Origin: Athripsodes cinereus
Taxonomy: Eukaryota > Arthropoda > Insecta > Trichoptera > Leptoceridae
DNA length: 64,000 bases
Reading direction: 5' to 3'
Assembly (NCBI GenBank): GCA_947579605.1
Contig: OX388319.1
Coordinates: 2,480,001 to 2,544,000, forward strand
In this document: in pieces, positions 1 to 64,000 of the stretch
Numbering within the stretch: position 1 is the first letter of the stretch
How the letters are laid out: each line of letters begins with the position of its first letter
Translations under genes and position numbers: made by a program
The notes under the pieces: generated by a model
Databases searched by the model: none
What the model was told of the DNA's origin: nothing
The model's input: only the letters and a program-made list of their open reading frames with translations

Positions 1-54
1 ATATGTAATACATACGAATAAATACATACATCTATATAAAATAAATAAAATAAT

Positions 55-150
55 ATCTAATAATTCAAGAGTTTTTGTGTTTACGCTGTGGAAATCCATT
101 TTTAATTTTATTAAATAAAATATAAAAATATATTATTGAGCACTGTTTAA
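55..150. repeat. Dispersed repeat, inverted partner at 43500-43590
   Basis: About 90 bases match, in opposite orientation, the stretch near 43500-43590; the best part includes AATTCAAGAGTTTTTGTGTT and GGAAATCCATTTTTAATTTT. No coding potential. Class unknown; it shows that the left edge of the window is also repeat-derived. Confidence 0.6.
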
Positions 151-999
151 TCTCCACAATGTTAGGTTAGATAAAAATAATATCTAGCTAAGATTAGCCA
201 CCAATAATATCTGAATCGTACCTATTTCTTCGTGGCAGACTGCAATGAACAAGTTTACATACACCCATCCAATTATCAAAAACGATCGTTAAAATCAGGC
301 AAAAAACATAGCTCATTATAAAAATGTTTATTTATAAATAAGAAAAATATTATGAAGTTTGCAATAAATAAAAAAAAAGTATGAAATCATGCAACGCTTA
401 TTATCTCATCGAAAACCGGAGCTATACAATACAATAGACTTTAGTCTTAATAGTTGATACAACCTTAGTTGGTAACAACGTTCCCTTGTTCATTGGTGAA
501 CTATTAATAAACCAAATGCTCGCATGAAACTATAATCAATAGAAATAACTTGTTTATTTATCCAAATAATGAAATGTTTTTTAAATTTTATTTTAATTCA
601 AAATCTTATATTAATTCTACTATTGACTTATTATTGACACACTCTTTTTTCTATACTCACCATTTTATATCTTGACTCGAAAACCGTGATTGACTTTTTT
701 CTTTTGACAATTTACTTTTAGTTCTACTAGGTACATACCTATACTTTAATTATTATAATCTGACTCATTTTTTTTTTCTTTGTTTGTCTAATTATTTTGG
801 ATAAATGCATATACCTGCTTATTTAGAGATACCTGACATTTACAAGATACATATATAAAAGTTTTGGAAAAGAATGGGATGCCTGTTCATTTCATTGCCA
901 ATGTCTCCACCAACCAAGTAAACAAAATAACGAAAATCTGGTATGGTAAAAAAAGCATACATAATTATGAACTTATCGTGGAGGTTTGGTGAGGAGGCT
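151..999. other. No feature seen
   Basis: AT-rich sequence with no convincing ORF, no repeat that I could pair within the window, and no RNA gene. Confidence 0.5.
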
Positions 1000-1570
1000 T
1001 AAAAGTTAAGTCGAGCTTACTGCTCACACGAGAATTTCAATCAATATTCGACTGCGACTTGACTAAGCCGCAAATATGGTTAAGTTGGTAGCCCTACTAG
1101 TTGTTTTATTGTGATTTTGTTTATGCATTAACCTCACATCTGTCATGTTAAGGGGGACGCGCGCCATTTTTCGTGTTGTTGTTTTGATTTCGCGAACGCT
1201 CTTGGATTTTTTCGTTACCGACGAAACAGGGTCAGTAACGAAAAAATCCAAATAGAAGCGCAAATGAAACATCTTAGCAAAAACAAACAAAAAGCGTAAT
1301 GATGGCGTGGACAAATGACATTAATGTGAGTTTGTTCTTATTGTAACTAGTGGCGCCTCCTGGTGATGAAAAAATTAACTGAGTTTAAGCGAGCTTAACG
1401 TTGTTGAGGACACCCCCGGGTATCCTTAACTTAATGAGTAGATTAAGCCGCAAATTCGTGCTAAGGAGACATTGTAATTCGCGTAATTTTGGTAAGCGAA
1501 GCTTTATGTGTTCCTTAAGGTTAAGGAGGATCTTAAGCCTACATTGTAATTTTGGGCCTTAGTTTCTTGG
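1000..1570. other. GC-richer patch with short internal repeats
   Basis: More CpG and less AT than its surroundings. TTAAGCCGCAAAT-like words occur twice (about 1063 and 1443) and AAGTTAAGTCGAGCTTA-like words near 1003 and 1382 are direct repeats. A minus-strand ORF of 83 codons (1063-1314) has no recognisable domain and I do not call it a gene. It could be a degenerate transposon or an old regulatory region. Confidence 0.3.
1202..1251. repeat. Perfect 17-bp stem hairpin
   Basis: Bases 1202-1218 (TTGGATTTTTTCGTTAC) are exactly inverted at 1235-1251, with a 16-base loop. It lies in the GC-richer patch. No following U-run or known RNA family was recognised. Confidence 0.7.
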
Positions 1571-2096
1571 AGCTGCACTTCACAAACAGTCGTAGGTATT
1601 TACCTAACCCTGCGCTATGATACTACATTATCATTTGCTGTACTGTGTACATATGTTGTAGTTATATAAATGTTGGGAACACACAATGTAGTTAGTAAGC
1701 TTGTCTCAAAACAACAATAGCCTCTATGTGAATGAATGAATGTAACCAGTTCTATAAATTACCGGCAATGTAAGGTATTATTTGGTAAGGTGAACCATTA
1801 CTGTATTACTTGGGTACATTTCAAGTAAGAAGTAATTAGTGTTGTTGATTCTAATTATTAAGAAACCTGATTGTGTGCATCCAATTTATGCTAAGTTATA
1901 ATTGTGTAGTTTTCGTGTAGTTTTTGGAATGTGGAAATATTTATGATGGGCAGGTAAAGACAACTGCGGAGCCATTATCCCATGAAGTTAACTATTTGCA
2001 ATGTAGCAGCAAAACACTCGGTGACCTTTGACCTCACAGTTTATAAAAAATATGGATTAATAAATTATATAAAAAGAATTATGTGAACGTTTTATT

Positions 2097-2230
2097 AAAT
2101 CGGGTTAGTTGGTAGAAATCGACCCTGTGCGATAAACTTGCCCTTTGTTCATTGATTGTATAATTGTATTTCGATGCAAATTAGCTCGTTATTAATGTAC
2201 AGTAAATAAGTAAGAAATAAATAAAATAAA
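2097..2230 (+). repeat. Family E retroposon 3' part
   Basis: Begins with GGGTTAGTTGGTAGAAATCG, continues with a GCGATAAACTTGCCC-type segment and ends in AATGTACAGTAAATAAG followed by AAATAAATAAA. The same order is seen at 53050-53185, which is the cleanest copy. The AT-rich A-ended tail suggests retroposition. The parent element is not identified. Confidence 0.6.
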
Positions 2231-3050
2231 TGATACTGTAATAAATGAATCTGTTATACTTCTAAATAATTTAGTTTCCTGAGATAAAATCGTATAAAAT
2301 TATAATAGATATTAATGTGCTTTCGCATAAACCTAAAAATATCAAATTGATACCTTAACATTATCACATGGTTTAAGGGAGCACCATGTTTGAAAATCGG
2401 TATCTTAGGGGTCAGGAAAAACTTATCTCAAAATTCACTGCATTCATACGAAGATTATAAAAACAAAATGCATGGATACTTAATTTATTCCTTTATTCCA
2501 AAAAAAGATATTCAAGGCGACGGACGAAGAATAAAACTGTCGTAACAATGCTCCACAACAGTTCACTGACTGTCCCCTTAGAATAATTGATAAGTACTAA
2601 TAATATAATAACAATTAACAATTATAATTGTTACACAATTTGACATTGTTACGAATAAAGTCGCTATTACGTTGAGTATTCGTGACGCTTTGAATCGTGT
2701 GTTAACGATAATAGAACTAACAATAATACCTTATAATAGTTAAGGAAAAACAATAGCAGGTTACTATAGAATAACTAATAACAGACTGACTATTATAGTA
2801 AACTATTACAATGGAATTCCCTGTTACAGTAACAATACCTTGTGGTTCAGATATACGTCGATCGACGTGTGAACTTTGCATAGAGCGGGGTCATTGGATC
2901 AAGAACTTATCTTGAGCAGGTGTATAAGTTACCATAACGAGGTTAAATGACCCAAAACTGCTAAAGTTATTAATTAAATTCTGTAGTTTTTTTTTTTATT
3001 TTCACAACTGGATTTTCTGTAACCCAGTCAAAACCTTTGTGAATTTCTTA
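2231..3050. other. No feature seen
   Basis: AT-rich, no ORF above background. The palindromic octamer CGATCGACG near 2857 is isolated. Nothing further could be supported. Confidence 0.4.
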
Positions 3051-3054
3051 ATGG

Positions 3055-3770
3055 GGTGTTCACATTTGGCGAATATCGCAAGGCGAATTTCGTTTGCATA
3101 AAAAAACAAAATTCGCCGGACGCCCATTGATCGTCACACCACCTGTTCACACGGTCCACCGATATAGATACGATCTGTCAGATGCGCTTTGATTTTGACG
3201 TTGTTTTCAAAATAGCGAACGTCGAGATGGAGATCGCGAAGTGTTTATTATTAAACATAGTTTTGAACAACTCCACATTAATCATTCCAATTGATCACAC
3301 TCATCCATAGTCAACCTATTTGAATAGGTATTAACTAGGTAGGTATGTTGTATATGATACACATACATATGTGAACTTCCTTAAGGAGTTCAGTTCCCGA
3401 CATCCAATTGTGTCAAAAAATTCATAACATAAATTGTTTATTATTAGTCGAAAATGTTATAGTAGAGGTTATAAGGCGCCTTTTAATTAAGGAAACAAAT
3501 GCCACAAACCAACAACAGAAATACCTAACAACTGTCACGAAGCGGGAAACATTATAAAATGTATAGGTTTTGCCGCCGTTTTGCACGGATGCCGCTCGTA
3601 TCTACATTCGCGCATCGTTCAACCAGCTTAAAAGTTGGAAGGTGGTCAACTTGAGAAGATATCGTTTCTACTGGTTTTTATCGTTTCAGATTAAATGTCA
3701 ATTTGTTCACACGGTTCAAATAGCTGACGATATTTTGGTGTCTTGGCGATATTCGCCAAATGAGAACACC
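3055..3770. mobile_element. TIR DNA transposon, non-autonomous (copy 1)
   Basis: The left end 3055-3079 and right end 3746-3770 are 25-bp inverted repeats with one mismatch, built around TTTGGCGAATATCGC. Subterminal parts also contain GTTCACACGG on both sides. The interior holds only an ORF of 69 codons (3570-3779) without a recognised domain, so the copy is not autonomous. A second, inverted and diverged copy lies at 20851-21350; the two align through both ends. I could not settle the target duplication. The end motif resembles Harbinger-type ends, but this is an inference. Confidence 0.7.
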
Positions 3771-3779
3771 ACATACTAG

Positions 3780-4990
3780 GAAACTGATCAACAAATACGC
3801 CAGCACAATGTATCACCTAAATTCATCATTGAGATCTTTTGCCATGTATGTAGGTAAGTAGAGTATATTTTGGGTGGCTTAGTTTTAATTTTATTCATTT
3901 TAAATAAGTACTTCAAATTGAAGCTGATCTTGCTTTTATTAAACTAACGATAAAAAGGAAGTACTTGGTTATTACTTCATACTTTTAAATACATATAGTT
4001 ACACTCACCTTAACACATAAAATATTACAATGAACCCAATTACGTGAACATGGTAATTTTTTTACGGTGATTAAAACATAACAATATTAATTAATCTTGT
4101 CTCATATAAAGTGTAATTTGATTATCGGCTGCAGCCCTGCCTCTCACGGGTGGCTCTAAACAATGCAACTAACTAAATTATTGAATGATTTAGTGTTAAA
4201 ATACACTTGGTTTCACGGTAAATTATCCATGTTAAAATCAGTGAGAAAATGTTCAATGTTTTAATTGCTAGCAGTATGGCCACACCAAGAGTTTAAGTCA
4301 AACTAGTTCCAACGACCCAGACACTTGCACAAGTTTTATACTTAAAAACTCTCATTAACGAAACTTCTTTGGTTCTTTCTTATACAAATAACTATTATTT
4401 TTCCTCTTAATCTAAGTAAACTTACTATTTTGGCTTAAGGATGCCAAATCATTGCCATTTCTATTCAAGGTTCCCATTATTATTATGGAAATTTTTAAAC
4501 TTAGAAATTCAGGAACTATATGAGATGGTAGTTCACGAAAGATAGTTCACGAAATTGTTGCACTATGTAGAATTATTTTTTGGTCACCACGTTAAATTAT
4601 TTTAGGGCACCAAGTTTTTCGACACCGGCAAAGTTAACATTCGAGTTAGATTTAATTTTTGCCGGTTTTATTTTATTTTTGCAAATAAAAAAAGAAAAAA
4701 AATATTTCGTTAAAAAATCCAAATAATATTATTCTAGCAACAATTTTCCTCCATAGAAAACTATATTTGACAGATATCTGACATTGGGGTCTACCATCTC
4801 AATGAGTTCCGAAATTCATTTTCTTTAGAAGATAAATCTGAAAAATCCTTACAGAAAGCATAATACGCTATCGTCCTGGTCTAATATGGCCTTAACCTGG
4901 ATGTTTCATCTACATTTTTCCACGAAGCTCTCAGGCTTCTGAAGGTGAAATAAAATAATGTAGTAGCCAGCTTCGGAAGAAAATTAAAAA
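3780..4990. other. No gene seen; AT-rich
   Basis: No ORF, RNA gene or clear repeat border. Only low-complexity runs of A and T. Confidence 0.4.
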
Positions 4991-5005
4991 CTGAACTCTT
5001 CACTG

Positions 5006-5193
5006 GCGCCCTTAAGACGGTCTTGGGACTGTTAAACGGCGTCAAAAATAAAATCATCCAAAATCATCATCATCATCAATAAAAGAATTGTCGGTCAAGC
5101 GCTATTTCTGGCTAGAATTGATGATGATGATGGTGATTATGTATGATTTTGTTTTGACGCCGTTTAACAGTCCCTAGACCGTCTCAAGGGCGC
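5006..5193. mobile_element. Fold-back MITE with long TIRs
   Basis: Arms of about 70 bp (5006-5075 and 5122-5193) are inverted copies starting GGCGCCC, then GACGGTCT and GGACTGTTAAACGGCGTCAA, and ending in an ATC-rich microsatellite. No coding capacity. The right arm plus about 130 flanking bases recurs at 6880-7085, so the MITE is part of, or sits in, a larger repeated unit. Confidence 0.75.
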
Positions 5194-5325
5194 CTATTAT
5201 TTTTATTTAACTATTATAAAATTTTGAAAACACTTGTCACAAATTTGACTAAAATACGAGAATTTTATTTGAATTCCAATTGAAGGTATTATTAATTGTC
5301 ACAAATATTATTTACTAATTCACAT
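5194..5325 (+). repeat. Segment duplicated at 6948-7085
   Basis: The sequence after the MITE (TATTATTTTTATTTAACTAT onwards) is repeated with few changes at 6948-7085. Both copies follow the same MITE arm in the same orientation. Confidence 0.75.
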
Positions 5326-5562
5326 TTTTAAATTTTAAATTTTTAACTAGTTTAAAAACACCCGAAAATGTAAGTTTATAAAACTATTGAAACTAAAGAA
5401 ATGTATTAAAGTTTTGTTAATTTGAACAATAAAATATAAGATAATAATATTTAATTTTGAAAAATGACACGTCAGAGGTTTCAGGCAGCTACTGTCAGCG
5501 CCATCCACCGACCGACACATTGATGTAATATGTTGAAATATCGACCCTCAGATTATCTAAGT

Positions 5563-5615
5563 GAACCCTGCTGGCTACCCTACTTATGAAGGATGTCGTG
5601 ATGATATAGTAGCAG
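5563..5615 (+). repeat. SINE family A, 3' end only
   Basis: Carries the family A terminus CTGCTGGCTACCCTACTTAT, then GTCGTGATGATATAGTAGCAG. This is a 5'-truncated copy of the element defined at 26340-26593. Confidence 0.7.
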
Positions 5616-5818
5616 TAGTTGTAGACTCTATTTACAAGTGTTTGAACTGTCTACTGAACGAAAGATAAATAATAATTATACGTGGAAGATGTGTTCTCCG
5701 AATACCGTTTACTAATCGCTGTACAAACAAATATACACATTATAGTATTATCTCAAGAATGTAAACAGAAAAGACATCGCGACTGAGTATTATTTACCTC
5801 GACGTGGTTGGTATAAGC

Positions 5819-6420
5819 CAGTGGTCGGCAAAATGCGGCTCTTTGGCCCCGTAAGTGTGGCTCTGAAGGGTGAGCCTAGAGTCAAATTCGTTAGAGATGA
5901 AAATAAGACAACGTGAAATAAGAAATTAAATTTAAAAAAAAATCGTTACAAATACGAAAACAATTTCAACACACAAAATTCGTGTCATTAATTACCAAAT
6001 TGCAGTGTTTGCACAAAATTCGAAAAACTGTCGATCGAAAACTATGTAATGTTTCAAACTTTTTATTATTAGGTAATTATTAAAATCTTTATTTATATAG
6101 TATGAAATCAAGTTTGACTCAGAGTAAGTACCCCTAATTTAGCTTAGGTCTAAAATGGTAATAAATGTTTAGAAAATTAATTAACAGATATGCCTCTCAA
6201 TTTTTTTTGATCGGTTTAATGTAATTTATGTCCACAATTGCCAGGGACCTGAAGGAGGCAGAGTTGCGCTCGGAGGATGCAGGGTACCGGAAAACTTGGA
6301 AGATAAGGACTAGGAGAGCCGACCCCAAGTTAATGAGATGAAGGCAAGGGCGAAGAAGAAGATCGGTGTAATATGTAGATACATATTTGGCTCTTTGGTG
6401 AATAAGTTTGCCGATCACTG
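5819..6420. mobile_element. hAT-like non-autonomous element
   Basis: Ends CAGTGGTCGGCAAA (5819 onwards) and TTTGCCGATCACTG (to 6420) are inverted with one mismatch. The flanks GTATAAGC (5811-5818) and GTGTAAGC (6421-6428) form an 8-bp duplication with one difference. CAGTG ends and 8-bp duplications are hallmarks of the hAT superfamily. The interior has no transposase and contains a later LINE fragment at 6221-6360. Confidence 0.8.
6221..6360 (+). mobile_element. LINE 3' end fragment nested in the hAT-like element
   Basis: Matches the C-terminal and 3' end of the LINE fragment at 60480-60600: a GACCTGAAGGAGGCAGAG-type start, ACTAGGAGAGCCGACCCCAA, then a GAAGAAGAAG tail. The flanking GATCGGTTTAAT (6209-6220) and GATCGGTGTAAT (6361-6372) look like a 12-bp target duplication with one change. 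5'-truncated and not functional. Confidence 0.75.
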
Positions 6421-6879
6421 GTGTAAGCAATATGAGCGGTAGCAATGACGGCAAACAGGAAATTTGATTTATTTTACGTGTAAAGTGGTGAACAACCTTA
6501 TACCCCTGTAGTGATTTTCCTCATTACCGCTATAATGTTTGCCCATAATCAATATAAGATATTTTCCACCTTCACAATAGCAGGAAAATATTGCTATAAA
6601 ATAACTTTGTTTATATTTATATGTCCGATTTATAAAAGATCGTTCGAAACGTTTTCACATATTATTGTTAATTTACTTAATTATATATTTTTATTTTATT
6701 TATAAAATATACTTACTTTACCTACTTATAAAAGTAAAAGTAATTATATTATTGTTAAATATACATAAGTCATTCAATGGTCTTATCTCTTATCACAGAC
6801 TTATTTAATTGTTTATTTTTTAGTTATATATAAATTGTAAAAGTTTAAACAGGTTGATAATTCTATAGTAGGTACTTGA

Positions 6880-7085
6880 TGATGATGATGATTATGGATG
6901 ATTTTGTTTTGACGCCGTTTAACAGTCCTAGACCGTCTCAAGGGCGCCTATTATTTTTATTTAACTATTATAAAATTTTGAAAACACTTGTGATTGTCAC
7001 AAATTTGATTAAAATGCGAGAATTTTATGTTAGTTCCAATTGAAGGTATTATTAATTGTTACAAAAATTATTCACTAATTTTTGA
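6880..7085 (+). repeat. Second copy of MITE arm plus flank
   Basis: Matches 5110-5325 in direct orientation, including GCCGTTTAACAGTCC and CAAGGGCGCC. The opposite MITE arm is missing here. Confidence 0.75.
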
Positions 7086-7623
7086 AATAATTTTGTGAAA
7101 GTAAATATGTTGACAGAATTAAAATAGATTTCAATTAACACTGCATTGCATTCACTATGAACAATTTTTTACTTAAGACAAAAGAATTACGTCAAAAATA
7201 GAAGAAAAAAACATTATTTTCCAGGAAAATTAAGTATAATTAAATATTAATATTTATTTAGGAATAAGATTTAGTTGAAAAATTTTATAGGAAGGTAAAA
7301 ATATGAGACCTAAAGATAACTGAAAAAAAACCTCTTTTCGAAAACTCGACCAAAAAATTCTGGGAATAAGACCTAAAAAGAAATGAGGTCACTTTTAAAA
7401 AAATTGTCCAAATAATAAAATCTGGGAACAAAAGACCTAACACAAGGTTCTCGTAAGACCTAAAAAAGGTCCTCACAAATTCGGGAGTGTCACAAAATAT
7501 TCTATAACAAAATAGAACATTCCGCCTTTTCATTGAAATATTCCTTAATGAAACCGTTGAAACTACGAAATATTTCTAACTTCTATACCAAATCAAGAAA
7601 TACCTCTTCTTTTCGATGTTAAA

Positions 7624-7945
7624 AAGTTGGTCACCTTATAATTAACGGTTAAATTGATTTACTTATTTAAATGATAAACAAATATCTTCACATGTTATCT
7701 TATCATAGACTTAACAAACTTGCAACATACCACTTGTCAAACTAATTAGAATCGCAGAGTTGACTATTGGCTAACCGTATTAATTGGAAGAAAAATAATT
7801 TCTATAAAAAGTTAAAACAAACATGGAAATTGTGACGACACAAGTAATTGAGTAATTTCAAAGATAGACGAATCATTAGTTAAATACTTATCGTAATATT
7901 GACGAAATATAATTGGATTCACACTTGATTAATAAATTATGAAGA
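7624..7945 (+). repeat. Family F repeat, uninterrupted copy
   Basis: Aligns along most of its length with 13397-13975. Shared blocks include TTGGCTAACCGTATTAATTG and CTATAAAAAGTTAAAACAAA. This copy lacks the 290-bp insertion seen in the other and so serves as its empty site. No ORF; class unknown. Confidence 0.75.
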
Positions 7946-8039
7946 AACGAATTTTACAAAACCTTAAAGGTGGTGATAATGACGACATTCTGTCATAAAA
8001 AAATTCTATACACCTAATAAACATATTTTTACGGTGCCA

Positions 8040-8185
8040 TCTGACAAGAAGAAGGTGGCAAGGGCAGGTGTCGAACTTGTGTGTTGAAAGACTTGGTTTA
8101 TTGGAGTTGCCAGAGGTCCTGGAAACAGTAGACAGGGATCTCTGGAGGAGGTACCTAGGCGCAATGGGCCTCCGACCCAACTAGG
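8040..8185 (+). pseudogene. LINE reverse-transcriptase C-terminal scrap
   Basis: A reading frame near 8130-8180 gives DRDLWRRYLGAMGLRPN and then stops. This resembles the closing segment of RTE-like LINE ORFs. The upstream part is frameshifted. It is a dead 5'-truncated fragment. Confidence 0.5.
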
Positions 8186-8254
8186 ACAAGGGGAAGAAGA
8201 TGTATGTTTGTATTTTTGTCATCTGACTTATTTTACAATGGACAAGTTTATTTA

Positions 8255-8385
8255 TTTATTTTTATTCTTTACCGTACATTGGTGTACGTCAATAATAAGT
8301 TATCATAAAATTATCCTAAAAAGTATCACAAAATTATCAGTTATACAATTCAATGTACAAGTAGCGAGTTTGTCTCTAGATTGAG
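8255..8385 (-). repeat. Family E fragment
   Basis: In reverse it shows the family E order: a GCGAGTTTGTC complement of the CGCCC block, then a CAATGTACGGTAAAGAAT-like terminus and A-rich tail. Degenerate. Confidence 0.5.
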
Positions 8386-8516
8386 ATATCTTCCAACTGA
8401 CCTAGAATTCATCTTAATAATATTTAGTTTATCTCAGTATAAGTAGCTACCTACGCAGAAAAAAGCACGTAAATTTTATTATCTCAATCCAAGAATTTTA
8501 ATTATCACAAACAATA

Positions 8517-8710
8517 GTTCGTTGGTAGCCTGGAGGTAGAGTCTCGGCCTTTGGAACAAAGGGTCCGTGGTTCGAAACCTGGTGCCGGCAAACTCCCCTT
8601 TCACAGCACAAGCTTTTAGCTTAATGTGAAAGGTGTATAAGGTTGTATTTGGGTTTATAACAAAACCCAGATATATCTTTTTTTAAATAAAAAAAAAATA
8701 ATAAATAAAA
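8517..8710 (+). mobile_element. tRNA-derived SINE, family B
   Basis: The head resembles a tRNA gene with A box around GGTAGCCTGGAGGTAGAG and B box GGTTCGAAACC. A body follows with AAGCTTTTAGCTTA, AAAGGTGTATAAGGTTGTAT and AACAAAACCCAGATATATC, then an A-rich tail. Other copies are at 35881-36061 and 57055-57230. RNA polymerase III transcription and LINE-driven copying are assumed from the class. Confidence 0.85.
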
Positions 8711-9169
8711 CTTGACACAGCCCCGCTCTTCTCCTTATGGTATCCTTGCTCTGAGAAGGACCTCCAGCCGGCTAGCTCGATCTCAGGGTGAGAGAGGGGA
8801 TGGTCAACAAAAGAATTGAAATGAAAAGTAAAGGTTCCAATATTTACTCTGTTAGTAGGGCAATAATTGAAAGAGATTATTATACTTTGCACTATTATTC
8901 ATTTATTAAAAAAAAAAAAAAAAATGTACAGGAGTTAATTAATATAAATTGAATGAATGAGTATAAACTAATATTATAAATCTGGGGAGAGAAATTAATT
9001 AGAATATCGCGACGAGAATACCTAAGTGGCAAGTTCGTTCTACTATGGGACGTGTTTATTGTTATAAAAAGATTCGAAGAAAACAAAATCACCTACAATT
9101 ATCCAAACGAAATGAAAATATCAATTTACATATAAAAAAAAAACAAAAGGAAAAGTAAAAAAAATCTGG

Positions 9170-10140
9170 CCTTAAGTATCCTCAGATCTCCTGCTCTGGT
9201 GGACTCCGTCTCTCCGGGAATGGCGGGAGAGAGTGGTTTTCCCTCTCGTTACGTAGACTGCCTCGCTGGTGATTTTTCCTCTAAAGGGGTGCGGCACACA
9301 CATATATGATAGCAAAATGATAACTAGTTGTTCTATTTGGCGAAATCTCACACAACCCCTTCATATAACACAGTGATTGTTTTATGAGGATCAAGGTACA
9401 AGGTTCTTTAACGCGTACTGCTATTATATTTTAATTTTATTAATGTTCGTAGAAAGTCCTCATGACGTTTCTGTACTGGCAAGTCTAATATTATGGTGAT
9501 TTTAATTTATTATTATTACTTAGTGTATGAAATTAAATTAACGACACTTTCACTTTCCGCAAGATTTTCCTATTAATAAGAATAAATCTATTGATAATAA
9601 ATTAATTTTTCTATTTATTCACTCCCGATTAACTTCGGTTTGCAAATTTTGATTTGTTTTAAAACACTGTCTCGAACAACAATTAACTCGAATTTAATTA
9701 ACTAAGACCTAATATTTCATACTGGACTTAGGATGACGCGATTTGATTGATAACTAATTTTAACTGCAGGCTACTCTTATTAAGAGCTTTTTTCAACTAA
9801 CTCGGGAAACTCTTTTTCCCAACTCAAGGCAACTCTGTTCTCAACTCTGTTCTCAACTAACTCCCAACTCTGTTCTCAACTTTCTCCCAACTAACTAATT
9901 TTTCGCTGCGTCAAAGCTTTTATTTGGATCGTCTCCCACTAGAAACCAAGATGGTGGACTTATTTCTACCCCTCGCGTATTGGTTGAACGACCTGTAAAG
10001 CGTAATGTCTCTGATTGGTTAGAGCAAACCACTCCTCAACTATTTTGCCACACCTCTAGGGATTCCAACTAGAATTTGCCACTGGGTACCCGCCTCCAAA
10101 GAATCTGATCAGAGCAGACATCTCTGAATCTCGTATGTGA
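9170..10140. other. Unassigned CpG-richer stretch with CAACTCTGTTCTC repeats
   Basis: Less AT-rich than its neighbours. At 9826-9900 the words CAACTCTGTTCTCAACT and CTCCCAACTAACT repeat three to four times. No ORF over 60 codons, so not a gene. Possibly a non-coding LTR or old transposon body; no borders could be proved. Confidence 0.35.
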
Positions 10141-13100
10141 TAATTCCAATTAGTCTCTCTCAACTATTTCAACTAAAGCATTATATTAATTATTACATCA
10201 TTGATAGGTATATTGGTATTTAATTGGTTACATAAATTTTTTTTCGCTAATTCCACATTTGATAAAGATTAAATAATAATGGAGATCAAGAGATTACAAC
10301 ACATATTCACTAACCCTAGGAATAATTAAATACAGATCGACCAATATTCAATTAATTCAATACAATAATAGTAAAAACAATCAATCTCTTGAAATTCGCT
10401 TAAATATCACCTATAATTGTTTTAAGTAATCTAATCACATAAAAATTCCATACAATCATTACATACATATTGAGATTCAAGGTCATATAAAATATATTCA
10501 TTTATTTATTTAGTTAAACCTGCCATTTGCCTTTTACCATCTAAAACGTAGATATGACAGATCAATAATATAAACAGTCTATAAATATTGTAAAAAAAAT
10601 GCGATAATACATTCAAAAAGGAAAAAACTAAACTAATAACAGAAATATAATTCAATATGACTCCTAAGTAGCTTAGCATCATTATCAATCTACGTTATTT
10701 TAATAAATTTTAATTTACTTAATATGACCCTTACAGACTGAATTCATAACCATTCATTATCAAACTTAATTTCTAGCATTTATCAACTTATCATAATTAC
10801 ATAGTTCAGTATTTCAATATACTAAGCCTCTAGATAATGGATATTTATTCAATATCCTATACCTACCTACGTATCTTGACTATATTATGTACACATACAT
10901 ACACATTATAACTAGGTACAAAAAATCATGTTTACAAGTTTAGCGATATACCTATGAAAGTACCATCAAACAAAAGTTTGCGATATTCATTGTTCTTAGA
11001 GTTCTTTATTTTTTTTTTAAAACAAAATATATTTTTTTAACACATTTCTGAATGGGTAGGTTATCTATTCTTTTTCGATGTACATTTTAAAACATAAGTC
11101 TTTTGTCGTATAATTCAGAGTGCAGTTTTATTGCAACTATTTCTTAAAAAACAGGAAACGATTCATTTCTAAATTTAGTTAATTTAATGTTCACCAATAA
11201 ACATGACATATTTGAAACAATACCATCTTTCTGATTTATAACCTCTACTATATTTGTTGTTTCATAAAACCCCGCCATGGAAGTAAGGATGTCCTTTTTT
11301 TTTGGTTAGTTAATAACACATGTGACCTTGGTTCGTTTTTTAAATGTCTCTCTATTCATTGATTTTATTTTTTAACTTTACGATGGTAGGTACCTACATC
11401 TTTTCTTATGCATTTTTTTTATGCTGTTCAAATGTCGTAAAAGGTCGGCAAGTTCTTTAGGTATATTGTTTTTAAAATATTACTTTTTTTTTTTAAATAC
11501 TTTACCAAGAAGAGGATAATTGTTTTCAACACTTCTAATTTTTATTGCATAACTGCCATAAAAAAAATATTTTAGTCATTTTTGCAACTTAAGACTTGAT
11601 TGTCTATAAATATTTATTGACTTCTAAAATATTGAACAAAGCAACCTTTGGCGGTATGCAAGTATTGTCAACTTTCTTAAAACTACTAAAATTGAATTCT
11701 AAAAGACAAAAAAAAATATTATTTCGAGGGACACTGCTTAGCGTGCTATATCAAACTTTATTGACCATAATTTTACACAAATACATAAACAATAAAATAC
11801 AACATTACAAAACGTGACAAATAACAAAATTAGGCATAAAGGCGAACTTGTTGCTGACCAACGTCTTCCAGTCAACCCTAAAACATTAACATATAAAAAA
11901 AAATTGGTTCATGAGAATATTGTCTATAATTTAGAATATTCAAGTAAATTTGAATTTAGAAAATCAGTCATAGGGGCTTTAAAAATAACGTATCATGTCA
12001 GACGGTTGTGAGGTAGGTACCAACATTTTATAACAGTAAAATATAAAAAAATACAGATGTTGTCTATGATACCAAACAACGTAGGTACATTAGGTAGGTA
12101 CTATTTGAAGTCAATAAACATTCACGACATTCGGCACACGAGACAAACAAAAAAAAACTACACGTTCAAGTTTGATACCAGCACTTGTACCCGGTGATAT
12201 TCCTAATTTTATTCTATCTAAAATATTTTTTTGTAGCAATATTGTTAAGAGTATTTAAAACTCATGGTAATTATCAAATTACTTAATTAAACTAAAATTT
12301 AAAAGTGTTCATAAATTAAAAAAGTTATGAACTATTTTCTCATCATGCTGTTTCTCAAAAAAACAACCGTTACCCAACTCTAACGATGTGAAAACAGTGT
12401 AGTTTGGAGTCAAAAGTGGACAATAACATTTTTTTTTAACTTAGTACATATGTAGAAATATACTACCCATGTGTTGAGTTCTATAAAACTGTATTTTCTA
12501 AAACAGTGTATTCTAAGAAATTTATTTGCAAAATAGGAGAGAAATTTGAATTTTGTATAAAACAGTAACAATTAGGTTAGTTTTTGAGCTCTACTGACAG
12601 TTAATTACAAATGTGTATTCGATTTCGATCCCAAATCACTAATTTTTTTAAGCTTTGAATAAGTACCCTACAATTAAAATACAAAACCGAGTTGTAAACG
12701 AGCAAAGACGTCGAAATTTTATGATACTTATACAAAATTCCAAGAATCAAAGACGCCATAGATGGCAAAATATCGTTTCCGTCCTTACTGCACACATAAT
12801 CATATTATTATGAGTGCGACGTTTAAGACGTGACGAATAAATAAATATACATACACACGCAGCGATTGATATTATAATTATTAGATTGTGCGGTATAAAA
12901 AAAGTTGTGTTGAAATTACCAATTACACATTAGTACTGTTTGTATGCGGAGTATTTAACACAATAATGTGTACTGAGAATCAGTGTGTACTTACATACTC
13001 ACAGTACAGTAATTGAATTCAAATGTTGTGATTTCGGCTGAAAGGACGTTGAACTAACTAATAAAATTGTCTACGAGTATAATATTCCAATAAGGAAAAA

Positions 13101-13305
13101 GTACATACTTATATTATTTTATGCGACGCGACGGCAGAAATGCCATCCATATTTCTCAGCATTATACAACAAGGTAAGTCTCCATATGATTAGTCATGAT
13201 CACACAAAAACTTAACAGCCAAATGTCGAATAAAATTCATCTATCCAAATATTATTAGCTTGGGCATTTTTAATTTAACAGAATTGATTGGGGTATATGT
13301 TCGTG
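10141..13305. other. No gene seen
   Basis: Several ORFs of 60-73 codons (10506-10688, 11596-11817, 11814-12011, 12601-12795) are AT-rich, low in complexity and without domain signatures, as expected by chance. No repeat borders found. Confidence 0.45.
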
Positions 13306-13340
13306 TGGAAGTTTGATCGCGACTGTCCTGGTACTGATAT

Positions 13341-13396
13341 GGTGGATATCTTCAAGGGACACTTGCTGTATGATGTGTTTAAATAAACTCAAAGTT
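13341..13396 (+). repeat. 55-bp direct repeat flanking family F (left)
   Basis: GATATCTTCAAGGGACACTT and TGTTTAAATAAACT recur at 13981-14036 with one or two changes. The pair brackets the family F copy at 13397-13975 and is absent from the other F copy at 7624. Confidence 0.8.
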
Positions 13397-13606
13397 AGTC
13401 ACCTTATTTATTATAATTAACTGCTAAAATTGATTAAGTTATTTAAAATTAAATGGTAAACAAATATCTACCAGAGTTATCTTTCACGGACTTGCAACAT
13501 ACAACTTGTCAATCTAATTAGAATCACAGTGTGACGATTGGCTAACCGTATTAATTGGAAGAAAAACAAATTCCTATAAAAAGTTAAAACAAACAAGTAA
13601 ATTGTG

Positions 13607-13896
13607 TTTTTTTGGAAATGAATGGGGTGCGTTTGTAGACTTTTGGGATGGTGAGATTTTATATTGCTAAGTTTTATTAAAAAATATATATATGTGTGTA
13701 TGCATGTGTGTGTGTATGTGTGTATGTATGTATGTATATATGTATGTATATGTATGTATGTGTGTATGTATATATATATATATATATGTGTGTATGTTGA
13801 CTTAAAAAAAAAATATGTCATTGTAAATACATATAGGTTTACTTGAGACTGACCGGGAACACCATCATTGGTGAAGGTCATAAAAAAAAAAAAAAA
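13607..13896 (+). mobile_element. 290-bp poly(A) retroposon with 12-bp target duplication
   Basis: Flanked by AAGTAAATTGTG at 13595-13606 and again at 13897-13908, and ends in about 15 A residues after GGTGAAGGTCAT. The homologous stretch near 7830 lacks the insert and has a single AAATTGTG. These are the hallmarks of target-primed retroposition. The interior carries a TATG/TG microsatellite. No tRNA head was recognised. It may be a SINE of another type or a processed transcript. Confidence 0.8.
13685..13800. repeat. TATG/TG/TA microsatellite
   Basis: Long run of TGTG, TATG and TATA units inside the retroposon. The ORFs read across it on both strands (IYIYIH-type and CMYVCM-type peptides) are artefacts of the repeat. 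Confidence 0.9.
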
Positions 13897-13980
13897 AAGT
13901 AAATTGTGATGGCAAAAGTAATTGAGTAATATTGATGAAATGCAATTGGATTCACACCTGACTAATAAATTATCTTAATT

Positions 13981-14036
13981 TGTGGATATCTTCAAGGGAC
14001 ACTTGCTGTATGATGTGTTTAAATAAACTTAAAGTG
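13981..14036 (+). repeat. 55-bp direct repeat flanking family F (right)
   Basis: Partner of 13341-13396. Too long for a normal target duplication; more likely part of an internal repeat or a tandem rearrangement. Confidence 0.8.
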
Positions 14037-14254
14037 TTTAAATAAAAATACTGTAGATTATTGTACAGTATGACACAGTCTTTTGACTAGTATACTGTGC
14101 GATATGTTGTATTTAAGAAGGAAAAAAAAAAGTACAATGATGATGTGACTAAAAGAAGAAAATTGTTTTTACTAGAATATGTACCTATATTATAATGTTA
14201 TAATATCCTGTAGTTTTTATTTTGATAAATAAACATTTTATTATTATTATTCAA

Positions 14255-14440
14255 AAAAGTAACCCTGAACTGAGACCATAATTACTTTTGGCCAAGGCGA
14301 TCTCAGCAGTAAAAATAGGGAAAAATAGAAAAAAAAACAAATACAAAAACCAAAGAAAACAGCGAGACAGAAAAAAAATACACAAAAGAGACATCATTTT
14401 AAAGAAACAACAGAATCAAAGGAGAGTCTCTATCCTGGCG
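14255..14440 (+). repeat. Family G repeat
   Basis: Carries TTTTGGCCAAGGCGATCTCAGCAG, here split by a few changes, then an A-rich stretch, AAGAAACAACAGAATCAAAGG and TCTCTATCCTGGCG. Copies: 43079-43210 and 53190-53340 (+), 35050-35125 and 46180-46290 (-). In one frame it reads like a LINE ORF segment (FGQGDLSRK), so it is probably a LINE piece. Confidence 0.6.
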
Positions 14441-14689
14441 ACAAAGTGTTGTTGTCCATGTTGAAAAATCGACATAAACATTCAAATCATTAAACAAATT
14501 TGTAGCCTTGCCGCCAGAAGAGTTTGGTATTTATTATGTTTGCTTTGATATCAGGAGATCAAAGGATTAGGCTCAAAACGCTGCGCTGATTCTAAATACC
14601 AGCATTGTGACTGAAATATGTGTTAATTTTATTTTCACAATTTTACAATTATTTATATACATATACATAGATTATATAGAAATCGATGA

Positions 14690-14855
14690 CGAGAATAATT
14701 AAGGAATGCGGGGAGACAGCTGACAAGATGGTGCGACAATTTTAAGAAGATAGGGGTCCAGGTGGAAGGCGTTGGCAACAGACATAATTATTTAAGTGGA
14801 GTACTCATGAAAAGGCATATTATGTCCAGCTGTAGAGAAATGAAAATATAAATAA
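14690..14855 (+). pseudogene. RTE-type LINE C-terminal fragment
   Basis: Translation gives GRQLTRWCDNFKKIG, the conserved RPxxRWxDD-type motif of RTE-like LINEs, and ends with a decayed TATGTCCAGCTGTAGA 3' end. Stops and shifts make it inactive. Confidence 0.65.
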
Positions 14856-15060
14856 AGATGTGCATTAGAGATAGTTAATCTTCCAAGCTTATAAGTCAGA
14901 CATTTATACTTAGTTGTATTCTCCCAGACAAAGTAGTCATGTTTTTAAGCTTATTTGTAACCCAACGTTTCATCATAATCTGTGGTTGGCATCTTCAGGG
15001 GTAAGAAGTGCAAATTTTGTAGTTTTAATGTATGTAAAAAAAAAACACATTTGGTTTAAG

Positions 15061-15110
15061 TTTTGAGATCTAGTTTTGACTTACAAAGTCATCATCAAAC
15101 TCGAAACCAG
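15061..15110 (-). repeat. Relative of the 190-bp array unit
   Basis: ACACATTTGGTTTAAGTTTT followed by GTTTTGACTTACAAAGTCATC resembles the start of the tandem unit at 32310. See the motif finding on CTGANGA...GAAA. Confidence 0.45.
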
Positions 15111-15454
15111 ATCATCATAATTTATTATTAAAAAAAAATGGCAAAATAGCCCGACAGAGGTGTGATAAGATGTTGAAATAACTTTATTTGTCGGATATTT
15201 CAGGAGTCCAAGGACTCCTATTTATCCGTTTAGGCGACAATTTATTTATTTATACTCTCTCTAGTCTAATACCACTATGCCTGTGTTGGCATCTCCGATC
15301 CTACCACGTTAGTGGGCGGGGGACCCGACTGACGTAGCAGATCCCATCTTGAGACCCACACATCCACGAATATGCCTTAAAGTGTGAAGCATTTGTGGCT
15401 TTAAAAAACAAAAGAGTTATTAATTAAAGAATCAAACAAAAGAGTTATGATAAG

Positions 15455-15683
15455 AAAATAATGAGAGGCAATTATAATCGTCCTGATAAAGTCATATTTG
15501 TCGATTTCGAAAAGGCCTTTGATACCATAAATAAGGACGCCGTATTAGTAGGTCTACATCAGTGCCGTATAGATCACAGGTACACAAAGCTTCTCAGTTT
15601 TACATACGAGAATACAGCAGGAGACATAATATGGGGGAGGCTTATGTCCAGCAGTAGACAGGAATACCTGCATAAGTAAGTAA
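15455..15683 (+). pseudogene. LINE reverse-transcriptase domain fragment (motif A)
   Basis: The frame 15461-15679 contains VIFVDFEKAFDTINKD, where FVDFEKAFD is motif A of non-LTR reverse transcriptase with its catalytic aspartate. It runs on to about residue 45 and then jumps to a 3'-end sequence (GGGGGAGGCTTATGTCCAGC). An internal deletion therefore fused motif A with the 3' terminus. No endonuclease, no YADD motif. Not functional. Confidence 0.75.
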
Positions 15684-16084
15684 AAGTAAGATAAAGTCAT
15701 TCCGATTTGTTAATATGAACGAAATCAGTGAAAAGTTTAGATTACAAAATATTATCATAAAATATTGCAGAGAGTTAACTGTCTTTAGGCAATCTCTTAT
15801 GGCTATCGATCACGAACAGCTGTTCATAATGATATTAATATTTCGTACTTTCTTAGTGTATTGTTGTAATAGACGCAGTTTATAATAAATATTACTAGTC
15901 ATAAAAATGTATGATCAAGAAATTAGCTTTTGTCAAACAATTGTTACAATTTTATGACAGTTTTGACACACTTATTAAGATTGTCAAAATGTTTTAACCT
16001 AAAAAGACATTTTTAACTGTCGGGCATTAGTGAAATCTCATTATATTAAACAACCTTTTTATAGTTATTATGTAACAATACAAT

Positions 16085-16150
16085 GAAAGTCGTCCTCTCC
16101 GCGTCAACAAAAGATTAAGGCATTCAGGATGGATGGAACACCTTATCGTC
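16085..16150 (-). repeat. SINE family A fragment, inverted
   Basis: GTCCTCTCCGCGTCAACAAA and GGCATTCAGGATGGATGG are the reverse complement of the middle of family A. It lies head to head with the copy at 16181. Confidence 0.6.
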
Positions 16151-16180
16151 AAATTTCTAATTTATTCGTGAAATTTTTAG

Positions 16181-16428
16181 TTCCGTGGAGCACTCAGCGA
16201 AGAATTATTGATCTCCCACTGTTTTCCGTAAGTTTTTGAAAGCCCTGTAAAAGGCAGGTGTTCGAATAAAGACAAAGTTTATCTTAAATTCAACGATGAG
16301 ATTTGCCACTCGTCCTGAACGTCTTAATTTTTGCTGGCACAGAAAGGACAGCTTGCATGTTTCTAACGTGCAGCTGATCTGCTGGCTACTCCACTTATAG
16401 GATATTATGCCATGATGATACAATAGCA
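16181..16428 (+). mobile_element. SINE family A, near full length
   Basis: Starts TTCCGTGGAGCACTCAG, contains TGTAAAAGGCAGGTGTTCGA and GCAGCTGATCTGCTGGCTAC, ends GCCATGATGATACAATAGCAG. About 85 percent like 26340-26593 by eye. The minus-strand ORF here is a shadow. Confidence 0.75.
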
Positions 16429-16629
16429 GATTTTTTTATTCGAAAACTTGCCTTTTTCAACAAGATAGTTCAAAGATTGGAGAAAAGTGAGAGATTTCAT
16501 TTTTTTTATGGGGACTCGACGGAAAAAAGTACAACAAGAATATTATATATGTATTAATATTCTCACAATACATCGAGGTACACTTCTGTACTACAGAACA
16601 ATGTATTATTAGATTCGAGTACTTGAGAC

Positions 16630-17499
16630 CAGTGGTCACCAATCTCCGGTCCGTGGAACGAGTATAAAGTTGAATGGTTTTTCTTGTGTCCTCCTTTTCG
16701 ATTTAAAACCAAGTAAACCAAATTTGTGGTATATTCCTTGACAAAACCGAGGATATTAGTTATGAAATACGTCAAAATTTATAATCCTATACCTTTTCGA
16801 AAACCCCAGCGAAAGGTGACAGGGGGAGCGAAATTTAGAATGTAAAGAAATCATCAAAATCCCACACCTCTTCGAATATCCCAGTGAGAGGAGAGAGGAC
16901 GACTTGGAGTGTAAGGAAAATAGTAAATTCTGGGAATCTGAGATCTAAAAAACAAATTCTCACTTTCACTTTTTCATTGTTAACAATAATAATAAATAAT
17001 AATAATAATAATAATAATAGTTTATTGAACACAAATATCATTTACAATAACAGAGCAATAAAATAATACATTTTTTTTCCTAATACAATTACTCCCCAAA
17101 ATCAAAGCTAAGTTTGGATAAGTTGGAAGAGATCTCGCATTGGCGATTAACTCGCCCTCTGTAGAATGATAATAACTAGACAACTTTTTTAAGATGCGCC
17201 GTTTGGTAAAAAAACCACTGCAAAGGCCCATTCAAGAATCATAACATCTCCTGAACTATAGGGTTTTTTGCTCGCTTTGAACACCTCCACACATTTCCAG
17301 AGTTCGCAAATAATAAGGAATTTTGTTCCACAGCAACGGACCAGCCACACAGGAGGCACGGTCAACTTAGTTAGCCAGATCCCCGCTACATTGATTATAT
17401 CTAATTTGAATGCATTTCTCTTTAAAATTGTAGGTATTTTGACCAATGTACAGTAAAGGACGAATAAAATAAATAAAATAAAAACGCTAGAGACCACTG
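16630..17499. mobile_element. hAT-like non-autonomous element with nested repeats
   Basis: Ends CAGTGGTCACCAA (16630) and AGAGACCACTG (to 17499) are imperfect inverted repeats. Flanks CTTGAGAC (16622-16629) and CTTTAGAT (17500-17507) match at 6 of 8 positions, as expected for an old hAT 8-bp duplication. Inside lie an AAT microsatellite (about 16987-17020), a family E copy split between 17118-17168 and 17388-17482, and unassigned sequence. No transposase. Confidence 0.6.
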
Positions 17500-17926
17500 C
17501 TTTAGATAACATAATAATTACTACTCTCGAAAAAGATACTGACATTATAATATTGTATCATAATAAGAAAGTACTCACTCGCAGTACTTAAAACGTAATA
17601 CAAATTGTATTGCAGTACATATTATAATACAATACAAGCATACAACAACGAGAGTTCACGATTAATTTGGGCGTATGCCTGTCTTATCTTAAAATAATAA
17701 CAATATTATTATGTACAACTAAATATACTATTATAATACAATAATAATAAAAGGTACCTACTTAGTTAAAGCACTTATACTTGCAACAAACAACACGCAA
17801 CAGTTGGAGTGAACCGAATTCTACGTTATTAAATTTCTCACAGGAACATAATTTTATTTATTTATTTATTTAAACAAATAAACGGCTTACGCCTTTTACA
17901 AACATGAAAATTATAATACATAGCGT

Positions 17927-18173
17927 CATAAGAAACATATTTTTTGTATAGGAACAATATCAAACATTTAAATAAATAAAAACACAAAAGATAGACTATA
18001 TTACATTTGCATTATTAATTACGTTAAACTCAAAATAATAAAATTAATACATAAAGACTTTAGCATCTGTAATCATAAATCGTAAAGACTTTAAGATCAG
18101 AAACAAATTTTATGTATAGGAACAATAAACATTTAAATAAATACCAACACGAAAGATAGACTATATTACATAT
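17927..18173 (+). repeat. 75-bp direct duplication
   Basis: 17927-18006 and 18100-18173 share TGTATAGGAACAAT, AACATTTAAATAAATA and AGATAGACTATATTACAT. A local duplication, class unknown. Confidence 0.75.
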
Positions 18174-18239
18174 TATAATAATAGAAAGTAAATATGGTTT
18201 ATTTAATTTTTATTTATCTCTCAGTCTACCCCACACGGG

Positions 18240-18380
18240 ATACAGCGTGAGGGTAAGTTATATCGAAGGAGACCCACCGTCCACCCGGATACCGCAGAAG
18301 TCTGGGGACTTCCATTTATCCGAAATTCTACACTTAACGAGACTTGTCCACATCGAAGATGCCGTAGTGGACAGCCTGAA
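18240..18380. repeat. Dispersed repeat shared with 51105-51165
   Basis: GAAGGAGACCCAC, GTCCACCCGGATA and CAGAAGTCTGGGG recur at 51105-51165. Probably a LINE untranslated or coding scrap. Confidence 0.6.
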
Positions 18381-18748
18381 GGATATAATATAGTACGGTA
18401 TTATGTAATTATACTAAAGAAATACTTTCTCAATGTGCCATGTATTAAAGTAACCCAACACAAAGTTGATATTTTCAACCGACGGTACTTGGTGGAAATT
18501 CATTTAGAATTAATTATAAATAAAACACAGCGGTAACACTATATTAATACCACTTTTGTTTTGCTATCCAATAACATACTATATAATATTCGTTACCAAC
18601 TTGTAGGTAATTTCTTTACTTTTCGCTAGCCTGATGATGAGAGCGGAAGCTCTTGAAAGCCGGCTCGCGTCCAATAAACGTCCAATAAAAACTGTGGATA
18701 TACTATAAATAAGTGTTTTATTTATAAGTGATCCAACATTCAATTCAT

Positions 18749-19145
18749 TCTCTGTGTCCGTGTTAAGGTAATAGAATTCCATAACGGAATTAATTAAACA
18801 AATGTTTTATTCTACTATGCGATATATTCTCGAGAGAGACGTCTTTCGCCTTGTTAGTACATTGTCAATCACAATGACGATGATAATTTTATTGAACACA
18901 ATAAACAATGCAGATATAACAATACATAGACTATTTTATAAAAACTTAAACAGACAACTATAGAGACAAGTCTTGTGTAAAGGAGGGATTGTGAGATTGA
19001 CAAAACCTTGTTAGGACATTGTCAATCTCAATGACGATTGACAATATTGTCTTAACAAGACGAAAGACGTCTCTCTCGGGAATGATTCCCAAAGTAAACT
19101 AAAAACATTTGTTTTATTAATTTCGTAATCCAGCATTGATAGAAT
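18749..19145. mobile_element. Palindromic MITE family P, rearranged copy
   Basis: The left arm 18749-18875 has the words GAATTCCATAACG, AAATGTTTTATTCTACTAT and GAGAGAGACGTCTTTCG. The right arm 19016-19145 has their inverse. Between them an unrelated stretch (18885-19005) and a partial direct repeat of the arm tip (18851-18883 and 19007-19038) break the palindrome. Same family as 29281-29450 and 49755-49932. Confidence 0.75.
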
Positions 19146-20054
19146 ATCAAAAAAATAAGGCAACGAGAAGACAACTTTCACATATCAAATATTCGTTTGG
19201 GTTTAGAGATATTAAATATTCGTCTCACAGTAAATGTGATCAGAAACTTAATGCACCGCGTACGGCCACATGGTGCCGGCGACCTGTAAACGCAACATGT
19301 TTCTTACTATAGATGTGTCTATGTGCTATATTGAAAAGTATTCATGCATATATTTTATACAAATCATATTGTGGAATCACAAAATAAAGTGTTTAGCTGA
19401 AGCATCTTATTATCTCGAATTTCCAACATGAAATGTCGATCCATAAGCTGAACTTTACAACAACAAAAAAATAAGACAACATATTTTGCAAATCATAAAA
19501 AATATAATTATCGAAATGCCAAATCTGATAAAACAAAAATAATAAGCAATTAATTTAAAATTTTGTGAAGTTGAAAGTAAAATAGGTACAACGATAATAA
19601 TAGCATGTTGAAAAATGATCAAGCACAAAAAATCTTGTATGTCATGAAATGTCAGCAGGTAAATCGATTTTGAAAATTAAAAAAAAAATGCAATAAACAG
19701 TTGGTTATCGACAACAACAAAGACAACTGAAGCTTTGGTAGATAGTAGTGATGCTATAAAAGTCAAAGAGACGACATGTAGGTATATAAAGGAGATTGTA
19801 AAAGCGATAAATCCGCCATAAAACACACCGAGGCAATCAAACAGTGTTATTGTTAGGCAAGAGATGAATATTGTATGAGCAATACCAATCACAAAAGAAT
19901 AATAAATTGAACACTGTTTAATATGAAAGGAGATAGACCAAATAAAATTGTATGTTTATGAGCGGGCAAAAGAACTTTCGCCCGCGTAAAATTGAATTGA
20001 TTGTGAAAAAAATGGTGTTAAATAAACACCCGAGGATGAAAAATAGTTAGACGA

Positions 20055-20505
20055 AGAAAGCAAGACTCTTGGATAACATTTCAAATGGATCATCGAAGAT
20101 CGGCAGTCCATTGTATAAGATCGAAAGGTGTGAATATCAATTGTTTTGGTGGCGAAGGCTCTCCAAAAGCTGTTCGGTCATTAGAAGTAAGTACTGCAAA
20201 AATAGTTCAAATAATGAAATAAATAACATTGCAAGATTAAAAGACAAAGCAGAAAATATTGCAGTATGTCAAAAAAATTAACCCAAATAGAATCTCTGGA
20301 ATCGTTATCGACCACAAATCCATGGGGCATCGTCCACTTAAATGATAAACTGGACACACAGTTAAGAATCCAAATTCAAGATTTTTCAACACAATGATCT
20401 CTGAATTTAGAGAAATAATAAGAAAAGTTACAGTTCCTTCATATTCTGTCACGGAAAGTGGACTTAAACAATTCTTGAATGAAGACCATGGGAGAACAGA
20501 AAAAG
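20055..20505 (+). pseudogene. Decayed coding-like stretch upstream of a LINE tail
   Basis: A frame near 20370-20487 gives a plausible peptide (TMISEFREIIRKV, then VTESGLKQFLNEDHG) before a stop. No family recognised. It may be the eroded upstream part of the LINE at 20506 or an unrelated transposon relic. Confidence 0.3.
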
Positions 20506-20652
20506 TGTGAGAACATCCCAAAAAAGATGGGTTGATGATTATACTGTACAGATTACGAGCAAGCTATGGGTTCGTGTTGCTCGAAATCAGAAAGCACGAA
20601 AGAGCTTTGAAGAAGCCTGCATCCCGCAGTGGAAAGAAGAGGTCTGGCAGTA
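20506..20652 (+). pseudogene. RTE-type LINE C-terminus
   Basis: Encodes KRWVDDYTVQITSKLW, then RVARNQKARKSFEEA, then QQW-like IPQWKEEVWQ and a stop. The RWVDD and final EEAxxxQW segments are typical of RTE-like LINE ORF2 ends. Truncated at the 5' side. Confidence 0.8.
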
Positions 20653-20850
20653 AGTAAATTCCTAAGTGAGTAACTTCATATGGTGAACAAATAATACACA
20701 CTTTAATCATGGAATCGTATTTTATTTCAACTGTGTTCTATACGAGAAACAAAACAAAAACAGTATCCGTATTCATGTTTTTTTATGCACATTAGTTCAT
20801 CATTTAATCTTCACACACAAGACCTTGAAAGACAATAATTAGTGTTACAG

Positions 20851-21350
20851 TGTGTTCACACGGAACGAATATTGCCAGAAATCCGAAATATCGTCAGCCG
20901 TTTGAACCCTCTGAACAGATTTTAAATAAAATTGAAACGAAAAAAGAACAGTTAAGACTATCAATAAAAGATGCCTTATATCTTCTACTACAGCAAAAAA
21001 CAGAAAAAAACTATCGATAAAAGATGCCTTATATTATCCTACTACATTTTCAATCAAAGACACACACATTTCCATCTCAAAGTGCGCCTTTTTAAAAACT
21101 ATAGTAACAATAATTTATTCAATTAAATATAACACAATAATGTAATAACAATGTTAAGGACAATACATAAAATTAATATTTGATGGTTAATCTTAGCCCC
21201 AGGCATAAGAACAAGACACCAAAGCGCACCTGACAAATCGAATCTATTTCGGTTGACTGTCTGAACACGTGTTTCATATTTGTAGACGTTCGACGGATTT
21301 TGTTTTTTATGCAAGCGACATCGTCCGGCTTTTTTCGTATGAACGCCGCA
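20851..21350. mobile_element. TIR DNA transposon (copy 2, inverted relative to copy 1)
   Basis: The left end TGTTCACACGGAACGAATAT and following AAATATCGTCAGC, TTTGAACC align with the reverse of copy 1's right end (3640-3770). The right end (CAAAGCGCACCTGACA, GGATTTTGTTTTTTATGCAA) aligns with the reverse of 3060-3200. Inside, a 45-bp unit with CAATAAAAGATGCCTTATAT is repeated at 20958 and 21010. Confidence 0.7.
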
Positions 21351-21599
21351 TACGTTCTAACACTGGTAACACATCGGTGATCGCGTTAATACCGGGTTTG
21401 AAAACTAGTCGAATTTTACATCGTTAAAATACAAAGGTCGAGGGTTACCCGTCGTCGGTCGATATGGTTAACTAGCACTAAGGTGTGTTGTATAGCAGAA
21501 CAGGTAAAAGTTAATCATAAATTTACCTGAATTTATCATTAATCGTTATGAGAGGAAGCGGAAAAAAGTTTATTTTCTACTGTCGGTGAAAATGGCGCT

Positions 21600-21760
21600 T
21601 TTCATTTCATTTCATTTATTTATTTATTCTGTGCTGTACATTGATAACAACCAAATTTACATAAAAATACAATTATTTTACAAACAATAATACTATCAAA
21701 ATTATAAAGAAGGCGAGTTAATCGCGGAGGTGCGATTTTTATAGCTACCCAATGTCATGA
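21600..21760 (-). repeat. Family E copy
   Basis: Reverse orientation: TTTATTTATTTATTCTGTGC, TACATTGATAACAACC, then GGCGAGTTAATCGCGGAGGT. Same order as 53050-53185 on the opposite strand. Confidence 0.6.
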
Positions 21761-22539
21761 AACGTCCACAAAAGAAACTTCAAAGAAGGAAGAGAAGAAG
21801 TATAAGGGAGAAGAAAAGGTAGGAAAAAGAACTAGGAAACAGATGGCAAATTTTGAGTGAGAAAGTGGTCCTTGATCTCTCCGCTCACATCGTCAGACAA
21901 ATGTAAATTTCACATTTGAAGCCCCGCCAGTGTATCCAATTACAAAATTATTTTATTAGATTTGTTTATTATTTAATGAATATACAGCTTGTCCTGTCTG
22001 TGCCATATATAAATGAAACATTCAGGATCGGTTGACCATACCTCATCATTATAGATGTTTCTTGTCTTATTAACTTAAAGTTGCAGTAAAAAATAATTAA
22101 CGGAAGTGAATAAACTCGTTAATATTGTTAATGCCCAACACATGGTGTAGATGTGTATGGATTTTATTGACACACATAATAATACTATAAGATAGGTTTA
22201 TAATAATGTTGCTAAGTGTATGATTGCATGCTTATGTACCACCTATACTATGTAAGAGATGATGTTATATTATTATGCGATGGTGAAAGTGCGACTCGGT
22301 AATGTCGTCTGCCGATTAATAAATTTAAGGTGAAGATGTTAATGTAAAGTTAGGTAAGTTATAATATGAATGTAGTCAGATTGGTGACACCAGCGATGGG
22401 TAATGTGTATTTATATATTTGATAAGTATCTCCGGTCTTCTTTCTCATTTACTCTGAGTTTTCTTATGTTATACTGAAAGTGAAATGTATTCGTAAAACA
22501 TTATGTACATACAAGTTATCAAAAATCTTCAATTAACCA

Positions 22540-22680
22540 GTCATCATCATCATCATCATCGCCCTCAACGCTCCTCTCGGGAGCACAGGGCAGAAACCAG
22601 CCTCCTCCATTCAGAGCGTCTCTGTGCCAATTGCGTCACCTCTTTCCACAACATTCCTTGCGCTCTGATATTATTACAGA
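22540..22680 (-). repeat. LINE 3'-end fragment with (GAT)n tail
   Basis: On the minus strand it ends in GATGATGATGATGATGACTG, a microsatellite tail typical of LINE 3' ends. The body (CTCTCGGGAGCACAGGGCAG on the plus strand) is GC-richer than its flanks. No frame long enough to identify. Confidence 0.5.
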
Positions 22681-23149
22681 ATACACAGTAAAAACTTGTT
22701 GCATGAAGATTAGTTTAAAAACATAAATCTAAGTCAATTACAGTGTCCTAAACATTTTTTGCAATTTCTGAATAAACCTACGTATTATATTATAAGATAT
22801 TAAGGTCAATCGTCAGTCACATTACAATAATATTTATACTAAAGCTTGTATAATTAATTTGTTACTATTTCAACCTGGTACAAGTTCTCTACCTCTGATA
22901 AACAACATTTAGGTAAACAATAAAAAAAAATATTATCTACTTACCTCTATTTATATAAATCTACCTACACATTCACACCGATCATGCGTTACGTCATTCA
23001 ACAACGAGCAAACTATACCTAGTACATATTATATATTATTATCATAACAGTACATTAGAATCTCCGCAAAAATAATAATATTATAATTTGTATGTTTGTT
23101 ATTTTATATTTAAATAGTGTAGAACGTGCGGCTACCTCACTTGTAGAAG

Positions 23150-23365
23150 ATGCAGGGACGTTATAGAAGTAGTAATATTAGAGAAAATCTGCATATTTTT
23201 ACATGCAATATTTTATTTATGTATTTATTCATTCTTTACTATAAATTGATAACAAGTCATAATTATTTTAAGGAAGAAGGTTTGTTCATATTTGTAAAAT
23301 ACAATCAATATGCAGAGGGCGAGTTTGTCGTAAAGGCGCGATCGTTCCTATAACTCAAATAACCC
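23150..23365 (-). repeat. Family E copy
   Basis: Contains TTATTCATTCTTTACTATAA, ATTGATAACAAG and GGGCGAGTTTGTCGTAAAGG, the inverse of family E, and ends near ATAACCCAACC. The 67-codon plus ORF here is chance. Confidence 0.6.
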
Positions 23366-23589
23366 AACCACTGAAATGTTTAAAATTCATCAACTTATAT
23401 TATAATATGTATATTGTGTAAATTTCAAGTGGATTTTGCTAAGGGAAACCTATAAGGTAAACGAGGAACCTACTCTTGGATAAAAAAAACGCTTTTGTTT
23501 TAGAATCTAAACTGACTGGAGGATATAAGAACTGATGTTCTTGAAAAATCCAGGGGTGTGCGATGGGTACCCCTTCCTTAATTTTAATG

Positions 23590-23810
23590 TATAGACTAGA
23601 TGTAAAGACCAGAAATTCAAAGGCAAATTTGGTAGTGCGTACTAAAAAAATTGGGACCGAATGCATTGGTGTTGCAAAGGCTTGAAGGATTTTATTTTTA
23701 TTTCATGGCTTTGTCAGTTATGAGTAAATGTAGGATGTGCAATTCTTATATATAAGTAGGAAAGAGACTATCAGCACTTTAGTGCTATGGAGTGAAACAG
23801 CATATTAGTA
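23590..23810 (+). repeat. Family H repeat
   Basis: Blocks CCAGAAATTCAAAG, GCATTGGTGTTGC, GGCTTGAAGGAT and ATGGAGTGAAACAGCAT recur in order at 50035-50240, and partly at 45915-45965 and 46395-46470. Class unknown. Confidence 0.65.
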
Positions 23811-24734
23811 TTATGAATTTTGGGACATGCTTTCTTAGAAAATTTGTGCTGGGTTACTTTTCCATATACCATATAGGTCAATATGTAAAAGTAAGCTTTT
23901 TGCAAGCTATGCATGATTTTAAAGCGTTTTTCTACAGACGGGATATCTAAATAAAGTATGACAAAATAGAAGGTATGGTATTGCTGTTTTATAAATATAT
24001 TTCACGACTTATTTTTTTTTCTCTGTTTACCTTTGATCTGTTGGTGCTATAAATTTATTGTTTCATCTTTTTTTATGTCACTGTTGTTGTTTATATTAGT
24101 ATTATTGTATTCAAACATGTAAAAGGCTTGTGCCGTGTTTTTGTTAATAAAAAAATAGGTTGGTTGCCATTTTATTTTACTTTCCACAAGTGAAGCCGGG
24201 TTTAATGCTAGTCATAGCATTAAATACATCACACAATATATGTAATATTTATTATTATATACCTTGTTTGATTTAAGAATTTTGCGATAGTAATAATTGT
24301 ATAAGTGTGTTTACCTGTTTAAATATAAGGTGATAAATATATGAGTACATAGAAAACTTACGAGAAATTTATCAGATGCAGTGTTAATGATTTTCTTAAA
24401 TATAAAAAAGGAAAGGTGAACTTTTCAAACAAAAATATATAAATTTTCTACTTATATTCACGCAATTATATATTTTTCACCCAAGAGATGATATAGTAAT
24501 GAAATTATTGTCAATAAATGTGCTAATCTACAAAATTCATAAACAAGGAGTTTTCGCAACCAGGGTTTGGAAAAGAACTGTCTCAGCAAAATTGAGATAT
24601 TTAAACCGGTAGGTAGGTATATATAATTAGGTACGTAAGATAATGAAGTAATTAGGTACGTAAGATGATCGGATAAGTTTTCATGCGTTCACCTTAACTT
24701 AATAAATTCCAAAAATACTACTAAACTATACCAT

Positions 24735-24915
24735 ATACCCTCATGCCGTATCCCAAGTGGGATGGGCAGAGAGAACGGAAAACAATATAGATATTTTATC
24801 TTTACATACTTCTTTCCCATCTTCTACATCCAATTTCTCATATACGCACATGGATTTCTCTTATTTAACACACGACTGTGTTTGAGAATTTGATTTACGT
24901 GAGCCTCATGGTTCT
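24735..24915 (-). pseudogene. LINE 3'-end fragment
   Basis: Matches the minus-strand LINE at 51745-52000: TCCCAAGTGGGATGGGCAGA, GAGAACGGA, then CTTCTACATCCAATTTCTC and AACACACGACTGTG. Too decayed for an open frame. Confidence 0.65.
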
Positions 24916-24947
24916 CGATAGACCCCCTATTTAAATAAATATATCAT

Positions 24948-25458
24948 GTTTAGAATATTTACTATTTTTTTTTTTTATTGTTTAACCGGATTTGGGTGCA
25001 GATGACAAAACCAATCAGAAACCTCAATTGGAGAACCACGTCTACACAATGCAACATTGTGTAGAATCTAATCGGAAGAAGTGAGAAAGGTGTCCCAACG
25101 CTTACGAATTGGCTCAAGGCTGGCTTAAGTGATCACTTTGGGTGTCCATGGACAACGTTCACCAATTCCACCATTCTCACTGTCACGATGTAAGGTCCAC
25201 CAATCGAGAGACGCTTTATGCAAACCTTAGAAGCAACCATCTTTTTAAGGTTTGCATAAAGCGTCTCTCGATCGGTGGACCTTACATCGTGACAGTGAGA
25301 ATGGTGGAATTGGTGAACGTTGTCCACGGACACCGAAAGTGATCACTTAAGCCAGCCTTGAGCCAATTCGTAAGCGTTGGGACACCTTTCTCACTTCTTC
25401 CGATTAGATTCTACACAATGTTGCATTGTGTAGACGTGGTTCTCCAATTGAGGTTTCT
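24948..25458 (-). mobile_element. Fold-back retroposon: 213-bp arms, poly(A), 11-bp duplication
   Basis: Bases 25017-25229 and 25246-25458 are inverted copies with only three mismatches around a 16-base spacer. On the minus strand the hairpin is followed by a tail with AAATCCGGTTAAACAATAAA and a run of A. The whole is bracketed by AAATATATCAT at 24937-24947 and 25459-25469. Duplication plus A-tail point to retroposition of an RNA that folds into a long hairpin. The two near-identical 66-codon ORFs on opposite strands (25133-25333, 25142-25342) are mirror images, not genes. A single-arm relative is at 29045-29195. Confidence 0.85.
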
Positions 25459-26339
25459 AAATATATCATCTTTCTCATTCTTTCATCAGCCATTCTTTCC
25501 ACATGTATTAAACTTAGAAAGTGTTCAATGTTAAAAAAAATATGGTATAGTTGAAAATTCTTGTCCGTCACTGCAACGCTTTGAAAATAATTGATTGAAT
25601 GATAATATCATGATTGATCTATGCTGGAACTAATTGAAAATTGCAAATTGAAATTATTTCTTCGGTAATTTTTGATACCTTAAAAAGTGATAGATCATTG
25701 GCTCATTTAATTTTACTATTCCAATTATTAAGAAATTAATCTTCGAATTCACAATTATGGCAACGAACGGCATAAGAGCGTGTGGTGTGTTGTGCTGAGG
25801 GAAGAGGTAATTCGATTGGCCCAAATCGTTCTAAATGTAGTAGAGTTGTTTCTGCTCTGTGTTTATCGGGGAATCGTTGAGGGTTGAAAATAAATAGAAT
25901 TAAGGTAATAAAAAGTAATAAATTTCTTTGAAAAATCTCTCATTATGAATGTTACTTTTGTATCTTTTAAGACTATTTTCAGGATAACGACACGTTCGAA
26001 TACTTGTAAAGCATTTCTTGACAACCCCACTATAGACTATACCGAGATTGTAGAAAATACTATACTATATATTCACGTTGTACCTACTCCACAAATGGTG
26101 TAGCCGGCGGACTAACTGTATTATTAATAAACATGCAAATTGTCATCTTTGTTATAAAAAAATAATTAGACATTCCTTTTTATATCGCATTTTTTGCATT
26201 TTGCATTTTATACTTTTTTACATTTTTCGCATTTTTTTACATTTAGGTAGGTATATGTGTTTTATCATTTTAAGTCTCAAATTTATGTTTATTAGATTGG
26301 TAAAAAGGGGATCTTAATTGGTTTGTTCATTGTTGTCTT

Positions 26340-26593
26340 ATCCCGTGGAGCACCCGGTAAAGAATTGGTCTCCCACTCTTCTGCGTAAGTTTTCGAGTGT
26401 CCTGTAAAAGGCAGGTGTTCGAAAAAATTAAGACATTTTACATCTTAAATTCAGCGATGAGGTTTGCCACCCATCCTGAATGTCTTGATTTTATATTGGC
26501 ACGAAGAGGACAGTTTGCATGTTTCTTACATGCAGCTGATCTGCTGGCTACCCCACTTGTGGGATATGCCGTGATGGTATAGTATAGTATAGT
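26340..26593 (+). mobile_element. SINE family A, complete copy with 11-bp duplication
   Basis: Perfect duplication ATTGTTGTCTT at 26329-26339 and 26594-26604 defines the borders. 5' end ATCCCGTGGAGCACCCGG, middle GGCAGGTGTTCGAAAA (B-box-like GTTCGA), then CATCCTGAATGTCTTGATTT, CTGCTGGCTACCCCACTTGT and a tail GATGGTATAGTATAGTATAG. The CCCCACTTGTGGG stretch can form a hairpin. It is about 254 bp and has no ORF of its own. Copies of all ages occur throughout the window. Confidence 0.9.
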
Positions 26594-26679
26594 ATTGTTG
26601 TCTTTTAATGTCTAATACTAATTGTTTCAACTGTCTGATCCTTACTGAATAAATAAAATAAAAAAATTAGGATGGGTAG

Positions 26680-26812
26680 AGAATGCCTCACCGCTGAATT
26701 GTACACCTTTATTGTCTTATGCGTAAGGTTTTACGAACACCTGCCTTTTACGGGGCACTCTTAAACTTACGTAAAAAAGTGGGAGACCAATTATTTACCG
26801 GGATCTTAAAAG
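26680..26812 (-). repeat. SINE family A fragment
   Basis: Inverse of the family A 5' half: CGAACACCTGCCTTTTACGG, GTGGGAGACCAATTATTTAC. Decayed. Confidence 0.65.
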
Positions 26813-27784
26813 TAAAAGTTTAGTCATTAAAATAAATAGAGAATTTGATTATCGCTAGAATTTTTTGTCTTTTTCACTCTAAGATATGTGTCTACCTATT
26901 ACAAAAACGAAGCATAGCCTATGCTGCATAGAAAAAGAGATTGACAATGACCGGAGAAGTAGAAAGACGGCTCTCTCACGGTCTATAGAATTTATGTCTA
27001 TGGTCTATAAAATGATAGATTTTTTTTTTGTTACGATTTACCTCAAATGAAGCAATTTATTTGGCATATTTGAAAAAGGTATTATTATGTGCAGAGAATA
27101 TATTTTTATGTACCTAATCTTAAAATTAAACTGGATGTACGTAATATATTTTTTATTACATATCCAAACTAATTTCAAAAATTCGGCTAGTTTTTCATTG
27201 GAGAAAATTTAATTTACGTATCACCTACGCCGCGTTCTTTGTGTGGTAGACAGAGAGGGGACGAGACGCCGATTTAGTTGCCGTGCCGAAAAATTCATTC
27301 TCACGTAAGACAAAACTACATCATGTATGTGTACAATAGAGGTAAAAAAAACATACTTCACATATTTATATCATCAATTATGAAAGTAGCCATGAGTCGC
27401 GTAGGTAGAACATGATAGTATCGTCGTAACAATAATAATATAGAAAGGTTGCATTCCGAATGGAAGGCAATATGTTATAATATATATTATAGTTATGTGG
27501 CATCCGCAACGCGCATCAAAACATTCACAACACACAATAATTATGCCTCATTTCACATTACAATACAATATGTCTGTGTTCAATGTTTTCTCATACAATT
27601 AATAACATCTGAATGACTTTGAACACAATACTAATAACAATTTGCAGATTATATGCAACATGGAAAGGTTAAACTATAATATAATCGAATATGCACAATA
27701 TATCGTTGTTTTTGTGTAGTGAGTATTGATATTTATATATACTACATCTTTTATTTTCTTTTTATATACTTTTATTTTAATTCA

Positions 27785-27965
27785 TCATCAATTGCTCTAC
27801 AGCTGGTTGTGAGCCTTGGCCTCCTCTAACATTCGCCTCCATCTTCCCCTATCTTGACATGTACTCTTTCAATCCCTGATACCAATGACGTCCACATTTC
27901 TCTGTACACCATCCATCCAACGGAGTTTGGGTCTACCAACGCTACGTCTACCTTGTGGTCTTGTA
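27785..27965 (-). repeat. LINE 3'-end fragment
   Basis: On the minus strand it ends in a GATGATGAA tail. The plus-strand words CTTGACATGTACTCTTTCAA and GGGTCTACCAACGCTACGTC suggest a decayed LINE C-terminal coding region (antisense). GC-richer than neighbours. Confidence 0.5.
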
Positions 27966-29044
27966 TGAAGGATTTATTTTAATTAGGTCTTAAATACATA
28001 TTGTATCTGTTAATCTGTTTTCAGTAGGATGTATTTGGTGTGAAATTAGAGTAAGTTTTGATTGTGTATAAAAATTGTTAACTGTTTTAACGTTGTGAAA
28101 GGCGAAAGTCGTTTATCGCTTGAATAAATAAATAAATATCGTAATCTTACAATCTTACATTTGCGACAAATTCTCCTTGTGTAGATCGACATTACTTAAA
28201 TTAAATAATTTTAAACAATGCACTATTTTAATTCGATCAAAAACATCAAATAAGTAATTCGTGCTATACGTATTATTGGAGTACATGTGCACTGACAATA
28301 TTATATTTTACCTAGTAGGTTAAAGTTTAATGGCACGAAGAGAATTATCTGTTTATTGATTTATTTCATTTGAATATAATAAATCTCTGTGAAGTTCTTC
28401 TTCATCTTCTTAATCTTTTATTACACCCAGAGGTCTGTGAATTTTTTTTGTGATAAATGTACGGTAAAGAATGAATAAATAAATAAATTCGCACATATGC
28501 AAATTAAGAACGAAAATACGTCATGTAAAAATAGAGTTTTATCTGTCGAAGTTGGTAGTTTGTGATACTGTTTTACCCAGTTTAAATCCAATATAAAAAA
28601 AATGCGTTTTGTGACAGGGATAACAGAGATTTGTGATAATTTCTCATCCATTGTACGTTTTTTTAGGTTAGTGTACAAAAATCAGAAATATGCAACATCA
28701 TCACTAGAACAAAAACCTATAAAAAAACCAAAATATGCAGATATACATTTGCATATAATCAGTTATCTTGTTATATGTAATAATAAAATGTACCTAGTGC
28801 TAAATTAAAATCGCCGTAACTGTTACAAATCATCATAATAATCATGTGTGCCTATTATTATCAATTTACTTATTAACAGTGATTGCTCGTTGAAAATAAC
28901 AGCGATTTCCGGTGATCATAATACTTTGAGCATTATTATTTCCACGTGACGTCGGTACAATAAATCTCATATTTTTATTTACCGGTTTATATAAGCAATA
29001 TTTTACGGTATTTATTACCGATATATTATATGAATGTGTGGAAT

Positions 29045-29195
29045 ATTTATTAATTTGTTATTGTTCAACTGGATTTGGGGACAATGCGCAGATGACAAAA
29101 CCAGTCAGATATCTCGATTGGAGAACCATGTCTACACAATGTAACACTGTGCAAAAGTATCTTAAAAAAGGCGTCCCAAGTTTATTTAATTTCAC
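29045..29195 (-). repeat. Single-arm relative of the fold-back element
   Basis: GATGACAAAACCAGTCAGAT, CGATTGGAGAACCA and TCTACACAATGTAACA match 25000-25075, the tail and outer left arm of the fold-back element. The second arm is absent. Confidence 0.75.
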
Positions 29196-29280
29196 ACTTA
29201 ATATTCAAAATCACTGCTATTTTAAATAAAATATCACATATACATCAAACGTAAGGAACTTAGATAAATTGAAACAATTG

Positions 29281-29450
29281 TTTCTTTCTACATTAAATAA
29301 TTGATCGCGAGAGAGACGTCTTTCGACTTATCAGGTCATTATCAATATGACCTTATAAGTCGAAAGACATCTCTCTCGCGATCAATAATTCGTAGTAGAA
29401 AGAAACTCTTCTCTCAATTTCTTACCTAATTATGGAATTCTAGCACGTGT
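29281..29450. mobile_element. Palindromic MITE family P
   Basis: Arms 29281-29337 and 29347-29405 are inverted (GATCGCGAGAGAGACGTCTT and its inverse) with a few mismatches. The right outer end ATGGAATTCTAGCACGTGTG with CACCGACAC is the inverse of the outer left ends of the copies at 18749 and 49720. Confidence 0.8.
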
Positions 29451-29943
29451 GCACCGACACAATTAATAAATCAAATGTTACTGTTACTTAATTATTCTCA
29501 ACGCCCTCTCGTTTCTAGCGAAGAATATCGCGATGCATCTAAACATTTCACAAATATTATAATATACAAATTAATAGTAAAGAAGACACAAACATTGCAT
29601 TATACAGTGAATCACACCAAACATAATATTAGGAAAGGTTGCTCCGAGACAACTTTCATTTAAACAATATAATATAATACATACAAACATTATATTCCTA
29701 CATACATACATGTTGAAATATTAAACTATAAACTTGAGTATAATAATATTTGTATGATGCGAGTAGTACAATAAATCATGGGCGTAACAAATATTTTTTT
29801 TATAGAAAGGGAGGGCAGCAGCTTGTTAGTTATAATTGTCTCAGTTAAAACAACTTGAGGCAAATCACGCAAAATTACTACTCTTCCATTGTCTAATTTT
29901 AATTTGGTATAGGAATTAGAAATCACAATCCCCCCCTGTTGAA

Positions 29944-30065
29944 AGAATGACCAAAGGTTGTATTTATCTGAAACAGGGGATGTGAGAAATCGCGGGCGTC
30001 CAAGAACTAAATGGTTTGATCACGTAGATCAAATTCTTGAGGACAGTCGAAACAGAGAGAGATAG
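29944..30065 (+). pseudogene. LINE reverse-transcriptase C-terminal scrap
   Basis: Encodes NRGRPRTKWFDHVDQILED, matching the RGRPxxKWxDHxxQIL segment of the LINE at 33455-33795. 5' and 3' truncated. Confidence 0.7.
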
Positions 30066-30217
30066 ATAGATCTTCTTTTTTTGTTCATTTTTTTTTAAAC
30101 ACCTTATATTTAGTCTGACAACTATCAAATCTGTGTACCTCTTATTTTTGTTTCAACATTCTAGATTTATTCATTTGGTTTAAAAGACAATTTTTCACAA
30201 GTATAGGAGTTTGAGAT

Positions 30218-30350
30218 ATTAACGGTGAGATTCCCACCCATCATCCAGAGTATCTTATTTTATTTTGACACGAAAAAGACAGCTTGCATGTTTATAAAAT
30301 GCAGCTGATCTGCTGGTTTCTCTACTTAGGGATACGCCATGATGGTATAG
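30218..30350 (+). repeat. SINE family A, 3' half
   Basis: Contains CACGAAAAAGACAGCTTGCATG, here quoted only as its core GACAGCTTGCATG, then GCAGCTGATCTGCTGG and CGCCATGATGGTATAG. 5'-truncated. Confidence 0.7.
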
Positions 30351-30888
30351 TTAAGTAGTAGTCTAAGATATTTTACGATCTACTAGTTTTATCAAAACAG
30401 TTAATGAACCATCAAGTTGTATTTAGAAAGGGGCAGCTTACAATTAGGATGTCAATTCCGAAGTTATCGGTACAATTTATATAGGTTTCAGATTCTTGCC
30501 CCTCCCTTTGGGTACGCCAATGTGAAATAGTAGGTATACTTTAATTTATTATAAAAGCCATCTTCGTTTATCACCCTTTCACTGCGAATAACAATAAAAT
30601 AATATTAATATGCAAATAACAAATAAAAATATAGATAGTAAGATTTGCTATTTTATTACATATATTATATCTTCGGCAATATGGCAACACTGCAGATACC
30701 AAAGTTGTCATTTCGGCATTCACAGTTCAATTGTGGTTCAAAGGAAACTGTATAAATTTTATTCAAATTTAAGCTATGAAATCATCAATGAACTATGTAA
30801 AAGAAAATCTACTATTACAACTACTACTATATACCATCACGAAATATCTCTCGAATGGGGTAACCAACAGAGCAGCCTTATATAATAA

Positions 30889-31060
30889 ACATGCAAGCCA
30901 TCCTGTCCGTGCCAACAAAAAATTAAGACATTCAGGATGATGGGTGGCTAATCTCATCGATAGATTTAAGAGGCAAAAATATATCTTTATTTTTTCGTAC
31001 ACGGGGCGTTCGAAAACTAACGGAAAAGAGTGGAAGACCATTTTTTCAAAGAAAATCAAA
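30889..31060 (-). repeat. SINE family A copy
   Basis: Inverse orientation: ACATGCAAGCCATCCTGTCC, AAGACATTCAGGATGATGGG and GGAAAAGAGTGGAAGACCAT. The minus-strand ORF 30793-31059 is read through this SINE and is not a gene. Confidence 0.7.
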
Positions 31061-31765
31061 ATAATAATTTCGTAAAAATTTACTTATTTTATTAGTAGCG
31101 GAAGTTGATTAAGAGGATTTTCCACATTTCTCATAAGATTTAGAAAGCATTGTTTAAGCAAAATTACAACAAAACATCACATATTATTTCTGAAAATTTT
31201 ATCATCATAAAGATAAGGTAAACCATCTTGCATTTCTTATTTTTATGGCACAATGAAGATGACTTTTATATTTATTCCACGCAGTTTATCTCCCAACCAT
31301 CAGAATGCCGTGATGAGTCTCTACGTTTCCTGTTTCTTCGTTAATTGACAAATTAAATAAAAAAATAATTGAAAAAAAAATACAACTTTACAGTTATTAT
31401 AAAAAACATATAAATTTAAATAGGTAATTTAAAAAAGTTTTGAATCTAGATTAACATGGTTAATTAAGTCCGTCTTTAAAAGTGAATCACACATGTAGGT
31501 ATGTAACACAAATCGACATACGAGTCTGAATCTAAAACAAGTCATATAATAAATTACACTTGTAATAAATCTAACGGTTGCACCCAATAGCACGGAAATC
31601 GCGTAACGATTAAAAAACTATTAATACACCAATCAATTTCATATAGTTATGAATTTACCAAAACTGTACATATCGACTGTCAAGTTCTATAACTCAGCAT
31701 GTCGAAAATATAGAATTTTTAAAAGTTTAATTTATCGACCAACGGTTCTTGGTGGAAATTCATAT

Positions 31766-31882
31766 TAACTACTACTACTACTACTATACTATACCATCAC
31801 GGCATATCCCACAAGTGGGGTAGCCAGCAGACCAGCTGCATATAATACATGCAAGCTGTCTTCTCCGTGCCAATACAAAATA
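31766..31882 (-). repeat. SINE family A, 3' part
   Basis: Starts on the plus strand with ACTACTACTACTATACTATA, the inverse of the TAG tail, then CCATCACGGCATATCCCACA and GTGGGGTAGCCAGCAGACC. 5'-truncated. Confidence 0.8.
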
Positions 31883-32309
31883 AATCATATTAATAATTTA
31901 TTGATTTTTAAAAGGGCAGCGCCCGCCACATACTTCGTGCCTGAGTCGTGCCGTACCTGGAGAGCTGTATCTCCGTAACGACACACACATGCGCAAACAG
32001 GATTTAATGTCGCATTGAATCGAGAAATGCTGCCCCGGAGGAGCACTTTAGATTGAGCGATAATTTATTAATAAAACAACCTAACCATATACCTACCTAT
32101 CTTATTTTATTAATATCATTTAGAATTTTTTGTTTAAATTGGTAATAATACGCACAATCAACACCACTCTTTCAATTCTACAAACAAATCACTTTAAAAA
32201 ATACACGGTTCGCATTTTATGTTTAGTTATGGAAAATAAATTTATGCACCTTTTTTCTTTTATTTATTGAGTCGACGTTAATTTTGTAAAACTCCATGTT
32301 TATATACGG

Positions 32310-32883
32310 AAAAAACACAATTGGTTTTAGTTTTACTTAAAAAAAAATATTGAGTAGTGACCTGGTTTCGACTTATAAAGTCACTGTCAAACTTATCTTC
32401 GACGGAATAAAGAAAACGTTTGTCTTAAACAGTGCGATTGACGCAAATTTCAAACTTATCTTTGACGGAATAAAGAAAACGTTTGTCTTAAACAGTGCGA
32501 AAAAACACAATTGGTTATAGTTTTACTTAAGAAAAATTATTGAGTAGTGACCTGGTTTCGACTTATAAAGTCACTGTCAAACTTATCTTTGACGGAATAA
32601 AGAAAACGTTTGTCTTAAACAGTGCGATTGACGCAAATTTCAAACTTATCTTTGACGGAATAAAGAAAACGTTTGTCTTAAACAGTGCGAAAAAACACAA
32701 TTGGTTATAGTTTTACTTAAGAAAAATTATTGAGAAGTGACCTGGTTTCGACTTATAAAGTCATTGTCAAACTTATCTTTGACGGAAAAAAGAAAACGTT
32801 TGTCTTAAACAGTGCGATTGACGCAAATTTCAAACTTATCTTTGACGGAATAAAGAAAACGTTTGTCTTAAACAGTGCGATTG
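32310..32883 (+). repeat. 190-bp tandem array, three units
   Basis: Units begin at 32310, 32500 and 32690, each with AAAAAACACAATTGG, then GACCTGGTTTCGACTTATAA and two copies of a subrepeat CTTTGACGGAATAAAGAAAA / GTTTGTCTTAAACAGTGCGA. The second and third units are nearly identical, the first slightly diverged. Recent amplification is likely. Confidence 0.9.
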
Positions 32884-33454
32884 TTTTATAGTATATTTCA
32901 CTTTCTGTAGTGTTTTTAAATCATATTATCTAATGTAAAATATACTTCATTAAAATAATATAAAATATTTCAACTTGTAGAGTTATGGAATGGGACATTC
33001 GATCTATGCTCATATACATACTTAGTTTCTATAATTATAAATTTAACTATAAACATTCGTTTATACTATAATCTGTTAGTTTATAGCTAAAGATGTTAGA
33101 GTAATGATAAAAATGACCTAGACAAAAAAATAGCATCTTGAATATAACTGCTGCACTTCTGTAGATTATTTTCATTTTTTTTGTCGTTTGCTGACCGATA
33201 CGAAAAGCAGACTTCTGTAGGTACCTACTTAAGTAGAGATTTGTGTGAAATTGAAACAAAAGTTGTGGGTGAAACTTATGGATGTAAATTGCCCTGGAGA
33301 CCACGGCCACTTGACCCGGAAGAAAGGTTTACTACTTACCTATATGTAGAGTTTTATTTTACAAGAACGGTGTTGTGTTTGAAAGCAGGAAGCACTGTCG
33401 ATAGACACAGTTCCTATCCAAAAGGTGAAGATCGAGGATCTAATAATACATATT

Positions 33455-33795
33455 TATACATGCATACCATCACGCGGCTTCCCTCGTGGGGGTAGGCAAA
33501 AAGAATCGAGCAACACTTCCTCCTATCCTTGCATATACCTTTCGATTCTGTCTCTGTCATGCATTTCCTCAAGCATGCTCTCCTGTTCAATGTGCTCAAC
33601 ACGTGTTCGTCCTGTAGGATCTGGTTTATATTATGATCTTGCCATTTAATTCCAGGACGTCCACGTCTCCGACCACCATTTCTCTCAGCCAAATATATTT
33701 TCTTGGCCATTCGGTCCTCATTCATTATTTTCACATAGCCAAACCATCGTAACTTATTTACATTTGTCTTGGTTATTACATCAACTTTCATTCCA
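33455..33795 (-). pseudogene. LINE ORF2 C-terminal fragment
   Basis: The frame 33791-33414 reads KLRWFGYVKIMNEDRMAKKI, then GGRRRGRPGIKWQDH, QILQDEHVLSTLNRR and KGICKDRRKCCSILFAYP. This is the C-terminal region after the reverse transcriptase of an RTE-like LINE. It is followed by a CGCGTGATGGTATG-type 3' end like the tail of SINE A. The 5' 90 percent of the LINE is missing. Confidence 0.8.
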
Positions 33796-34959
33796 CATTC
33801 CTCTCATATAGCATTTTTATTGCACAAAATGTGAATTTTATTACACAAAACAACAAAATATGGGCCAAGAAATGTTGTACAATGGGCGAGTTTATCGCCA
33901 AAGCGCGATATGTTACAACTAACCAATGGCGATGATAATATAATTATAATGTCGCCAAAAAGAACTATCCTCATTTCCTTTCTTCCACATTCATACAACT
34001 CCTCATACATCATCAAGTCAAATGATTTTTAAACCAAATGGATTTTAGTGGAATTTTAAGAATTAAAACATAGTTTGCCCTTTTTGGCTATTTCTGGACG
34101 TTCTCACAAGATGACACAACCAAACCAAATAACGCATATATTGCAAAATTATTTTCCGAGAATATGTCAAATTTTAATATTCCATTGAAATGGCAAATCG
34201 TTAATAATAGAATAGATAACATCGAATAATGTGTTGGCTAATATCTGAAGTGTACCTATGTGAAACTATGCAGGTAAGCAAAGTTTTACTGTACCTACCT
34301 ATTGTTAATATGTATTATTATTATTTATTTGTATGGATACGTGGGATTTTTAATACCCGATTAATAATATTATGTGAGTAAGTAAATTAGAATGCAGAAC
34401 ATAGCTTGTAGTATGATTTCGGTATAGAAAACGGTATTATTTGTATTACCTACACTGTATTCAGACCAATCTGAGGCATTTTTGCACGAGACTCCTTTAC
34501 ACAAGAGACAAGACTAGACTCTATAAGGAGGATGTTTAGATTTAAGTTTTTATCAAATAATCTACGTATTGTCATATCTGTATTTTTTTATGTTCAATTA
34601 AATAAAAAATTACCTTTATTTTTAAGAATATAATACATCAAAATTTTTAGCAATTACAATCTATGAAACTCGCAAAATATAATACCTTATTATAAATACA
34701 ACCCGGAGCCGGTTTTAGAAAATCAAGATTAAAGGTTCTATTATGATAGAAGGTTAAAAATTACAGGTTCTATTATGATGTTAAGTTTTCGTGTGACTAT
34801 GACTGATCATATGGAGACGTATCTGGTTGTATAATGCTGAGAAGTGTGGATGGCAATTCTGCCGCCGCGTCAAAAACTGTAGTAGCCGGCATATGCATTT
34901 TAATATATTTTTTATTTTATTTTTATTAACCAAGCAAAACATGGAGCCATACGGCACAT

Positions 34960-35095
34960 TTTTTGAATGATCTTGCCATTTGATCATAGGACGTCCACGT
35001 CTCCGAGCACCTTTCTCCTCAGCCATACAATTTTTTTTAGTCATTCTGTCCTCTTTGTTTTTATTCCTTTCTGAGATCGCCTTGGCCAAAAGCTG
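34960..35095 (-). pseudogene. LINE C-terminal fragment
   Basis: Encodes KEDRMTKKNCMAEEKGARRR then GRPMIKWQDH, paralogous to 33455-33795. It is joined to a family G segment at 35050-35125. Truncated on both sides. Confidence 0.7.
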
Positions 35096-35619
35096 TTATG
35101 ATCTCAGTCCAGGGTGACATTTTAAAGATAATAACAATATTACAAAATAGTAGAATATGAACTAAATAGCTAAAACCTCCATACACGAGTAGTCCATATT
35201 TCGAATATCCTTGTTTTTATATGTAATATATATACCTACCTATTCTTTACAGTTTTTTTGGTTAGTCTAGCACCACGTCGCGTTGCGTGTTCGTAGAGTA
35301 CCGTCGCCGGTACGATCATAAAATAAAGTAATTTGACGATATAATTAGCACGTTTTATAAAATATTATAATAATTATCAAGTGTGTTTTAATCCTATGGT
35401 GAATCATAATACATTAAGTTATGCATTGTAATAATATTAATCCAACGTAACACTTAGAATAGGTAGATATAAGTATGTATAATATGTAGGTACTTATGAA
35501 GCACCATATTTTTAAATATAATACCTATATAATAAAATTTTAATCTAATACCTATGCTTAGTGAGGTATTCAACGTACAAAATGTTAAATAAATAAATAA
35601 ATATAATTTACCTATACCT

Positions 35620-35870
35620 TCACATCTTGCCCAAAGTGGGGCAGGCAGAGAGAACGGAACGCCATATTGCTCTATCTTTACATTTTTTTTTTTTATACAC
35701 ACTATTTATTTTTATTTCTGCATACAATATTAAATAAATACCTATCTATAGAAAATATAGATATCGGAATACCTACTTTTATATTATGTTTCGCTTCCTC
35801 AACATTCGTGCAATTCTTCATAGATGCACGCTGATTTCTTTGGCTCAACACGCGACCTATTTAAAATTTG
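35620..35870 (-). pseudogene. LINE 3'-end fragment, interrupted
   Basis: GCCCAAAGTGGGGCAGGCAG, AGAACGGAACGCCATAT and then, after about 115 unrelated bases (35685-35800), TTCGCTTCCTCAACATTCGT. The order matches the LINE at 51830-51970, so a secondary AT-rich insertion split it. Confidence 0.65.
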
Positions 35871-35880
35871 TATAGGTTAG

Positions 35881-36061
35881 TTCGTCGGTAGCCTGGAGGT
35901 AGAGTCTCGGCCTCGTGAACAAAGGGACCGTGGTTCGATCCCAGGTGCCGGCAAATTTCCCTTTCACGACACAAGCTTTTAGCTTACTGTGAAAGGTGTA
36001 TAAGGTTATATTTGGGTTTGTAACAAAACCCAGATATATCTTTTTAATTAAAAAAAAAAAA
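35881..36061 (+). mobile_element. tRNA-derived SINE, family B, with duplication
   Basis: Borders set by AGGTTAG at 35874-35880 and 36062-36068. A box in GGTAGCCTGGAGGTAGAG, B box GGTTCGATCCC, body ending AAACCCAGATATATC, tail of A. It is the best preserved of three copies and the head keeps a tRNA-like layout of about 70 nt. Confidence 0.9.
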
Positions 36062-36219
36062 AGGTTAGTGCTATGTCCTCATCCACCTATCTTAGCATCT
36101 TGACAGTTAAAAGATATAGAAGACATACCGTTATCTCTGATGATGGATACAGCATATGAACCGAAACGTCGAATGTAAATCCAAAACTCACGAGTAGTAG
36201 AAAAAGATGTGCCCATACT

Positions 36220-36456
36220 GCAGTGTTAGGGTTATGTCCAAGTTCTGCCAGTATCACTCGCAAACGAATCACGAAACCCGGGTTCGATTCCCGGACAGGA
36301 TAAAATAAAGAATGATCTATTCAAAACTGTCCTGAATCTGGGTGTTACATGTATATGTGTTTAGTGCATTGTATTAATGTGTATCGTCCTGTTAGTACCC
36401 ATAATACAAGATTCATATTACATAATATGTAAACTAAGATATAATATTATTATATC
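36220..36456 (+). mobile_element. tRNA-derived SINE, family C, 5' portion (split by Harbinger)
   Basis: B box GGTTCGATTCC within GAAACCCGGGTTCGATTCCC, then GGTGTTACATGTATATGTGT and GTTAGTACCCATAATACAAG. Its continuation, GTTTGGGACTAAATCGATTT, is found only after the Harbinger element (39761 onwards). The intact copy is at 42771-43010. Confidence 0.85.
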
Positions 36457-36459
36457 TTA
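36457..36459. repeat. Harbinger target-site duplication, left
   Basis: TTA, repeated at 39758-39760. PIF/Harbinger elements duplicate TWA-type trinucleotides. Confidence 0.9.
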
Positions 36460-36478
36460 AGGCTAGCATACACGGCAG

Positions 36479-36570
36479 ATCGATCGTTGCGACCGATCTT
36501 TACGATAATCGTAACGATCGGTCGCACTAAAAATGCTACTCACACATGAACGATCGATCGTTACGATCTA
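36479..36570. promoter_or_regulatory. Left subterminal repeats of the Harbinger element
   Basis: Repeated ATCGATCGTT, CGATCGGTCG and TAACGATC words in both orientations, just upstream of the transposase start. Expected to be binding sites for the transposase or its MADF partner and to overlap the promoter; function inferred. Confidence 0.6.
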
Positions 36571-36631
36571 TCATTTACTTGTTCAAAAAGGAATGAATAA
36601 GTCGTGCTCAAATAATTTAACGTGTCTTATA

Positions 36632-38787
36632 ATGGAAAACGAATTGCTTTTACTTTCCTCTGCAGCGCTAACTTTGATTCGGCTACAGGAAAAAAGAAGA
36701 AAACCTAGAAAAGTCTGGGTTAAAGAATGGTTATTAAAGCGAAATCAGTATTCACATGTAAATATTTTAAATGAATTAAGATTCCATCCAAAAGATTGGC
36801 ACAACTATATGAGAATGACGGAACAGACGTATCTAAAATTATTGAAACTAGTATCGCCTAAAATACAAAAGTGCGATACGAATATGAGACAAGCTGTCAG
36901 CAATCACGAGCGCCTTAGTGCAACTTTGCGTTTTCTGGCAACTGGACGATCTTATGAAGACTTAAAGTTTTCAACGTTGATTTCACCACAGTTATTGGGA
37001 AGAATCATCCCAGAAACCTGCGTTGCCATTTACAAAGCATGTCAGGACTATTGTAAGGTAAGCACCTACTTCAATAAAAGACACATAATTCATAAAATAT
37101 AAACATTTATTTTTTTAGGGTTTAAAGTTTTACATTAGGGTTGAAAGTTTTCAAAAAAAGTCAATAGATTTTGTTCTTTTTCATTTGATTGTGCTTGGGG
37201 TTGTATCTTGTTTACAGGTATGCTTGGTAGTATAACTTTTGATGGTGTCTGTATATGTTGTTGATGAATGTGTTTATGTAAATGATCCTGTGAATATGTA
37301 GATGGTTGTGGTTGTGAGTATGGAGATGGCTGTAGTTGTGAGTTTGGAGATGTCAATGGTTGAGTGTAGAGAGATGTCTGTTGAGTGTAGGAAGATGTCT
37401 GTTGAATGTCGGGAGATGGCCGTGGTTCTGGATTTGGAGATGTCAGCGTTTGTGTATAGGGAGATGTCGGTCGAGTGTAGGGAGATGGCTGTTGAGTATA
37501 GGGAGATGTCGGTTGAGTGTAGGGAGATGGTTGTTGAGTATAGGGAGAAGGATGTTGAGTGTAGGGAGATGGCTGTTGAGAGTAGGGAGATGTCTGTTGA
37601 GAGTAAGGAGATTGATGTGGAGCAGCATTATTAAAAATATCGTTAATTTTTCTGACTGTGTGTCTATTTAAGTTTCCAAGTTCGGCCTCCAACAATGTTT
37701 CGTTAATTATTTTCTCTGCCCAGATTCGTTGCTCTTTTGACAGTTTTTGTAGTTTTGAAGCTACATTTCTACCAAAAATTTCAAAAGGGTTTTCCGGTTT
37801 TATTGCTGATATTTTTTGGTTTATATTTTCAAGGGTTACATCTATTACTGATTTTTCTTTTTTTCGCTTAAATTGATTTGGTGTTGGCGCAGGTGCCGGT
37901 TTTTCTACATTTTCATCTAGACTTGGACATTCGTTGTCATTTTCCTCTTGTTCCTCAAAAATACTCTGTAATAAAAGAAAATTGTTTTGTTTCAGTTACC
38001 TTTGAATGAAATTGAATGGAAAGCAATTGGAGCTGAATTTGAAAAACGATGGAATTTTCCCAATTGTCTTGGTGCTGTTGATGGCAAGCACATTAAAATC
38101 AAACCACCGCCTGAATCTGGTTCATATTTCTTTAATTATAAACACTTCCACAGTCAGGTTTTGATGGGAATTGCCAATGCTAATTATGAGCTGATTTATT
38201 TTCATTTTGGTACGAATGGTCGAGTGTCAGACGGTGGTGTAATAAAAAATACAGATTTTTATCAAAAACTTATTAACAATACATTGAAGTTGCCACAGCC
38301 AAGATCAGTGGATGGAATAACGCTTCCTTATGTGTTTGTTGGAGATGAAGCTTTTGCTCTAAGGAATGATTTTTTGAAACCATTTAATAAATCGCAGCTC
38401 AATGTAAATAGAAGAATTTTCAATTACCGTTTATCCCGAGCAAGACGAATAATTGAAAATGTGTTTGGAATTTTAGTTGCACATTTTAGAATACTGAAAA
38501 CAGAAATCAATTTGGACTTGAATAATATTGGTCCTGTAGTAATGGCTTGTTGTGCACTTCACAACTTTTTACGCCGAGAAAATCCAGACACCTACTCACC
38601 GCAAGATAGTTTTGACAGAGAAAACTATGAAGTTGGAGAGATTGAAGAAGGTCTACAAAGTAATTTGATTAGTCTCGAGAGAAAAAGAGGATCCGGTTTT
38701 CAGGCAGCAATAGAAAATAGAAACTTATTCGTAGACTATTTTAACGGAATCGGTGCAGTTCCATGGCAGAACAATTTTATATCCTAG
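36632..38787 (+). CDS. Harbinger transposase (HARBI1-like, DDE_Tnp_4), two exons
   Basis: Exon 1 is 36632-37057 (142 codons), the intron 37058-37995 (938 bp, GTAAGC...TTTCAG, phase 0) and exon 2 37996-38787 (263 codons), giving about 405 residues, a usual length for HARBI1-like proteins. Residues about 90-140 (HERLSATLRFLATGRSYEDL) form the predicted helix-turn-helix. The catalytic triad is visible: Asp about 171 in GAVDGKH, Asp about 259 in VFVGDEAF, Glu about 296 in RIIENVFG. It should cut and paste the element at TTA-like sites in the nucleus with the MADF partner. I chose ATG 36632 because upstream in-frame ATGs (36533, 36593) lie in or near the terminal repeats; 36593 remains possible. 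AATAAA is at 38817-38822. No stop or frameshift is seen. The intron carries exon 2 of the opposite-strand MADF gene. Confidence 0.9.
37106..37111 (-). terminator. Poly(A) signal of the MADF gene
   Basis: AATAAA on the minus strand, 24 nt after the MADF stop codon and still inside the transposase intron, so the mature 3' end should fall short of transposase exon 1 (ends 37057). Confidence 0.65.
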
Positions 38788-39504
38788 TACAGAAATATTT
38801 TTTAAGTTGAACTATTAATAAAAACTTGTACACAACTGAGAAACATATTTGTATTTTTTTTTATTAACATAACCATGTTACGGCACACAAATTTCCACGA
38901 TTGCGTATTTTTTAATTTAATTATATTTGCTTTAAATGATCGGGGTCGCTTTAAGGTGACCCCTTTAAAATTTAACATGTGCTCACCTAACAACCTAACC
39001 TATCCAATTTGGAAAAAAAACATAAAAGTTTTTCAGCAATTTCAATCCAGTATTCAAATAACTATGACAACATGGCGTCTTAAAAAATGGTCTCAATTTA
39101 ACAGTATGAGGTTTGACATTGTAATACCTAAACAAAAAAATACTCACCGAATTTGTAGAACTCATTCCCTTATACGGTATTTCCTGATCTTTTAAAAATA
39201 TCAAGTTATGGAAATAGCTCAGTTTTGGTGTATACATTTCGTCGGTCCCACTTCCAGACACCATAGAGTCGTTTTGTTTTTTCAACTCTTTCCGAAACAC
39301 TGTTCGTAAATTATTAATTTTTTTTTTAACTTTTTCAAGGTTCGCAGTGCTGTCTATTGTCAACATTTTGTCTAATAATATGCTATAGCATGCTGCTTTC
39401 TTTGTGTTATTGTGGTAACATTTGTGTTTAGTCTTCCACAACGGCTCCTGCTCTCTGAACAAATCAATAAATTCTATTAAAAAATCGTGGCTCCACGTAG
39501 CCAT
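37135..39504 (-). CDS. Harbinger accessory protein with MADF and BESS-like regions, two exons
   Basis: Exon 1 is 39504-39148 (119 codons), the intron 39147-37966 (1182 bp, GTGAGT...TTACAG, phase 0) and exon 2 37965-37135 (276 codons plus TAA), about 395 residues. Residues about 8-105 form a MADF domain: FLIEFIDLFREQEPLWKTKH near the start, VKKKINNLRTVFRKELKK in the middle, YFHNLIFLKDQE at the end. Near residues 170-210, NPFEIFGRNVASKLQKL and AEKIINETLLEAELG resemble the BESS-type interaction region of MADF-BESS proteins. The tail has about 15 SPYTQQP-like heptads. Known Harbinger systems need a second DNA-binding protein for nuclear import and end recognition; that role is inferred here. ATG 39504 begins MATWSHDF at the domain edge; the GTG at 39522 is not needed. 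The intron contains transposase exon 2. Confidence 0.87.
37288..37611 (-). repeat. 21-bp coding minisatellite (SPYTQQP heptads)
   Basis: Inside MADF exon 2. The translated unit is SPYTQQP with variants SPYSQQT, SPYTRPT, TSPNPEP and SLYTQPL. The 5' units are most regular and the 3' ones decay. On the plus strand the same repeat gives spurious ORFs (37302-37634, 37360-37671). The repeat keeps the frame; such tails are usually disordered. Confidence 0.9.
37966..37995. promoter_or_regulatory. Back-to-back splice acceptors on both strands
   Basis: In 30 bp lie the 3' splice site of the transposase intron (TTGTTTTGTTTCAG, plus, AG at 37994-37995) and that of the MADF intron (TTTCTTTTATTACAG, minus, AG at 37967-37966). 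The two pyrimidine tracts are on opposite strands, side by side. Each exon 2 starts immediately outside. Confidence 0.85.
38817..38822 (+). terminator. Poly(A) signal of the transposase gene
   Basis: AATAAA 29 nt after the stop codon, inside the MADF intron and over 300 bp from MADF exon 1. Confidence 0.65.
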
Positions 39505-39546
39505 TTTTTTCGCAGTAAGCACGTGCGGCGGCCAGCAACAGACTGA

Positions 39547-39737
39547 TCCAAATTGATCGAATCGTTAATCGCAAAGCACCACACACTGTCGATCGGTCGT
39601 AACGATATTAATGATTGCATGAGTTTTTGTTGCGATTTACGATATCGCAAACGATGAAGTAAATCGTTAACGATCTTGACATACACGTACGATTCGTCGT
39701 TACAAGCGGTCTGAAGCGACGGATCGTATCGATCGAT
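39547..39737. promoter_or_regulatory. Right subterminal repeats of the Harbinger element
   Basis: CGATCGGTCGTAACGATA, AAATCGTTAACGATC and related words in both orientations upstream of the MADF start. Matches the left side in composition and probable function. Confidence 0.6.
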
Positions 39738-39757
39738 TGTATCATATATGGGGCCCT

Positions 39758-39810
39758 TTAGTTTGGGACTAAATCGATTTGCGCGAAATGTGTATGCATG
39801 TTATGTTATA
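39758..39810 (+). mobile_element. SINE family C, 3' remainder after Harbinger
   Basis: TTA duplication at 39758-39760, then GTTTGGGACTAAATCGATTT, which continues the SINE interrupted at 36456. Confidence 0.8.
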
Positions 39811-40295
39811 TTTTATAAATATAGAAATATCTGTACCTAATTCACAGTAATTTTACTCAGTGAATGGATTACGTCTGGTGATAGATAGATCGATAGATAA
39901 TCTGTATAAATGAATAATAATAAAGTGCTGATAACAAAACGTTTTATTATAATATATTATTAATTAAGAACATTTAATACATACATGATATCATTAGCAT
40001 TGCGATACGATAACGTTGATAAGATTTAACCTATTTTTATAAAGAAAAGACTTGCAAATAATTAATATTAAATTCAATAATTCTAAAGTTTGTACATTCG
40101 CACAGTGAAAATTCATACCTACTGATTGTTATTTTATTTTGATTACACAACACAAAAAAAAATCATAATGATGATATTTTATTTTTCACTTAAATTTATT
40201 TAAAATTTCGAGTACTTTCGTCAATGTAGATATATTGACATTTTTAAGAAAACTTAATACATGTATCTACTTACCTTAGTTGGCCCCTAACTAAG
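39811..40295. other. No feature seen
   Basis: AT-rich, no ORF, no paired repeat within the window. Confidence 0.4.
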
Positions 40296-41110
40296 AAAGC
40301 AGCTAAGGAAATTTACTCTGGAAAGCTGGCAGAAAGAATGGGACGAAAGTCATAAAAGCCGATGGACAAATAGATTAATAAAGAGCGTCGAATCTTTATC
40401 CCGTGGAGCACCCGGTAAAGAATTGGTCTCCCACTCTTCTCCATAAATTTTCGAGTGTCCTGTAAAAGGCAGGTGTTCGAAAAAATAAGACATTTTACAT
40501 CTTAAATTTGGCGATAAGGTTTGCCACTCATCCTGAATGTCTTGATTTTATATTGGCACGGAGAAGACAGCTTGCATGTTTTATATGCAGCTGGTCTGCT
40601 GGCTATCCCACTTATGGGATATGCCGTGATGGTATAGTAGTAGTAGTAGAATCTTGGACTCTTAAGAAACACGGACACCTTACCTACTGTCACTCGATGC
40701 CTTACCGGGCATGGAGTATTTATGGAATACGTAGCCAGGATAGGCAAGCGAGACAGACCGAACTGCTTATACTGCAAGGAAATAGACAGCGCAGAGCACA
40801 CTATGTTTGGGTGCCCAAAGTGGACTACACAAAGAAAAAACTTGGAAGAAAGAGTGGGAGTCATGAACCCGGAGAACATAGTTCATAGATGCTGGAGGGA
40901 AAAGAAATGTGGGATGAGATCACAGGTTACATGACTAGCATAATGAAGGAAAATGAGATTTATGAAAGAATGGAGCAAAGAATCTGAAAGACCAAAAGGT
41001 TGTGTGATAAGGCCAGTTGGCGGGAATCGCGCAGTCTAGGAGCTGGGAGGGGTTTTAGCCGGTATGAGTCAGGCACTAGAGGGTGTCCATGAGGTTTTCC
41101 CCTCCCAAAC
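40296..41110 (+). pseudogene. LINE C-terminal region with CCHC zinc knuckle, split by a SINE
   Basis: Before the SINE, a frame gives TLESWQKEWDESHKSRWTN. After it, RDRPNCLYCKEIDSAEHTMF continues to GCPKW, a CX2C...H...C knuckle seen at the C-terminus of R1/Jockey-type LINE ORF2. The region 40397-40648 between them is a SINE A insertion. Only the last part of the LINE remains, so it is a relic. Confidence 0.75.
40397..40648 (+). mobile_element. SINE family A inserted in a LINE relic
   Basis: Duplication GAATCTT at 40390-40396 and 40649-40655. 252 bp, 5' TATCCCGTGGAGCACCCGG, 3' GCCGTGATGGTATAGTAGTAG. Independent of 26340-26593 and gives the same borders, which fixes the unit length. Confidence 0.9.
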
Positions 41111-41113
41111 AAA

Positions 41114-41245
41114 AAAAAGGGGGCATGAAGGAGGCAGAGCTGCGTTTGTAGAATACAGGGAATCAGAATACTTGGAAGATGAGGACTAGGAGAGCCCATC
41201 CCAAATAAATGGGATAAAGGCGAGGGCGAAGAAAAAGAAGACCTA
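41114..41245 (+). repeat. LINE 3' end with (GAA)n tail
   Basis: Same family as 6221-6360 and 60480-60602: AAGGAGGCAGAGCTGCG, ATGAGGACTAGGAGAGCCCA, GATAAAGGCGAGGGCGAAGA. Confidence 0.75.
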
Positions 41246-41711
41246 CATTTAAGACGACACTCAAATTCATACACGCAAGAAAGGAAGAACTTTTATTGGG
41301 TGATCCACGGCATACCGTATTCTTATTTTTTGTTAACAAAATGAATACCGCCAAAATGAAGCAATGGAAGATATTTTTTACGCTTTAGCAGCCGCTGTGC
41401 AATTGGCTCAGCACTGGAGGGACATCTAGGACAGTACGAATAAATCGAAACGCTCATATTTTCGGGGGCGTTGCCTATTAAGATAAAATAAAATATGTTT
41501 GTTAAATATTAAATTGATAGCGTACCTACCTAAGCACAATTAAATACATTATTATTATTATGTACCGCACCTACTGAATGCACTATCGCTATAAGATAAC
41601 AAACAAATTGTAGGTACTTTCATAGTACCTACAAACCTAACAAGATAGACGTAATTATGTGTTTCTTTTTCACTTATTTTAATTCATGTATTTATTCAAA
41701 TACCTGTAGGT

Positions 41712-41880
41712 AGAGCCATCCGGAGCAACCAGCCAAGAGTTGGTTCCTCACACTTTTACGCAAGTGTGCGAGTTTCAGTAAATGACAGGTGTTCGAAAAA
41801 AATAAAGACATTTCACGATTAGCTTACTGGATGTCTTTATTTTTTTTGTTGGGATGAAGAGGATGACTAACATGTTTATC
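41712..41880 (+). repeat. SINE family A, diverged copy
   Basis: AAGAGTTGGTTCCTCACACT, AATGACAGGTGTTCGAAAAA and GATGAAGAGGATGACTAACA follow the family order with many changes. Confidence 0.55.
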
Positions 41881-42418
41881 GCACGCAATTATTATCTTTT
41901 TCAAACATTACAAGTTTTTGTATGTTTTTTTCTTCTTTTCTATCTTTTATCAATAGTTTTTATTTGTACTTACAATATGTTCCAAACTATGTTTTTGTGT
42001 GTTAGCGATGGCTGCTTGTGCGATATGCTAGTGAGAACAGATGAATGAGCGGAATGTGCGATACTCAAATAATTGACTCAACTGTGGTACATGTTTGTGG
42101 ATGACAGCTGGGTTATGAACGACTTAATTTTATTTTTGTAAACCATATATATAGTTGTTGTCTGTTTTGTATTTTTTATCAACAAATAATAAAAAAAAAC
42201 CTAGTCCTCTGGCTAGTCAGGCTACCCCACTTGTGTAAAATGTTATGAATGAATGAATAAACGAATGAGAATTTTGATTATTTTATCTATGATAGTCAAT
42301 TTGTCCCGTCCGAGATTCAAACCCGGAAACTCCTGATTAAACTAGATAATATTATTATGTACGACAAACGGTTGATACCTACACTAGTGAAATCATTCAC
42401 CTGTACAGTATAGAGTCT

Positions 42419-42545
42419 AGTGATGTAACGAATATTCGCAGATTTCAAAGTATTCGCATTCGTATTCGCAAAAAATATGCGAATGTTTTGCGAATATTAT
42501 TTTGGTAATAAAGCATCGGATATTCGGAAAAAGTACCGGATACTT
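42419..42545. repeat. TATTCGCA-rich patch, possible hAT end
   Basis: GTGATGTAACGAATATTCGC followed by five more ATTCG words in both orientations. ACGAATATTCG near a GTGATGTAAC start is a pattern I associate with some hAT-type ends, but no opposite end was found. Confidence 0.3.
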
Positions 42546-42644
42546 ACCTACCCGGTACATTGTAGAAAAAGGTACTGCAAGAAAATATTCTTTAAGAAAA
42601 CCGAGGAGTTTCGAAATATTTTAAATTCAAATAAAAATTCGGCG

Positions 42645-42664
42645 ACGGGGAGTGGGGGGGGTGG
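42645..42664 (+). other. G-rich run
   Basis: GGGG AGT GGGGGGGG TGG within AT-rich DNA. It could form a G-quadruplex if the long run is split. Not tied to a gene. Confidence 0.5.
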
Positions 42665-42770
42665 TAGAAATTTTAATGTTTGAGTAATTGTAGAAAATTA
42701 AGCAAGTCAATATTCGTTTTCAGTCGGAAAGAAATATATGATTTCATCACCAGTATAGACTAATAATGAC

Positions 42771-43010
42771 GACCGGTGTGGCGCGGAGGTTAACGCAATT
42801 GCCTTTGAGTCACGAGGTCCTGGGTTCGATTCCCGGCCAGGGCAAAATGAAGAATGACCTTTTTCAGATTGTCTGGGTGTTACATGTATATGTGTTTAGT
42901 GCATTGTATATGTGTATCGCCGTGTTAGTACCCATAATACAAGATTCATATCTTAGTTTGGGACTAGCTCGATCTGTGTGAATTGTCTATACGTGTTAAT
43001 TAATTAATTA
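42771..43010 (+). mobile_element. tRNA-derived SINE, family C, intact copy (empty site for Harbinger)
   Basis: tRNA-like head at about 42774-42843: GGTGTGGCGCGGAGGTTAAC as A-box region and GGTTCGATTCC (42823-42833) as B box, closing in CCGGCCAGGGCA. The body includes GTGTTACATGTATATGTG, GTGTTAGTACCCATAATACA and then ATATCTTAGTTTGGGACTAG. The last string is continuous here and is the exact spot split by the Harbinger element at 36457-39760. Confidence 0.88.
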
Positions 43011-43078
43011 ATGAGTAACGAAATTATTAACTATTACTATTTCACTCCATAACATTAAAATGCTATTTTAAAAATGTT

Positions 43079-43210
43079 ACCCTGCTCTGACATAATAGCT
43101 GTTGGGCAAGACGATCTCAGTAGGAAAAAAACAAGAGAGAATAAAAAACACAAAAGAGACATCATCAAAAAGAAACAACAGTATCAAAGGAGTCTCTATC
43201 CTGGCGGCAG
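43079..43210 (+). repeat. Family G repeat
   Basis: AAGACGATCTCAGTAGGAAA, ACACAAAAGAGACATCATCA and AGTCTCTATCCTGGCGGCAG, as at 14255-14440. Confidence 0.65.
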
Positions 43211-43499
43211 TGGTCTCTTTCCTACTTATATTTAAGTATTACATATCTTTTTATTATACCTGATAAAGCCATAAAATAAGTATTACAAAAAAAAATCAAT
43301 GTCATGGTGAAGTGAAAAAAAAACACTATTAGGTCTTCCAATCGACTTAATTAATTAAATTTACTGGTATTCGGAAACTCTCAACCCTTTAAGGCGATAA
43401 CAAGAAATGTTTTCTCATCAAATTTTCTTATAATCGCCTGCAGATGTAGTCGAGAGTCTACAAATACTAGTAAGCGTAATTATTAATAAAGACATTAAA

Positions 43500-43590
43500 C
43501 AATCAATAATATTTTTTATTTATATTTGATAAAAATTAAAAATGGATTTCCACAATACAAACACAAAAACTCTTGAATTATTAATAAAGT
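43500..43590. repeat. Inverted partner of 55-150
   Basis: See the entry at 55-150; the strongest shared part is AAAAATGGATTTCCACAATA and ACAAAAACTCTTGAATTATT. Confidence 0.6.
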
Positions 43591-44129
43591 CAATTGGAAA
43601 TTCACTAAATAGTGTTTTTTTTTTTTCAATTCACCTTGAAATGGACTTCCAACAAGAATCATCGGTCAATAATATCAACATTTTAACAGTCAATGTCCTT
43701 CAAGCCTTGTAATCAATAGATTGGATTGAATCATTTCTTTGGTCGCATTACCAATTTTTCATTTTAATATCTAGTCTATATATACAATATAGGTTAACGA
43801 GTGAAATATCTATTTATTAAATAATTTTAACTACTGTCATATGAACATTGTTATCGTAAAGTGTATATACTTACATAATACATTATCAGTTTGTAGAGTG
43901 GGCTTACGTGGCGATAAAATCGCTTACTGTACACTGAACCCAAACCCACTTCATTTCAGATTACCATCTATTCCCAAAAATCACTAGTTATATTTTGGAA
44001 GAAAAAATACTCCCGTTGAATATGACATCAGCTGTCTCCCAAAGTCCTTTCCCTTACATAATTATGTTTATGGTCTAAATGTGTGTGTTTTACTTTGATT
44101 TCTATTATGTACATATTTCTGTAATAACC

Positions 44130-44290
44130 GGCTTGTTGGAAGACATCGCATTCTAGCGATAAACTCGCACTTTGTACATTTCACACGTATAGACAATTCA
44201 CACAGATCGAGCTAGTCCCAAACTCAAATATGAATCTTGTATTATGGTTACTAAAGCGACGACACACATAAATACAATGCACTTAACACA
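44130..44290. repeat. Family E scrap followed by inverted SINE C 3' part
   Basis: 44130-44180 has GGCTTGTTGGAAGACATCGC and GCGATAAACTCGCACTTTGT (family E, plus). 44185-44290 is SINE C on the minus strand: AGACAATTCACACAGATCGA, CTAGTCCCAAACTC, TGAATCTTGTATTATGG. This third SINE C copy also lacks any Harbinger insertion. Confidence 0.7.
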
Positions 44291-45599
44291 ATATATTCAT
44301 GTAACCTTAAATTGTATAACAGATATTTTTATTAATAAATCAAATGATATTTTTATGATACTTTGTATTGATTTGAAATATTGTTACCAATGTACGTACA
44401 GTGAAGAATAAATATAAAATACTAAAATAAATAAATAAATGTGTGTATGTTGCATTAGAATGTTCTTTTTAATCATTACATGAATTTTGAAGTGCCTTTT
44501 TGATAGGACGTCGTCTACTTTTTTCATTTCTTTAATGTGACTTTTTTTTATATTCATAAAGCTTGTTTATAGTCTGAATGTGTGTGTGTATGAATTTTCT
44601 TTTACTATTTCTGTTTAAATGTGTGCTTATTCTTAATTTTTATAACCAGGTTAGTTGGAAGACACATACTTTTTTCAGTCTGAGCTACTGACGTCTTTTT
44701 CAATATTCAAAATTAGCATTGGCAGCACATTGACTACTGCTAATACCAAATGTGGGGTATTAACTGCATTTAATAAATTTGCAGATTGTCCTCACCGAGC
44801 CTTTAAAAATCATCCAAAACGGGTATTATGCCTCATCGCTGAATCGTAGATGTCCTATGTAAGCTTTTCAATCAGCTGCTTTTTACAAGACTCCCCTAGA
44901 AAGCTTACAGAAATTAGTAATTAGTGGCATACCTACCCATTCTTTGCCAAGCCTTCACGAGGTAAGTTTTTTATCTAAATAAAAATGTATATGTATAAAA
45001 TCATGATAAGTACCTTTTTATTTTGAAAAATCCAAAAATTCAAACTGTGGAAGGTTGTTCCAAAATGCACTGACACTTCACTACATAAAATATTATAAGT
45101 GTTTGAATCATAAAACACTCGCTAAAGTTCATAAAGAGAAATAATTATGAAACATTAATTTTGGACTAATGCAACACTGGCAAGCACAAAACAAACAATA
45201 TCGTATAAAAGTAAAATAAGCAAATATGTTTCCTTTATTCAAGATAAAAATATTTTATTTTACTTATTTATTTATTTCACGAAGATCAATGCACCACAAG
45301 AGTGAACTGAGAGGTTAGTACACTTTGCAAAAAAAAAAAAATAATCAATAAACACTTTGGTAATAATGAACAACAAAAAAAACGAATAAAAATAAAACAA
45401 ACACTCCAGAAATTATTCTCAAAAAAAAAAAACAATTAAAAAATATTGCACAATAATATATTATTCTGTTGGGAACTTTGGAAGAACTTTTGCAAATTGT
45501 CGAATTTATATTCGTCGTAAAAAAACACTCGATTATATTTTTGAACGCAATTTAGTGATACAGTTATCAAATTATTTCAACAAAAAGGATTTGCAATAT

Positions 45600-45800
45600 C
45601 ATCACGATTAAAAAATGTTAAATATTACAATTCGCGCGATCAAATTTGTTGTAATTCTGTTTCAAACACGCGCAACACAACACACAACCGTCGCACACGG
45701 CAGTTGGAGGCCGAATGAATTTCGTCGAACGAACGGAGAGGAAGATTCACTCCTCTTTTTGAATTGAATAAAACAAACGGAGAAACCTGCGCGATAATAC
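45600..45800 (-). promoter_or_regulatory. CpG-richer patch, possible promoter or 5' UTR
   Basis: From about 45630 to 45800 the sequence has many CG dinucleotides (ACACGCGCAACAC, CCGTCGCACACGG, TTTCGTCGAACGAACGGAG) in otherwise AT-rich, repeat-poor DNA. I found no ORF beginning here and no TATA box that convinced me. A 5' untranslated exon of a gene outside the window is one reading. Orientation is a guess. Confidence 0.25.
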
Positions 45801-48800
45801 GTTATCCATATTACAAAGCCAACTCTAACACAAAACTTGTTTGAGTGAATATTATTGGTACGGCTTGTAATACCAAAACTTATATGATAATCATGAAATT
45901 ATGTGACAACCAATGACCTTTATAGTAAAGACTAGAAATTCAAAGAAAAAACTGGTAATGCGGCCAAAATAATTTCATATCGAACGTTGACTAATGACTA
46001 CTACATTCATATTATCTCCCTCGTTGAAAATGCATATAAAAGTATGTTTGTTACTGTTGATACAAAGAAAATATAATGATGGCCATAGAATAGTAAATTT
46101 ACTATATATGTTGCTATTTTGAGTACCTATAACATACAATGATATTATCGCCAGAATAGAGATTCTCCCATGATTTTCTTTGGTGATGTCAATTTTCTCT
46201 GTCTCTCTTTTGTTATTTTTCTGCTGAGATCGCCTTGGCTAAAAGCTAATATGGTATCAGTTGAGGGTGAAATTTTTAAGATAAATAAAATAATAAAATG
46301 TGCCCATTTTGACAACAATGTTCGATTGTGTTTATAATAATTAAAATTACTTTCTATGATATATATGGATATCTGTTTTTTTATTGTGAGAATCCTTTTT
46401 CGATTTTGTCAGGTATATAGAATGTACCTATATTCAATAAATGCTTTAAGAGCGAGGAAGCTATTACCATTGATTACCATCTTAATGTTAAGGAATGAAT
46501 TAGCAAACGATTATTGACTCGTTGTTAGTTTTGGAATAAGCTTTCAAAGAAAATTAGTACTGCCTTACTAGTCTATACAATAAATGTCATTGTTCACAAT
46601 GATGTTTTAACTGTAGTACAAATCAATAATGCGGTACAAAGCTTTCAAATGATGTACTAATGGAGGAAAAAATCTCTGTATTTATACATCGAAATTTCGT
46701 ACATCAAAGATAATGAAATGATAAAACGAAAATATAGTAATTACATGCCTACATAAACAGATTTTTTCACTTTGAAATTCTAACACGCCTACAGATGTAC
46801 AGATTAATATTAATTGATGTGTATACTGTAATTCGAATGTAAGTTAATGAAAAGAAATTTTACAATATCTACACCATGAATTATTATTCATTTTATTAAA
46901 TAATTTAAAACATAGAGTTACAAAGTTAAAACTGATATAATCAATGTAATTAAAAATCTTTCAGCTAATAAATAATGAAGTACTCGTAATACTTTATTAT
47001 CCAAGTAATTTTGCACATTTTTGACTCAGGATAAGTTTCATTTCGTGGTTCGAATCCCGCTGTTGACCCAGTCCACCGTCACCAAATAATTATAACGTGT
47101 CTACTAAAATGCTTAATATTCACATCCACGTCATGTTGAGACAATCTGTCACATGGTACATAATCATGATAAGACAAGGCTTTGTTTGTTGTAAACCAGC
47201 TTCTCATAAAGATAATTAATATTTTTTAAACATTAAAATTACTTATATAACATAACGACACTTGTTGTAATGTAGGTATTATCTTGTATTTTCAGCGAAA
47301 AGAATATCTTCAATGTTTAATTTTAGTTATAATAAAACCATAAATTTACATTCAATCGCTTCAAAGAATAAATTCGATCAACAAAATGAAATAAAAAGTA
47401 CATATTCGTGTATCTTTATTTTTGATTTTTCTTCGAGTCATGCTTCCATGTGTCATACTCGTATACCTATCGATTCAAATTAAATATCAATAATTTCATA
47501 GATTGTATCGGCATTAATTATGCAACAATTCATTTTATTAGTACTTAATAAAATTAATCATATTGTTTTATTAATTTTATTGTTACTGTAGAGTATAACT
47601 AAGGCACTTTATCAATTTTAATATAAACATTTCAGATAGAAAGATAACAAAGTTAAGAAAGTTAACAAAGAAAGACGGATTCCAAATAACAAAACATTAT
47701 GTTACAACTTAGAAATTTTTAACACAACAGTCATTCATAGGGAACGTGGCACTTTTGTAGCCACGTTGTTCATGATTGTTTCATTCGCAAACAAAACACG
47801 GTTGGGTAGTGAGTTGTGTTTTTAATCTCTTTTATCAAATTGTTTCTTGTTTTACTATATTGAATACCCGCTCTTATCTCCGTATGAATTTCAAGATAAA
47901 AACTGTTGACTTGATAAGGCCTCAGCAGTAGTTTTAGTAGGCAAGTGATAATTTATGGTTACACGTTATTTTCAAACAAAAAGCAGGACTGACGATAGTA
48001 TCAGCTGTTTGTTTTTTCTTTTTAATGGATTACATCAATTTACAAATCACTCGTTTCGGATGGATTGCCGGAAATTTACAAAAAAATAAATAGAAAATAA
48101 CATTACTACGACAATTTATTGTTAGGTAATCAATGTTTGATAAGGTTTATAACTTTTGCCTGTGGAGTTTGCTTCTGACACTCGAGTTGACAGCCTATTA
48201 TTACAAATGTATAGTGCAGATTGAAGTTGATTTATTTTCTTAGAATTTCCACTTTTGAACACTTGAGAACAATTTGTTGAAATAAAATTAATTGAGAGTA
48301 ATGATTCGTAGTTTAATAGTGGAATCTTGAAACTTTAATGGAGAGAGTTCAAATTACAGTATTAAGACTAACATTATAATTATGATTGCCAAAGTTCTTC
48401 CTTTTTATGCCGCATCATTTGAGGGACGAAAAGAAATTAACAAATCCCTGGAGACTTTTTCGATATTTTAATAATCCGTTTTAAATATGTCATTAATTAT
48501 TTCATAGTGAAGTCATGCAACTTGTGAAACATTTCAAAAGATTTAACTATTCGAATCACAATCGACTGATTGATTCGACTGAATATTTTATCGTTTCTCT
48601 TATAAATTTTGTTTAAAACTTTTTCATTGAAGCCATTTTATTTCATTGTCTTTCATACTACATTCATCTAACAGACATATTATACACGTTGTTATACTGA
48701 CAATCGCAGTATAACATAATCCAATATAAAGTTTCTTATCACATATATCAGTGTGTTGTTTATTTTGTCGCTGTGCACTTAGTAATTATACATAAAATAC

Positions 48801-49720
48801 TGTTTGCCTTTCATATCAGTAATTATTATAGGACTGGGTAATTATGTTATTGTATAAGTGTAGGTACATCTATATAGTTGTATAACAGTTATGTGACGAC
48901 ATCCTGCTAACGGAAGCTAAAAATGTAGCGGTTGATGATAAACACACAATACTACAACCATAACAATATTGTCAACAACACCAGTGAATTCCTTGACTTT
49001 TTATTGTACGAAAAGTCGTTCATAAATTCTATATTCTTGCAGTTCACAAGGTTTGGGATTGTGTTGCTTGTTGTTTCAGTGATGATTTATTGAGGATTTT
49101 CATATTGATAACTATTTAAATTAATCAAGTAATGAAACAATACTTCACAAAAAAAAATTAATCATTGTAATATTAAGGTAACACAAAAGCTATAACTATA
49201 CAAGGCTTAGAATATTTTTTTTGGTTTATTTATGCAATTTCCTTGGCGATATTTGAGCTCACAAGTGTAAAAGATATGTTATGAGTGTACATAAGTCCTA
49301 TCTGAAAAACTACTTAATGAGGCGGTGTTGTCTTTCTAAGCTTTATATTATATACATTTTCGTTGCAACGGTGCTTAAGATAACAAAATTTTATGATAAT
49401 GGACCATCGATATAATTATTATTCTGAATTAAAAGTGGCGTACTTTTATAAATGCATCTAAAACGAGAGACTCGAGTGAGATATAAACGTCCCTTTTTGA
49501 ACTTACGCTCGTGTAAGACTGATTGACATGAAATAAGATTGGTCGCAATACTAATTTTCCCTTAGAATTTGCAGTCTTTATTTAAGGTCATTGGTCATCA
49601 AATTTCGAGTTGTATTTTTTCCACCGTTATCAATAATCCTCGAAGATTACTAATTGCTTATTTCAAAATAACATCGTGTTTAATCTGGAATATGTCGGTC
49701 GTAAAATAACTGATAACTTA
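45801..49720. other. Repeat-poor stretch, no gene seen
   Basis: Nearly 4 kb with only small scraps of families H and G (45915-45965, 46180-46290, 46395-46470) and one isolated tRNA-like B box (GGTTCGAATCCCGC at about 47047). No ORF above 60 codons. It may be an intron or single-copy intergenic DNA. Confidence 0.5.
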
Positions 49721-49754
49721 TTCACTGTGTCGGTGTTTAGGTAGTAGAATTCCA

Positions 49755-49932
49755 TATCGAAATAAATAAAACAAGTGTTTTATTCTACTATTGATTTATT
49801 CGATGAGAGAGACGTCTTTCGTCTTATGAGGACATTGTCAATCGATTGACAATGTCCTCATAAGACGAAAGACGTCTCTCTCATCGAATAAATCAATAGT
49901 AGAATAAAACACTTGTTTTATTTATTTCGATA
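49755..49932. mobile_element. Perfect 178-bp palindrome, MITE family P
   Basis: Every base of 49755-49843 is complemented in 49844-49932, with no loop (centre ATC|GAT). Arms contain AAACAAGTGTTTTATTCTAC, GATGAGAGAGACGTCTTTCG and GAGGACATTGTCAATC. The left flank GTGTCGGTGTTTAGGTAGTA plus GAATTCCA is the family's outer end. No coding capacity. Related, less perfect copies are at 18749-19145 and 29281-29450. Confidence 0.95.
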
Positions 49933-50034
49933 ACTGATAACGTTGATTTCCCAGTATCAGACGAATGACATAACTGAGACTACTGATTGCAGTTTTTGTA
50001 CACCTAATTATAATGTAGGTTTACGAAAATCATC

Positions 50035-50240
50035 AACTGATATTGTATAAATTAGAAATTCAAAATAAATTTTTGGTGATGCGACCAAACAACATATTGG
50101 TGTTTCAAGCCTTGAAGGATATTGATTTTTTTAATTAAAGGGGTCCTTTTATGACATTGTCAGGTATGCAGGATGTACCATACTTAAATGTAAGAACGAA
50201 AGAGACCACTACCTTGAAATCATGGAGTGAAACAGCATTT
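50035..50240 (+). repeat. Family H repeat
   Basis: TTAGAAATTCAAAATAAATT, CATATTGGTGTTTCAAGCCT, GTATGCAGGATGTACC and CATGGAGTGAAACAGCAT follow the same order as 23590-23810. Confidence 0.65.
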
Positions 50241-50700
50241 GGGTTAGTTGGAAGAAATTATGCATTAGCGATAAAACTCGCCCTCTCTATTTATTTATTT
50301 GGATTAATAAACATTTGATTATTGAAGAGAGAACACTTCACACCCAGATATCTCAGGAGTCATTGACTCTTATTTATCCGCACATTCAAAACAAAATTGT
50401 CCTCACGGGCAGGCCTGAAGGGCCGGCCGGCCAAAAACACCTTCGTGGAAATCTCTTATATTACTTCTCTCTATAATAACCCTATTGATTGTGAGTAAAT
50501 TTATTATGAAAATAATACAAAAATAAGATTCAGAGAATAAAATAAAATAGGACAAGAATAACACAAACCAGTAATAAAAACATTTGAACAGAAATAATTT
50601 ACAAATGGTACATTTATTGAATTTAATTTCAATGCACTTTACTACTAAATTCTATATATTGCGATCAATGTACAGTAAAGAATGAATAAAATTTAAACCA
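50238..50700 (+). repeat. Family E copy split by an antisense LINE scrap
   Basis: GGGTTAGTTGGAAGAAATTA, GCGATAAAACTCGCCCTCTC at 50240-50285, then the terminus ATCAATGTACAGTAAAGAAT near 50670. Between, 50290-50600 holds GATATCTCAGGAGTCATTGA, TTATTTATCCGCA and GGGCCGGCCGG, shared in part with 15190-15240 and 51783-51810. Confidence 0.6.
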
Positions 50701-51393
50701 AAACTACATTAAACATTTAAAAAAAAATTGTTAGCAACGTATTCATGCAGGTAACGTAATTATTACTTGAGGTCACCTGCCGGCTAGTGTTGTGTGTATG
50801 TATGTAATAATGTTGTGTTCGCATTGTAGGTAGGTATCTATGTATATACATCATCATTACTACATTGTATAATATGTAGCTAAAGGTGACCATACACACA
50901 GCAAATACAACACCATACAATCATCATCAGTATACCATTGAGTAGGTAGGTACTGAGTAGGACAGCGGGCATCTTACATTGCATTATATTAATAGAGAAA
51001 GACTATTTTAGTTATGTAGGTAATGTAAAGGTACTTTCTTAAAGACTGGCAGTAGTCATTGTATGTAAGAGGAATATACATAGAAGGTATGCATAGATCG
51101 GAGCATTGAAGGAGACCCACAGTCCACCCGGATAGCTCAGAAGTCTGGGGGCTTCCATAGGTAGGAAGACAGGCAGAACCATTGAAGAGATGATATTATG
51201 TCCTTTTTCTTATAATTATTTTCTCTTCTAAGTAGATATGTGTAATTTTTGTTGTTGTTTTTATATGATTGTAATTAACATGTCAAAGTCTAACGCCGTG
51301 AATGTGTTATAAATAAATAAATTATGACGAGAAATGCTGTATTTGTTATAATAAGCAAAACAATAACTATACGTACCTATATATCGACAGTCC

Positions 51394-51596
51394 AGAGGCC
51401 TGAGTCAACAACACACTTTCGTCTCACGTTCCCGCTCCGTTAGCGTTCGGGTGCAGACGATGTTGCAAGCAAGTGTCAATTTCGTTGCTAAGATACACAA
51501 TAGTTACGAAAATTAACACTTTGGCGCACCATCGTCTGCACCCGAACGCTAGCGGAGCGGGAACGTGAGACGAAAGTGTGTTGTTGACTCAGGCCT
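51394..51596. mobile_element. GC-rich MITE with 68-bp TIRs
   Basis: 51395-51462 and 51530-51597 are inverted copies with one mismatch: GAGGCCTGAGTCAACAACAC, TTTCGTCTCACGTTCCCGCT, GCGTTCGGGTGCAGACGATG. CAGTCC at 51388-51393 and 51597-51602 looks like a 6-bp duplication, supported by alignment to family D copy 1, which lacks the insert. The AGTGTCAATT-type inner part is also roughly inverted. Superfamily unknown. Confidence 0.85.
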
Positions 51597-51736
51597 CAGT
51601 CCCACAACTAAACGAGTAGAAATATTTCGCAAATTTTGATTACATATACACAATCAACGCCTCTTCCAGTTCCAAAAACAAACTATAAAAAATACAAGGT
51701 TCCCTTTATGTATTAAATTTTTAATTATGGAAAAAA

Positions 51737-52190
51737 ATGTACTACTATACTATACCATCACGCCGTGTCCGGGTGGGGTAGTTGAAATAACTTTATTTCT
51801 CGGATATTGCAGGAGTCCAAGGAGTGCCAGATGGGGTAAGCAGAGAGAACGGAGTGCCATATAGTTCTATCTTTACACACTTCCTTCGCTTCCTCTACAT
51901 TCATCCAGTTTCTCATACATGCAGGCCAATTTGTCTTACTCAATACGCAGTCGTCCTTTGGAATTTGATCCATGTGCTCAAACCACGTAGCTCTTGGACG
52001 TTGGCGCTTCCTTACACCCTTTCTATCAGTTAGATACATCCTCTTCGTCATTCTTTCATCGTGCATTCGCACAACATGTCCAAGCCATCTTTACCTTTTT
52101 ACACGCATTCTATCCACAACACTCCTCTCGCATCCGCTCATTCTCCTTATATCCTCATTCTTCACTCTATCTCGCAACGTTTTGAACGAT
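51737..52190 (-). pseudogene. LINE ORF2 C-terminus and 3' end
   Basis: Minus-strand frames read KNEDIRRMSGCERSVVDRM, a stop, then WLGHVVRMHDERMTKRMYLT, RPRATWFEHMDQIPKDDCVL, KEVCKDRTIWHSVLSAYP and then the 3' end CGGCGTGATGGTATAGTATA. Closely related to 33455-33795. The last 20 or so bases resemble the SINE A tail. 5'-truncated. Confidence 0.8.
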
Positions 52191-52753
52191 TCTTCTGAGT
52201 GAACGCATCACCACATCATTTATTCCACTACATAATACATAATTATATAGTACCAAATAATATTCCTATTTATAATTACACAAATAAATATTTGGAATTA
52301 TTTAACTATTTATTGAATGGAACAGAGACAACGTATGTCTTCAACATTGCGATTATTATAATTATAATAATTATATTTTACTTTCTGTTGTGTTTATAAA
52401 CCATAATGTAAATATATCAAAATGACAAAATTGTCGAATTCTATAAAAAAAATAATACATTTCCACTTGTTGAGTTATAGAACTCGACAGTCCATGTGAA
52501 ATTAATTTTCATACCAAATAATCTACAGGTAGGTACAAGTAATAAAATTAAATCGTTTATTATCTAATAAAATAAAATAACAAATCCGATATGCAATAAA
52601 AATAACTGCAACTGCATATAATAAAATATTTAAACGATAAGGGTCTATTTATTTAAATACATACATGGCAATAATATTATGTAATACTCACTAATAACGG
52701 TACATAAATAATAATCTCCGTGACAAATTATATTCACGATAATAAAAATAAAC

Positions 52754-53025
52754 GTTCCATGGAGCACTTGGTGAAGAATTGATCTCCCACTCTTTTCCGT
52801 AAGTTTTCGAATGTCCTGTAAAAGGCAGCCTTTCGAAAAATCGATGAGAGTTCCATAAGTTTAAGAGTGCCCTGTAAAACATAGGTGTTTGAAATATGAA
52901 GACAATTTAAATCTTAAATTCAGCGATGTGGTTTGCCATCCATCCTGAATTCTTAAATTTTTGCTGGCACAGAGAGGACAGCTTTCATGATTTTTACTCT
53001 GCTTGTGAGATACTATTATTATTAT
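52754..53025 (+). mobile_element. SINE family A, rearranged copy
   Basis: TTCCATGGAGCACTTGGTGA, TGTAAAAGGCAGCCTTTCGA, then a second TGCCCTGTAAAACATAGGTG-like segment (partial internal duplication), CATCCATCCTGAATTC and GAGAGGACAGCTTTCATG. The 3' end is decayed. Confidence 0.7.
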
Positions 53026-53049
53026 CATCTTAAATAATATTAATAATAT

Positions 53050-53185
53050 TTTGGGTTAGTTGGAAGAAATCGCGCCTTTGCGATAAACTCGCCCACTGTA
53101 TATTGATTGTATTTAATTTGAATGTATACCTTTTATGTAATTGTTTGTTATCAATGTACAGTAAAGAATGAATAAATAAATTTAT
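53050..53185 (+). repeat. Family E retroposon, cleanest copy
   Basis: GGGTTAGTTGGAAGAAATCG, CGCCTTTGCGATAAACTCGC, CACTGTATATTGATTGTAT, then TATCAATGTACAGTAAAGAA and TGAATAAATAAA. The GCG...CGC words can pair as a short stem. Probably the 3' end of a retroelement; name not assigned. Confidence 0.7.
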
Positions 53186-53189
53186 AAAA

Positions 53190-53340
53190 TTAAAATGTCA
53201 CCCTGCTCTGAGACCATAGCAACTTTTGGCCAAGGCGATCTCAGCAGGAAAAAAAACAGCAAAATCCAAAGAAAAGCAAGGAAGAAAAAAATCTCAAGAG
53301 ACTTAATTACGAAGAAACAACAGAATCAAAGAGAGTTTCT
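53190..53340 (+). repeat. Family G repeat
   Basis: CACCCTGCTCTGAGACCATA, TTTTGGCCAAGGCGATCTCA, AAGAAACAACAGAATCAAAG. In frame from 53195 it gives TFGQGDLSRKKN, suggesting LINE coding origin. Confidence 0.65.
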
Positions 53341-53400
53341 ATGTACATGCCATGATGGTATAGTTGTAGAAGTAAAAATATAGGTACTATACTCAGATGC

Positions 53401-53727
53401 ATGCTGAAGATTCATTGTTCGGAACACGTCGAAAACGAAGAAGTGTTAACCAGGGTAGGCGAAAAAAGACAACTCCTTAAGAGAATCAGCCAACAACGAG
53501 CGAACTGGATTGACCACAACATCAGGCACCCAGGACTGCTCATCGCTATCGCGGAAGGTAGGACCGAAGGCACAAATGGCAGAGGCCGACCAAAAGACGC
53601 TTATATGGACCAACTGAAGAGGGACATGAACTGTGGCTCATACATAGAGCTGAAAAGACTGGCTGAGAATAGGGAGGAACGGAGAAGAAAATCCAAACTC
53701 GTTGCAGACCAATCCAATGGATTGTAA
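53401..53727 (+). pseudogene. LINE ORF2 C-terminal fragment (108 codons)
   Basis: Encodes EEVLTRVGEKRQLLKRISQQ, RANWIDHNIRHPGLLIAIAE, GRGRPKDAYMDQLKRDM and YIELKRLAENREERRRK. This VLxRxGxxRxLL...RRxxWIGHxLR...GKRGRGRP order is the post-RT region of LINEs. It is open for its length but lacks the polymerase and endonuclease. Family G lies just upstream, consistent with one degraded LINE. Confidence 0.8.
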
Positions 53728-54340
53728 CTCATTATATCGTTGCCGTGGAGGTGAAGTGATCCAAGCCACACTTTTTTGAAAAATTAGTTTAGTATGCAGT
53801 TTTGTTCAGAAAACTACGGAGAACATAGTGGTGAAGAGAAATAAGTGATTTGATATTCCTAAAGGGAATTTTTGGAAAATTGTGAAGAGGTGTTAAGTGT
53901 TTTTACATCATTTCAGGTGTGTGTTAGAGCATTTCACTAACGCAGATAGGATTAAATAGTTCAATTAAATTATAGAAGTGAAAAGATCCAAGCCGTATAG
54001 CGCGTAACTTTCCAACAACTTTCCTACAGGTGGATCTTTCTCAGCTACAGTGGTGAAATAACCCAAGTGATAAATTCGTGTTTACTTCTAAAATATAAAA
54101 ATTCTTTAATATTTTGTTATTTATATTTGTGAAATATGTGATCAGGAATATTGTGTAAAAATTTTAGCGAAATCTATGCAAAATAACTTAGTTATAGTCA
54201 GATTAGTATTGGCGGATGCGACAGCATAACTTCATCACCCTTTTTCTCGAAATGTCCCTCTTGTGGGTTACATCACTTCACATCCACAGCAACGATATAA
54301 TATACTCGTATTGAACAGGGAATAGGTGCGAAACAAAGTG
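53728..54340. other. No feature seen
   Basis: GTGAAGTGATCCAAGCC and GTGAAAAGATCCAAGCC (about 53748 and 53979) are weak direct repeats. No ORF. Confidence 0.4.
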
Positions 54341-54344
54341 ATTC

Positions 54345-54600
54345 ATTCATTCCTACCATCACGACACTTCCAACGCCGTGGGGGTAGTCAGCGGACCACT
54401 TGCACTCAAGAAACATGCAAGCTGTCCTCTTCGTGTCAACAAAAAAATAAGATATTCTGGATGAGTGGCAAACCTCATTGATGAAACTAAAATTTCTACA
54501 TTTTTTCAAACACTTAGGTTCTTCGTGCTAATAGAAGTTAAGACATTCAGGGTGGATGGCCTTGTCGATGAACTGAAAATGTGAAATTTCATAGACGTAA
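54345..54600 (-). repeat. SINE family A fragments, inverted
   Basis: CCTACCATCACGACACTTCC, GTGGGGGTAGTCAGCGGACC, ACATGCAAGCTGTCCTCTTC and GATATTCTGGATGAGTGG; a second partial unit at 54510-54600 repeats the middle. The minus ORF 54273-54509 is a shadow. Confidence 0.7.
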
Positions 54601-55299
54601 AGACACAAAGATGAAAATTTTACAATCTAGAGGACAAAAAAAACGAGAACATAATAAATGCGACGTTTTCCTTCGAAATGGTAAAACAAATAAACAAAAG
54701 TAATATATTATGAAAACTATAGAAGACAGGGCAATAATTTTAGTAATTTATCACAAAAATAATAAAAGAAGTACCTACTAACCTACGTAGAATATATTAT
54801 TTTAGAGGCACATATTATTGTGTACGTAGCAGTGGCGTATCTGAAGTTTTCAAACTGGGTAGGCCCAACGTCCATAATCAATAGGTATAAATAAATTATT
54901 CAATTAAAATATTAGGTTTGGGTTTAATACGAACACAATATCTCCATTTCACATTAGAAATTATATTATTATAACAAAATACAAAAAATACATACATATA
55001 TAATTTGATTCTGTATTTTTAACTATCATGAATTCTTAATAATTAAAAATGTTTCGTGATTACAACATGGTTAGTGCCAATAAAATCAAACAAATTGACT
55101 CCGTATTGATAAAAATAATTTTATTTCACTTCTTTCCAGAAATATAACAATTACAAAATACCTACTACTACAGAAGTAGTAGAAACTAACTAAACATTAT
55201 TATCTGAAAACATATTCCTTGTTACAATTATATAAAATGGAATTTACTGCCTCACTAGTAGGCAAGGACATTATCAAGAATCGTCGCACCCCCTGAACA

Positions 55300-55578
55300 A
55301 TAGACCATTAAAGGATGACGTCACAGAAAAATCATTGAGGGGCATCAGGCATCCCAACACAACAGACGATTACGGTGTAATATTAGGTGGAACGCCTAAA
55401 GAATACCTAATAATAAAAAAAACTGTCAGTGTCGATTTTGTTATTATTTTGTCGTCTGACTTTCTTTTTTTTCTCTTTTGGCATAACATCCTACAAGGAT
55501 GATTTGCGCAATCTGACTGTTTGCCCCCCAAGCAAAAGCAAATCCATAGACAAGACCACGTGACCTTTAATGGTCTAT
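55300..55578. mobile_element. MITE with ATAGACCATTAAAGG ends
   Basis: Left ATAGACCATTAAAGGATGAC and right GTGACCTTTAATGGTCTAT are inverted. A TA duplication (Tc1/mariner style) would fit but cannot be proved. Interior non-coding, with CAAGCAAAAGCAAATCCATA near the right end. Confidence 0.65.
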
Positions 55579-55619
55579 AGAGTATTTAACCCTGCCTATG
55601 TTATGGTCACCAATCCATG

Positions 55620-56300
55620 AAACGCTCAATGTAACCTTCTTCTTCTTCTCCTCGTGCCGTAATAGGTCCCCCCGACGTTGGTAATCACTCTGGCGAAGGC
55701 TTTCCTATCCTGCGCGACCCGGAACAGCTCTCCCACATGTCTCATCCCGGTCCAGACTCTTATATTGCGCAGCCAAGACGTTTGCCTTATACCAGGACCA
55801 CGCTGCCCCTCAATCTTCCCCATCAGTATCAACTGGAGCAGACTATACTTATCGCCCCGCAGAACGTGACCCAGATATGAAATCTTACGGACCTTAACGT
55901 CCTTCAGCAGCTGTCTACTGCAATTGGCTCTTCTCAAAACCTCCGAGTTGCTGACCAAATCTGTCCATGGTATGCGAAGCATTCTCCTGCGCAACCACAT
56001 CTCGAATGCCTCCAACCGGTTCATAGTGTGCACTTTCAGGGTCCAAGTTTCTGAGCTATACAGCAGCACAGACCACACATAGCACTTCAACATTCTCTGC
56101 CTGAGTTTCAAATTTATATTGTCATTGCAGAATATTGATCTCATTTTGTTGAATGAACTACGGGCTGCTTCAATCCTGCTCTTCACTTCCACATCTGGGT
56201 CCACAGACGACGTAATCATACTACCCAGGTACTTAAATGTAACCTTAACTTTGGTTATCGCACGGGAGACAGTGCATTCAGTGAACGGGAAACACACTAT
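55620..56300 (-). pseudogene. RTE-type LINE ORF2 C-terminal third (223 codons, open)
   Basis: The minus frame 56297-55626 reads VTFKYLGSMITSSVDPDVEV, KSRIEAARSSFNKMRSI, LKLRQRMLKCYVWSVLLYSS, EAFEMWLRRRMLRIPWTDLV, VRKISYLGHVLRGDKYSLLQ and GQRGPGIRQTSWLRNIRVWT. FKYLGS is motif E of the reverse transcriptase and LLYSSETWT, RMLRIPW and LGHVLR are the conserved thumb and C-terminal motifs of this LINE type. The end reads RRRRRR because of a CTT/AAG microsatellite tail, which marks the 3' end. No polymerase active site, so 5'-truncated and dead, yet without stops, so young. Confidence 0.88.
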
Positions 56301-57054
56301 GGTCGTTTGGATGAGCCCAACTTACGACTTTATAATTTTTCCGTACTACTGTGTACTACCGCTTTTATCAATATCTTGAGCAACTAATAATGCTAAAACT
56401 GAGAGAGCTCCGTGGAATATTGTACATTAAAAGAGACGAGCGAGACAAAAAACGTTTAATACAACGAGAGCTGCGAAACAAATGATTAAGAGTTCAGTTG
56501 CATATAGCCAGGTTTGTTTGACGATTCGAACGACGTAACCGAACAATAATAATTATTATAATAAGACGCTTCGGACAACATCGCGTTGAATTCAAACGTA
56601 GTGAGCGATTGTGCACGATATTTAAATTTTGGCATTTTTAAATTATCTAGAAAACCTCACCTAAGGTCCGACTTTTCGAATTCTGTGGAAGACACGCCAC
56701 TGGTAGATACCTAGTAAACTTATAATATTTCAAAGACATTTGGAAGTGACCGTGATTTGTATGGGAAATCAAATGGAATTTGTATGTTTTAAAAAATAAG
56801 CGGGAAGGGGATGGACGAAAAAACCACGAACAGTGATCACAGAGTGTTGGAACACATAGATGAAGCGTAGACTAAAAAAAGTAAAATACAGGTCGTGGTC
56901 CAAAAAATCGACAACCGAATATGGAGCAGGGATGATCATGTAGAAATGGAACAATTGAAGGGGATTCCTGTGCTTATCAATTGACCTAGAAGCATCAATG
57001 TACATTAATTTTATTAACTTATTATATATATATTTTATTTACTTATTATTTGAG

Positions 57055-57230
57055 TTCGTCGGTAACCTGGAGGTAGAGTCTCGGCCTCGTGAACAAGGGG
57101 TCCGTGGTTCGATACCAGGTGCCAGCAAACTCCCCTTTCACGACACAAGCTTTTAGTAGCTTACTGTGAAAGGTGTATAAGGTTGTATTTGGGTTTATAA
57201 CAAAACCCAGATATATCTTTTTAAAAAAAA
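57055..57230 (+). mobile_element. tRNA-derived SINE, family B
   Basis: GGTAACCTGGAGGTAGAGTC, B box GGTTCGATACC, AAAGGTGTATAAGGTTGTAT, AACAAAACCCAGATATATC, A-rich tail. It has an extra TAG in AGCTTTTAGTAGCTTA. Confidence 0.85.
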
Positions 57231-57824
57231 TTTACTTCACATTGATTACAAGCAAATTTACGCGAAAATATATATCAATCAAGTAGGTACGACCATACAA
57301 AGGCCAATTTTATCACAGAAGGACGATCCCAGAATAAATAAGTATTTTATTACTTTTCAACAAATGTTTTGAACGTCTTGTAAGAAGCTATATTAAATTA
57401 ATTTGAGAGAGAGAAAGTTTTAAGATTATTTGCTTCGAGAATAAATGCCTTCTGAAGAAATTGGATGTTAAGTTTTATAAACGCGTCACCAATTATTTAT
57501 AGATATTAAGCGCCAACGTTCTCAGCAAAGATCTGTAGTATTTGCAATATATGTATGAGAGACGATGGTCCTATCCGGGCTACGATTTAAAATATCAAAC
57601 AACAATTGATCGAAATGAGCACCGATGTGTCATAGACACTGTAAGTGGTGGACTTAATTTTCTTCTTTCATTAGACACTATTTTTACGACAGCAATATAT
57701 GAACGTTGAGAATGTCGCTTAAAAGGTGAATTGTTTGCCACTTAATTGCACAACAGGATTGGAATGACAATAGCTGGTCACAAATATAAGAGAAGAACAT
57801 TCAATGTGGATTTCAGACGCCAAA

Positions 57825-58085
57825 CAAAAGTTATCTGCGATTGTATTGCAAAACTAAAATGATAATAGACAGGTCATCTACTAAGACAAGAATGGACAAA
57901 TGGGCAACTAGAGTTCTAAAATGGAGGCTTTGGGATGAGAGAAGAATAATAGGTTGTCCCCAGAAAAGATAATGATATAATATTACCTGTCACGGGTAGG
58001 AAATGGGCAGGAATGGCTCAAAAAAGATTAGCATTAAAGAATATGGAGGAGGCTTATATCCAGCAGTGGAAAAATGCCTGATAAA
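57825..58085 (+). pseudogene. RTE-type LINE C-terminal fragment with frameshifts
   Basis: Pieces in different frames: SDAKQKLSAIVLQN, KTRMDKWATRVLKWRLWDER, VTGRKWAGMAQKRLALKNME and EEAYIQQWKNA-type end (GGAGGCTTATATCCAGCAGT). The order equals that of RTE ORF2 C-termini. At least two shifts and a small deletion. Confidence 0.75.
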
Positions 58086-58349
58086 AAAATAGGAAAAAGA
58101 GATATTAAGCTCTAAATGGAAGAGGTTCGTTTTCAACCTGTGCTCTCATTGAACCACATATTAATAAATTAAGGAATAATTATACATAGTATGTAGTGTT
58201 GGAATATTTTTAGAATCTTTGAAAATATAGTCAAGCAAAGTTATGACATGGCAGTTTCCTCTAGATGTCTCTCACAAAACGTTTGCTTCCTAAACATTCC
58301 ATGAATGCTATTTGTTGGTGCCGCTTCTCTAAGTTCACTCTTCCGGTTT

Positions 58350-58664
58350 TTAGAATTGTACTACTGCTTCTACCAAAAGGGTTAAAACGCGGGGGCAAGT
58401 TGCGGAATAAATCAGAGGAAACGTCGAGGTTTTAACATAAAGATCCAATAAATTATATGCCTCCTGTTGGATGGGGGAGAGAAACGAATTCTCGAAGGCA
58501 TTTTTCAAAGACATACGCACACATGCGTTCGCAGACCTAAGGCCTAAGTGGTTCCGCGCGTACTCATTTGTATAAATGTCTTCGCTTGAATCGTCAACAC
58601 TTATAATAGATTGGAAAAAATCTGTAATACATAGGTACACGTGCCTACACTTACAACAATTCAC
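58350..58664 (-). CDS. Unrecognised ORF, 104 codons
   Basis: Runs from ATG 58664 to the stop at 58350. Composition is more balanced than the AT-rich chance ORFs around it (SSEDIYTNEYARNHLGLRSA, NAFENSFLSPIQQEAYNLLD). No domain, signal peptide or membrane segment is obvious. CpG-richer than its flanks. It may be an exon, a transposon relic or chance. I do not assign a function. Confidence 0.25.
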   Translation of the reverse strand: MNCCKCRHVYLCITDFFQSIISVDDSSEDIYTNEYARNHLGLRSANACVRMSLKNAFENSFLSPIQQEAYNLLDLYVKTSTFPLIYSATCPRVLTLLVEAVVQF

Positions 58665-58736
58665 TAGAATAGAACGACAGAAAGTGAATTATTCTATTTA
58701 TGTTAATTAGAACTGTTGATACCCAGACAATAGTTG

Positions 58737-58975
58737 TTCTGTGGAGCAGTTGACAAATACTTGGTCTCCCACTCTTTCCGTTAGTTTTCGAGTGTCCTTT
58801 AAAAGGAAGGTGCTCGAGAAAATTCAGACGTTTTACGTCTTGAATTCAGCGATGAATTTGCCACAAATCCGGCATGTCTTTATTTTTGTTGACACTGAGA
58901 GGACAGCTTGCATGTCTATTACATTCGACTGATCTGCTGGCTACCTCATTTGTGGGGTATGCCGTGATGGTGACT
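58737..58975 (+). mobile_element. SINE family A, near full length
   Basis: TTCTGTGGAGCAGTTGACAA, CTTGGTCTCCCACTCTTTCC, AAAAGGAAGGTGCTCGAGAA, ATCTGCTGGCTACCTCATTT, GTGGGGTATGCCGTGATGGT, followed by a TAG-rich tail at 58980-59000. Confidence 0.75.
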
Positions 58976-59000
58976 ACACTACTAAGTAGTAGTAGTAGAA

Positions 59001-59690
59001 TCTTATATTAATATCCGATTTTCAATAGAGAAATCTCGGCTGGGGCATTTCATTTCAAATCACCAAGAAAAAATGCAAAAAGTAACCCATCACTTCCGAT
59101 TTTTATTTACAAGTTGCTATGACCAAGTTATGAAACCATGCCAAATTTTTTTGGTCTAGGTCAAATACTTTCCAAGTTATCGGGGTTCAAAGTTTACCGG
59201 CGAGGTCCGATTTTGTCAACATCGACGTTGTGCCGCTGAAGAGAAAAAAAATCATAGCTCAGTTAATCCTTAATATTTTCGTGTGATATTTTTACCATTT
59301 ATTCTGTGATATGTACTGATGATATAAAAAAATATTTTGATGTGATATGTTGTTTTGAAAAAATTTAAATAAATATTATTCGCAAATTTTGAGGTTAGAA
59401 AACATGACTTTTTCAAAGTTAAATATGAAGAAGAGGCAGTATGGTTACCAAATTGTTTTTTCTTTATAAGTGTACCATAAAGATCAATCTAATAGGTTAT
59501 GAAAGAAAATTTGTGGTTTTTTGCTTGCCTGAGCCGCAGTTCGCCTGTTTTACACCCTCACTTTTCAGTACAATACACATCATCGGAGATAGTGTAATTG
59601 GAGTCGTAAATCTATTTATGTCTACATAAAAAGCTACACTCGTTACATTTATTGGATATACACCATAACATAACTTTTTACAAATGATAA
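59001..59690. other. No confident feature
   Basis: No repeat pairing. An open minus frame extends from the possible exon at 59698-59814 to about 59497, but it reads past a good GTAAGT donor, so the extension is doubtful. Confidence 0.35.
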
Positions 59691-59697
59691 AACTTAC

Positions 59698-59814
59698 AGA
59701 TGTCCTCTCTGCGCCAATTATTGAGATATTTTCAGACATTTCAGATTCAAAACACGAAGCTTGATTTACAATCAACAGAAACCCAAATTCTTGTTTTGAC
59801 ACACTGCCTGATAC
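59698..59814 (-). CDS. Possible internal exon (39 codons)
   Basis: On the minus strand, AATATACAG precedes 59814 and a consensus donor ATCT|GTAAGTTTT follows 59698; the segment between is open and phase 0 at both ends. It reads KQEFGFLLIVNQASCFESEM then SENISIIGAERTS. Codon use is balanced compared with the surroundings. No family recognised. The acceptor lacks a strong pyrimidine tract, so chance remains plausible. Confidence 0.3.
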
Positions 59815-59878
59815 CTGTATATTAAATAATTACTTATGTTGTGAAGATAGAGTAGCTTGGCAGCCATATTTGAACCAT

Positions 59879-60190
59879 GGACTTTTCACTCGAAGACCGA
59901 AATCTTTCCATCACGGAATCANNNNNNNNNNNNNNNNNNNNNNNNNNNNNNNNNNNNNNNNNNNNNNNNNNNNNNNNNNNNNNNNNNNNNNNNNNNNNNN
60001 NNNNNNNNNNNNNNNNNNNNNNNNNNNNNNNNNNNNNNNNNNNNNNNNNNNNNNNNNNNNNNNNNNNNNNNNNNNNNNNNNNNNNNNNNNNNNNNNNNNN
60101 NNNNNNNNNNNNNNNNNNNNNTCGGTTTCCAGTTCTCTCATTTCGGAGTCTCTTCGTCTTCGCGGCACAAGCATAATATTGCTTGCTGTA
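59879..60190. CDS. Coding-like sequence on both sides of the assembly gap
   Basis: Left of the gap, plus strand, ACCATGGAC gives MDFSLEDRNLSITES in a good start context. Right of it, one plus frame reads SSSLISESLRLRGTSIILLA just before a GTAAGA donor at about 60188. On the minus strand the same DNA reads MLVPRRRRDSEMRELETE before the gap and DSVMERFRSSSEKSMVQIWL after it. The gap length is not reliable, so frames cannot be joined and I cannot choose a strand. GC content is above the local mean. A short exon is possible; function unknown. Confidence 0.3.
59922..60121. other. Assembly gap (200 N)
   Basis: Exactly 200 N, a round placeholder size. ORFs drawn through it are not evidence of coding. 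Confidence 1.
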
Positions 60191-60319
60191 AGAGTACTTG
60201 GAGTGTTTCTAGGCTACAAATCTTTACGATTGCCCAAAATGAAAATATCTCAATACATTTCACAAAAGATTAATTTAAATCTATTATGTTGTTATGATTG
60301 TCCATATCCGTGGTAGTTT

Positions 60320-60602
60320 CAAAGTCACTCCCATCGGTGAAAAAATAACCGAAAACCGATTAAGATGATACGGGCACATCTTGAGACAACCACAAGATAA
60401 CATGATCAAAAAAACAATGGACATAGAAGTAGGACCCAGAAGACCAGGCAGACCAGTGACCACCTGGATGTCCACAATTCCAGGGACATGAAGGAGGCAA
60501 AGTTGCGCTCGGAGGATGCAGGGGACCGGAAAACTTGGAAGATGAGGACTAGGAGAGCCGACTCCAAGTAAATGGGATAAAGGCGAGGGCGAAGAAGAAG
60601 AT
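60320..60602 (+). pseudogene. LINE ORF2 C-terminus and (GAA)n 3' end
   Basis: One frame reads KITENRLR, a stop where Trp is expected, YGHILRQPQDNMIKKTMDIE and GPRRPGRPVTTWMSTI; a shifted frame continues RDMKEAKLRSEDAGDRKTW to MRTRRADSK and a stop. Tail GATAAAGGCGAGGGCGAAGA with AAGAAG. Same family as 6221-6360 and 41114-41245. Confidence 0.8.
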
Positions 60603-60832
60603 GTTGTTAAGATTGAAAAAGGAAAACAACTATAGCTTTTGGGGTAAAAGTATCAGAACGTGATCCCATGCTATGAAATTTGTTACAAAAAAAAAAAAAG
60701 GAAAAATTAACTCGGCGTTGTCAGCTTAGTAATAGCACAATCACAGTTGTTTTGATTAATAATAGCCACTGTATATTTTATTGCTAACGTTTTTGTTCCT
60801 TAAATATATCTCTTTATTATTGTTTAGAACAA

Positions 60833-60853
60833 GGGAGGGAGGGGGACGGGGGG
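60833..60853 (+). other. G-quadruplex-type motif
   Basis: GGG A GGG A GGGGG AC GGGGGG, four G runs with loops of 1-2 nt. It satisfies the usual G3+N1-7 rule and is surprising in DNA this AT-rich. The next 250 bp (CGAGAGAATGGGGAAG, AACCCCGCCTTCTCGAGACG) are also GC-richer and repeat-free. Confidence 0.85.
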
Positions 60854-61375
60854 TGGCGAGAGAATGGGGAAGATAAACGGATTAAAGCGGAAGTCATTTA
60901 TCGCGGTTTAGGAAACAAAAACAAAGATTAACCCCGCCTTCTCGAGACGCAGAAAGAAAAACAATAAAAAGGGTTGAGAATTTTTCCGATAATTAGGAAG
61001 GTATAAACAGTACTAGATGTAAATATTCGCGTCAAGATAAAAAAGAATGTTGAAAAAACACAAATGAACGTAGAAAAAAAAACAAAAGAGGCTCGCGCCA
61101 GACCGGAGTAAGAATAATATTAAATTTACAAGTGAAATAATAAATCTTGTTTACGCAAACAAACGACTATTTTTTGGTCGACGTAAATCATAAATTGCGC
61201 TACGGTAGTAAGGGGGGCAGTAGTAGTCTGGGGCAAATGTGGCTTAGGAGGGCAAAGGGTGTTCGGTACTATTAGTATTATTATTTGAGAAAGGCGAGAA
61301 TTTAAGAAAGCGTTTTGTAGATGGTGTATCGTTATTATTTTAGGAATAGTATAATATGGGTACCTACGTACATGT

Positions 61376-61600
61376 GTGGCGTTTAAGAACATCGCAAGGA
61401 AATTGAATCTATTTACTGCAGAGACGACCATTCACGACCGTGTTAATCGTTTGAGGAAACCAATAAGGACAGTTTGGGATGATTTTGCTATGGTTGTTCT
61501 CAACAGTCTTAAGAATGTCTCAAAAAAACATATACCTACTTGTAAAAATCGCTTGATTTTTTACGTAGAAGATAAAATTAAACCATTAGATAAAATTGAC
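61376..61600 (+). CDS. Unrecognised open frame
   Basis: From about 61358 a plus frame is open to the SINE A scrap at 61620: FKNIARKLNLFTAETTIHD, RVNRLRKPIRTVWDDFAMVV, LNSLKNVSKKHIPT. The charged, helical look is more protein-like than neighbouring ORFs, but it lacks an ATG (GTG is the nominal start) and a clear acceptor, and no family is recognised. It may be an exon relic or transposon piece. Confidence 0.25.
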
Positions 61601-61619
61601 CAATCCTGGATATTTACAT

Positions 61620-61705
61620 GGCATCAAGAGGTCTGCTTGAATGTTCATGCAGCTTGTTTTCTGATTACCCCACTTGTTTAAAATGTCATGATGGTATGGT
61701 AAAGA
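61620..61705 (+). repeat. SINE family A, 3' end, diverged
   Basis: GGCATCAAGAGGTCTGCTTG, TTCATGCAGCTTGTTTTCTG, TACCCCACTTGTTTAAAATG and TCATGATGGTATGGTAAAG. Confidence 0.6.
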
Positions 61706-61784
61706 TAGATAGATAAATATAATTTGTCATCTTCGAATAAAATACAAGTTGAAACTAATTATTACAGTTGATTGATGTCAAAAG

Positions 61785-61885
61785 TGGTTGGTTGGCAGAA
61801 ATTGCCCACGGCAATAAACCCGCCATTTGAAATATTTTTTTTTCAATAAAGTTTTTATTTATTTATTTATTTATTTATTGATTGT
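61785..61885 (+). repeat. Family E copy with TTTA-repeat tail
   Basis: GTTGGTTGGCAGAAATTGCC, GGCAATAAACCCGCCATTTG, then AATAAAGTTTTTATTTATTT. The block spacing equals the other family E copies. Confidence 0.6.
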
Positions 61886-62734
61886 GTGTACATATGTAGG
61901 CATGTTCAGATGACCTGAATGTTTGTAAGTTAGTCTTTTAAATAAATTGTGGCGCATGATTTTGGATGATGGTTGTCCCTTAAAAGATTTACTTACCTTT
62001 TTCCTTTACTTATATAATTATTTTATTATTTTGTGTTTTGTGCTTATAAATAAAAGCTACATACAATAAATTGCTTATTCCCTGGAACCAATTTCTTCTA
62101 CAAACTTGTATATAAGTGTGACATTGTTTAACAATAACAGAGATTGAAAACTAATTACAAAAATTATGTCTAGTAAAAAAATAGTTAATAATGAGTGTTA
62201 TGTTCACTTATTTTGTAATCATTCCAATTTTGAAATGTTAGAACACGGCATGACGGCGTTTGAGTTTAAGCGACTCTAGCAAAGCGATTTGGGATTCGAG
62301 CCTCCCTACTTAACCCAAAATGAACACGGTTTGAAAGTTAAGATACATAAATCGTTATTACAATATTATACTTGACTAACCATTTGTTAGAACGAGTACT
62401 TAAGAAAAAAATTGAATGAAACTTTTTAGGATTGACGCAACAAACGATGCCGTGAATGTATCATGAATAAGTTATGCCCACACTTGATATTATCATGGTT
62501 TTCTGTATTAATAATAAAATAACTACCTTTTACAGCTCCTCTTACCTTCCTACCAGTAATAATAAAGATACAATTAAAGACGAAACGGATAACCGGTATT
62601 TATCCGGTATCTGGTCCATTCAGCATAGCTCATAGTCCATTCGGACGAAAAAATATAAAAAATAAAGTCAAGTGACACCTTAATAAACAAAAAATATGAC
62701 ATTATTTATTGACAAGCGTATGTAACCCGGCATC
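61886..62734. other. No gene seen
   Basis: A weak tRNA-like word (GATTTGGGATTCGAGCCTCC near 62288) is isolated. CCCGGCATCGCTCGGG at 62727-62742 is a short inverted repeat of a kind often seen in insect transposon ends, just before the tandem array. Confidence 0.4.
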
Positions 62735-63440
62735 GCTCGGGTTTAATTAAATAGAAAACCTTGCAAATACATGGGTTAAAACAACAAAATCTTATTGAAA
62801 AAAAAATGGAGTAAGCACTTATGTGGATAAAAGAAGTAAAAAGCTCTTCCCAATGAGAAAACTTAATTTTTGACTCCCTACATGCCCATATCTTAGTAAC
62901 AATAAATAGGTAGGTACCCACATCATAAAAAGCATTGCAAATCTCTTCTTAATGAAAAATCTTGAAGTTTGATACCTCACATGCCCATATTTAGTTAAAA
63001 AAAATAGGTAGGTACCTACATCGAAAAAAGTGCTGAAAAACTCTTCCCAATGAAAAATCATGAAGTTTGATACCTCACATGCCCATATTTAGTTAAAAAA
63101 AATAGTTAGGTACCTACATCGAAAAAAGTGCTGAAAAACTCTTCCCAATGAAAAATCATGAAGTTTGATACCTCACATGCCCATATTTAGGTAAAAAAAA
63201 ATAGGTAGGTAGGTACCTACATCGAAAAAAGTGCTCTCTCTGAAAAACTCTTCCCAATGAAAAATCATGAAGTTTGATACCTCACATGCCCATACTTAGG
63301 TAAAAAAAATAGGTAGGTACCTATATCGAAAAAAGTGCTAAAAACCTCTTCCCATTGAAAAATCTTGAAGTTTGACACCTCAGATGTTCACATTTATGTA
63401 AAAAAATAATAAGTAGGCACCTACATGGAAAAAAAAGTAC
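62735..63440. repeat. Tandem array of about 98-104-bp units
   Basis: Six or so units, each with AACTCTTCCCAATGAAAAAT, GAAGTTTGATACCTCACATG, CCCATATTTAG, an A run, TAGGTAGGTACCTACATCGA. Units near 63031 and 63129 start 98 bp apart. The central ones are nearly identical, the outer ones diverged, as in arrays growing by unequal exchange. Minus-strand ORFs through it are repeats of themselves. Confidence 0.9.
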
Positions 63441-64000
63441 TAACAACAAAAAAAATTGTAGGCACATAAATGTTAAAATATTATAATTGTCCACATTCGA
63501 ATTTGTATTTTTGGTTTGCAGTGCATAAATGGGTATTTGCTATAAAATTAAAAAAAGTCAAGAATAAATTGTCACCTAAGTATTTACTCTTTATTCCCAA
63601 AAAACCTTTATTATCTGCATCCTTCAATATTTCAGAATATTTTACTATCAAATATTTCATAATTTATGTAAAAAAATATTAGGTGCAAATAAATAGGTTC
63701 CCACTCCTTGAAAATCATTTAACATTGTTTATGGATTTTATAGGTAAAACTATTATTATTCTACAGTATAGTTTTCTATGGTTTCATAATGCCTTCCATT
63801 ATGAAAATAGCCCAATATGTCAAAAATATGCAATTTTTATTCACGTAATTCAAGAGCTTTTCTCATTAGCAAACACGATATTTTATTACGAAAATGAACC
63901 CTAAATATTTAGTTTCAGAATTGTTGTATTTATTGTTACATCCATTTTGATATTAATTCAATACAATGAAAAATGTTTGACTGTGAATATTGCTATTTAC
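63441..64000. other. No gene seen
   Basis: Two AT-rich ORFs of 70 and 73 codons (63470-63682, 63683-63904) follow each other in frame proximity but have no domain and are rich in F, I, N, K, as expected by chance. Confidence 0.4.

Follow-up and report, generated by a model that had tools for sequence, protein, structure and literature searches.

The window, a 64,000-nucleotide stretch of the genome of Athripsodes cinereus (Trichoptera), carries a PIF/Harbinger transposon in which a transposase gene and a MADF gene face each other and are predicted to interlock, each holding an exon of its partner within its intron. This layout is likely to act as a lock that keeps both genes together. The same exon order is found in other, divergent transposon families of this genome.

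Gene Structure of the Window Element

Along the DNA the exons follow the order +, −, +, −, and the last exon of each gene is located inside the predicted intron of the other. The transposase gene (plus strand) consists of exon 1 (36632..37057, residues 1–142), a predicted intron (37058..37995), which contains the MADF 3′ exon on the opposite strand, and exon 2 (37996..38787, residues 143–405), which encodes the DDE domain with D171, D259 and E296. Its predicted poly(A) signal, AATAAA, is found at 38817..38822. The MADF gene (minus strand) starts with exon 1 (39148..39504), encoding the MADF DNA-binding domain, followed by a predicted intron (37966..39147), which contains transposase exon 2 on the opposite strand. 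Exon 2 of this gene (37135..37965) encodes a conserved C-terminal block and a SPYTQ-type repeat tail, the latter specified by a 21-bp tandem repeat (37359..37612, minus strand); the predicted poly(A) signal (TTTATT, i.e., AATAAA on the minus strand) is located at 37106..37111. Both opposing splice acceptors stand back to back in a 30-bp spacer (37966..37995, CTGTAATAAAAGAAAATTGTTTTGTTTCAG).

An earlier sequence-only reading had proposed these four exons, and its coordinates proved identical when re-derived, as did the GT-AG ends of all splice sites, the phase 0 joins and the open frames. The transposase (405 aa) has an open frame and an intron with the ends GTAAGC...TTTCAG (phase 0); the MADF protein (395 aa) likewise has an open frame, its intron having the ends GTGAGT...TTACAG (phase 0). 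Without splicing, the frames run into stops after 156 and 169 aa. Both poly(A) signals (38817 on the plus strand, 37106 on the minus strand) precede the nearest exon of the opposite gene, as had been claimed, and the mature mRNAs are therefore predicted to lack mutual complementarity. From one poly(A) signal to the other, a stretch of about 1.7 kb, the pre-mRNAs are predicted to be antisense to each other; the earlier reading gave about 1.65 kb.

The DDE_Tnp_4 domain (PF13359) is recognized by Pfam in transposase exon 2 (E 1.3e-27). Many named top homologues, among the matches listed, are annotated as putative nuclease HARBI1, which places the protein in the HARBI1 family; the protein P0139 of Arctia plantaginis, also among the matches listed, covers 59% of the transposase at 83% identity. 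In the homologue alignment D171 and E296 occupy invariant columns and D259 a nearly invariant one; we take these residues to be the catalytic D, D, E triad. The predicted transposase join was compared in 229 homologues, drawn from the best 120 listed in each of two protein searches (239 proteins minus ten MADF proteins). It is spanned by 117 of them, 112 of which are gapless across 20 residues. Among the 112 homologues not spanning the join, 86 begin at aligned positions 139–143 (0-based), where open reading frames starting at the end of the transposase intron would be expected to begin. The transposase profile had no match among PDB chains at E 0.01, and a search for relatives in phages and viral contigs returned none. 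A search of genome contigs revealed a single distant relative, L001, whose transposase gene has no intron. Its Harbinger-like protein is encoded by one ORF of 465 aa; the contig is assigned to a bacterial MAG (Arenicella) and is probably eukaryotic contamination.

The second gene encodes a protein of the Myb/SANT/MADF kind, with a MADF domain (PF10545, E 1.5e-16, Pfam) in exon 1. The MADF domain and the C-terminal block of exon 2 occur together in seven of the ten protein hits (P0121–P0127); P0128 combines the domain with a weaker tail, P0129 matches the repeat only, and P0130 matches the C-terminal block only. The mutual intron nesting put forward by the sequence-only reading is borne out by homologous proteins which run over both joins and by the recurrence of the exon order in relatives. 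We infer from the sequence that both introns are spliced as modelled.

Ends, Insertion Site and Derivatives

The whole transposon measures 3,298 bp (36460..39757) and is flanked by the trinucleotide TTA on the left (36457..36459) and on the right (39758..39760). PIF/Harbinger elements produce a 3-bp target-site duplication TWA, and the TTA/TTA of the window element is of this type. Judged from its sequence, the stretch 36460–39757 is a PIF/Harbinger element, since a transposase, a MADF partner and a target-site duplication are present together; the earlier assignment to Harbinger is thus upheld by DDE_Tnp_4, MADF and TTA/TTA. The left end (36460..36500, plus strand, AGGCTAGCATACACGGCAGATCGATCG...) and the right end (39717..39757, AGGGCCCCATATATGATACAATCGATCG... 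in minus-strand letters) match each other imperfectly in inverted orientation, as judged by eye; subterminal similarity also appears when the window is compared with itself by BLAST. In the same comparison the flanks of the element are found side by side at 42844–42998 and 44305–44183. These are two empty sites, i.e., paralogous copies of the repeat holding the insertion (42844..42998, plus strand, and 44183..44305, minus strand).

A DNA search listed seven derivatives of the window element elsewhere in the genome, in which bases 1–448 (13–448 in one) are joined to bases 3089–3298 (3089–3271 in one) with 92–99% identity per piece. None of the seven retains any MADF coding sequence, and the greater part of the transposase is missing from each. 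The four derivatives that were read (L062–L065) are 657 bp long each and have the ends of the window element, flanked by TTA/TTA in three cases and by TAA/TTA in one. These shared ends fix the element boundaries at 36460–39757. A start at 36421, which the flank comparison allowed, was dropped because the derivatives share the end at 36460. Among the matches listed, the window element has one full copy in its own genome. Three fragments are also listed: the C53 fragment (bases 1–443 and 2899–3298) is a deleted copy which keeps the MADF start, the C17 right-end fragment (bases 2774–3298) contains MADF exon 1 with stops and has no transposase match, and the C19 fragment comprises bases 3068–3298. 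A domesticated PIF gene pair of the LPLG2/LPM2 type was rejected as an interpretation, the ends, the target-site duplication and mobile derivatives all being present.

Several other features of the sequence were noted. The 39 bp between the repeat flank and the element (36421–36459) contain a palindrome, AAGATATAATATTATTATATCTT, and resemble a small, inverted second copy of the target site. Near the left end (36488–36526) there is a near-perfect (95%) 19-bp inverted repeat with its arms 1 nt apart. Motifs resembling GATCGATCGTTACGATC recur in both subterminal regions and could be putative binding sites of the MADF protein. Farther along the window, the interval 59000–61000 contains 200 N bases (79 and 121 in its two kilobases), which represent an assembly gap or a masked stretch.

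Recurrence in Divergent Families

Families were collected from transposase matches in the organism's own genome (G000, 716 Mb; the window lies on contig C15), at roughly 35–45% identity, and the exon order was read by HMM scans of six-frame ORFs. The resulting tally of 12 families leaves aside the distant loci L042–L046 and short or weaker transposase matches. In nine of the 12 families, the window included, the transposase 5′ exon is followed by the MADF 3′ exon on the opposite strand, then by the transposase 3′ exon and finally, again on the opposite strand, by the MADF 5′ exon: A (window), B (L032), C (L036), D (L038), E (L033), F (L037), G (L039), H (L041) and M (L061). All four exons are seen in seven of these nine (A, B, C, D, E, H and M), with a weak MADF 3′ exon match in family M (E 0.78). 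Families F and G show three exons in order; the MADF 5′ exon was not found in F, nor the transposase 5′ exon in G.

Transposase joins are in frame with GT-AG ends in all five other families modelled (B, C, D, E and F). Family E is the sole one, besides the window, for which the MADF join was spelled out: its joined exons give one full-length Pfam MADF match of 56.6 bits, compared with 32.9 and 21.9 bits for the parts. Locus L037 has neighbours of another kind; the intervals 5377–6348 and 764–2497, adjoining the Harbinger copy, presumably hold, to judge by sequence resemblance, an ORF for a mariner-like transposase and one resembling a reverse transcriptase.

Locus L034 has a long transposase intron, but a MADF exon is not recognisable there. 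In L040 just 98 bp separate two transposase matches at the same position, and MADF was not found; this locus has GAIGG where others have GAIDG or similar and is probably inactive. L060 is decayed, and the interlock could not be placed in it. No side-by-side gene pair is shown among the 12 families. The sequence-only reading had named side-by-side relatives as the outcome that would mark the window copy as rearranged; the opposite was found, with eight other families interlocked.

The interlocked layout is not universal, because L042–L045 have single-ORF transposases (two of the four near-identical) and no recognised MADF gene in the 6 kb read, and the transposase of L001 is intronless. A MADF gene was not recognised at L046 either.

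Copies and Recent Transposition

Families C, E and D are represented by 4, 5 and 26 copies, respectively. Sixteen fetched loci of family D are 99.8–100% identical to the reference over the stretch compared, three copies of family C are 100% identical to theirs, and four copies of family E are 99.8–100% identical. Such identity indicates that interlocked elements of these three families transposed recently. The terminal inverted repeats of family E are identical across the 45 bp compared. Target-site duplications at both ends, read by eye from the flanks, are TTA/TTA, TTA/TTA and TAA/TAA in family E, and TTA/TTA and ATA/ATA in family D. At the right ends of family D, TTA or TAA comes next in 12 of 16 readable cases and ATA, ACA or CTA in four.

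MADF exon 1 is present on the opposite strand beside every one of the 26 long transposase exon-2 matches of family D, at a distance of 314 bp in 25 cases and 853 bp in one. These 26 do not include two partial copies, L066 and L067. The former is 100% identical over 2,706 bp, breaks off within transposase exon 2 and has no MADF exon 1. The latter is 100% identical where it matches but has lost its middle; the deletion begins within the first transposase exon, takes in the MADF 3′ exon and ends within the second transposase exon. Damage to both genes in each of these copies agrees with a lock, though there are only two of them. MADF matches in the genome number 52 among those listed, including ones away from any transposase, and host MADF genes are likely among them.

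Two Intron Layouts

The interlocked families fall into two types. In type I (window, L032, L036, L038 and L061) the intron of the transposase gene comes after residue 142 or lies nearby, with phase 0 in the four families modelled (window, L032, L036 and L038). In three of these (window, L036 and L038) the MADF intron beside the spacer is situated behind the domain; the MADF gene of L032 has an additional split near the end of the domain. In type II (L033, L037, L039 and L041) the transposase intron is at residue 100, with phase 2 in L033 and L037, the two families modelled. Here the MADF domain itself is split, both halves being found in L033, L039 and L041 and the second half alone in L037. 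Both types are interlocked.

The gap between the opposing exons measures 24 bp in family E, 30 in the window, 40 in C, 48 in D, 148 in G, 152 in F and 409 in B, so that a short acceptor spacer of 24–48 bp is common to four families (E, window, C and D). In family D, as judged by eye, the MADF gene has a small additional exon, which adjoins the spacer.

Simple intron loss could not convert type I into type II, because it would delete an exon of the partner gene; either interlocking has two origins or there was some unknown intermediate. The transposase tree, which excludes L061, L060 and L046 and places H and L040 on long branches, has unsupported deep forks. Type II as one clade is not rejected (p-AU 0.295), and type I does not form one clade.

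Since types I and II differ in the intron positions of both genes and both interlock, interlocking could be a recurrent architecture of animal PIF/Harbinger transposons, arisen at least twice around a two-way splice-acceptor module down to 24 bp. This proposal is tentative. It would place the branch point of each strand in or next to a coding exon of the partner.

Proposed Mechanism and Alternative Explanations

In the mechanism proposed for the lock, transcription would start near both ends of the element and run inward. Each primary transcript would carry the last exon of the partner in antisense and remove it by splicing. Splicing to the two opposing acceptors of the central spacer would yield two mRNAs free of complementarity, and both proteins could then cooperate in transposition, as reported for zebrafish Harbinger3_DR (PMC9710019). 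If one gene lost its intron, an exon of its partner would go with it, and internal deletions would mostly strike both genes. Once formed, the interlock would be hard to undo stepwise and so would be passed to descendant families. Balanced expression, control by antisense RNA and constraint against losing one gene without the other had all been suggested as effects of the layout in the sequence-only reading. Constraint has the most support among them, because the two genes are paired in 26 of 26 family-D cases and both deleted D copies are hit in both genes. Two deleted copies of the window's own family tell against it: C17, which has MADF exon 1 but no transposase match, and C53, in which the MADF start is retained.

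The arrangement could instead have been inherited by all families from one ancestor which became interlocked by chance, with neither lock nor function. Present data fit such common descent and a lock alike. A transposase intron near residue 142, common to five of the nine interlocked families (type I), and a short AT-rich spacer between the opposing acceptors in both types are in line with a single chance origin; type II, however, differs in the intron position of both genes and is still interlocked, and the tree does not settle on one origin. Plain descent is considered unlikely. Somewhat less probable still is selection for regulation, whereby the two proteins would be balanced or limited by antisense pre-mRNAs, by convergent polymerases colliding or by the need for splicing, and unspliced RNA could give DNA-binding-type fragments (156 and 169 aa) possibly repressing transposition. 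The predicted pre-mRNA overlap of about 1.7 kb, the stops in the unspliced frames and the interlocking of both intron layouts are consistent with regulation, but the MADF domain of type II is split, so that an unspliced product would not contain the complete domain.

Rearrangement of one copy, or a wrong gene model, is very improbable. It would accord with the single full-length copy of the window element among the matches listed, but the order is the same in eight other families, homologues cross both joins, and the element has precise ends and a target-site duplication. A one-copy rearrangement was rejected on the ground that other families share the exon order. Compaction was also rejected as the reason for the layout, since intronless genes placed side by side would presumably be no longer. 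The lock remains the preferred explanation and is regarded as likely.

Relation to Known Systems

Descriptions exist of Harbinger elements with two genes, of domesticated gene pairs lying next to each other and of host genes that overlap (PMC9710019, PMC9179366, PMC11893794, PMC2330155); mutual nesting in a transposon does not appear in the accessible portions of these four sources. For the rice and zebrafish elements both proteins are reported to be needed for transposition, according to the available part of PMC9710019. Insect PIF/Harbinger elements with a MADF gene resemble the window element in combining a DDE transposase of about 400 aa with a MADF/Myb-like partner of 300–400 aa (PMC9710019, in part). 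The domesticated pairs treated in the same portion of that work are adjacent, with 97 and 179 bp between the genes in Anopheles gambiae and larger distances in some lineages, whereas the window pair is interlocked. Their direction varies, one pair is annotated as a single transcript, and mutual intron nesting is not mentioned in that portion. The cockroach domesticated transposases BPLG1/BPLG2 have two exons, like the window transposase, and represent the transposase only; the BPLG2 intron is about 900–1500 bp in all but one species (PMC9710019, in part).

Teleost Harbinger elements likewise have two ORFs, for a transposase and a Myb-like protein, and the accessible text of PMC9179366 does not mention interlocking. 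Overlapping host gene pairs (PMC2330155, in part) can lie on opposite strands with coding sequence in an intron of the partner, as here, and the window pair fits the partial convergent class. In the nested and embedded classes one gene is wholly contained in the other, whereas each gene of the window holds one exon of its partner, and does so in a mobile element; mutual exon nesting is not singled out in the accessible part of that source. The sequence-only reading knew of no described case, and a search for interlocked or interleaved Harbinger or host genes, drawing on partial texts and with Repbase and most subscription papers outside its scope, likewise found no description.

Significance

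It is an open question why transposons with two genes retain both of them, and an interlock that is conserved would answer it in simple physical terms. The interlock is visible in DNA and can be tested in many genomes. Annotation pipelines may call interlocked second exons separately or miss them. The spacer offers a natural setting in which to study how the two strands of a single short stretch are both used for splicing. If interlocking is indeed a recurrent architecture, these elements would be the first transposon group with two genes held together by mutually nested exons.
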